Source: Alphaproteobacteria bacterium
GTDB lineage: Bacteria > Pseudomonadota > Alphaproteobacteria > UBA9219
Direction: 5' to 3'
NCBI GenBank assembly: GCA_028691835.1
Contig: JAQUYN010000016.1
Span: 1 to 39,324, forward strand
DNA length: 39,324 nucleotides
In this document: positions 1-39,324 of the stretch, in pieces
How the letters are laid out: each line of letters begins with the position of its first letter
How positions within the stretch are numbered: the stretch's first letter is position 1
The notes under the pieces: generated by a model
Seen by the model: the letters and a program-made list of their open reading frames with translations, nothing else
Database searches by the model: none
What the model was told of the DNA's origin: nothing
Position numbers and translations under genes: made by a program

Positions 1-494
1 GCCTCAGCCCGCGAATGACTATCGGTGACATTATCGCAGAAGGCCTCGACATTCATGGCCTTGCTGGCACGAAAATGGAGCGCGAACAGCGCATCACACA
101 AGCGCTCAGCGAAGTTGGGCTTGACGCTTCCATGCGCACCCGTTTTCCGCACGAGTTTTCTGGAGGCCAACGCCAACGCATAGCCATAGCGCGGGCGATG
201 ATTCTCAATCCCAAACTTGTGATCTTGGACGAGCCGACCTCCGCCCTTGATATGTCCGTTCAGGCTCAGATTGTGGAACTCCTGCGCCGCCTACAGAAAA
301 AGTATGGACTTGCCTATCTGTTTATCAGCCACGACTTACGCGTTGTCAAAGCCATGTCAAACCATGTCATCGTGATGAAAAACGGCAAGATGATTGAGGA
401 AGGCACAGCCAAAGGAATCTTCACCGCGCCACGCGAAAAATACACAAAGGATTTGCTGAAGGCCGCATTTGGAAAATATACGGCTCGCACGTGA
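1..494 (+). CDS. Oligopeptide-type ABC transporter ATP-binding protein, 3' end only
   Basis: C-terminal part of an ATPase that powers uptake of peptides or similar solutes (Dpp/Opp/YejF class). The frame is open to the left edge: the codons before the first ATG (15) read L-S-P-R, which continues the family motif SLSPRMTIGD, so the true start lies outside the window. Visible elements are the ABC signature FSGGQRQRIAIARA, Walker B LVILDEPTSALD, and the switch histidine in FISHDLRVV. The end of the protein (TKDLLKAAF) matches the C-terminus of YejF-like double-ATPase proteins, so the missing part may include a whole first ATPase domain. No permease gene is in view. The class call is firm; the substrate is unknown. 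Confidence 0.9.
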   Translation, partial: LSPRMTIGDIIAEGLDIHGLAGTKMEREQRITQALSEVGLDASMRTRFPHEFSGGQRQRIAIARAMILNPKLVILDEPTSALDMSVQAQIVELLRRLQKKYGLAYLFISHDLRVVKAMSNHVIVMKNGKMIEEGTAKGIFTAPREKYTKDLLKAAFGKYTART

Positions 495-803
495 AGAGTT
501 GGTTTTTATGGTCCCGTTATGCCAAGAGAACCTCTACAGATTTTTCAATCGCGAGGCCCCTTGAGGGGCCCGTGGCGACATGTCCCGCCGTAGCCTCCGT
601 AGGGGCGTAGGGGATCCAGCACCCGAATGAAGAAGCCTGCGCCAAGCTTCGCGTCTTGATGATGGATCCGTCTTCGCTAAAAAGCTACGCCGAGACACGT
701 TGCCGCGCCTCGATAAATCGGGACTCGTAATAACGGTTCATTTTAGTTTTTACACCCCAACTCTTGAACTGCGATAGGTGTAACGATAGAATATCAAACG
801 CCT
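495..803. other. Gene-free stretch with repeat-like DNA
   Basis: No credible gene. It contains a perfect 6-bp hairpin (GGCCCC-ttga-GGGGCC, 555-570) without a following T run. After it, from about 580 to 720, comes a stretch rich in CGTAG/CTACG words and two GGATCC sites. This composition resembles degraded interspersed palindromic elements common between genes in some alphaproteobacteria. No second copy is visible in this window, so the repeat assignment is an inference. Confidence 0.35.
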
Positions 804-1562
804 TTACTTCGGCGATGTGATCTTCATAATCTGATAAAAATCACCAAAGCAAAGCTTGCGTTCGATGGTGCATCCGATGCCGCCAGAAGGAAGCCATGTG
901 GCGAAATCCTTACGCCACATATCGCGAGCAAAGGGTTCCAGCACAAATAAAACGGGGTACCAAATATAACGCAACGGATGCCACCATTTGGACTTGGCAA
1001 ACTCCACGACATAAAGATCAGCTCCGGGTTTTAAAACACGAAACGCTTCGACAAAGGTTTGACGACGAACATCGCGGGGCTGTTCATGTGGCAGGAAAAA
1101 GATCAAAACACGATCATAGCTGTTATCCGCAAATCCATCTAACTTAACGGCGTTACGATGAAAGTGATGAACGATTTTATCAAGAAACTCTGGGCGCGTT
1201 TTACGGCGCGAGTTTTTAAGTTGTTCAGGCGAGACATCGACAATGTCCAGCGTCCCGCCGCCAGCGTTCACACGATCCGCAAGTTCAGGTTCAAGCTTGC
1301 CATAACAGCATGAGATTTTAAGCGTACGTCCGGGAAGCTTATCCCCCATCGCGGCCTGAACCAACTTACGCAAGGGATTATACCATCCCCACAGGATCAG
1401 GTTGATCATCCAATCACGCTCAAAGGTCCAAACGGCCCATGGACGAAGATAGGCCCACCAATAATATTTCTCTAAATAATCAGGAATTCCGATACCATCG
1501 GTTTCAAGCGACTCGATAAACTCATCCTGCTTAAGCGCAGGCGCAACAGAACCCATAGACAT
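804..1562 (-). CDS. rquA: Probable rhodoquinone biosynthesis methyltransferase-like enzyme RquA
   Basis: 252 residues, class I SAM-binding fold. RquA converts ubiquinone to rhodoquinone, the low-potential quinone used with fumarate reductase under low oxygen; it is a soluble or membrane-associated protein acting at the inner membrane. Features that fit RquA are the N-terminal PDYLEKYYWWAYLRPWAV segment, a cysteine-rich replacement of the usual SAM motif I (ISCCYGKLEPELA instead of GxGxG), LDIVDVSPEQLKNSRRK, the FFLPHEQPRDVRRQT segment, and the C-terminal WWHPLRY...LEPFARDMWR...TWLP block. These are from memory of the family, not from a search. No other quinone gene is adjacent. The alternative is an unrelated quinone or lipid methyltransferase. 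Confidence 0.72.
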   Translation of the reverse strand: MSMGSVAPALKQDEFIESLETDGIGIPDYLEKYYWWAYLRPWAVWTFERDWMINLILWGWYNPLRKLVQAAMGDKLPGRTLKISCCYGKLEPELADRVNAGGGTLDIVDVSPEQLKNSRRKTRPEFLDKIVHHFHRNAVKLDGFADNSYDRVLIFFLPHEQPRDVRRQTFVEAFRVLKPGADLYVVEFAKSKWWHPLRYIWYPVLFVLEPFARDMWRKDFATWLPSGGIGCTIERKLCFGDFYQIMKITSPK

Positions 1563-1631
1563 TGAGCAAACTCACTTGTATGAGAAACAGACTAGGGAAA
1601 GCCTGCATATTTTTAGATGTCCATCTCTCTG

Positions 1632-1672
1632 CGTCATTGCGAGGAAGCTTTAAGGCCAACGTTGCAATCCAT
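1632..1672. repeat. Interspersed repeat-like element (GTCATTGCGAG...GCAATCC type)
   Basis: The start GCGTCATTGCGAGGAAGC and the end GTTGCAATCCA match the ends of a widely scattered bacterial intergenic repeat whose arms read GTCATTGCGAG and GCAATCC. Only one copy is visible here, so the call rests on recognising the consensus. It lies between rquA and rpmG, both on the minus strand. Confidence 0.5.
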
Positions 1673-1754
1673 CACACAATACAGATCATTCGCATTTGTC
1701 GATAGAGCGGGAGAGCTGAATTACCACGTCCACAAAGAGAGGAACGCGCAACAA

Positions 1755-1794
1755 CGCCGAGAGTCAGTCGCATAACCCAGACTCAAACTCGGCG
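1755..1794 (-). terminator. Hairpin downstream of rpmG
   Basis: Two 15-base arms (1755-1769 and 1780-1794) pair through an outer CGCCGAG/CTCGGCG stem, a small mismatch and an inner GTC/GAC. The hairpin sits 11 bases past the rpmG stop on the minus strand and is followed by TTGTTG, a weak U tract. It is probably the rpmG terminator. Confidence 0.5.
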
Positions 1795-1805
1795 CACGAA
1801 GAAAC

Positions 1806-1982
1806 TTACGACTTTTTGCCTTCTTTGATCTTGCCTTCTTTAAAGACAACGTGCTTACGAACGCGAGGATCGTACTTTTTCAATTCAAGCTTGGTCGTAT
1901 TCTTTGGATTCTTTTTTGTGACATAAAATACGCCCGTGCCAGCCGTGCTGACGAGCTTAATGTCATTCTTTGTCTTTGCCAT
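1806..1982 (-). CDS. rpmG: 50S ribosomal protein L33 (bL33)
   Basis: 58 residues, a structural protein of the large ribosomal subunit near the E site. The sequence begins [17 protein letters not shown], then [11 protein letters not shown] and the family core [22 protein letters not shown]. It lacks the CxxC pairs of zinc-binding L33, so it is the zinc-free form. AGGA lies about 9 bases before the ATG. The gene stands alone, with a hairpin just downstream. Length and sequence are typical for proteobacteria. Confidence 0.95.
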
Positions 1983-2330
1983 TTTCGTAATCCTACTTTT
2001 GATACGTGTCGTCGCGTCCCATAGGGTCGCATAAAGCCCCCGCCAACCTTGGATATAGGCAAGGTGCAGTGACGGCGCAATGTCTCGGAAATAAAGGGCA
2101 ATGTCAAGGTTCTTAGCAAACCTCTCCCCAACTTATATTACAGATATTGCGGGACGGGATACAAATACAGACACCTTCTGCCTATGGTTAAGAATTTAAT
2201 ATGGTTAATTGCCCATTTTTTATCATTTTTATGTCACCCCAGCATGAAACCATTAGTTTTCTAATACTTGGATTTCGAAAAAATGCTAAACTGTGAGAGT
2301 AAATCTAGTTATTTCAAAGGAATAATAGAT

Positions 2331-2894
2331 ATGAATCCTACTTACAAAATGAGGAATCGGTTTGTGTTTGTTGCCGCTTCCATATGTCTTCTCATTCCCG
2401 GATGTGCAACTCAGTCTTATGTAGCGCCACAGCCCGGAACGCCCACCGCAGCATCAACATATTATTCAGCATCAACACATGGCAGCGATACAATGACCTA
2501 TGCCTGTCAAGGGAATGAAACTTGGGGGGTGATTGAATTGGATGGTCTTATCCGAACATGGGCCGTTGATGGCAACGCTGAACACACAACTGCTGGAATT
2601 TATGACATCACGCCAAACGGTCAGCGGAACCTTCAAATTGTTCAGGATATCGATGGCAATCCACGAACAGTCTATCATGAGGGCCCCAATCTTATTTCAG
2701 ATTCTCAATTTGCAAAGAAAATCGTACTATTCCAAAATTCCTGTCGGTCCCTGAAGAAACGCGTTCGTGAAACCGGGATAAGTGAAACAGATCCCGACGT
2801 CAGGGTCAGTGAAAACGAGGAAATCGGCGTTGGTCATTACATACCAGTGCCAAGCAGCTTGATCCAAAGGATTAGATCCTTTTCACACAACTAG
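2331..2894 (+). CDS. Lipoprotein of unknown function
   Basis: 187 residues from the ATG at 2331, which has AAAGGA about 9 bases upstream; the frame is open 63 bases further but that part has no ribosome site. The N-terminus is a lipoprotein signal: basic MNPTYKMRNR, a hydrophobic stretch and the lipobox LIPGC, so the mature protein should be anchored by its cysteine in the envelope. The mature part has a Thr/Ser/Pro-rich linker, then a compact region with two further cysteines (TYACQGN and FQNSCRS) that could form a disulfide. I do not recognise a domain. It converges on the Sel1-like pair with only about 30 bases between. Confidence 0.75.
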   Translation: MNPTYKMRNRFVFVAASICLLIPGCATQSYVAPQPGTPTAASTYYSASTHGSDTMTYACQGNETWGVIELDGLIRTWAVDGNAEHTTAGIYDITPNGQRNLQIVQDIDGNPRTVYHEGPNLISDSQFAKKIVLFQNSCRSLKKRVRETGISETDPDVRVSENEEIGVGHYIPVPSSLIQRIRSFSHN

Positions 2895-2923
2895 CCGTCG
2901 GCGCCTCTCATATGAAAAAGATA

Positions 2924-3715
2924 TTACCCAAGTGTACGACGCCGACTGTACTGTGACAGGCTGATAATACGAGCCGTCCGTTTGCATGGCTTACCCTCGG
3001 CAGGCTTCATCAATTGATTCTCCCTCATTCTTCCAATGACAAAATCCAGATCATGCCCGATACAAAACACGTGATCCGTCGGCAACTGCGCCTTGTTGTT
3101 ATGCGCCTTGCTGAGCCACCGAAAAGCTTGCGTTAAGCACACATCCACGCCCTGCCCATAAGAATACATACAGCCCAAAGCCCACTGTGCTTCAGCAAGC
3201 CCACGCTCTGCGGCGATCTTGCGCAACGCAAAGGCTGTTTTATAATCAGCGACATCGGGGCAAATAAAATCCGAACTATGCCTTCGTATGTTGGAAAGCA
3301 AATGAAAATCAACAAGCTTGTTATCACACATCATTCCGTTTTCATGGAAAGCAGCAAGACAATTCATCGCCTTTGCCGGAATCAAATCTTTCTGATAATC
3401 CGGCATGCTTGCAGCCAGCTTCATATAATGGACAGCGCCTTTAAAATGATCATGGGCTTCAGCTGTTTTAACCCCATTTTGTACCGCCAAGGCATTGATC
3501 CCGCGCCTGTAATGAATAAGAGCAATTTCTAACGCAGCACGAGGCCTGCGGCAAGGGGGGGACAAAAGAGGGGTAAGCATCTCAATGACGGCCACTTCAA
3601 GTTCACCACGTAAGTCAATGGCAGAACTCTTCTTTGCCAAAGCTATTGTTGCCAAAGCATCCAACATGACCCAATCAACGTCTGGTTGTGTTTTACCGCC
3701 TTGAACAATATGCAT
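2924..3715 (-). CDS. Sel1/TPR-like repeat protein
   Basis: 263 residues, probably an all-helical scaffold. One clear Sel1 repeat is visible near residues 170-205 (LAEAQWALGCMYSYGQGVDV followed by AFRWLSKAHNN), with weaker helix pairs before it (HFKGAVHYMKLAASMPDY; MNCLAAFHENGMM). There is no signal peptide. AGAGGATAG lies a little upstream of the ATG. The gene follows the 3741-4469 gene by 25 bases, so the two should form one transcript, and both share the same style of short helical repeats. Sel1 proteins usually mediate protein contacts; partner and role are unknown. Confidence 0.7.
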   Translation of the reverse strand: MHIVQGGKTQPDVDWVMLDALATIALAKKSSAIDLRGELEVAVIEMLTPLLSPPCRRPRAALEIALIHYRRGINALAVQNGVKTAEAHDHFKGAVHYMKLAASMPDYQKDLIPAKAMNCLAAFHENGMMCDNKLVDFHLLSNIRRHSSDFICPDVADYKTAFALRKIAAERGLAEAQWALGCMYSYGQGVDVCLTQAFRWLSKAHNNKAQLPTDHVFCIGHDLDFVIGRMRENQLMKPAEGKPCKRTARIISLSQYSRRRTLG

Positions 3716-3740
3716 ATAAGAACTCTATCCTCTGTTATAA

Positions 3741-4469
3741 TTAGCAGTTTCCAAACCCAAGAGGGGATAATTTGAAACTCCGCCCACCAGTCTTTGCTGC
3801 CAACGCCAACTTCTTTTTGTTTTGCAAATCGGTGGCAATCTCACCCAATAAACCTTGCATTGAGGGAGGGAGTTCATCTTTACGTTCTTGCACTTCCGCA
3901 ACAAGAGATTGTACTTTATTGAAATTATAGGGAGTGTACGTACCTAAAAGGGAACCTTCAGCAATAGAAAGCTTGGCCTCCAGACACCCAGCATCTGCCG
4001 CTTCCTCGCGTAGTTTCCAGATTTCATTCGTCCGGTTAGGCCCACCAAGTAACTCGTTACTACCAACGGCCTCGGTAAGATCATAAATACATGACAAATA
4101 ATACTTCGCCTTATAATGCATTGTGTCTTTCGGAGCCTCTGGCCAATTGATTGTCTTCTTAAGATACTTTTCAGCCTTATCTAACAAGTTACTATCAATA
4201 TTCACATGTCCATCCCCAAACGCAGGAGCTGCATCAAACGCGTCCGAACGAAAACACACGCTTGTTAATGAAAGAACCCCAATATAATATGCGGCGCGAA
4301 CGTCTCCCCCCTTCTTTTGAGACGAAGAGAAGGGCTGCAAACATTTCAAGAGGGGCTCCACTGATTTCTTGTATCCGCCCGGCTTTGTTATTCCATTTTC
4401 CAAGTTCGTAAGTACGGCTTTTGCGCGCTCAAGGCTCTGGTGAAGAGAGGTAACTGCTTTCATTTTCAT
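3741..4469 (-). CDS. Helical repeat (degenerate TPR/Sel1-like) protein
   Basis: 242 residues, first gene of a probable two-gene transcript with the Sel1-like gene at 2924-3715. Sel1-like pieces can be seen (VRAAYYIGVLSLTSV; HYKAKYYLSCIYDLTEA; REEAADAGCLEAKLSIAEGSLLG) but the consensus is loose. No signal peptide or membrane segment is evident. Two nearby ATGs (4469 and 4463) are possible starts. Function unrecognised; the pairing suggests the two proteins act together or arose by old duplication. Confidence 0.68.
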   Translation of the reverse strand: MKMKAVTSLHQSLERAKAVLTNLENGITKPGGYKKSVEPLLKCLQPFSSSQKKGGDVRAAYYIGVLSLTSVCFRSDAFDAAPAFGDGHVNIDSNLLDKAEKYLKKTINWPEAPKDTMHYKAKYYLSCIYDLTEAVGSNELLGGPNRTNEIWKLREEAADAGCLEAKLSIAEGSLLGTYTPYNFNKVQSLVAEVQERKDELPPSMQGLLGEIATDLQNKKKLALAAKTGGRSFKLSPLGFGNC

Positions 4470-4863
4470 GACCGTTCATTTCTATAAATGAATTAAAATA
4501 CTTCATCATAACGACGTATTCCTTGTAACACAAGATTACGGCAAAAGTTTTGGTTAAAATACTTGCATGATATAGTACAATTTAAGGGGGAGCTGAGCTG
4601 GTAAAACCTTTTTTGGAAGGGAGGAAGCCCAAGTGCTGGTTTGCCGAGCCGTAGCTCGCGTAACGAGCAAAGGCTGGTGGAGGAGTTAGGACTAAGTTCG
4701 AACCAGAAAATGATCGAAGAGCTTGCCGAATGGGGCGCAATACTCGAAAAAATAGATCATAATCAATCGGTTACAAGTCACTCTCATTTTTGAACTAAAA
4801 AGCCATCTTTCTCCTATTGGTTAATTTATTAATCTTCATTAAGTGGTTAAGCTGCCTGTCTTT
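4470..4863. other. Intergenic stretch with a possible gene remnant
   Basis: No complete gene. On the plus strand 4617-4793 stays open for 58 codons and reads like protein near its end (NEQRLVEELGLSSNQKMIEE), but it has no start codon with a ribosome site, and a neighbouring frame upstream (from about 4591, ELVKPFLEGRKPK) also looks coding. This pattern suggests the frameshifted tail of a lost gene, origin unknown. Confidence 0.3.
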
Positions 4864-4892
4864 TTGTCATGACAATGTCGGCCGTTTATGAT
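4864..4892 (+). promoter_or_regulatory. Promoter and possible operator of the toxin-antitoxin pair
   Basis: A -35 box TTGTCA (4864-4869), a 17-base spacer and a -10 box TATGAT (4887-4892) precede the antitoxin gene. A perfect 10-base palindrome, TGTCATGACA (4865-4874), overlaps the -35. In TacAT-type systems the ribbon-helix-helix antitoxin, with the toxin, represses its own promoter, so this palindrome is a good candidate binding site. Confidence 0.6.
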
Positions 4893-4925
4893 ATAGTGGA
4901 ATCTAAATGATAAAGGAGAACGTCC

Positions 4926-5207
4926 ATGCAGCCACACACCACCAGATCTGACAAAATAGACCTTCGCCTCTCCGTTCAGGCCAAGCAAATTTTGCGCAAC
5001 GCTGCCATGGCTTCTAATAAGTCCATGAGCGAGTTTGTTCTCGAAAGCGCCTTATCTCGTGCCGAGGAAACTTTGGCGGACCGGCGTTCTTTTACGCTTG
5101 ATGCAAAGCAGTGGAAATTGTTTATGGCTGCCCTTGATGCCCCTGCGCGTGAGTTGCCTAGGTTGAAGAAACTGTTTCAAGAAAAAAGTGTTTTTGAGAG
5201 CGAATAA
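4926..5207 (+). CDS. DUF1778 (TacA-type) antitoxin
   Basis: 93 residues. The N-terminal ribbon-helix-helix DNA-binding region (IDLRLSVQAKQILRNAA, then ASNKSMSEFVLESALSRAEE) is typical of DUF1778 antitoxins; the C-terminal half (FTLDAKQWKLFMAALDAPAR) is the segment that wraps and neutralises the acetyltransferase toxin. AAGGAG lies ahead of the ATG. The stop codon directly abuts the toxin start, consistent with coupled translation. It probably also represses the promoter at 4864-4892. Confidence 0.9.
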   Translation: MQPHTTRSDKIDLRLSVQAKQILRNAAMASNKSMSEFVLESALSRAEETLADRRSFTLDAKQWKLFMAALDAPARELPRLKKLFQEKSVFESE

Positions 5208-5705
5208 ATGCCCTCTCGGTTCTTAATAGAAAAGCTGTCGCAAAATCATGCCATCGAAAGTTTCGATTGCGGTAATGAAGAGCTGAATCGCTTTCTTACA
5301 CGCTATGCGCTTGTTGGACAGCTTTCCAATGCGTCACAAACTTATGTCGGTTTGACTGATGGAACTGTCATCGGGTTCTATACGTTAACCGTAGGACAAG
5401 TTTCTCCTGACGGATCCCCTGCACGTTTAACAAAAGGTCTGGCCAAACATCCCGTTCCAATCATGCTGCTTGCGCGACTAGCGGTAAGTACGGAATGGCA
5501 AAGTCATGGAATTGGCGCAAGCCTGCTAAAAGACGCTCTTCGACGCACGCTACAAGCCGCCGATATTGCAGGCATCAGAGCGTTTGCCGTTCATGCCAAA
5601 GACGATAAGGCTCGTGCTTTTTATAAGCATTTTGACTTTCTCCCTTCACCAACAGACCCGTATCATATGTTCTTGCTGTTGAAGGATGTGAGGAAAGTGC
5701 TTTGA
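5208..5705 (+). CDS. GNAT acetyltransferase toxin (TacT-type)
   Basis: 165 residues. TacT-class toxins acetylate the amino group of charged aminoacyl-tRNAs and stop translation. Family marks are the early FDCGNEELNRFL motif, LARLAVSTEWQSHGIG (acetyl-CoA pyrophosphate loop around residues 98-103), AVHAKDDKARAFYKHFDF with the likely catalytic tyrosine near residue 139, and FLPSPTDPYHMFL at the end. The start codon immediately follows the antitoxin stop. The protein is full length with no visible damage. Which tRNA is modified cannot be read from sequence. Confidence 0.9.
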   Translation: MPSRFLIEKLSQNHAIESFDCGNEELNRFLTRYALVGQLSNASQTYVGLTDGTVIGFYTLTVGQVSPDGSPARLTKGLAKHPVPIMLLARLAVSTEWQSHGIGASLLKDALRRTLQAADIAGIRAFAVHAKDDKARAFYKHFDFLPSPTDPYHMFLLLKDVRKVL

Positions 5706-5709
5706 CTAT

Positions 5710-6114
5710 TTATAAGAGAGAAAACTTTTTTGTAAGCGCACTGACAACTTCTATCTCTCCATAAAAGACAGCACCATAGAATTTTAAATCCTGATTGCTC
5801 GTTTCTTTTGTTCGAGCCAATTGCTCAATATAAGAACCGATTGTCATGGTATCTACAAAATTTACAGCTTGGATGCCTTGAGCTTTGGCTACTTCGACAG
5901 CCTCACGGATTTTATTTGGACGGCCCTTGAGTACGATATAGGGATAGGCAGAAATATAAGGATGACTAACGGAATCTTTGTCTGCGTGGTCACACATAAG
6001 AGCTTCTTCGGGACCGAGAAGAGTTCCCATGCCGAGAGACATATGTGCAAGCGCATTCATCGCAACACCTGTTTCCAGCTTATCACTGACGACAGCGACA
6101 AGTTTATTCGTCAA
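5710..6114 (-). CDS. DUF2000 family protein, 5' flank replaced by an IS fragment
   Basis: About 134 residues if the TTG at 6114 is used (GGAA lies about 9 bases upstream), giving TNKLVAVVSDKLETGVAMNALAHMS, which is where DUF2000 proteins begin. The frame continues upstream to an ATG at 6252, but the extra residues are antisense to the transposase and not family sequence. The family has a small alpha/beta fold of unknown biochemical role. The junction with the ISL3 remnant lies about 5 bases upstream of this TTG, so the original promoter and perhaps the original start are lost. It converges on the toxin gene with a 4-base gap. Whether it is still expressed is unclear. Confidence 0.72.
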   Translation of the reverse strand: MTNKLVAVVSDKLETGVAMNALAHMSLGMGTLLGPEEALMCDHADKDSVSHPYISAYPYIVLKGRPNKIREAVEVAKAQGIQAVNFVDTMTIGSYIEQLARTKETSNQDLKFYGAVFYGEIEVVSALTKKFSLL

Positions 6115-6118
6115 GTTT

Positions 6119-6677
6119 ATCGCTTCCACGTTGTGCAGCTTGTTTTGCGAGCCTTTTCCGGCATCTGCATGCGCATTGATCCCACGTTCAAATGGCAACG
6201 AGGCCTGCCCAAACTGCTGAATAAAAACAAAGAGAACCTCTCCACGGAGCAACAGGAAAAGCTAGAGGCCTACTTTAAGAAACAGCCTGCCGTCCAGAAT
6301 CTCTATCTCTTTAAAGAGGAGCTAAAAGTCTTCCTGATGACCAAAAACAAAAGCCGCAAGGCGATCAAAAAAGAGGGCCTGATCGAGATGTTTATGCACT
6401 TTCTCGCGCAACTCGAAGGCACCGGGTTTGACTTGTTCAAAACGCTTGGCAAAACCTTGAAATCCTGGGGAACGGAAATCTTGCGCATGTTCACCGTGCC
6501 TTACAGCAACGGCCCAACCGAGGGCTTCCACCGCAAGATGAAGCTCATCCAAAGGCGAGCCTATGGCTTCAGGAACTTCGAGAATTATAGATTGAGGGTC
6601 ATCGTTTTGTGTGGCCACCTGAAAGAGGTCGGCCTATGATCGACCGACTCACCGCCCCATCCTTTGGCGTAGAGCCT
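6119..6677 (+). mobile_element. Truncated ISL3-family insertion sequence
   Basis: Only the right part of the element remains: the last 172 codons of the transposase and, after its stop, a likely right terminal repeat ending TTTGGCGTAGAGCC (about 6664-6677), preceded by CACCGCCCCATCC. The left end and the first half of the transposase are missing, and the left junction falls at the 5' end of the DUF2000 gene. No matching left terminal repeat was seen in the window. The right end is recognised by similarity to ISL3 ends, not by a target-site duplication. Confidence 0.75.
6121..6639 (+). pseudogene. ISL3-family transposase, C-terminal fragment
   Basis: The frame reads RFHVVQLVLRAF, then KWQRGLPKLLNKNKENLS, and ends with the DDE-domain tail around YSNGPTEGFHRKMK and RRAYGFRNFENYRLRV, including the likely catalytic glutamate. 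The family's preceding DRFHV aspartate is gone: the junction falls just before the arginine, so a catalytic residue is missing. Full-length relatives have about 400 residues. The frame is open further upstream to 5821, but that part is antisense to DUF2000 and not transposase. It is inactive. Confidence 0.85.
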
Positions 6678-6719
6678 ACATTCTGTTACCTATGTATCCA
6701 GAACGTACAGATGCAAAAG

Positions 6720-6805
6720 TGGTGGAAGGGAGAGGATTTGAACCTCTGTACTCTTACGAGGGCAGATTTACAGTCTGCTGCCATTAACCACTCGGCCACC
6801 CTTCC
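6720..6805 (-). tRNA. tRNA-Tyr (anticodon GTA)
   Basis: The minus strand folds as a class II tRNA: acceptor GGAAGGG pairs with CCCTTCC, the anticodon loop CTGTAAA carries GTA, there is a long variable arm (CTCGTAAGAG), the T loop reads GGTTCAAATCC, and an encoded CCA ends the gene (6720-6722). It reads tyrosine codons. Confidence 0.96.
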
Positions 6806-6935
6806 ACGGTATAAAAATAAATGCCCCGTTTGGACAATTATGCTGAGTGAGGTGTCGGAATAACGGATTTTACTTGCGCTTGTCAATCCCAGACGCTTGA
6901 GTAGGCCACAGATTTTACCAAGAAAGCGAAAAAAC

Positions 6936-8228
6936 ATGAAAAAAGACCCTCGTGGCAAGCCATCTTCGCCCCAACGCCCTTCTTTTGGCAAAGGCAAACC
7001 TGCTTTTGGTGACAAACCAAGAGGCAAAAGGCCTGATAGCCGCAAGTCAACTGGCACGAGTACGGACAGCTTTGACAAAAGGCCCCGTCGCACGGATCGC
7101 AGCGAAGAAGGTGGCGCTCGTATCGAAGGGTTTGGCAAGGCCCCTTCCCGTTTTGCAAAGAAGTCTGCGTTCGGCAGAAGTACGCCTACCACGGCCGAAG
7201 GTAGGTCTTATGGTCGCCGCGATGAGCCTCGCAAGCCTGCGGGCGCAGGTGGCTTTGACAAAAGACCCCGCCGCACGGATCGCAGCGAAGAAAGCAGCTC
7301 ACGCACACAGCGCCCTGAACGCACAGAACGCTTTGCCAAACCCTCTTCCCGTTTTGAAGGCAAGCCCGCTTATGGAAGCCGCAAGCCACGGAGCGAATCT
7401 GGTTCGTTCCGCAAAAAGCCTGAGGGACGCACGGCGCCCATCGCAGACAAAGCCAAGTTCCGTCCGAAGCGCGAGAGCCTGCAACGCCAAGGCGTGTTGC
7501 TATGGGGCCTTCACGCTGTACGTGAGGCATGGCTGAACCCTGCGCGCAAATGCTATCGCCTGTGGGCAACAGAAAGTGGCCTAGAAGCTTTGGAAGAGGC
7601 CCTTCTTGATGGCAAGAACAAAGGTCTTGCCCGCCCGGAACCACTGCTTAGTCAAAAGTCAGACATTGAGCATTTCCTTCCTCACAGTACCGTCCATCAA
7701 GGCGTTGTGCTGGAGGTCGAACCTTTAGCCGAACTCACACTTGATGATCTGCTCGGCCAAGATGAAGGGCCAGAACTGGTTGTCATTTTGGATCAAGTCA
7801 CCGATCCCCATAATGTTGGGGCCATCTTGCGCTCTGCCGCCGCTTTTGGTGCGAACGCCGTCATCGTGACTGAACGCAACGCGCCGGGCGCAACGGGAAC
7901 GTTAGCCAAAACGGCATGCGGTGCGCTTGAGCATGTGCCGTTGATCACTGTCGTCAATGTGGCGCGCACAATTGAAGCGCTGCAAGAAGAAAGCTTCTGG
8001 TGCGTTGGTCTGGCCGAAGAAGGCGATCATGATCTGGCGGCCTGTAAGCTCGGCTCAGGGCGCATTGCACTGATCATGGGGGCCGAAGGTGAAGGCTTGC
8101 GCCGTCTGACCCGCGAACATTGCGACGAGTTGGCCCGCCTGCCAACGGGGGACGCTATTGGCAGCCTGAATGTTTCCAACGCTGCTGCGATTTCTCTGTA
8201 CGAAGCTGTGCGCCAAAAGAAAGAGTGA
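6936..8228 (+). CDS. rlmB: RlmB/TrmH-family 23S rRNA 2'-O-ribose methyltransferase with basic N-terminal extension
   Basis: 430 residues from the ATG at 6936 (a TTG at 6897 is in frame but less likely). The C-terminal 250 residues are a SpoU/TrmH knotted methyltransferase: substrate-binding part GVLLWGLHAVREAW, then LDQVTDPHNVGAILRSAAAFGA, IMGAEGEGLRRLT and LPTGDAIGSLNVSNAAAISLYEA, the three SPOUT motifs. RlmB methylates the G2251 ribose of 23S rRNA. The first 180 residues are Arg/Lys/Ser/Gly-rich and disordered-looking, and contain a repeated FDKRPRRTDRSEE block. Such tails are common in alphaproteobacterial members and may help bind RNA. tRNA rather than rRNA as substrate cannot be excluded. 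Confidence 0.88.
   Translation: MKKDPRGKPSSPQRPSFGKGKPAFGDKPRGKRPDSRKSTGTSTDSFDKRPRRTDRSEEGGARIEGFGKAPSRFAKKSAFGRSTPTTAEGRSYGRRDEPRKPAGAGGFDKRPRRTDRSEESSSRTQRPERTERFAKPSSRFEGKPAYGSRKPRSESGSFRKKPEGRTAPIADKAKFRPKRESLQRQGVLLWGLHAVREAWLNPARKCYRLWATESGLEALEEALLDGKNKGLARPEPLLSQKSDIEHFLPHSTVHQGVVLEVEPLAELTLDDLLGQDEGPELVVILDQVTDPHNVGAILRSAAAFGANAVIVTERNAPGATGTLAKTACGALEHVPLITVVNVARTIEALQEESFWCVGLAEEGDHDLAACKLGSGRIALIMGAEGEGLRRLTREHCDELARLPTGDAIGSLNVSNAAAISLYEAVRQKKE
7071..7292 (+). repeat. Direct repeat inside rlmB extension
   Basis: Two 39-base copies (7071-7109 and 7254-7292), 183 bases apart and differing at two positions, both encode FDKRPRRTDRSEE. Surrounding text is also similar (Arg/Ser/Phe/Ala/Lys-rich, ending in KPAYG or KSAFG), so the extension probably grew by duplication of a unit of about 183 bases. 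Confidence 0.8.
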
Positions 8229-8331
8229 GTAAATCAAGAAAGGGTAAGATGAACCTGTCATCACATTTTGCCCTTCCTCACCCCATGCTTAGTAAGTATA
8301 ATCACACAAAGTCGAATATGCGGAGATGGTA

Positions 8332-9291
8332 ATGCGCGCTTTTATTGCACTTGGGGTCTTGTCTTTGATGCTGTTGGCCTCTCCGGCAAAGGCAGAAGAC
8401 ACTTATGTTTTCCTGCTTAAAGCACGCGGCAATCCCTATTGGACAGCAATGGCCCAAGGCATCCACGATACGGCAAAGGCTCGTGGCATCAAAGCCATCA
8501 TCTACAATACTGAAACAGATCGTGCGGCGGAAGAGCAGCTTAACACCTGTCAAACAGCCATTCAGCTTAAACCAAAAGCTATAATATTAGCCGCCGTCAC
8601 ACCCAATATCGCCATTCAATGTTTCAAGAAAGCCACAAAGGCCAAAATCTTGGTCGCGGATATTGATGCCAATATCTCAATAGCCATGGCGCAAAAAAAG
8701 GCCATCCCCATGGCCTTCACTGTCGGTTCCAATAATTTTGAAATAGGTCAGGAGGCGGCAAAATATGTTACCTCAATCGCAGGAAAGCCAGATCCCAAGA
8801 TTTTTGTTCTTGAAGGCGCCGTCGGCAATGTTCCCGGGCAAATGCGCGCCGAGGGTTTCCGGTCACAATTAAAAGAGCTTCTGCCAAAAGCAACGATTGC
8901 GGGATCATTATCGGCAGAATGGGATCGATTAAAAGCCATGAACATTGTCGCCGATGCCCTTCAACGCCTCCCTGGTATAGAGATCATCTATGCCGCCAAC
9001 GACACGATGGCCTTGGGCGCAGCCGAAGCTGTTCGATATGCCAATAAATCTCACCTTATAAAAATAATTGGCGTGGACGGCACAGTTGACGCACGCAAAG
9101 CTATTAGGGACGGCCGCTTAACGGCTTCCGTGGCACAGCTTCCTTACCTCATGGGGAAACGGTCGGTCGAGCTCGCCCTCGAAAGCTATCACAAGTCGCA
9201 AACGGGCATCACAGAAACCACGCCAATGCCAGTTCTGACAAAAGAAAAGATGGAAGCCAACACAGATCCCCTCTTGCAATATGTTCGCTAA
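8332..9291 (+). CDS. Sugar ABC transporter periplasmic substrate-binding protein (RbsB-like)
   Basis: 319 residues from the ATG at 8332, chosen because GGAG ends 6 bases before it; an ATG at 8326 overlaps that site. The signal peptide MRAFIALGVLSLMLLASPAKA is followed by ED, giving a periplasmic protein. It is a type 1 periplasmic-binding fold: KARGNPYWTAMAQG near the start, LEGAVGNVPGQMRAEGF, a YAANDTMALGAAEAVR hinge segment and IIGVDGTVDARKAIRDG. It captures a sugar or related polyol. It is the first gene of a three-gene operon with the permease and ATPase. The substrate cannot be told from sequence. Confidence 0.9.
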   Translation: MRAFIALGVLSLMLLASPAKAEDTYVFLLKARGNPYWTAMAQGIHDTAKARGIKAIIYNTETDRAAEEQLNTCQTAIQLKPKAIILAAVTPNIAIQCFKKATKAKILVADIDANISIAMAQKKAIPMAFTVGSNNFEIGQEAAKYVTSIAGKPDPKIFVLEGAVGNVPGQMRAEGFRSQLKELLPKATIAGSLSAEWDRLKAMNIVADALQRLPGIEIIYAANDTMALGAAEAVRYANKSHLIKIIGVDGTVDARKAIRDGRLTASVAQLPYLMGKRSVELALESYHKSQTGITETTPMPVLTKEKMEANTDPLLQYVR

Positions 9292-10231
9292 TTTTTCAAA
9301 AAATACGCTTCTTCGCAGTTATGTTGTTCAGTGCCTTGCCTTCTTGCTTTTGCTCGGCTTGAGCTTTTCTCTGAGTTCGCCTTTCTTTTTTAGCCTCAGC
9401 AACTTCGGCAACATCCTAACCGCCAGCGCCGTCATCGGCGTGTTGGCCATGGGCGGAACGTTTGTCATAGCTTCTGGGGGGATTGATCTTTCATCGGCGG
9501 CCATCATGGCTCTGTCGAGTACGGCCTGCGCCTATTTGCTTCAAAACACGAGTCTTCCGCTTCCCTTTATTTTGACCGCGACCATTGCGACAGGCGGTGT
9601 GTGCGGGTTCTTCACAGGCCTCCTTCTCAACATCACCAAAGCCCCAAGTTTCATTGTCACGCTTGGCATGATGAGCATCGCTCGAGCAATTGCCTATATC
9701 ATCTCAAACGGCGTGCCTATTTACGACCTGCCCGAAAGTCTTATTACGACGGCACAAAGAACACGGATGGGGGTCTCCGTACCTGTCGTTCTATTGCTTC
9801 TTGGCATCATGATTGCGCACATTCTTTTGACGAAAACAAAGTTCGGCGCGCATACGCTTATTTTAGGCGACAGCGAAATTGCGGCAGAAGCCATGGGCGT
9901 TCCAACATCTCACCTGCGGGTCAAAATCTATACATTGGCAGGCCTGTATTCAGGCGTTGCAGGACTAATCTTTGCCCTGCGCACGAACGCTGGCGATCCT
10001 GCGGCTGGCTTAGGGTATGAACTTGTTGCCATCACGGCGATCATTCTGGGTGGAGCCAGTTTGTTTGGAGGGCGTGCAACTATTTTCGGGACAACGCTAG
10101 GGTTCCTTTGCCTCGGCGTTTTACAAAACGGCCTCAACTTACTCGCCGTCAGTTCTTATTATCAGATTCTATTTGTCGGTGTCGTCTTACTCGCAGCTTC
10201 ATTCCTCTCTCGCTTCGGAGGGCGCGCATGA
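9281..10231 (+). CDS. Sugar ABC transporter permease (RbsC/FrcC-like)
   Basis: 316 residues, mostly hydrophobic, with about eight to ten membrane segments; it forms the channel in the inner membrane. Family marks are ASGGIDLSSAAIMAL, TKAPSFIVTLGMMSIARAI and ITAIILGGASLFGG near the C-terminus (the coupling and helix segments of the BPD_transp_2 family). Its start overlaps the binding-protein gene by 11 bases and its stop overlaps the ATPase start, so the three are translationally coupled. One permease implies a homodimeric channel. Confidence 0.92.
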   Translation: MFANFSKNTLLRSYVVQCLAFLLLLGLSFSLSSPFFFSLSNFGNILTASAVIGVLAMGGTFVIASGGIDLSSAAIMALSSTACAYLLQNTSLPLPFILTATIATGGVCGFFTGLLLNITKAPSFIVTLGMMSIARAIAYIISNGVPIYDLPESLITTAQRTRMGVSVPVVLLLLGIMIAHILLTKTKFGAHTLILGDSEIAAEAMGVPTSHLRVKIYTLAGLYSGVAGLIFALRTNAGDPAAGLGYELVAITAIILGGASLFGGRATIFGTTLGFLCLGVLQNGLNLLAVSSYYQILFVGVVLLAASFLSRFGGRA

Positions 10232-10950
10232 ACAGCTTGCACGTTTACGACGTTGAAAAATCATTTGGTGCCGTCAACGTTCTTCGAGGCCTATCTCTAT
10301 CTTTTTCAGCCGCACAAGTGACGGCCATCGTTGGCGATAATGGCGCGGGCAAATCAACTTTGCTGAAACTCATGGCAGGTCTGCATAAGCCAGACAAAGG
10401 CACGATCCGCTTGGGTGATACCCTCCTCTCATCCACAAGCACAAGACAGCATCGCACACAAGGGATCGAGATGGTCTATCAAGATCTTGCTTTGGCCAAA
10501 CAGCAAAGTACGGTTGCCAACCTCTTTATGGGCCGTGAGATTACACATCGTGTATTTGGTCTTCTCAACAATCAAGCCATGTTTCGCCAAGCACAAGAAA
10601 AACTCAATCAACTTGGCATCCTTCTTCCTGATCTCCAAAAACCCGTTGGAACTTTATCCGGGGGACAACAACAGGCTATTGCCATCGCACGAGCGGCCCT
10701 GTTTGATCCCAAGGTTCTCCTTCTGGACGAACCAACGGCAGCCTTAGCTGCTCGCGAGGTTCAACATGTTCTGGATCTTATCCGTCAACAACGCGATCTT
10801 GGGCGCATCGTTGTCTTGATCAGCCACCGACTAAACGATGTGTTTGCCGTTGCGGATCGGATCGTGATCATGAAACAAGGCGTTGTAATCGGGGATGTCT
10901 CCCCTCGATCAACGACACTCGCGCAGGTTGTTGAAAAAATCGTTGGGTGA
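10228..10950 (+). CDS. Sugar ABC transporter ATP-binding protein, single domain
   Basis: 240 residues from the ATG that overlaps the permease stop as ATGA. Walker A is GDNGAGKSTLLKLMAG, the signature is LSGGQQQAIAIARAALF, Walker B is VLLLDEPTAAL and the switch histidine is in ISHRLNDV. Ribose-type importers usually carry a fused double ATPase of about 500 residues; this one is half-size, as in the fructose importer FrcBCA, which also has the same binding protein-permease-ATPase order. Two copies would act as a homodimer. No regulator or kinase gene follows. Confidence 0.92.
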   Translation: MNSLHVYDVEKSFGAVNVLRGLSLSFSAAQVTAIVGDNGAGKSTLLKLMAGLHKPDKGTIRLGDTLLSSTSTRQHRTQGIEMVYQDLALAKQQSTVANLFMGREITHRVFGLLNNQAMFRQAQEKLNQLGILLPDLQKPVGTLSGGQQQAIAIARAALFDPKVLLLDEPTAALAAREVQHVLDLIRQQRDLGRIVVLISHRLNDVFAVADRIVIMKQGVVIGDVSPRSTTLAQVVEKIVG

Positions 10951-10972
10951 TGTTTTTTAAGTCCGCCAAAAA

Positions 10973-11073
10973 CTATCCACAACTTAAAATAGTTATCCAC
11001 AGATTGAACATACGGGAATACTTTGACTCTACATACAAGAAAAGCCAAGCTTCTACCAAATTCGGGTAGATTC
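10973..11073. promoter_or_regulatory. Two DnaA boxes and two GANTC sites upstream of the pilus operon
   Basis: CTATCCACA (10973-10981) and a consensus TTATCCACA (10993-11001) lie 20 bases apart on the same strand, about two helical turns. GANTC sites, the alphaproteobacterial CcrM methylation sequence, occur at 11025-11029 (GACTC) and 11069-11073 (GATTC). All lie between the importer operon and the secretin start. They could give DnaA- and methylation-linked control of the pilus operon. No full set of origin features is present. Confidence 0.55.
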
Positions 11074-11104
11074 TCTCCTCTTGCTGTTCCAAAGGCGGTT
11101 TTTC

Positions 11105-12892
11105 GTGCACAGCGCACCTCAACTTGTGATTGTATTGCTCTGCCTCATTTTGGCAGGCTGCACGAACACCTTCCCCACAGACAAAATCGACCCAGCGGGA
11201 AACTTAACCCGCGAAGATTACTTGTCGCTGCGTAATCGAGGGAAAGCAACCGAACAAGACCTAAACGACAATAGGGCTGATACAAAGGCTGTCTTACAAT
11301 CCCTTCACACAGCGCCCCCCATTCCACCGTTGCCGATGCCCGCACAACCCATCTTACTGGGGCGTGATGAGCCGCTCCCCAGCAAAAAAATCAGCGTTAC
11401 GCTCACGGAATCCGTCGCACTCCGTGATGTCCTGATCGAACTCGGTCGTGAAAGCGGTGTTAATCTTGAAATTGATCCCCGCATTCATGGCGGGATTATC
11501 TTTACGGCAAAAAACCAGCCCTTTAACACGGTTCTGCAGCGCATCTGTCTTCTGGCCGGATTGCGTTACACCGTCGATGGTGATTTTATCCGCATTGAAC
11601 TTGATGAGCCCTATCAACAAACCTATGCGCTGGATTACTTAAGCCTGTCGCGCCGCACGACCAGCGAAGTCACCATTGCGACAAATGTGTTTGACGTTGA
11701 CGTTGCGGGATCAAACGGCGGCAGTTCGAGCTCTTCGTCAAGTCGAGGAAATGGCGGAAGCGACAACAACTCGGTCGCTAAAATAACTGGCGCTGCTGAT
11801 GCCGATTTCTGGAGCGAGGTAGAAAAATCCATTCCACAAGTCTTGGCGACAGCAAACCGACGCAAATCAATGATCGTCGGACGACCCGAAGCAACGGACC
11901 CCAAACAACAAGATGCGAATTTCAGTCTGGACAAACAAGCGGGTCTTATCACCATATTCGGAAATGGCCTGCAGCAACGTGCGGTTAAGCACTACCTTGA
12001 GCGCCTACAAAACAAGGCCTCTGCACAGGTTCTAATTGAGGCGCGCATCGTGGAAGTTGAACTTTCAGACGAGTTTCAAAGCGGCATCAATTGGACCTCA
12101 ATCTTCAGCGATACGCTCAGCCTCGCGGCAGATTTCGGTGCCCCCGGCGCTGGGGCCGCCATGACAGCGGCGAGCAGTGGCCTCTTCTCAACAGCGCTTG
12201 ATACAGGCGATTTCTCAGGCATTCTCAAACTGGTTCGCACATTTGGCACAACACGCGTTTTGTCTTCACCGCGCTTGACGGTCATGAACAATCAAACAGC
12301 CGTATTAAAAGTGGCGCGCAACGAAGTTTATTTCCTGACATCCGCACAATTTCCAACGACAACAAATAGCAATGGCGTCGCCGTATCAGGCACACCCGTT
12401 TTTTCAAGCACGCCACGTACAGTCCCCGTCGGTTTAGTGATGACGGTCCAGCCCGCGATAAACAGCGATACAGGGCGCGTGACGATGACCCTGCGCCCGA
12501 CAATCTCACGCGTGGTGGACCGCGTCAATGATCCGTCGATTGGCTTGAACGCAGCCTACTCCGGCAACAGCGCAACCGTGCAATCTCAGATTCCTGTGCT
12601 GGCCGTACGCGAAATGGACTCGGTTCTTCAGCTCCAGTCTGGCGAAGTCGCTGTGATGGGCGGACTGATGCAAGACAGCTCTGAAAACCAAGATCAAGGC
12701 GTACCGCCCTTTGACACCTTTCCCCTTGTTGGCAATCTTGCGAAATCACGCGACAATCAAGGCCGCACAAGTGAGCTTGTTATTCTCTTACGCGCCACGA
12801 TCTTGAGCAACCCACGCCCAGATGCCGCTGACGCCAATCTCTATGAAAAATATAACCGCGATCCTCGCCCCTTCGAAATTCCTGAAACCTGA
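11105..12892 (+). CDS. mshL: MshL-like pilus/type II secretin
   Basis: 595 residues from the GTG at 11105 (AAAGG 9 bases upstream; a TTG at 11081 is in frame). The signal ends in the lipobox LILAGC, so this secretin is probably a lipoprotein. It forms the outer-membrane ring through which a pilus or substrate leaves. Residues about 85-165 are an N-terminal ring domain (VALRDVLIELGRESGVNLEI), followed by a Ser/Gly-rich linker at about 200-222, and the secretin core from about 310 (VLIEARIVEVELSDEF ... SSPRLTVMNNQTA ... VPVGLVMTVQP ... GEVAVMGGLMQ). First gene of a tightly packed operon of pilus genes. Confidence 0.92.
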   Translation: MHSAPQLVIVLLCLILAGCTNTFPTDKIDPAGNLTREDYLSLRNRGKATEQDLNDNRADTKAVLQSLHTAPPIPPLPMPAQPILLGRDEPLPSKKISVTLTESVALRDVLIELGRESGVNLEIDPRIHGGIIFTAKNQPFNTVLQRICLLAGLRYTVDGDFIRIELDEPYQQTYALDYLSLSRRTTSEVTIATNVFDVDVAGSNGGSSSSSSSRGNGGSDNNSVAKITGAADADFWSEVEKSIPQVLATANRRKSMIVGRPEATDPKQQDANFSLDKQAGLITIFGNGLQQRAVKHYLERLQNKASAQVLIEARIVEVELSDEFQSGINWTSIFSDTLSLAADFGAPGAGAAMTAASSGLFSTALDTGDFSGILKLVRTFGTTRVLSSPRLTVMNNQTAVLKVARNEVYFLTSAQFPTTTNSNGVAVSGTPVFSSTPRTVPVGLVMTVQPAINSDTGRVTMTLRPTISRVVDRVNDPSIGLNAAYSGNSATVQSQIPVLAVREMDSVLQLQSGEVAVMGGLMQDSSENQDQGVPPFDTFPLVGNLAKSRDNQGRTSELVILLRATILSNPRPDAADANLYEKYNRDPRPFEIPET

Positions 12893-12906
12893 ACGGAGTC
12901 TTTCAT

Positions 12907-13578
12907 ATGCTCAAGCAGCCTTGTCCCTCAACGCGTCGTAGAGGGTTCACACTTGTTGAACTCTCCATTGTTCTTGTTATCATTGGCCTGATTATCGGCG
13001 GGGTGCTGACGGGTCAACAAATCATCCAGAATGCGCGGATCAATAATGCGGTCAACGGCATTCAAGCCTATCAAGCGCAATTTCAAACCTATGCCCAAAA
13101 CTATGGGGCGCTTCCCGGCGACGACCCAAGCGCATTGACGCGGTTTCCGTCACTTAAACAAGTTGAAGAAATTGCCAATGGCAATAATGACGGTAATGTC
13201 GGGACAAAAACTTCATTCGATACATCGGCGGAATCGGGAACGGCAGCAGAAAGTCTTGCGATATGGGCTCATCTTCGCGCTGCTGGTCTTGTAAAAAATC
13301 AAGTAACAAATGGATCAACAGCCATTCAACCCCCCAACCCTTTTGGCGGGATGTATGGTTTTCAAAGAGGCGCGTTTGGCGTGTTTACAACAACAACTCT
13401 ATGCCTTGACAAAGTTTCAGCTGGCCCCGCGCAGGCCATTGATGCGCGTCTTGATGATGGGACCAGCGATGCTGGAGCCATTCAGGCGACAATCTATACA
13501 GACGTTGGCAAAAGCGATGCAGCGCCCGCCTCGACCTATAGCGACGACAACACCTATACTCTGTGCGTCAAAATGTAA
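12907..13578 (+). CDS. Type IV prepilin-like protein (pilin 1)
   Basis: 223 residues. The leader ends RRRG and is followed by FTLVELSIVLVIIGLIIGGV, the prepilin peptidase site and hydrophobic helix with the conserved glutamate at position +5. The globular part has ALPGDDPSALTRFPSL and a late cysteine pair region (TTLCLDKV and YTLCVKM), which may form the C-terminal disulfide loop. GGAG lies before the ATG. It is likely the main fibre subunit or a major pseudopilin of this machine. No prepilin peptidase is encoded in the window. Confidence 0.88.
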   Translation: MLKQPCPSTRRRGFTLVELSIVLVIIGLIIGGVLTGQQIIQNARINNAVNGIQAYQAQFQTYAQNYGALPGDDPSALTRFPSLKQVEEIANGNNDGNVGTKTSFDTSAESGTAAESLAIWAHLRAAGLVKNQVTNGSTAIQPPNPFGGMYGFQRGAFGVFTTTTLCLDKVSAGPAQAIDARLDDGTSDAGAIQATIYTDVGKSDAAPASTYSDDNTYTLCVKM

Positions 13579-13586
13579 AAACCCCC

Positions 13587-14423
13587 ATGATGAAACCTGA
13601 CAACATGAGCAACATACGGCGCGGCTTTACGCTTATCGAGATGAGTCTTGTTCTGGTTATTATCGGCCTCGTTATCATGATTGTGTTTCCGGCGCTTAAT
13701 GCTGTGCGGCAAAGCTTTCAACAAAGCATGACAGCCTCAAACTTGTCTTCGCTGTTACGCGTGACAGCCGCCTATGTTCAGGCGAATGGATGCCTTCCCT
13801 GTCCCACGCCAGCCTCAACGCTCGGCGCTGGCTTTGGGCGCGTGCGCGGGGACACGATCAACGCCGCCTGCGGAACATGCAATGTGCCCGAAGGCATTGC
13901 CCCCTTTGCCTCATTGGGAATTCCCTCATCAACAGCCAAGGATGGATGGGGCCGGTGGATCACCATGCGCATTGATCCCGCTTTGGCGATCAATTTCGGC
14001 ATCATCCCCCCAACAGCGCCCAACTTGACGGCCACAACATTATGCCCGCAAGGTCAAAGCTGCACAGGATTGTGTCAGGCCAATTTATCAACCGCTGATC
14101 GCATCCACGTCTTGACACAAAGCGGAAGCGACCAACAAGCCGCCGTTCTTTTCCTGAGTCACGGCGCGAACGGATTGGGGGCCTATCATGCCGACCCGTT
14201 ATTAAATGAAGGCATAGACCAACACCCCACATTTCGCGGCGTGTCCACGGCATGTTCGGAAACCGGCGGGTTTGAACGATGCAACGCAAACGGCGATTCT
14301 GATTTTGTTCAGGGAGGATTTACGCCAGACGCAAGCGCCCCTTTCGACGATAGCCTGCTCTATCTGGATCGCAACGCGCTTGTTGCTTATCTGGGCAATC
14401 CAGCTTGTCAATCGGTGTGGTAA
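13587..14423 (+). CDS. Type IV prepilin-like / GspH-type protein (pilin 2)
   Basis: 278 residues from the ATG at 13587; ATGs at 13590 and 13605 are also possible, and 13605 would give a shorter leader (MSNIRRG). No start has a strong ribosome site, so coupling to the gene just upstream is likely. RRG|FTLIEMSLVLVIIGLVIMIV is the prepilin cleavage and helix motif. The mature part is cysteine-rich (NGCLPCPTPAS, NAACGTCNVPEG) and has the DGWGRWITMRID motif of large minor pilins. It is probably a minor pilin or tip subunit. Confidence 0.85.
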   Translation: MMKPDNMSNIRRGFTLIEMSLVLVIIGLVIMIVFPALNAVRQSFQQSMTASNLSSLLRVTAAYVQANGCLPCPTPASTLGAGFGRVRGDTINAACGTCNVPEGIAPFASLGIPSSTAKDGWGRWITMRIDPALAINFGIIPPTAPNLTATTLCPQGQSCTGLCQANLSTADRIHVLTQSGSDQQAAVLFLSHGANGLGAYHADPLLNEGIDQHPTFRGVSTACSETGGFERCNANGDSDFVQGGFTPDASAPFDDSLLYLDRNALVAYLGNPACQSVW

Positions 14424-14425
14424 TC

Positions 14426-16219
14426 ATGAAAAACACAGCCAAGCTTCAAACGCTTTCCCCCACCAAAACGCCAAAGGCACAGGACCCGGCGCCAACAAAA
14501 ATGACCTCAGCGCAAAAGATCGGGGATCTTCTTCTTGGGATGAAGGCCCTATCGCAAGACCAACTTCACATCGCCCTGCATGAGCAAAAAACGACGAAAG
14601 AAATGTTAGGCGAGATTCTTGTTCGATTAGGCTTTATTGATCAAGACGTTCTCGCCATCGGTCTTGCAGCTCGCGCAGGGATCGAACCCATCGATCTCAG
14701 CACCACCTATTTTGATACTGAATTATTGCGACAACTCCCCAAAGAGAGCGCCGCAATGGCCCTTGCCTTACCGCTCAGCCTTGACCATCATAAACTCGAG
14801 ATCGCAATGGCCGATCCATTTGACGTGATCGCGTTGGATGAAATCCGTCGCCACTTTCCACGGACGCTGCAAATTGTTCCACGCGTAGCCAGTCGTTCGG
14901 CAATTGAGGCCTTGATTGCCAATCTTGATAACAGTTTCGGATCAATTGATGACATACTGACGCATCTTGAAACAGGCTTTCGCGAACCCGATGCGGCAAG
15001 TTACGAGCACCCCGTTATTCAACTCGTCAACCATCTCCTCACCGATGCCGTACGGCGCGGCGCATCCGACATTCATTTAGAGCCGGAAGATAACTTTGTT
15101 CGCATTCGTTTTCGCATCGATGGAACCTTGCGCCAAATTCGGGCCTTGCACCAAACACATTGGGCCGCCCTTTCACATCGTCTCAAAATCATGGCGGGAA
15201 TGAATATCGCCGATACGCGTAGCATCCAAGATGGGCGGTTTCAACTTCAAATCAATGGAGACGATGTCGATTTTCGCGTAGCCATCATGCCCTCAGTGTG
15301 GGGGGAAACGATTGTCGTGCGGCTGCTCGACCATCGAAAATCCCTATTGCCGCTTGCTGCACTGGGTTATTCGACAACTTGCGAAAAAAAGCTGACGCAA
15401 ATCTTTGAAAAACCACAAGGTTTGATTTTTGTCACAGGTCCAACCGGCAGTGGAAAAACAACAACGCTGTATTCTGTTCTCAAAAAAATCAGTGCCGTTG
15501 ATGTGCATATTGCGACGCTTGAAGATCCCGTAGAATTTCAGCTAGATCTGATCCGCCAAACAGCCATTCAATCTTCTACGGGTCTTGATTTTGCCGCCGG
15601 CGTGCGCGGCCTTTTACGTATGGACCCAGACATTCTTTTCATTGGCGAGGTGCGTGATAGTGACACGGCGCAAATGGCCCTACGCGCCGCTATGACTGGC
15701 CATCAAGTCTATTCCACTTTGCACTGCAACGATGCCCTTGGCGCTTTGCCGCGCCTTATGGATCTTGGCCTGAACCCCCGTTTACTGTCTGGAAATCTCA
15801 GCGGTCTCATTGCGCAACGATTAGTGCGTAAACTGTGCCCGCATTGCAAAACAGAGCGCCGGGCGACAAATGATGAAATGAGTATCTTCCGCCAAGCCGG
15901 ACTGATTGAAGAAGACTCCCCACAGCTTATCGCGGAAGCGCGGGGGTGCCCAGCGTGCGAACAAACCGGACGCAAAGGACGCACTGTAATCGCTGAAATT
16001 CTTCCCATCACTCCGGCTCTTGATGATTTAATTGCCGCAGACGCACCGCGCATACACTTGTTGACACAGGCGCGGATCGAGGGTTTTTTCACCATGCAAG
16101 AAGATGGCCTTACCCGTGTCTTATACGGCGATATTGCCATGTCGGATTTACGGCGCGCTGTCGATCTTTCGCGACTGACGATGACTACGCCTGTTCGCTC
16201 ATCGAGGACGGCAGCATGA
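14426..16219 (+). CDS. mshE: MshE/GspE-type pilus assembly ATPase
   Basis: 597 residues from the ATG at 14426, three bases after the previous stop. This is the cytoplasmic motor that drives fibre assembly. It has an N-terminal MshEN/GspE-N-type region (AQKIGDLLLGMKALSQDQLHIAL), Walker A GPTGSGKTTTLYS near residue 337, an Asp box IATLEDPVEFQ, Walker B LLRMDPDILFIGEVRD, and a His box TGHQVYSTLHCND. A four-cysteine zinc site (CPHC near 470, CPAC near 507) is present, as in PilB/GspE. The frame overlaps the next gene by ATGA. No PilT-type retraction ATPase is in the window. Confidence 0.93.
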   Translation: MKNTAKLQTLSPTKTPKAQDPAPTKMTSAQKIGDLLLGMKALSQDQLHIALHEQKTTKEMLGEILVRLGFIDQDVLAIGLAARAGIEPIDLSTTYFDTELLRQLPKESAAMALALPLSLDHHKLEIAMADPFDVIALDEIRRHFPRTLQIVPRVASRSAIEALIANLDNSFGSIDDILTHLETGFREPDAASYEHPVIQLVNHLLTDAVRRGASDIHLEPEDNFVRIRFRIDGTLRQIRALHQTHWAALSHRLKIMAGMNIADTRSIQDGRFQLQINGDDVDFRVAIMPSVWGETIVVRLLDHRKSLLPLAALGYSTTCEKKLTQIFEKPQGLIFVTGPTGSGKTTTLYSVLKKISAVDVHIATLEDPVEFQLDLIRQTAIQSSTGLDFAAGVRGLLRMDPDILFIGEVRDSDTAQMALRAAMTGHQVYSTLHCNDALGALPRLMDLGLNPRLLSGNLSGLIAQRLVRKLCPHCKTERRATNDEMSIFRQAGLIEEDSPQLIAEARGCPACEQTGRKGRTVIAEILPITPALDDLIAADAPRIHLLTQARIEGFFTMQEDGLTRVLYGDIAMSDLRRAVDLSRLTMTTPVRSSRTAA

Positions 16220-17427
16220 AGGTCTTTGCCTATCGCGCCGTGCACGCCGATGGACGGATCCACAAAGGCCGGATGATGGCCGCAAACGAAAACGAACTTA
16301 CGTTTCAGTTGCGCGAAATCAATCTGGAGTTAATTGAAGCGAAAACAACGCAGACCCGAACAACAAGACGACAACTTGCCAGAACCTCATATCTTGCCAC
16401 AGATCGTATCACCTTATGCGGGCAGCTCGAAGATATGTGCGGCGCGGGCGTATCCTTGATCGACGCCCTAGTAACAATAACAGAGACAATGTCTCAAGGC
16501 GCCATGCGCAACACCCTTGTCAATATCGTGCAAGACATACGATCCGGCCAAAGCCTTTCGCGCGCCTTTGCCGAAGATCAAGCCCTCTTTGATCCCGTCA
16601 CTTTGGCAATTTTGCGCGCCGGAGAAACGAGCGGAAATCTGACAACAACCTTCGAGCGCATCACCAAACACCTGAAGGCCGAAGACCGAATTCACCGCAA
16701 ACTGCAAAAGGCCTTGCGCTATCCGCTGTTCTTGCTTTGTGTGGCTGGCGGCGTCATCACTTTTATGATGATATTGGTTGTGCCGCAAATCATTACCTTT
16801 TTAACAAGTCTTGATCATGACCTTCCTTTTATGACGCGCCTCTTAATCCGTTGCGCCGATGTCTTCGCAACAGTGTGGTGGTTATTACCGCTCTTACTCG
16901 TCAGCACAGCTCTGATACTTCATCTTGCACGAACAACTCATTCAAAGGCGCGGGTTATTACGGATCGATGGCTTTTATCGGTTCCAGCGCTTGGCCCTGT
17001 TTTACGCAAGCTTGCCATGACTCGACTGACAACAAGTTTAAGTCTTCTTATCAAAAGCAGCTTTACGGTTCCCGACGCCCTCAAGATTTCTGTGGCAACA
17101 TTAGGCAACGCAGCCCTTGAAAAGAGCGCAACCCACGCACTTCAACAGTTGGAGGAAGGCCGACCGCTTTCTTGCGCCTTGGCAACGCTTTTCCCTTTAC
17201 CAATTCTGCAAATGTTGAGAATTGGCGAGGCAAGCGGGCAAATGACGAAAGCGCTTGAACACATCGCGCAAAACTATGATCGCGAAGCACAAGACTCCGT
17301 TGATGTCTTGCTCGGCGTCATTGAGCCTGCGCTCACACTGTTTGTCGGGGCCCTGCTAGCATGGATCGTGCTGGCTGTCCTTGGGCCTGTGTACAGCTCT
17401 CTTGCCCCTTTATCGCAAGGGATGTAG
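16216..17427 (+). CDS. mshG: MshG/GspF/PilC-type inner-membrane platform protein
   Basis: 403 residues. It begins MKVFAYRAVHADGRIHKG, as GspF proteins do, and contains two copies of the T2SSF helical domain (about residues 65-190 and 268-395; key pieces LCGQLEDMCGAGVSLIDAL and ALEKSATHALQQLEEG...LRIGEASGQMTKALEHIA). Three membrane helices are visible near residues 170-195, 215-240 and 375-398. It couples the assembly ATPase to the pilin helix in the inner membrane. Start overlaps the ATPase stop. Confidence 0.92.
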   Translation: MKVFAYRAVHADGRIHKGRMMAANENELTFQLREINLELIEAKTTQTRTTRRQLARTSYLATDRITLCGQLEDMCGAGVSLIDALVTITETMSQGAMRNTLVNIVQDIRSGQSLSRAFAEDQALFDPVTLAILRAGETSGNLTTTFERITKHLKAEDRIHRKLQKALRYPLFLLCVAGGVITFMMILVVPQIITFLTSLDHDLPFMTRLLIRCADVFATVWWLLPLLLVSTALILHLARTTHSKARVITDRWLLSVPALGPVLRKLAMTRLTTSLSLLIKSSFTVPDALKISVATLGNAALEKSATHALQQLEEGRPLSCALATLFPLPILQMLRIGEASGQMTKALEHIAQNYDREAQDSVDVLLGVIEPALTLFVGALLAWIVLAVLGPVYSSLAPLSQGM

Positions 17428-17431
17428 GCGC

Positions 17432-18895
17432 ATGATCAACCCGCGTCAGTCTTTTCTGCTTTTGATCGGCGACGATGGCGCAATACTTTTGCCCCCTCAA
17501 AATCATGGATGCGAGGCAGCCCTCCAAGCGCCCTCCCATCACGAAAAAGACTGCGCAGCTCTTTTCAATCGTATCGCAAAGGATCCCTCACTTCCCGTTC
17601 ATATTCTGGCCGATACGCTGACACAATCCTATAAAATAGAGGCCATTCCGTCTCTGTCGTTCTTTGATCGTCGCAAACTTGTGGCCAGACGTCTTGATCA
17701 AGCCTTTCCAAAAGCAATGCTGAAAGCAAGCCGTGTTCTACAAAAGCAAAAGGCTTTGCTCATTGCGCTTGAAACCAAGGGAGCCATGGATCTGTGGCTT
17801 GAACGACTGGCCACATGCCCCAACCCATCCGGCGTTTGTTTGCTTCTGCCGATAGAGTGTTCGGACATGATGACATCGTTGCTGCCTGAATCGAAGAACG
17901 GGTGGGGATTGCTCGTTATGGCGCAAAAAACAGGGGGTCTGCGGCAAATTGTCACGCATAACGGTCACTTTGTTTTTACGCGCCTGACGCCCCCCTTATC
18001 TGAAACAACTGGCGCCGCGTTACAAGCTGCATCCTTGGCGCTGGACATAAAGGCAACACGTGACTATTTGTCTCGTTTTGGTCTTACCCATGACACGCCT
18101 TTGCATATGGCCGCTATTCTACCTTTATCCATGCATGCCGCAATGGCCGCCATTCCTCTTGATGTCACTTCACGATGTTTACTGACCCCCCACGAAACCG
18201 CAGCGGCACTTCGTCTTTCATCAAGGCCTTTGCCGTTTGAACCGATGGCCGATTTGAACGCGTTGCTCTGGGTCGCGCGGAAAAGGAAAGCCCGACTCCC
18301 CCTGATGCCAGAACATGTTCGCCTTGCGCATACCTCAAATATGATCCGAGCCGTCGGGATGACGCTGGCCTTATTTGTGATGCTGCTGACGGTACTTCTC
18401 GGAGGATTTCGCGGCTATACTCTTTTCGATCAAAAAAGACGGATTGATATCACGCGCACACAAGTCCGTGCGTTAGAGGCTGAACTTCAGCACGCCCAAG
18501 TCACGCTTGCCCCTGCCGCTGAACCTTTGGGCCGCCTGCGCCGTGCAGCTGAACGGCAACGCCTCTTCACGCAGTCTCCTTGCAAACTGTTTGCGCTTTT
18601 GATGCCAATTGCCGAGGCGATTAACAGGCAAGCTCGGGTTACACGTCTTCACTGGCATGAAAACATCTTGACCCTCGACATCACGCTTTTCGATGAAAAA
18701 AGCCACAAAATCGGGCAGATCGAAACACCTTTTCAAACATTACATGAAAAGTTACGCGCCGCCCTGCCGAACGCAAAAGTCGAGAAAAATGACACGGAAG
18801 CACCAAAGCTCACAAACGTCGTCCTTTCAAACGAAGGCGAACACCCCGCACCCCCAGCCATGACACGCTTTGTCATCACAGTCGATAAGCCATGA
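17432..18895 (+). CDS. PilM/PilN-like (GspL/MshI-type) inner-membrane assembly protein
   Basis: 487 residues from the ATG at 17432, with TAGGC just upstream. The first 300 residues look cytoplasmic and PilM-like (KLVARRLDQAFPKAML, SLALDIKATRDYLSRFG), then one membrane helix near 305-330 (VGMTLALFVMLLTVLLGG), then a coiled coil (RIDITRTQVRALEAELQHAQ) and a small PilN/GspL-like periplasmic domain. The single-protein layout is that of GspL. The family assignment rests on position and topology more than on clear motifs. It would form the alignment complex with the next two proteins. Confidence 0.7.
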   Translation: MINPRQSFLLLIGDDGAILLPPQNHGCEAALQAPSHHEKDCAALFNRIAKDPSLPVHILADTLTQSYKIEAIPSLSFFDRRKLVARRLDQAFPKAMLKASRVLQKQKALLIALETKGAMDLWLERLATCPNPSGVCLLLPIECSDMMTSLLPESKNGWGLLVMAQKTGGLRQIVTHNGHFVFTRLTPPLSETTGAALQAASLALDIKATRDYLSRFGLTHDTPLHMAAILPLSMHAAMAAIPLDVTSRCLLTPHETAAALRLSSRPLPFEPMADLNALLWVARKRKARLPLMPEHVRLAHTSNMIRAVGMTLALFVMLLTVLLGGFRGYTLFDQKRRIDITRTQVRALEAELQHAQVTLAPAAEPLGRLRRAAERQRLFTQSPCKLFALLMPIAEAINRQARVTRLHWHENILTLDITLFDEKSHKIGQIETPFQTLHEKLRAALPNAKVEKNDTEAPKLTNVVLSNEGEHPAPPAMTRFVITVDKP

Positions 18896-19494
18896 CAAAC
18901 AACGAAGCCAAAAACCATCGACACCTTACATGGGGGGCAAGTCTCGTTGCGGCCCTTCTTCTGATGTTTGCCGTTTGGCCTCTCTCAGACTCAGTTCAAG
19001 AATATCTAGCCACCGAGCAAAAAAAGTTGTCAGCACAAAAAACCAGATTAGAGCTGCAAATCCAACAGTGGGCGCAGGACGCCCAAACAGCACAAAAGCT
19101 TGCTCAAACACTATCGTCCGCCGATGTGGAAAACCTTCTCGCTCCCATGAACAGAAAGGAAATGACCGCGCAGCTTGAACCTCTGGCATCGGCATCACGC
19201 TTGGCGCGCATGACCTATACCTTGTCACCTGCGCAATCATGGAATGGTGGCGACCAATTCCCAGGCATCAACGACGTGACCGTCAGCACGCTTTCCCTTG
19301 AGGCAGATGCGCCGGAAGATGATGACAGCTTTATGTATATACAAAGCTTGTCCGAGCTTCCGGGTCAATTTGAACTCCATGAGCTTGAACTTCACCCGCT
19401 GACCGACGCGCCTAACATTGCGCCGCGTGCGCTCAACCTTCACATGAAGGCAATCCTCTACTGGCTTGCCAATGCAGAAAACAGGGGGCCGTGA
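18892..19494 (+). CDS. PilO/GspM/MshJ-like inner-membrane assembly protein
   Basis: 200 residues, start overlapping the previous stop as ATGA. A short cytoplasmic tail, one membrane helix (about 14-32, WGASLVAALLLMFAVWPLS), a coiled coil (ATEQKKLSAQKTRLELQIQQ) and a periplasmic domain with a beta-alpha-beta pattern (VTVSTLSLEADAPE...QFELHELELHPL) match the PilO/GspM architecture. Sequence conservation in this family is low, so position in the operon carries much of the call. Confidence 0.7.
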   Translation: MTNNEAKNHRHLTWGASLVAALLLMFAVWPLSDSVQEYLATEQKKLSAQKTRLELQIQQWAQDAQTAQKLAQTLSSADVENLLAPMNRKEMTAQLEPLASASRLARMTYTLSPAQSWNGGDQFPGINDVTVSTLSLEADAPEDDDSFMYIQSLSELPGQFELHELELHPLTDAPNIAPRALNLHMKAILYWLANAENRGP

Positions 19495-19497
19495 ATC

Positions 19498-19911
19498 ATG
19501 CTTATTCGGATCATCCGCTTCTGTTTGTTAACGTGTTTGTTGATGTGTTTGTTGACCTTGGGTAACGGCGCGGCACAGGCCCGCGCACCATCCCTGTTTT
19601 TTACGCAAGAGGAACGCCTGCGCATTGATGAAGAAGTCCGCAAAAACCCGCCGGATGCAGCCGTTCGCGCCAAGCATCTGCTTCATCTAAGTACAATCTT
19701 ATTTTTTGGGACTGATGACTGGTCAATCTGGCTGCAAGGCGAAAAGTGGACTCCCGCCACAGATAAACCTGACATCCATATCCTTGCTGTGACACCCGAT
19801 GAAGTCCACCTCTCAGTCAAACTCCACAGTGGGCGCATCATCGAACATGTTCTTCTTCGCCCCCACCAAAGCTTGAACCTTCTCAACGGCCAAGTGATTG
19901 AAGGATTTTAG
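19498..19911 (+). CDS. Small periplasmic pilus-assembly protein (MshK/PilP/GspC-like position)
   Basis: 137 residues with a long hydrophobic signal (IRFCLLTCLLMCLLTLGNGAAQA). The mature part holds a compact beta-rich segment: LHLSTILFFGTDDWSIWLQG, then ILAVTPDEVHLSVKLHSGRI and HQSLNLLNGQVIEGF, similar in pattern to the homology-region domain of PilP/GspC that contacts the secretin. It is the last gene of the plus-strand operon. Function is inferred from place and topology; no firm motif. Confidence 0.6.
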   Translation: MLIRIIRFCLLTCLLMCLLTLGNGAAQARAPSLFFTQEERLRIDEEVRKNPPDAAVRAKHLLHLSTILFFGTDDWSIWLQGEKWTPATDKPDIHILAVTPDEVHLSVKLHSGRIIEHVLLRPHQSLNLLNGQVIEGF

Positions 19912-19913
19912 AA

Positions 19914-19928
19914 CAGATCGCGATAAGG
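19914..19928. repeat. 15-base repeat CAGATCGCGATAAGG, copy 1
   Basis: CAGATCGCGATAAGG begins 3 bases after the stop of the 19498-19911 gene. An identical copy is at 23573-23587, 3 bases after the chemoreceptor stop. The second copy runs into the arm of a hairpin; this one is followed by GCATCGCC and forms at best a 4-base stem. Confidence 0.6.
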
Positions 19929-19961
19929 CATCGCCGTTCCCATCAACACAAGGCTGAGACT

Positions 19962-20852
19962 CTAGAAGAACTTCCGCGCCATCCACCGAACCCACCAACG
20001 CGGCCAAAAAGGCAAGCCCTGCGTTTCTCGACAGGCGGCACGAACATGTACAGTGTCAACGCACATGACGCCTTGAGCATAGGCGGCCAACAACGCCTTA
20101 TCCGCCAACACATTAATCAATCGTGGCAAGCCGCCGCTGGCCTTTGCCAACAGCTTGGTCGCTGAAGAAGAAAAACAAACATAGTTCTGCGTTTTCTTTT
20201 TCTTACCGCGTCCAACTTTCTGACAGCATGACTCAATCCTATGCCGCAGATAATCACCGACAGCATCTTGAGAAAGCGGATGCGTCACAAAGCTGAAATT
20301 AATCCGCTGCAAAAACTGGCGCATATCCGTGCGATGTAAAAGGCGATCAAGTTCAGCTTGACCAAAAAGAACAATTTGCAGCAATTTGTCGGTTTCCGTT
20401 TCCAGATTTGACAAAAGACGAACGGCCTCAAGACCCTGAACGCCTAAGGCTTGTGCCTCATCAATCACAAGCACATTACGGCGCCCCTTGCTGTGCTGTT
20501 CCAACAAATAAGTCCGTAAAGCACTGATAGGGTCGGCCTTGACCCCTTTAAGCTTCAACCCGAACTCTTGCGCAATAAGCAAAGGCATGTGTGCCGCGTC
20601 TATCGCAACAGGCGCATTGATATAGGCCATATTCACGGGCTGAGAACGAAGTGAGGCTAACAAAAGGCGGCATAAAAGCGTTTTGCCCGTACCAACCTCG
20701 CCGACAATCTTAACAAAGCCATCGCCACGCGACACAGCAAATGCCAAAGCCGCCATAACACGTTCAGTTTCTGGGACTGGATAGTAAAATTGAGTATTCG
20801 GCGTTAAAGCAAAGGGATAATCGTTTAAACCAAAATGATCGAGAAAGGGCAT
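19962..20852 (-). CDS. mshM: ExeA/MshM-type AAA ATPase
   Basis: 296 residues. It begins MPFLDHFGLNDYPFALTPNTQFYYP, the typical start of ExeA/GspA and MshM. Walker A is GEVGTGKT (51-58), Walker B VLVIDEAQ (127-134), followed by sensor and winged-helix-like AAA parts (LSNLETETDKLLQIVLFGQAELDRLL; ASGGLPRLINVLADKALLAA). Members help assemble the secretin or position the machine. The usual C-terminal membrane helix and peptidoglycan-binding domain of ExeA are absent; the protein ends soon after the AAA part with a basic WVRWMARKFF tail. It follows the MshN-like gene by 8 bases and converges on the plus-strand operon. Confidence 0.85.
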   Translation of the reverse strand: MPFLDHFGLNDYPFALTPNTQFYYPVPETERVMAALAFAVSRGDGFVKIVGEVGTGKTLLCRLLLASLRSQPVNMAYINAPVAIDAAHMPLLIAQEFGLKLKGVKADPISALRTYLLEQHSKGRRNVLVIDEAQALGVQGLEAVRLLSNLETETDKLLQIVLFGQAELDRLLHRTDMRQFLQRINFSFVTHPLSQDAVGDYLRHRIESCCQKVGRGKKKKTQNYVCFSSSATKLLAKASGGLPRLINVLADKALLAAYAQGVMCVDTVHVRAACRETQGLPFWPRWWVRWMARKFF

Positions 20853-20860
20853 GGGACTGT

Positions 20861-21839
20861 TTACTCTTCTTGAGAATCAAGCGTTGGTGAAATGGTGGAT
20901 CCGCCTTGAACAACTTTTTTTCCACGCAATCTCGTTGCAAGATAATCCATTCTTCGCTTGGCCTCGACAGGCAGAAACTTAGAGCGTATCTGACGATAAA
21001 CATTCAACGCCGCATCCTCCTGCCCGACACGGTCATATAAGATCGCAAGGCTCAGCTGTAAGGCTTGATTCTTAGGATCAAGTGAGGCCGCACGTTTCCC
21101 CGCCATCAAGGCCTCCTCCGCCCGATCTTGCGCAGCCAGCATTCGCGCATAGGCGGCGTACAAGGATGCATTGACGGGATTAGCATCGATCATATCCTCA
21201 ATCTCAGAAAACGAATCCGCGAACGCCCCTTGCTCTAAAACAAAGATCTTGCCATCAATAGCTTTGCGATTATGCGGGCTGGTCTGAAGAATATCGTCAT
21301 ACAAACTCAGGGCCGTTATCCAATTCCGTTCAAGCGCGGCCTTCGTGGCTTGCCTAAGATTTGACGCCAGACTTGACGAGCCGACGGAATTAGAAGCGCG
21401 ATCGACCGTGCATCCCTCACAGGGGACAACATGACCGCCCTCGCTTTCTGACAACATAGGCACACCAATAAGCTGTTTTTCAACTTCAGAAAGAGCTTCC
21501 TGTTGCTCTGATAATAAGCTCATCGCCTCGGCAGGAAGAGCGATGCCGTCCGCGACTGCTCGCGCAGGGTCAAGGGCCGATGGCGATGTAACAGGGCTAG
21601 ATATATCAGCCTGCTGATTCTGCGGAACAACAGGAATCTGCCCACGCGCATCATAAAAAAAGAGAGAAATCGCCAACCCAATAAATGCACAAGCAAAAAA
21701 AAACTGTAACCCAAACGATAGACACAGACCGATAACGGCCCGGCACGCGTTGTGCAGGAACAATGGGAATAACAACAGCATCGCTGGCCCCATGATAATC
21801 ACGAGCAGCTTTGCTAAGGGCTTCAAAGAGAACACTCAT
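20861..21839 (-). CDS. MshN-like TPR protein, split by a one-base frameshift
   Basis: From ATG 21839 the frame gives a good MshN-type N-terminus (MSVLFEALSKAARDYHG) and the start of a membrane helix (VSIVWVTVFF), then runs off to a stop after 62 residues. A second frame, open from a GTG at 21835, carries on the helix (ACAFIGLAISLFFYDARG), a Pro/Ser-rich linker and TPR repeats (WITALSLYDDILQTSPHNRKA; VNASLYAAYARMLAAQDRAEEAL; QALQLSLAILYDRVGQEDAALNVY). The shift falls at a run of nine A (21695-21703; T9 on the coding strand): eight would join both parts. A run of seven A (21655-21661) is a less likely site. Joined length is about 325 residues. Whether this is an error, damage or a switch cannot be told here. 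Confidence 0.8.
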
Positions 21840-22070
21840 AGTGGCGCATATTCTTGTATTTTTGGCAAAAAGGCAAAGAAAAGTGTTGATACGATAGCCA
21901 CGTCACATATCAAAACTGTATTATATAGTACATGACAATACGCCTGTATTTATTTCAATCCACACAAATACAAGAAAACATACGGGTTTATTCTTCTACG
22001 TAATCAATTATTCATAAAATCTATATTAACTAAGGCCACAAAATACACAACATAGATCGAGGGTAAGCTC

Positions 22071-23570
22071 ATGCTGGATTGGTGGAAAAATTGCAATTTA
22101 ATGATCAAGATTTTTGCCCCGCAACTCCTTGTCGTTATTGTGTGTGCTATTTTAATTATCACCGCTCGGATTGGATTCACAACCCTCAATGACAGTACTG
22201 AAAAAATGATGAGCAATGATGTCGCACGCATCATTCTGGCTCTTGAAGGGCGTTCTGCACTCAACAGAGTTGAAGGCGCTGTTAAATCCTTCCTTCTCGC
22301 AGAAACACCCGAATCTTATACAAAAACAAAAAAAGCCTATGAAGATGTCCATTTAGAAATTACAGCCAAGCTAACAGACATGCTGAACATGATTAAGAAT
22401 CCAGCGCGCAAAAAGATTATGACTGACTCCATAGCCGCTATAGAAGAATACGACAGATTATCTCAGTTAGCGGCTGCGGCTAAACAAAAGAACGACCTGA
22501 CGACAGCCATACGCTTTACACAAGAAGCCAGCGTTTATCGCGTTCAAACACGTGAAAATCTTTCAGACATAATTGACTCCTATAAAAAAGACATCAAGCA
22601 ACAAAGAGAAGAAATGGCAGAGCTGACACGTTCGACCAAGTTCAATCATCTCTTGATCTCAATACTTGGACTGGGCGTTGCCTATGGCATTCTTTGGTTG
22701 ATTATTGTCGGTGCGATGAAACAACGCCATCAGGACATGCTGAATCTTGCCAAAGATTTTGAAGACAGCGTCAAGGCCGTGGTTGACGATGTCTCGAAAT
22801 CGGCAGGCGAACTTAAGACAGCCGCCGACACACTTGCAACAACATCGCAAGAGTCCAATAAACTTACAGGCACCGTGGCCGCCGCTGCCGAGCAAACATC
22901 CTCCAACATGCAAACGGTCGCAACGGCAACGGAAGAACTGACTTCGTCAATCGGAGAGATTAGCCGCCAAGTAAGCGAGTCCTCAGATATTACGCAAAGA
23001 GCTGTAGAACAAGCCAATACGACGAACAAAACAGTGCGCGATTTGGCGGATACAGCAGAGAAAATAGGCCAAGTCATCAACTTGATTGGCGAGATTGCAA
23101 GCCAGACAAACCTTCTGGCCCTCAATGCGACAATTGAAGCGGCCCGCGCAGGCGAAGCAGGCAAGGGCTTTGCCGTTGTGGCCTCGGAAGTCAAATCACT
23201 CGCCACACAAACGGCTAAAGCAACGGAAGAAATCACGCAGCAGATAAGCAGCGTACAACAGGCAACAGCCACATCCGTCAATGAGATTGAGCGTATTCGG
23301 GAAACGATTGTGGGAATCAATCAAGTCTCGACCCGCATCGCTGCCGCCGTGGAAGAGCAAGGCACGGCGACCCAAGAAATCGCAAGAAATATTGCAGAAG
23401 CCACAACAGGCACCCGTGATGTATCGCGCAATGTCAGCGGCGTCAGCCGTGCGGCAGAAGAAACAGGGGCCGTATCATCGCAAGTGCAGATGGCAGCGCA
23501 AAAGTTGACTGACCAATCATCAATGCTGCGAAGCAAAGTCAACACGTTCCTTCAAAAGGTACGGGCCTAA
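22071..23570 (+). CDS. Methyl-accepting chemotaxis protein
   Basis: 499 residues. GAGGGT lies before the ATG. TM1 is at about 12-32, a periplasmic four-helix-bundle type sensor domain ([21 protein letters not shown] ... [14 protein letters not shown]) spans about 33-190, and TM2 is at 191-216. The cytoplasmic part is a long coiled coil with the signalling tip [21 protein letters not shown] and [21 protein letters not shown] see no clear HAMP domain: the TM2 is followed directly by the coiled coil ([19 protein letters not shown]). It controls CheA through CheW; no che genes are in view. The gene is divergent from the MshN-like gene, so it may serve the pilus. Confidence 0.9.
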
Positions 23571-23572
23571 AG

Positions 23573-23613
23573 CAGATCGCGATAAGGTTGGCGCATTTAT
23601 GGGCCAACCTTAT
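23573..23613. terminator. Convergent terminator between the chemoreceptor and aspS, with repeat copy 2
   Basis: CAGATCGCGATAAGG (23573-23587) is identical to the copy at 19914-19928. A perfect 11-base stem (ATAAGGTTGGC, 23582-23592, and its complement 23603-23613) with a 10-base loop overlaps it. It lies 2 bases past the chemoreceptor stop and 8 bases before the aspS stop, and has no long T run, so it may work in both directions. Confidence 0.65.
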
Positions 23614-23620
23614 TGTTCGC

Positions 23621-25432
23621 TTAGGATTTAGCAATCTTCGAAGGCGGCAAAGATGAACGAATGTGTAGTTCTTGCATGCGTTCTAGCGGCACAACGTTTG
23701 GCGCTTGCATCATCATATCCTGCGCTTGCTGATTAAGCGGGAACGCAATGATCTCACGAATATTGGGCTCGTCCGCCAGCAGCATCACGATGCGATCTAG
23801 TCCGGGAGCCGAGCCGCCATGCGGCGGCGCGCCCAACTTAAGCGCAGAAAGCATGCCGCCAAAACGGCTTTCCAAATCCTCAGCAGTATAGCCCGCAATC
23901 GCAAACGCTTTGTACATAAGTTCCGGCAAATGGTTGCGGATTGCGCCGGAAGACAACTCAACGCCGTTGCAAATAATGTCGTACTGGTAGGCTTTGATCG
24001 TCAGCGGATCTTGCTCTTCCAAAGCCTTCAGGCCACCTTGCGGCATCGAGAACGGGTTGTGTGAAAAGTCGATCTTCTTAAGCGTCTCATCATATTCAAA
24101 CATGGGGAAATCAATGATCCAGCAGAAACGGAACGCGTTCTTTTCGATGATGTCCATGTCCTGAGCAATACGCGTGCGGGCTTGCCCCGCCATTTTGGGC
24201 GCAACGTTCGCCTTGTCACAGATAAAGAACACGGCATCGCCGTCCTCGCAGCCCGTCAAAGCGCGGAGCTGGGCTTGCGCCTCCTCCCCCACAAAACGAG
24301 CGATAGGCCCCTTACCTGCTGCATTTTCAAACACGATATAACCAAGGCCGGGAGCGCCAATTTCTTTCGCCCAATCATTCAGCTTATCAAAGAAGCTGCG
24401 CGGCTTATCGGAAACCTTCGGGGCGCGGATAGCACGCACAACGCCGCCCGCGTCAATCGTGGAGCGGAACGCACGGAACTCAACATCATCGCGCATAAAC
24501 ACAGATGTCACGTCCGTGATGACAAGCGGATTACGCAAATCGGGCTTATCGGAACCATAAACCAGCATCGCCTCATCATAGGGGATCTGGCGGAAAGGAG
24601 GTTTGTCGATGGCAGGCTGTGTCTCGCGCCGGAAAGAACCGAACTCATCAAACACGCCATGGATGACAGGCTCGATTGTGTTGAACACATCTTCTTGCGT
24701 GACATAGCTCATCTCGAAATCAAGCTGATAGAACTCGCCGGGGCTGCGGTCCGCACGCGCATCTTCGTCACGGAAGCATGGCGCAATTTGGAAATAACGA
24801 TCATAGCCAGCAATCATCAGCAATTGTTTGAACTGTTGTGGAGCCTGAGGCAATGCGTAAAACTTGCCGGGATGAATACGCGAAGGCACCAAATAATCGC
24901 GAGCCCCTTCAGGGCTGGACGAAGTAAGAATAGGTGTTTGATATTCTTTAAATCCAGCATCCCACATCCGGCGACGAATGGAGGCGATCACATCCGAGCG
25001 CAAACACATATTCTGCTGCATTCTTTCACGGCGCAAATCAAGAAAGCGATAGGTCAGGCGCACATCTTCACCCGTGTCGGCATCGGCATTCACCTGCATC
25101 GGCAAAGGATCAGCCGCGCTTTGGATCAGGAACTCTTCAATGTCGAGTTCAACCGCGCCCGTTGGCAATTTTTCGTTCAGCGTTTCGGCTGGACGCGCCA
25201 CGACTTTGCCCGTCACCGTGACAACGCTTTCATTTTTGATGTGCTCGACCTGCGCCATCAAGGGGCTGGACATATCGATCACGCATTGCGTCATGCCATA
25301 ATGGTCGCGCAAATCGATGAACAAAAGGCCACCGTGATCGCGCTTGCGATTCACCCAACCCGACAGGCGGACCGTCTGTCCAACATGTTCAGGGCGAAGT
25401 TGACCACAAGTATGGGTGCGATAGGGATGCAT
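23621..25432 (-). CDS. aspS: Aspartyl-tRNA synthetase
   Basis: 603 residues from the ATG at 25432 (GGAGAG about 8-10 bases upstream; a frame extension to 25453 lacks support). It charges tRNA-Asp. The anticodon-binding OB fold is at about 1-110 ([23 protein letters not shown]), then the class II core: motif 2 around [19 protein letters not shown], a GAD insertion at about 300-430, and motif 3 [16 protein letters not shown] histidine follows KRD in the OB fold, a position that is histidine in many non-discriminating enzymes and leucine in E. coli; this hints that it also charges tRNA-Asn, if GatCAB is present elsewhere. Confidence 0.95.
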
Positions 25433-25590
25433 GCGAAACTCTCCAATAAGCAAAAATGTTAACGTCCGGTTCTATAACGAGGCGAGGCCAAGAGCAATGG
25501 TTAATGCACCCAATCTTACATCTCGCGACCGAAAGTTAGTTAAAAAAAACAAACTCCATGGCTTCGTTATCACATTAATGGTTTCAAAGA

Positions 25591-25620
25591 TTGAATATTT
25601 GCGAGAAGAAAATGTATAGT
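25591..25620 (+). promoter_or_regulatory. Promoter of the lipoprotein gene at 25667
   Basis: TTGAAT (25591-25596) and TATAGT (25615-25620) are separated by 18 bases and lie about 47 bases before the lipoprotein ATG. They match the sigma-70 consensus at four and five of six positions. Confidence 0.5.
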
Positions 25621-25666
25621 GCGCTAATTGTTGTGAACTCTATTAACATCTTTGAGGACGACTTAA

Positions 25667-26278
25667 ATGCGCAAAGTAAGAATACCATACCTTCTTCCTT
25701 TTGGTTTGGTCATCACTGGTCTTCTGACAAGCTGCAGCTCAAAACACACGCGGAACACCCAAGAACAGCCCCACAAACCGACCAACGGCAAATCGCTAGA
25801 GCAGCTCTATAAAGAATACCCCTGCGAAGGCAGCCCCATATGCGGTCGCCATGCCGTTCTGTATGCCCCTCTTGGCAAGGACAAAACGAATAAAGATGAA
25901 GAAAGTTCAAAATTTATTGGGGCCATTACACCACCAATCCCAGTAGGAAAAAAAGGCAAACTTACATACAGAATGTTCGTTTTCCCTGAAGCAACAACAT
26001 TTGATAACATGAACAACACGCCGATTAGTCAGATCCCCTTTCCAGACGCCACCTCTGCAGTGGGGTTCCAAAAGAAACTCTCTAAACTTGTTGAAACAGC
26101 ACGTGAGGTTGTAAAACAAAAAGGAGGCAATCTGCACGCGACAGCTGACACAATGACAAAAGTGGCCGATACGCTTATTGACATCTCAGATAAATCAGCC
26201 CCGATCGCGATCCCTACTCTGGAGAGCATGATTCAGGCCATTAAGGTGATAGGCGCGCCAACAAACGAAATTAAATGA
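25667..26278 (+). CDS. Lipoprotein of unknown function
   Basis: 203 residues; GAGGA lies upstream of the ATG. The signal MRKVRIPYLLPFGLVITGLL ends in the lipobox LLTSC. Mature part: a Thr/Gln/Pro-rich linker, a possible disulfide in YPCEGSPICG, then a basic region and an amphipathic C-terminal half (FQKKLSKLVETAREVVKQKG; ADTMTKVADTLIDISDKSAP). No recognised domain. It opens a block of four secreted or membrane-anchored proteins between aspS and rnd. A second lipoprotein follows at 26422. Confidence 0.8.
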   Translation: MRKVRIPYLLPFGLVITGLLTSCSSKHTRNTQEQPHKPTNGKSLEQLYKEYPCEGSPICGRHAVLYAPLGKDKTNKDEESSKFIGAITPPIPVGKKGKLTYRMFVFPEATTFDNMNNTPISQIPFPDATSAVGFQKKLSKLVETAREVVKQKGGNLHATADTMTKVADTLIDISDKSAPIAIPTLESMIQAIKVIGAPTNEIK

Positions 26279-26421
26279 AAAATGACAACAAAGTCGCGTA
26301 TATTTAGTCAACATTATATACGTTAACTATAAATCTATATTCTTTCGTCGTTGCAAATAAGACAAACCTGTTCTACTAGTATTCACAATATTTGCCACAC
26401 CAATTGGAAAGGATCTCACTC

Positions 26422-27432
26422 ATGTCCATCAATAAAAAAGCCAACCTCATAGCTAGCCTTATCGCTGCTGGCTATATAGTGACAGCTTGCTCCCCCATCA
26501 GCAACACACCGGCTCTTGATTTATCCGAAGACGACCAAAATATTGTGGAAAACACGGGTGAAACAGGTCAGGCCATGCCTGTCGTGATTATGGACCCGCG
26601 CAAAAAAGGCAAAGCACCGTTGCATTCCAGAATTGCTGGATCAAGAAATGTTACGGTCAAGCCAGTCTTTGACACCAGCCCCAATCAAGGCAAGCAGGGC
26701 AAAGGGTCTGACTATAAGGAAGAAGTTACTTACACTGAACAAAGTGAAAGCGACGAAGTGTTGGTTATGGGGTTGTCCGTTGACACGACAAAAAACTCAA
26801 AACATCGTTATTTTACGGCACTGCAACGGATTAAGGGAATCGATCACCTGAACGATGCGCAACTTGGTCAAACCCTTGACGGCAATTCACCTGGCTCAGA
26901 GTGGAGTATGATTGCGCGCAATGCTGCTGCCGTATTTGGCGATGTGGCTCATGGCGCTCGCGACATTAACGGGATCCATGTCGATAACCAAATGGGCAAT
27001 GCAGCTGAAAAGACAGCTAACTCCTATGACTACTGGGCCAAGCATTGGACGGCAGATAGCATAACCAATACGCTCTCTGGCGGGACGACCACAATCGGCG
27101 ACATCACAACAAGCAGCAGCCTTGAGAACTATCTTGAATTCAATCCGGAAATAATCAATAGCAGTGAAAACAATATTGAGACAATCAATAGCATTGAAAA
27201 CAATCTTGAGACAATCAATAGCAGTGAAAACAACCTTCCCTCGTCTGGAAGATCTTCAACACCTCAACAAGGTAGAGACCACGACAAACATGATGGCGGC
27301 TGCAGCATTGACTGTGGAAAAACAAGCTCCACAACTATTCCGGCAAGACGAGGGACCGATACCACCGTTTATGCTTTGTCAGGGATGAGTCTTAATGTGA
27401 ATAAGACCCCCCTCACAGTCAATTTTGGCTAA
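26422..27432 (+). CDS. Lipoprotein of unknown function with a 10-residue tandem repeat
   Basis: 336 residues from the ATG at 26422 (GGAAAGGA upstream; a TTG at 26392 is in frame). Lipobox IVTAC. The middle (IDHLNDAQLGQTLDGNSPGS; NAAAVFGDVAHGARDINGIH) has no known domain to me. Residues about 245-272 repeat an Asn/Ser/Glu-rich unit (INSSENNIET) three times, followed by a His/Asp-rich DHDKHDGGCSIDCGK segment that could bind metal or form a disulfide. The repeat suggests a flexible, variable surface part. Not seen in a known family. Confidence 0.75.
   Translation: MSINKKANLIASLIAAGYIVTACSPISNTPALDLSEDDQNIVENTGETGQAMPVVIMDPRKKGKAPLHSRIAGSRNVTVKPVFDTSPNQGKQGKGSDYKEEVTYTEQSESDEVLVMGLSVDTTKNSKHRYFTALQRIKGIDHLNDAQLGQTLDGNSPGSEWSMIARNAAAVFGDVAHGARDINGIHVDNQMGNAAEKTANSYDYWAKHWTADSITNTLSGGTTTIGDITTSSSLENYLEFNPEIINSSENNIETINSIENNLETINSSENNLPSSGRSSTPQQGRDHDKHDGGCSIDCGKTSSTTIPARRGTDTTVYALSGMSLNVNKTPLTVNFG
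27154..27237 (+). repeat. 30-base tandem repeat, about 2.8 copies, in the lipoprotein gene
   Basis: Copies start at 27154, 27184 and 27214 and begin ATCAATAGCAGTGAAAACAA; the second has one change (ATAGCATTG). The unit is a multiple of three, so it encodes a 10-residue repeat and copy-number change would not shift the frame. Confidence 0.9.
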
Positions 27433-27832
27433 CAAAAAAGTATATACTGCTTGCACCTCAAGCGTTGGTATTTATTAGGATGATCCAAGATGAAAATTGG
27501 AATCGGAACTCGTAAAAAAAGCCGTCATTCCGGAGCATTTTTCTCTTTAACAGACTTGTCTGGCGAAAGAAAAATGAATCCGGAATCCGGTTTGGTTTCC
27601 TTTTTGACGTAAAAACAAAGTAATCCGGACGGATCTTTTATGGGTGGGGCAGCTTTACCATCGAACTTAGATCCGCCGGCCCCCAAAAAACCACTCTTGA
27701 AGAGAGAGGAGTATAAACGCTTTCTTTCTCAAAATAAAAAGGCGGTCCTCTTTGAGATTCGTCTTTTTTAATGGACGAAAACAATAACAAATCGTAACGT
27801 CATCGCGATTACTCAAAATTATAAGCATTAAT
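27433..27832. other. Intergenic stretch with palindromic elements
   Basis: No gene. 27526-27548 and 27566-27586 are imperfect inverted arms of about 22 bases that include CATTCCGG and CCGGAAT; this is the layout of a palindromic interspersed element (GTCATTCCGG type). A second pair, near 27613-27625 (CCGGACGGATCT) and 27668-27680 (AGATCCGCCGG), can also fold. The region ends with a short perfect hairpin, TGCGCC-ggat-GGCGCA (27834-27849). Confidence 0.5.
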
Positions 27833-27877
27833 ATGCGCCGGATGGCGCAGCACTTAACATTGACAGCCGAGGCCAAA

Positions 27878-29662
27878 ATGAACGAACCCCAAAAATCTGG
27901 CAAAACACAATTTCGTCAGGCTTTGATCTCGCCAAAAGATAGCAAGGCGAGTCCCAACTCCTTGTCAACAATCGCCACCCCCTTTGATGCGATCCCATTG
28001 GGTAACAAAGGAATAAGCAAACGACCTGTCGTAACAATGGGCCGGAATACATCTCATTCATTAAGTAGGCGGATCATAACAGCAACCCTCGCGATTGGCA
28101 TATTCACGACAGCTCTTTTTGTCCCTGTCAATAAAAGTGATGCCAAGGTGCAAAATGGTCGGAATCAAGAACAGACAAAAATCCATAAGACACACTCCAA
28201 TACGGCGCTTACAGCGGCAGAAGAAGAAATCCTGACAAGATCACTTCAAGCCGTGCGTGATCATGTTGACGCACTGAGAAGGAAAGCTAGCGGCACTTTG
28301 CTATCAAAAAAATCTTCTGACAAAACCATCTATCTTGTAAGCCAAGCCGAGGAAGTCAGGCTTCAACGAAGAATTCAAGAAATTCGCGAGAGCGTATTTG
28401 CGAAAAGAAGCCATACGAAACAAAAAGAAACACAAACCACTCGTGCGCCAGAGTCGATAAAGAATCTTTTCACAGTAGCTGCCCCTCCCCCAACTGAAAA
28501 AACTCTAATCCCTGACAACAATGACCTGTGCAAATCACCCTTTGACCTTGTCCAATTTTTATACCCAAACACAACAAAGGCCCCTGCAGTTCGTGTGCCA
28601 GAGGATCCCCAAAAACGCGCTACGCTTCAGCCTGTCCCCAAGAAAACGGAAGAAAGCAAGCTTTTTCCTATCGCACAAAATACCGTTTGCAAGCATCCGT
28701 TTGACTTAGCAAACTATCTCCGCACGAATCCTGCGACAAAAACAGGCCTCGGGGAAGAAAACGTAACTGTTCCGATACTGACCGCAGTCAAAAAGATTCC
28801 TGTCTTGAAACCCAAAAGCCACAAAATTGTTGTTAAACAAAAACACAACACCCCCCGAGTAAAAGTTACGTTTCAGGTTGAAGAACGCGTCCCCACGACA
28901 AAACAAGATGTAACGGCACGACAAAAAGGTAATCTGACTCAACAACCTCTGCCAAAACCACTGCAGCCCGCTCCTAAACCAAGAAGGGACAAAGTTTCTG
29001 GAATTTTAGCCAGCAAGTTTGGCTTATCTCAAGACGTTTTTTCCTCCTTAAATCCGGCGGAACAAAAAGCCCTTACCAACGCAACACTGTCTGGCGCCGT
29101 AACCTTTGTTCCCTACAAACAGAGCATGGATGAAACCACCGGAACAAATGCTGCCGTGACCATGTTCAACGTCGCAGATAAACTTGCTAAAAATGCGACG
29201 ACAAGAGCTGTTGCTGTAAAAATGTATAAACAGGCCTGTGACGTTGCATGCAACTCGAATTATTTAATGACACGCGAAGCAAGCGCCTCTGTAACAAACT
29301 ATGCCAAACTTTTGCAGGATGTCGGTAGAGAACCTCATGCCGTTTATCTCGCCTGTATTGCCGTGCAAGCTGACAACACAAACAGAGAAGCCCTCAAACT
29401 TTTAGTTGAAAGCTCCAAAAAGAACCCAGATCTCGTTGAACAAACTTATAGTCGCGTTTCACGAATGAATGCCTTCGGCCTTTTTGGCAATCTTAATCTG
29501 GCAGCACAAAACATTTTGGAAAAAACCGTTCAATCTTCGCAAAATAACCATGGTCGCAACGCTAGACCTGTTACCTACAATACAAACTCTGGAGAACCTT
29601 ACAGGCCCACCGCCAGAGGGACAGCATGGGATTCATTCTATCATGTCTCCACAAATAGCTAA
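27878..29662 (+). CDS. Large membrane-anchored protein of unknown family (paralogue 1)
   Basis: 594 residues from the ATG at 27878 (GAGG 5-8 bases before); the frame extends to 27833 but without a ribosome site. About 60 cytoplasmic residues precede a hydrophobic helix (64-82, IITATLAIGIFTTALFVPV), so the rest should be periplasmic. Two copies of a C-x-x-PFDL motif (LCKSPFDLVQFL near 217, VCKHPFDLANYL near 270) follow, then VPILTAVKKIPVLKPKSHK, a Pro/Lys-rich linker, and a helical C-terminal domain with TPR-like spacing (AVKMYKQACDVACNSNYLM; EALKLLVESSKKNPDLVEQ). The IPVL-x(5)-K segment and the C/PF motif also occur in the protein at 29801. No known domain recognised. Confidence 0.75.
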   Translation: MNEPQKSGKTQFRQALISPKDSKASPNSLSTIATPFDAIPLGNKGISKRPVVTMGRNTSHSLSRRIITATLAIGIFTTALFVPVNKSDAKVQNGRNQEQTKIHKTHSNTALTAAEEEILTRSLQAVRDHVDALRRKASGTLLSKKSSDKTIYLVSQAEEVRLQRRIQEIRESVFAKRSHTKQKETQTTRAPESIKNLFTVAAPPPTEKTLIPDNNDLCKSPFDLVQFLYPNTTKAPAVRVPEDPQKRATLQPVPKKTEESKLFPIAQNTVCKHPFDLANYLRTNPATKTGLGEENVTVPILTAVKKIPVLKPKSHKIVVKQKHNTPRVKVTFQVEERVPTTKQDVTARQKGNLTQQPLPKPLQPAPKPRRDKVSGILASKFGLSQDVFSSLNPAEQKALTNATLSGAVTFVPYKQSMDETTGTNAAVTMFNVADKLAKNATTRAVAVKMYKQACDVACNSNYLMTREASASVTNYAKLLQDVGREPHAVYLACIAVQADNTNREALKLLVESSKKNPDLVEQTYSRVSRMNAFGLFGNLNLAAQNILEKTVQSSQNNHGRNARPVTYNTNSGEPYRPTARGTAWDSFYHVSTNS

Positions 29663-29736
29663 TTATGTAGAACTTTAGACACATTTTGTGTTTCATTGCC
29701 CGCTTCCCCTTATGAAACTAATAAGGAGATGCTATT

Positions 29737-29808
29737 ATGCATTGTGAGTTAACATTATTTATTCACGCACCTCCTCATTTTAAGAAGATTGAGACCGCCT
29801 ATGCCTGA
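29737..29808 (+). CDS. 23-residue leader ORF overlapping the paralogue 2 start
   Basis: AAGGAG (29723-29728) stands 8 bases before the ATG at 29737, the best ribosome site in the area. It encodes MHCELTLFIHAPPHFKKIET AYA and stops at 29806-29808, inside the start region of the next gene (ATG at 29801, shifted frame). Ribosomes finishing here could restart on that gene, whose own start lacks a clear ribosome site. Coding status is not shown by any homologue. Confidence 0.5.
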   Translation: MHCELTLFIHAPPHFKKIETAYA

Positions 29809-31279
29809 CACAAACAAAAAACCGCATCGTTGGGGTGCCTTGTTTTACTCTATCTTGACGGCGTTTTCTTCATCGCCAGCCAAGCCAAGTCGCGCCGGAA
29901 AAACTGTGCGGGCCGCCATGAACCGTGCCAGTGGGGATGATCATCACCAAGCAACACAAGGCGACTTCACCCGCATCAAACAGAATGCCGCCGCCGCGAA
30001 AAAAACCGGGAAGAAGGGCCTCCCGTTTTTTGCGTATATGATAGGCACGCTCAGGTCAAAGATAAAGCCTGCATCAAGCCAACCGGCTCAAAGAAAAACA
30101 GGCAAGAAAGTTCTTGCCGCGATGTCACGCTTTGAAGAAAACCCAGAGAATATAGCACACAACATCGTTGACCAACCGGCACGGAATGAGCCGACTTCAA
30201 CCATCAAGGTGCAATCCATCTTGGCCACCATGCGCGAAAGCGCGGCGAAAATGATGATCAACAATCGCCGCGTTATGGCGCGCGCCGTTGGCGTCACCTG
30301 CCTTGTTCTTGCCTTTACAGGAAATGCCTTTGCGCCTGTTACGACATCTTTCGAACTTGCCAAAAACAATGGGGCCAACAAACTTGCCAAAAACATTGGA
30401 ACCAACCGGCAATGTCACGTTGAAAACCCGTTCCTTGATATGAATAAACTCAACACCGCCGCACAAAAGATCCCCATGCAAACGAAGATCCCTGTGCAAA
30501 CAAAGAGCCCCGTGCAAGCAGCGCCCATCGACAACAAGGTCGAACAGGACGCCTCGGTTATCATTTTGGCCGGTACACCCAAAATTCCAGTTCTACATGC
30601 TCAATCCAAGAAGGTCCGCGTCAGAGGGCATGCCGCTTTTGCCAAACAAAAAAAGCCACACAATGGTCACGTTCACGCTGTTTTCATGACGCCCGGCAAA
30701 ACAAATCCTCCCAATTCCACGGCACACCTTGCCAAGCAACCGAAGCCAAATAGTGAACGGGTCCACGTTGTCTATAAAGCGCCAAGCAAAGCGGCTGTCA
30801 AAGCCTTTGCAGAAAAGCTCAACACGACGAAACAACAACAAGATTCGGCTACTCCTGCGGCGACGCTCGCCAAGCACCAAGCAGCGGCTATTACTCGTTT
30901 TATAGAAGCCAAGGTTTTGGCCGGAAAGAGGGTCAACCCAAAAACCAACCAAGCCTCGTTGTTCAAATGCTTGAGCGCTTTCAGTCAGGCGCGACGCGGC
31001 GAGATCATGGACAACACGTTCGTACAGATGTCGTTGCCCGAATGCGGCCTTCTTTACACAGGCGTGCCCGGCATCAAGGAAAATCTGACGGAGGCCACCC
31101 GCTTTGTCCTTGCTGGGAACCACCATAGCCCTGCAGGTCAGAAGATCCTGAAAAAGGTTCGGGCGCAGAACCCAGCCCTGTTGTTACAACTTGAAAGGGA
31201 AGTCCATAACAGAAGCTCGGCATTGCATCCGGCCTCACAATGGAGCTCACGCGCTGTGGCTCTGCGGTCAACACTTTGA
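29801..31279 (+). CDS. Large membrane-anchored protein of unknown family (paralogue 2)
   Basis: 492 residues. The first 160 residues are basic and contain a duplicated module: YSILTAFSSSPAKPSRAGKT with VRAAMNR, and later YMIGTLRSKIKPASS with GKKVLAAMSR. A hydrophobic helix follows (about 161-180, VGVTCLVLAFTGNAFAPV), so the C-terminal 300 residues should face the periplasm. They hold a QCHVENPFLDMNKL motif near 203, IILAGTPKIPVLHAQSKKV near 260 (like paralogue 1), two copies of an AKQ-KP-x(6)-HVVY repeat, and a helical end with two cysteines (LFKCLSAFSQ; SLPECGLLYTG). Its start overlaps the leader ORF. Function unknown. Confidence 0.75.
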   Translation: MPDTNKKPHRWGALFYSILTAFSSSPAKPSRAGKTVRAAMNRASGDDHHQATQGDFTRIKQNAAAAKKTGKKGLPFFAYMIGTLRSKIKPASSQPAQRKTGKKVLAAMSRFEENPENIAHNIVDQPARNEPTSTIKVQSILATMRESAAKMMINNRRVMARAVGVTCLVLAFTGNAFAPVTTSFELAKNNGANKLAKNIGTNRQCHVENPFLDMNKLNTAAQKIPMQTKIPVQTKSPVQAAPIDNKVEQDASVIILAGTPKIPVLHAQSKKVRVRGHAAFAKQKKPHNGHVHAVFMTPGKTNPPNSTAHLAKQPKPNSERVHVVYKAPSKAAVKAFAEKLNTTKQQQDSATPAATLAKHQAAAITRFIEAKVLAGKRVNPKTNQASLFKCLSAFSQARRGEIMDNTFVQMSLPECGLLYTGVPGIKENLTEATRFVLAGNHHSPAGQKILKKVRAQNPALLLQLEREVHNRSSALHPASQWSSRAVALRSTL

Positions 31280-31319
31280 TGGCTTGAAGCTTCCGTCCTG
31301 ATGCCGTAAGACTGTGGCC

Positions 31320-32468
31320 ATGAAATACATTACGACGACTCAAGATCTTACGGCTTTTTGCGATTCTTTAAAGGGCGCGGATTTCGTTACCATTGACACC
31401 GAGTTTATGCGCGAGCGCACCTATTACGCCAAGCTTTGCCTCGTGCAGCTTGGCGGTCCGAAGGATGCCGCTGCCATTGATCCTCTCGCTGAGGGGATTG
31501 ACTTACAACCGCTGTATGCCTTGCTGGACGACTCCAAAATCCTCAAAGTTTTTCATGCGGCACGCCAGGATGTCGAAATCTTTGTAAATATGACAGGCCG
31601 TGTGCCGACCCCAATCTTTGACACACAAATTGCAGCGATGGTCTGTGGCTATGGCGAGTCCATCGGCTATGAACCCTTGGCAAGCAGCCTGACCAACGCG
31701 GTGATTGATAAATCAAGCCGCTATACCGACTGGAGCCAACGCCCCCTCACAGAACGTCAGATTGACTATGCCTTGGCCGATGTGACGCATCTGCGCGATA
31801 TTTACGTCAAGCTTGCCGCTCAAATCGAAAAATCTTCGCGTGGCGAATGGGTGAACGAAGAAATGGCCATCCTCACCGATGTGCACACCTATCAAACAGA
31901 CCCCATGGAAGTTTGGAAACGCCTGAAACTGCGGACCGATAAACCACGTCGCCGCGCTATCTTGCGTGAACTTGCCGCTTGGCGCGAACTTGAAGCACAA
32001 AGCGCAAACTTGCCACGTGCACGAGTCATCAAAGATGAGCAACTTTTGGAAATTGCCAATCATGCCCCAGCAACCATCGAAGATCTTGCCCGAACACGCG
32101 GCTTGAGCCAAGGCTTTGCTCAGGGTCGCCTTGGCGCTGCGATTTTGGAAGCTATCACACGGGGCAATGCTATTTCCCTGAAAGATTGCCCGGCTGGCGA
32201 AGTTAAAAAGAAAATGCCAAGTGGCGCTGGCGCTGTTCTGGAACTCCTTAAAGTATTGCTACGGCAGGTCAGTGACAAATATGGGGTCGCCGCAAAATTG
32301 ATTGCAACCTCAGACGATCTTGAGCGTCTCGCCGCCGAAGATGAACCAGACATCAAACCCCTTCATGGGTGGCGACGGAAGCTTTTTGGAGATACAGCTC
32401 TTGCCTTCAAACATGGCAACCTTGCTTTAGCCATCAAAAATAACAAGGTTACGACAATTTCTCTTTGA
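31320..32468 (+). CDS. rnd: Ribonuclease D
   Basis: 382 residues from the ATG at 31320 (a GTG six bases earlier is in frame). A 3'-5' exonuclease that trims tRNA precursors. DEDD motifs: Exo I FVTIDTEFM (D26, E28), Exo II KVFHAARQDVEIF, and Exo III YALADVTHLRDIY with the Y-x3-D pattern. An HRDC domain follows at about 205-290 (RRAILRELAAWRELEAQSAN, RVIKDEQLLEIAN). Length is normal for the family. It is divergent from aspS, with the accessory block between; the two are often direct neighbours in alphaproteobacteria. Confidence 0.95.
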   Translation: MKYITTTQDLTAFCDSLKGADFVTIDTEFMRERTYYAKLCLVQLGGPKDAAAIDPLAEGIDLQPLYALLDDSKILKVFHAARQDVEIFVNMTGRVPTPIFDTQIAAMVCGYGESIGYEPLASSLTNAVIDKSSRYTDWSQRPLTERQIDYALADVTHLRDIYVKLAAQIEKSSRGEWVNEEMAILTDVHTYQTDPMEVWKRLKLRTDKPRRRAILRELAAWRELEAQSANLPRARVIKDEQLLEIANHAPATIEDLARTRGLSQGFAQGRLGAAILEAITRGNAISLKDCPAGEVKKKMPSGAGAVLELLKVLLRQVSDKYGVAAKLIATSDDLERLAAEDEPDIKPLHGWRRKLFGDTALAFKHGNLALAIKNNKVTTISL

Positions 32469-32475
32469 CCCTCGA

Positions 32476-33267
32476 TTAAGGCCGATACTTGTAAATCATC
32501 CTTGTAAAGTTCTCATCCTCATAATACTCGATGGAATCTAACCGTGAATCGAGAACAATAGCGCCACTTCTTGCCGATTGTGTCACTTGCGAGCGGACGC
32601 TCAATGTTTTCTTACCTTTTCCTTCATCAACCGTGAAATCGACTGGCGCAATAAAAACGACGCGGATATTAAATCTGGCGTAAACAAAATGATCTGTGTT
32701 CCCGTCTTCATCCATCCGCCGAACCACAGCTTTTCCCTCTTCGGCATCCAAAGGCAAAGAAACAATGTTAATGAGCGAATCCAAAACAAACTTAAAACTT
32801 GTCGGTAAAATACCTGCCGCATTATGAATAGACACAAAGCGGCAGGTATTCAAGGCATCGCGATTAATCGGGAAAACGTTGATATTAAACCGCTGCGCAG
32901 ATTCATCAAATGGATAAAGCTTCTTTTCAAAATCGTACCGACCTAGTTTTAACATAGTTTCGTATCTGTAGGCCGTGGGGTACGTCCCAATGTCTTTTTT
33001 CACTTGCTCACGAATAACTGGCCTAATTTTCTGCCACTTGAATTCATCTTTATAAAACTCTTGATAAATGTCACAGGCTTTGATCTGCGCAAAGGCATCT
33101 AAAATCTGATCGTTCGACAAATCAAGAGCGCCAAAGCGAACCAAACTTTCCAAAATTCGTTCAGAATTCGGCTTCACATATTCATCGGCATGAGATTGTG
33201 TTCCTGCCAAAAAGACAAAGACTCCGGCAAGCATAAGACCAATTCGGAAACAACAAGCCATTTTCAT
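32476..33267 (-). CDS. Secreted protein of unknown function, co-transcribed with mutY
   Basis: 263 residues with a signal peptide (CFRIGLMLAGVFVFLAGTQSHA, cut before DE). The mature part has an N-terminal helical half (ILESLVRFGALDLSNDQILD, a CDIYQEFYKDEFKW segment) and a C-terminal beta-rich half (FVYARFNIRVVFIAPVDFTV; IVLDSRLDSIEYYEDENFTR). I do not recognise the family. Its start overlaps the mutY stop as ATGA, so the two are translationally coupled, although a secreted protein and a DNA repair enzyme have no obvious shared task. It converges on rnd with a 7-base gap. Confidence 0.78.
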   Translation of the reverse strand: MKMACCFRIGLMLAGVFVFLAGTQSHADEYVKPNSERILESLVRFGALDLSNDQILDAFAQIKACDIYQEFYKDEFKWQKIRPVIREQVKKDIGTYPTAYRYETMLKLGRYDFEKKLYPFDESAQRFNINVFPINRDALNTCRFVSIHNAAGILPTSFKFVLDSLINIVSLPLDAEEGKAVVRRMDEDGNTDHFVYARFNIRVVFIAPVDFTVDEGKGKKTLSVRSQVTQSARSGAIVLDSRLDSIEYYEDENFTRMIYKYRP

Positions 33268-34352
33268 TTACGTATCCTCATTTCCTTTTCAGCGAAGACC
33301 AAAATCTTTTTCATCACGCTTGGCAAAGCCTCGGTTTCCCAATCAGCTTGTTTTACCCATTTGCCTTTAACCCGGCCCGCGCCACTTGCCACAGCAACGC
33401 ACAATTCAAGATCAAAATGGGTAAAGGTATGATAAACGTTTCCAGATAAAAGCGTCCAAGCGCCTTGAATCGGAGCATAACGGCGCGCCGCTTCCCATAC
33501 CAGCCCTTTTCCCTCCTGCCACGGCGTTGACGGAACCTCCATCATGCTCGCCAAAAGCCCCTCTGGCGGGCGCTGACGCAACAAGACTCGCCCCTTGCTG
33601 TCTCGCAACACAAAAGCCGTGGCATAGCGTTTGGGTTTGGGCTTAGCCTTCAAGCGGACAGGCAAATCTTCCGCACAACCTAAAATCCGCGCCTGACAAA
33701 CAGCCTGCCACGGACACACAGCACACTTGGGATTGCGCGGCGTGCAGACCGTCGCGCCCAAATCCATCAAAGCCTGCGCATAATCACCATATCGCAATGT
33801 AGGGAGATTTTGGGCCGCATGTTCTTTGATTTCTTTCTTGGCTTTTGGTAACGGTGTTTCCACATTGTATAAACGCGCCATCACACGTTCAACGTTGCCA
33901 TCGACAACATTCGCCCTCTGATCAAAGGCAATGGCCGCAATCGCTGCTGCCGTATAGGGGCCTATTCCCGACAGCTTCAACAAGTCATCTTCGCTGGACG
34001 GAAACACGCCGTCATACTCCTTCACCAAAGTTTGCGCGCAGGCATGAAGCCCGCGAGCCCGTCGGTAATAGCCAAGCCCCGCCCACATTTGAAAAACCTC
34101 ATCAAGGCTCGCGGCGGCCAAGTCTGCGAGCGTAGGCCAACGCCCCAAAAACTTGATAAAATAAGGAGCCACCGCCGTGACGGTCGTCTGCTGAAGCATA
34201 ATTTCTGAAAGCCAAACGTGATAGGGATCGGCGCGTTTACCAATGGGCGCTCGCCAGGGCAAGACACGGGCATGCCGATCATACCACGCCAGAAGTTTAA
34301 CGGGATTGATTCTTGGCGTCTTTTTCTTGTTCTTTGACTCTTTATCCGTCAC
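33264..34352 (-). CDS. mutY: A/G-specific adenine DNA glycosylase MutY
   Basis: 362 residues if the GTG at 34352 (GAGG 5 bases upstream) is the start; the frame extends to 34388. MutY removes adenine mispaired with 8-oxoguanine. HhH-GPD domain: WLSEIMLQQT with the catalytic glutamate (E50), HhH LSGIGPYTAAAIAA, catalytic Asp in VVDGNVERV (D151), and the four-cysteine iron-sulfur site C203-x6-C210-x2-C213-x5-C219. The C-terminal third is a NUDIX-like domain (FVLRDSKGRVLLRQRPPEG) that recognises 8-oxoG. Its start is 10 bases from the divergent DUF721 start. Confidence 0.95.
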   Translation of the reverse strand: MTDKESKNKKKTPRINPVKLLAWYDRHARVLPWRAPIGKRADPYHVWLSEIMLQQTTVTAVAPYFIKFLGRWPTLADLAAASLDEVFQMWAGLGYYRRARGLHACAQTLVKEYDGVFPSSEDDLLKLSGIGPYTAAAIAAIAFDQRANVVDGNVERVMARLYNVETPLPKAKKEIKEHAAQNLPTLRYGDYAQALMDLGATVCTPRNPKCAVCPWQAVCQARILGCAEDLPVRLKAKPKPKRYATAFVLRDSKGRVLLRQRPPEGLLASMMEVPSTPWQEGKGLVWEAARRYAPIQGAWTLLSGNVYHTFTHFDLELCVAVASGAGRVKGKWVKQADWETEALPSVMKKILVFAEKEMRIRK

Positions 34353-34362
34353 AATCGCCTCT

Positions 34363-34860
34363 ATGCAGCTTCCCCGTAATATAGCCAATTCTATCGACCA
34401 AATCGCCCGTACAGCGATGGGTAAAGATTGGAACCTCTATGCCTCGCTTTTGGAACGGTGGACAGAAATCGTCGGCCCCGACTATGCACAAGAAACAACG
34501 CCCGTCAAAATCTCGTTTCCTCACGGCAAAAAAACAGATGAAAAATGGGCCGGGGGACAGCGCGCAGGCGGCACCCTGACGATCCGCCTGCCGCAAGGGC
34601 TAAGCCTCGCCTTTACCCACCATGCCGAACAGGTCCGCAGTCGCATTAATACCTTCTTCGGCTATGAAGCCATTGAACGGATTACCTTAAAACCCTTCTA
34701 TCCCACCCATGGCAAGCCGCTTGCACCGCCCCAACGCACTTTATCCAGTCAAGAAATCGCGACCCTCAAAGAAGGGACAAAGGACATCGAAAACAATGAG
34801 TTAAGAGATATCCTTGAGCAACTCGGCACATCAGTCCTCGCGAATCAAAAAAGAGTTTGA
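34363..34860 (+). CDS. DUF721 / DciA-like protein
   Basis: 165 residues from the ATG at 34363. DUF721 domain: LYASLLERWTEIVGPDYAQ, then TPVKISFPHG, TLTIRLPQGLSLAFTHHAEQ and the RINTFFGYEAIERITL motif, the KH-like core. In many bacteria without DnaC or DnaI, DUF721 proteins (DciA) load the replicative helicase; that role is from the family, not shown here. The C-terminal tail is short and helical. Only 10 bases separate its start from that of mutY, so its promoter must lie inside mutY. No ribosome site is evident, so it may be leaderless. Confidence 0.85.
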   Translation: MQLPRNIANSIDQIARTAMGKDWNLYASLLERWTEIVGPDYAQETTPVKISFPHGKKTDEKWAGGQRAGGTLTIRLPQGLSLAFTHHAEQVRSRINTFFGYEAIERITLKPFYPTHGKPLAPPQRTLSSQEIATLKEGTKDIENNELRDILEQLGTSVLANQKRV

Positions 34861-34920
34861 TAGAAAATACTGCCTCATTAACCAACAGCGCCCTTTCTTT
34901 GCAAAAAGGACGGGGTTTTC

Positions 34921-34950
34921 TTGAGTTCAGGTGCCCGTTTCACCTATACT
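34921..34950 (+). promoter_or_regulatory. Promoter of dsbA (and probably smc)
   Basis: TTGAGT (34921-34926) and TATACT (34945-34950), spacer 18 bases, lie 26 bases before the dsbA ATG. A short stem-loop with CCTTT/AAAGG arms and a following GGGGTTTTC lies just upstream (about 34888-34920) and may end the DUF721 transcript. Confidence 0.5.
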
Positions 34951-34976
34951 GCCAACGTCTTGATTCGAGGGATAAA

Positions 34977-35591
34977 ATGAAACCAAGTTTGAAGCTTGTC
35001 GTCGGCCTTATGGGCCTTGTTGTCTTACTGCTTTGCCCCGTAAAAACGTTTGCGGCAACGGCAAGCAGAGAGCCATATCTTGGCAAAGACACGGCTCCTG
35101 TCACCATCATCGAGTATGCCAGCTTAACCTGCTCGCATTGCGCCACGTTCTATAGCACCATCATGCCCGAAATCGAAAAACACTACATCGACACAGGCAA
35201 GGTTCGTTTTATCTATCGCGACTTCCCGTTAGACGCCTATGGCCTCCACGCGGCCACATTGGCGCACTGTATGCCAGCCGAACAATTCTATCCCTTCATT
35301 AAAATCCTATTCAAAAATCTGGGCACATGGATCCGCGCGCCTAAGCATGAAGAGGTTTTGATCAAATATGCCGAGATGGCTGGCCTTCCTTCGGAAAAAG
35401 CAACAAGCTGTATCAATGACACCAAGATGATGGATGAACTCATCGCCGTACAAACCAATGCGGTCAGCAAATACGACATCGAGGCCACGCCAACTTTCAT
35501 CATCAATGATGGTGAGGAGAAAATCGTCGGGGCGCGCTCCTTTGAAGATTTTTCAAAAATCATCGACGCTCACTTGGCTAAAAAGAAATAA
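34977..35591 (+). CDS. DsbA-family periplasmic thiol oxidoreductase
   Basis: 204 residues; GAGGG precedes the ATG at 34977. Signal peptide MKPSLKLVVGLMGLVVLLLC up to the A-x-A around 26-30. Thioredoxin-like fold with active site C52-S-H-C55 in SLTCSHCATFY, a helical insertion (AATLAHCMPAEQFYPFIKIL), and the cis-proline loop IEATPTFIIND. This is the BdbD/thioredoxin_4 form common in alphaproteobacteria; it probably forms disulfides in secreted proteins, several of which in this window have paired cysteines. It lies between DUF721 and smc in the conserved order. Confidence 0.92.
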   Translation: MKPSLKLVVGLMGLVVLLLCPVKTFAATASREPYLGKDTAPVTIIEYASLTCSHCATFYSTIMPEIEKHYIDTGKVRFIYRDFPLDAYGLHAATLAHCMPAEQFYPFIKILFKNLGTWIRAPKHEEVLIKYAEMAGLPSEKATSCINDTKMMDELIAVQTNAVSKYDIEATPTFIINDGEEKIVGARSFEDFSKIIDAHLAKKK

Positions 35592-35621
35592 GACTGCACT
35601 CTCGTTATCTGGGGAATTGTT

Positions 35622-38600
35622 TTGCATTTTTCACGTCTTCGCCTTCAAGGTTTTAAATCCTTTGTCGATCCCACAGACCTTCTGATCCAAGAAGGCCTGA
35701 CAGGGATTGTAGGCCCCAATGGTTGCGGCAAATCAAACCTTGTCGAAGCCCTCCGTTGGGTCATGGGGGAAACCTCGCCCAAACGTATGCGCGGCGCAGG
35801 GATGGAAGATGTAATTTTTGCCGGAACGTCAACACGACCTTCACGTAACATCGCCGAGGTCACGCTGGAACTTGATAACAGTGAGCGCACGGCCACAGCC
35901 GAATACAACAACAGCGACGATCTTTTGGTCGTACGTAAAATCGAACGCGGCGGCGGATCCGACTATCGCGTAAACGGCAAGCCCGTTCGTCAACGTGATG
36001 TGCAACTGATCTTTGCCGATCAATCTACAGGCGCCCAATCGACAAGCGTTGTCGGCCAAGGACAAATTGATGCGCTGATCCGCGCCAAGCCTCAAGACCG
36101 CCGCCAGATTCTTGAAGAAGCCTCTGGCACCGCTGGCCTTCAGGCCCGCAGGCATGAAGCTGAACTGAAACTGAAAGGCGCGGAAACGAACCTCACCCGC
36201 GTTGACGATGTTCTAAGCACGCTGGACACACAGCTGCGCAGTCTCAAACAACAAGTCAAACAAGCCTCGCGCTATCGTAATCTGGCCGAACATATCCGCA
36301 AGACAGAAGCCGCCCTTCTCCACTTGCGTTGGTCGGAAGCCCAAACCGATGCCCACAAAACACGTGAAGCCCTGACCGCCGCCGAATTGCACGTCAGCGA
36401 ATTGATGACCATCGTAACGCGGGGAACAACCGAACGCACAGAGATTGCCGCCGAGCTTCCCGACCTTCGCCAAAGCGAAGCCGCCGCTGCCGCAATTGTG
36501 CAAAAACTGACCTTAGCGCGTGAACAAATTGACGCCGAAGCCAAACGCATCGCAAGCCAGATTCAAGCGGCCGAACACCTTCTCGCTCAAACGACAAGCG
36601 ATCACGAACGCGAAACCACACGTCACCATGACGGCGAAACGGCGATCACGCGCCTGACCTCTGAGCAAATCGAACTCAGCGTGAAACGCCAAAGCATCAC
36701 GGAAACTTTACCCGGCGTCACTGAGGCTTTGGCGCAAACAAGCCTCAACGTCGATGCCCTTGACTCCGCACTGACTGACTTGATGAAAGTGGTCGCAAAC
36801 GCTGAAGCCAGTGAGCAATCTTTGCAACGTGAGCTTCAATCCTTGATGTCACAGCAAGCAAACTTGACGCAACGCCGCGCCGATCTTGAAGCTCAACGCG
36901 ACGCATTGGCCACAGAAATATCAGGCCGCTCTGATCTATCAATGGCCACAGCCATGGTTGATGCATGCGAAACAGAGTTAGAGCGCCGCAAAGAACAAGC
37001 CGAGCTTGCCCAATTAGCCCGCAACGATTCTGAACTCACACAAGCCGCCGTCCGCGAACAAGCCCAAGCGGCTGAGGCTTCCTTGACAAAGCTGAATGCC
37101 GAAGCGAGCGCATTGTCGAACCTTTTGTCCAGCACGCAAGAAGATTATGATCAAGTCATCGATTTGATTACTGTCACGCCGGGCCTTGAAAAGGCCTTGG
37201 CGGTTGCCCTTGGCGAAGCGTTGACGGCGGCCCTTGATGCCAAAGCCGCCATGCATTGGCGCGAAATGTCGCCCATTATCGGCGCCCCTTCTTTGCCCTT
37301 CCAAGTCACGCCTCTCGCGCAATTTGTCCAAGCCCCACCAGCCTTGGCCCGTGGCCTTTCGCAAATTGGTCTTGTCGAAGACAGACTTCAAGGTGAAGCC
37401 GCTGTTGGGCAACTACAATGCGGACAAATCCTTGTCAGCCGTGATGGTTGGGCTTGGCGTTGGGACGGGCTGACACTCACCCCCGAGGCCAAGACAGCCT
37501 CGGCCATGCGCCTGCAACAACGCAATCGTCTGGCGGCCCTGCAAGACGAAATATCGGCCGCGCAAAGTTCATGCGACAAGGCCAACACCAATCTGTCCGA
37601 AGCCACGGCGCTTTTATCACAATGCCAAGATCTGGATCAACAAACCCGCAAAGCCTTGCAAAACGCCTTTTCGGCGCTGAATGACGCTCGTGATCATTAT
37701 GCGAAACAACAACGCGAATCCGAGGCCGCCAATGCGCGTCTTCAATCCGTGAATGAAACTCTGGCACAAATTGTCACAGACAGCACAGACCTTGAAGGAC
37801 GCGTGGCTCTGATCCAAACCGAGCTTACCTCTCTTCCCGACATCAAAACTTTGCGCGAAGACATCAACGCCAAGCGCGTCAGCCTCGCTGAAGCACGCGG
37901 CCTTAAAGCCGAACAGCAAAGCGAACGTGATCGCCTGAACCGCGAAAGTCAGATTATCGAGGTTCGCCAAAAAACAATAACCGAAGAACTTGATGCATGG
38001 CGTGGCCGCATGACCAGCGCCGAAACACAAAGTGTCGTTTTGGCACAGCGCGTGGCAACGTTGACACAAGAACTTGCCGACCTCCGCACAAAGCCTATGT
38101 CTCTCGACACACAACGCGACGAGCTGATGAGCCAACTTTCTGACGCCGAAGTCAAACGCCGTGAAGCCGCCGATATTCTGATCACGACAGAACAAAAGCT
38201 AAGCGTCACAGAACATCAGCTGAAACAGGACGAAACGCAACTTGGACAGGCACGCGAAGAACGCGTACGCGTCGAAGCCGCCGTGGCCGCCACACAAGAA
38301 CACTTCAACATTTTGCGCGAACGCGCCCGCGAAAAGCTGGATTGCGATCTTGAAGATCTGCGCGACATCGCCGCCTTTGGCGATGGTGAAAATCTTCCCA
38401 GCGTATTCGAGCTTGAACAGCTTTTGGGCAAACATCTGCGCGAACGCGACGGGATGGGCCCCGTCAATCTGCGCGCCGACGTCGAAGCTGAAACCACGCA
38501 AGCTGAGATCACCAAACTGGATCAAGAAAAGAACGACCTCGTCGCAGCCATTGCCAAACTGCGCCAAGGGATCAATCAACTGAACCGCGAAGCCCGTGAA

Positions 38601-39146
38601 CGGCTCAATATCGCCTTCACGCAGGTTAATGAACGTTTCCAAGTTCTATTCACCAAATTATTTGGTGGCGGCAAAGCCTCGCTCGAACTTATCGACAATG
38701 AAGATCCGATGAATGCGGGGCTTGAGATTTTTGCAGCGCCCCCCGGTAAGAAACAGCAAATCTTATCGCTTCTGTCGGGCGGTGAGCGCACGCTGACGGC
38801 ACTTGCGCTGTTGTTCGCCGTGTTCCAAACAAATCCCTCCCCCATTTGCGTGCTCGACGAAGCGGAGGCCGCTTTGGACGAAAGCAACATTGGGCGGTTC
38901 TGTGAATTGGTCCAAGAAATTGGCCGCGAAACAAGCACTCGATTCCTGATCATCACCCATCAACGCCTCACCATGGCACACATGGACCGCCTGTTCGGCG
39001 TGACGATGAGCGAAAAAGGCGTGTCGCAACTTGTCTCTGTCGATCTCACCAATGCAATCGCCCTGCGTGACGGCGGCAAGGTCAACACCACCGACATGAA
39101 TGCCGATGTCGCTACCAAGTCCCTGAGAGATGTTCAAGCAGCCTAA
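35622..39146 (+). CDS. smc: Chromosome condensation protein SMC
   Basis: 1174 residues, the usual size. The start is TTG at 35622, with GGGGAA 8 bases upstream and the family N-terminus HFSRLRLQGFKSFVDPTDL. Walker A GPNGCGKS (31-38), then RMRGAGMEDVIFAGT. Two long coiled coils flank a hinge at about 505-640 (VTPGLEKALAVALGEALTAAL ... GQILVSRDGWAWRWDG), short as in alphaproteobacteria. The C-terminal head has LSGGERTLTALALLFAVF near 1050 and Walker B ICVLDEAEAALDESN near 1076-1090. The usual D-loop region reads VDAPLDDAN in most relatives; here it is AEAALDESN. It acts with ScpAB, not in view. Confidence 0.95.
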   Translation: MHFSRLRLQGFKSFVDPTDLLIQEGLTGIVGPNGCGKSNLVEALRWVMGETSPKRMRGAGMEDVIFAGTSTRPSRNIAEVTLELDNSERTATAEYNNSDDLLVVRKIERGGGSDYRVNGKPVRQRDVQLIFADQSTGAQSTSVVGQGQIDALIRAKPQDRRQILEEASGTAGLQARRHEAELKLKGAETNLTRVDDVLSTLDTQLRSLKQQVKQASRYRNLAEHIRKTEAALLHLRWSEAQTDAHKTREALTAAELHVSELMTIVTRGTTERTEIAAELPDLRQSEAAAAAIVQKLTLAREQIDAEAKRIASQIQAAEHLLAQTTSDHERETTRHHDGETAITRLTSEQIELSVKRQSITETLPGVTEALAQTSLNVDALDSALTDLMKVVANAEASEQSLQRELQSLMSQQANLTQRRADLEAQRDALATEISGRSDLSMATAMVDACETELERRKEQAELAQLARNDSELTQAAVREQAQAAEASLTKLNAEASALSNLLSSTQEDYDQVIDLITVTPGLEKALAVALGEALTAALDAKAAMHWREMSPIIGAPSLPFQVTPLAQFVQAPPALARGLSQIGLVEDRLQGEAAVGQLQCGQILVSRDGWAWRWDGLTLTPEAKTASAMRLQQRNRLAALQDEISAAQSSCDKANTNLSEATALLSQCQDLDQQTRKALQNAFSALNDARDHYAKQQRESEAANARLQSVNETLAQIVTDSTDLEGRVALIQTELTSLPDIKTLREDINAKRVSLAEARGLKAEQQSERDRLNRESQIIEVRQKTITEELDAWRGRMTSAETQSVVLAQRVATLTQELADLRTKPMSLDTQRDELMSQLSDAEVKRREAADILITTEQKLSVTEHQLKQDETQLGQAREERVRVEAAVAATQEHFNILRERAREKLDCDLEDLRDIAAFGDGENLPSVFELEQLLGKHLRERDGMGPVNLRADVEAETTQAEITKLDQEKNDLVAAIAKLRQGINQLNREARERLNIAFTQVNERFQVLFTKLFGGGKASLELIDNEDPMNAGLEIFAAPPGKKQQILSLLSGGERTLTALALLFAVFQTNPSPICVLDEAEAALDESNIGRFCELVQEIGRETSTRFLIITHQRLTMAHMDRLFGVTMSEKGVSQLVSVDLTNAIALRDGGKVNTTDMNADVATKSLRDVQAA

Positions 39147-39324
39147 AAGTCCCCATCAATAGGGAGAAGCAAACATGGTTCGACTTTAGCGGGCATCAAG
39201 TATGGTTAAGCTGTCTGCACAACATGCCGTGTCTGCGTTCAGGTTGTTGACAACGCAGGGGCCGTCCCCGGCACGGTCCAATGCACGCCGTTTGGCGGTG
39301 GAACAAGCGCCTATTCATTTGACC
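39147..39324. other. Downstream of smc, no firm gene
   Basis: An ATG at 39202 opens a frame to the window edge (41 codons, MVKLSAQHAVSAFRLLTTQG...), but has no clear ribosome site and an unusual composition. In another frame, after a stop near 39205-39210, the sequence reads AVCTTCRVCVQVVDNAGAVP, which looks more protein-like but has no start. The next real gene probably begins or continues beyond the edge. Confidence 0.25.

Follow-up and report, generated by a model that had tools for sequence, protein, structure and literature searches.

The locus studied here raises the question of why a gene resembling an accessory gene of a type IV pilus should be written in two reading frames that meet at a run of nine identical bases. 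It lies in a stretch of 39,324 nucleotides (the window, by which we mean the whole stretch of DNA analyzed), contig C87 of a 2.54-Mb assembly of 146 contigs that is 93.6% complete with 5.3% contamination. The host is probably Micavibrio-like and possibly predatory; the NCBI taxonomy assigns Micavibrio to Bdellovibrionota. An earlier note, made from the sequence alone, had put forward four explanations for the break: a phase-variable switch, a recent loss, programmed +1 slippage that yields some full-length protein, or a base-calling error at a homopolymer. The features of the gene and its neighbors are collected in Table 1.

Table 1. Positions of the mshN-like gene, its parts and the neighboring genes in the window.
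Feature	Positions	Strand	Remarks
MshL-type secretin	11081-12892	+	Intact
Two prepilin-like genes	12907-14423	+	Intact
MshE-type ATPase with MshEN domain	14405-16219	+	Intact
MshG/PulF-type inner-membrane protein	16216-17427	+	Intact
Genes at the mshI, mshJ and mshK place	17432-19911	+	Named by position; orthologues in G005; intact; without Pfam family
mshM-like (ExeA/MshM-like) AAA ATPase	19962-20852	-	Intact; downstream of mshN
mshN-like gene	20861-21839	-	N-terminal cytoplasmic motif, one membrane helix and TPR domain, spread over two frames
TPR frame	20861-21703	-	Second half of helix and TPR domain; open to TAA at 20861-20863
T7 run (A7 on +)	21655-21661	-	Second, less likely junction
T9 run, coding strand (A9 on +)	21695-21703	-	Point of frame change
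N-terminal frame	21704-21839	-	From ATG 21839, MSVLFEALSKAARDY... and first half of membrane helix; stops at codon 63 (21651-21653) if read on; motif kept in seven relatives
GTG opening TPR frame	21833-21835	-	4 bases downstream of ATG; probably accidental 324-aa ORF
Methyl-accepting chemotaxis protein	22071-23570	+	Divergent neighbor of mshN; conserved synteny

The frame break was confirmed in the assembly. Translation of the minus strand from the ATG gives MSVLFEALSKAARDYHG...VTVFF, in a frame that encodes MSVLFEALSKAARDYHGASDAVVIPIVPAQRVPGRYRSVSIVWVTVFF, with a stop after 62 residues. The TPR frame, already open ahead of the T9 run, continues to its TAA, with no stop in the 279 codons after the run. 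When the orthologue from a genome of the same genus (G005) was compared with the window by tblastn, its residues 1-50 matched at 21839-21699 and its residues 78-293 at 21604-20933, in different frames; a scan of codon usage also switched frame in this part of the gene. Sequence, translation and the two-frame match thus bear out the earlier description of an mshN-like gene divided at the nine-base run, which is the longest homopolymer of the window (the runner-up is a single A8 at 25542). The run of seven had been named as a second, less likely junction, and that ranking stands: codon usage does not separate the two (0.15 for the nine-base and 0.20 for the seven-base run), and predicted helix hydropathy (2.51 vs. 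1.91) favors the nine-base run, since joining the frames there would give one uninterrupted hydrophobic helix and joining them at the seven-base run would place an Asp inside it. Because the helix uses Phe codons, T-rich runs arise naturally in this part of mshN.

Upstream, the TPR frame stays open as far as the GTG at 21835, so that a single ORF of 324 aa with an unrelated N-terminus can be read, and an automatic gene caller could list mshN as that one intact ORF and hide the break. Genuine translation from the GTG would give a 324-aa protein whose N-terminus is new and hydrophobic, and would make use of an open frame that runs through the TPR domain and of the hydrophobic stretch that it contains (LLVIIMGPAMLLLFPLFLH). 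We regard such a product as highly improbable, given that the conserved N-terminus sits in the ATG frame, and that codon usage over the first 90 bases scores 7.8 for the ATG frame against -2.2 for the GTG frame. In six relatives in which the matching out-of-phase frame was translated, it always met a stop and never joined the TPR frame; it was open for 51 and 62 codons in two of the six, so the 46 open codons of the GTG frame are unremarkable and their openness is probably accidental.

Architecture and position across both frames mark the gene as the MshN-like accessory member of a type IV pilus cluster of MSHA type. A short cytoplasmic N-terminus with the conserved motif MSVLFxALxKAARDY is followed by one helix and a TPR_19 match, and an mshM-like AAA gene adjoins; the NCBIfam search returned no match to an MshN model. 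The cluster brings together an MshL-type secretin, an MshE-type ATPase with MshEN, a PulF-type protein and prepilins, with TIGR02519 (MshL) as the best NCBIfam match of the secretin (E 6e-66) and with PF05157 (MshEN), T2SSF and N_methyl in consecutive genes. Because the secretin scored 222-225 bits, under the curated NCBIfam MshL cut-off of 250.2, the cluster is MSHA-like and not typical by the MshL model; none of the 24 genomes in the family reached this cut-off either. Orthologues in G005 were found for each of the neighbors of mshN (mshM-like ATPase, secretin, MshE-type ATPase, PulF-type protein and prepilins). None of the other pilus genes gave a two-frame match against G005 and all have open frames, in agreement with the earlier statement that the rest of the cluster is intact. 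Vibrio MshN (VC0404) is similarly a TPR protein beside an ExeA-like ATPase, MshM, with homologues of MshL, MshE and MshG in its cluster, whereas the window gene is broken at T9 and differs in gene order and strand; the two are likened by architecture and position only.

Seven members of the genus or family (G001, G002, G004, G005, G006, G010, and G012) have an intact mshN orthologue in one frame. All seven share the N-terminal motif, the single helix and the TPRs, and six have an mshM-like gene beside mshN. The longest runs in these orthologues measure 5-8 bases, with base and position varying, so that a conserved T9 tract, as looked for in a contingency locus, was present in none of the seven, and the pairing of a run with two frames, as looked for in programmed slippage, was absent from all seven single-frame homologues. 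The earlier note had proposed comparing run lengths in related genomes and had reckoned with a stable break at another place: no such break was seen, and neither was a relative with a nine-base run. A scan of genome contigs with the window protein detected no close relative, and a second scan with a genus alignment recovered three of the known orthologues and otherwise unrelated TPR matches. In relative-rate tests mshN showed 34 window-only vs. 19 G005-only changes with G002 as outgroup and 32 vs. 25 with G010, which suggests an acceleration that is at most slight. The gene thus appears little decayed, which implies a recent break or a product that is still in use.

Among the four explanations, recent loss is the best supported, by the clean downstream frame, the slight or absent acceleration and the intactness of all seven orthologues, and we favor a recent replication-slippage frameshift in this accessory pilus gene, with a probability of roughly 0.57; the clean frame and the weak relative-rate signal are what point to recency. 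Replication slippage in the T-rich stretch that encodes Val-Phe-Phe of the membrane helix would have shifted the frame at the present T9. Most transcripts would then yield only a peptide of 62 residues that lacks the TPR domain and in which the end of the helix is altered, and a minority, their length changed at U9 by slippage of RNA polymerase, might still give full-length MshN. The pilus would probably still assemble without MshN. If a slippage mutation is all that happened, this is an ordinary case of gene breakage at a homopolymer, with a caution for annotation in that the 324-aa ORF could mask the break.

The reliability of homopolymers in the assembly was assessed by a census of frameshifts on sampled stretches (660 kb of this genome and 759 kb of G005), in which 248 G005 proteins had a clear match, covering 235 kb. 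Four two-frame matches emerged. Besides mshN they were murA, interrupted by a gap of ten N, one fragment lying where a contig ends, and an antisense ORF judged spurious; mshN is hence the sole frame change among the 248 that has no scaffold gap, contig end or antisense ORF behind it, and the general frameshift rate is low. No frame change occurred at any of the 48 runs of 7-8 bases within the covered 235 kb. The whole 2.54-Mb genome holds ten A/T runs of at least nine bases, three of them in genes (mshN included); the other two in-gene A9/T9 runs, in CheY-like (C22:2602) and MotB-like (C72:12409) genes, leave their genes intact, as do in-gene G/C runs of nine (in genes read as metG, hemE, rpoN, argS, and others). 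Given the census and these intact runs, homopolymers in general appear to be read correctly, and systematic homopolymer error was rejected as a general cause on the strength of the census. The ten-N scaffold gaps suggest that the assembly was built from short reads.

The base-calling error suggested earlier is thus unlikely as a general homopolymer fault. In its other form, the gene would be truly intact and the nine-base run alone would have been misread or misassembled, or would be a consensus made from two variants; this is unlikely too, but it is the most probable of the rivals to a slippage mutation. The break amounts to a one-base indel at a homopolymer, and the assembly is fragmented, with contamination and scaffold gaps as given above; every orthologue is intact; and at low coverage spurious pseudogenes are common (PMC11017572). 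Yet no other homopolymer frame change turned up among the 248 compared proteins, about a dozen further in-gene runs of nine are intact, the break site is far from the contig ends, and frameshift pseudogenes are fewest in Illumina assemblies (PMC11017572).

Several minor observations on runs and breaks were made in the same genome. The CheY-like and MotB-like genes with nine-base runs are both apparently motility-related, which, with three cases only, is probably chance. The murA gene (L043, G000:C11, 9985-9997) is broken only by the ten-N scaffold gap and is a pseudogene-like artefact. Outside the 248-protein census, a second homopolymer frame break was located in a gene for an HTH-type regulator (L134, G000:C45:9000-13000; 1709-2394, minus strand), which is split in two frames at a G8 run (C8 at 2044-2051); its family has 13 matching places in the genome, and homologues here and in relatives are in one frame and about 215-275 aa long. 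The longest run seen in the genome, a G13 (L128, G000:C96:19000-23000; 1888-1900), lies close to where a gene read as hypA ends, next to unresolved N bases, and is possibly an artefact. The contig ends L036 (G000:C4), positions 1-200, and L133 (G000:C123) appear to overlap in one secretion-ATPase gene, but an indel between them gives a frame change at the edge. A C10 run (C15:12452) at which the frame seemed to change was set aside, as it lies between genes.

For the earlier proposal of an on/off switch, no positive evidence emerged. At a contingency locus, fast switching of run length would turn MshN on and off in the population, and mshN, a surface-structure gene, does have nine A/T bases in a row precisely where its two frames meet; slippage at such runs is in principle reversible. 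However, the tract is missing from all seven intact relatives, mutS and mutL are present and intact, which rules out a hypermutator background, and long runs elsewhere in genes are intact; the genome showed no enrichment of long tracts of the contingency type, A/T runs of nine or more being rare. With the tract unconserved, mutS and mutL intact and long tracts unenriched, an evolved phase switch is without positive support, and we judge it improbable. Campylobacter-type contingency loci are comparable in that an intragenic mononucleotide run sets the frame of a surface-structure gene, but theirs are G/C tracts, many in number and recurrent across strains, and mshN has a single unconserved A/T run. 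The literature searched held no report of homopolymer phase variation of MSHA pili.

Findings in V. cholerae bear on what a varying run could achieve. There, surface pili stay at the wild-type level when mshM or mshN is deleted, although mshN insertions suppress a motility defect (PMC4624765). Since pili are kept in such mutants in normal amounts, a cell without MshN may well keep its pilus, and even a variable run would not be expected to switch the pilus itself, which counts further against the on/off proposal. Micavibrio pili are thought to aid attachment to prey (PMC3189940). We consider it quite improbable that mshN is truly phase-variable, with the surface behavior of an uncultured, possibly predatory bacterium tuned by changes of run length in a pilus accessory protein and not in the pilin; should the run vary in the population, a Micavibrio-like lineage would provide an unusual case of an MSHA-type accessory gene controlled by run length.

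Slippage during transcription bears on whether the broken gene is silent. Bacterial RNA polymerase slips where nine A or T follow one another (PMC5009743, PMC1088944), the E. coli enzyme doing so efficiently (PMC5009743), and a length of about nine A or T has served as the criterion for transcriptional slippage (PMC1088944). On T8 the E. coli enzyme gave about 10% deletion-type slippage, restoring a reporter (PMC6260861). The mshN locus has a run of this length at the overlap of two frames, and it is plausible that slippage of RNA polymerase on U9 still supplies some full-length MshN as a minor product, the rates being those of E. coli RNA polymerase, from an organism other than the host. Ribosomal -1 frameshifting on U UUU UUU was rejected, as translation then enters the third, wrong frame.

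Such leakiness would be incidental here. Programmed recoding, in which RNA-polymerase slippage has been selected to give two products, has precedents in Shigella mxiE and Citrobacter tssM1, where functional protein is made through slippage, and it would accord with the efficiency of U9 runs as transcriptional slippage sites and with the cleanness of both mshN frames. We nevertheless consider it very improbable for mshN: T9 is not conserved in relatives, the frame requires deletion-type slippage, which is usually the rarer direction, and the -1 ribosomal shift leads to the wrong frame. A slippery run, as the programmed +1 slippage of the earlier note would need, is present, but the run and the two-frame arrangement are unconserved in all seven homologues. 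In mxiE, too, two overlapping frames meet at nine T on the coding strand; mxiE, however, needs an added RNA base, the opposite direction to mshN, whose run is unconserved and known from sequence alone. In Citrobacter rodentium tssM1, a membrane-machine gene is likewise interrupted at a homopolymer and full-length protein arises through slippage, but there the run is A11, the slippage is of insertion type and experimentally shown, and the C-terminal part is lost, whereas the mshN break falls inside the membrane anchor. The mshN tract offers a ready site at which to measure transcriptional slippage on U9 outside enterobacteria.

The chemotaxis receptor gene that diverges from mshN showed two further features. 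It stays linked to mshN and mshM in several relatives, and it evolves unequally, with 36 window-only vs. 76 G005-only changes.
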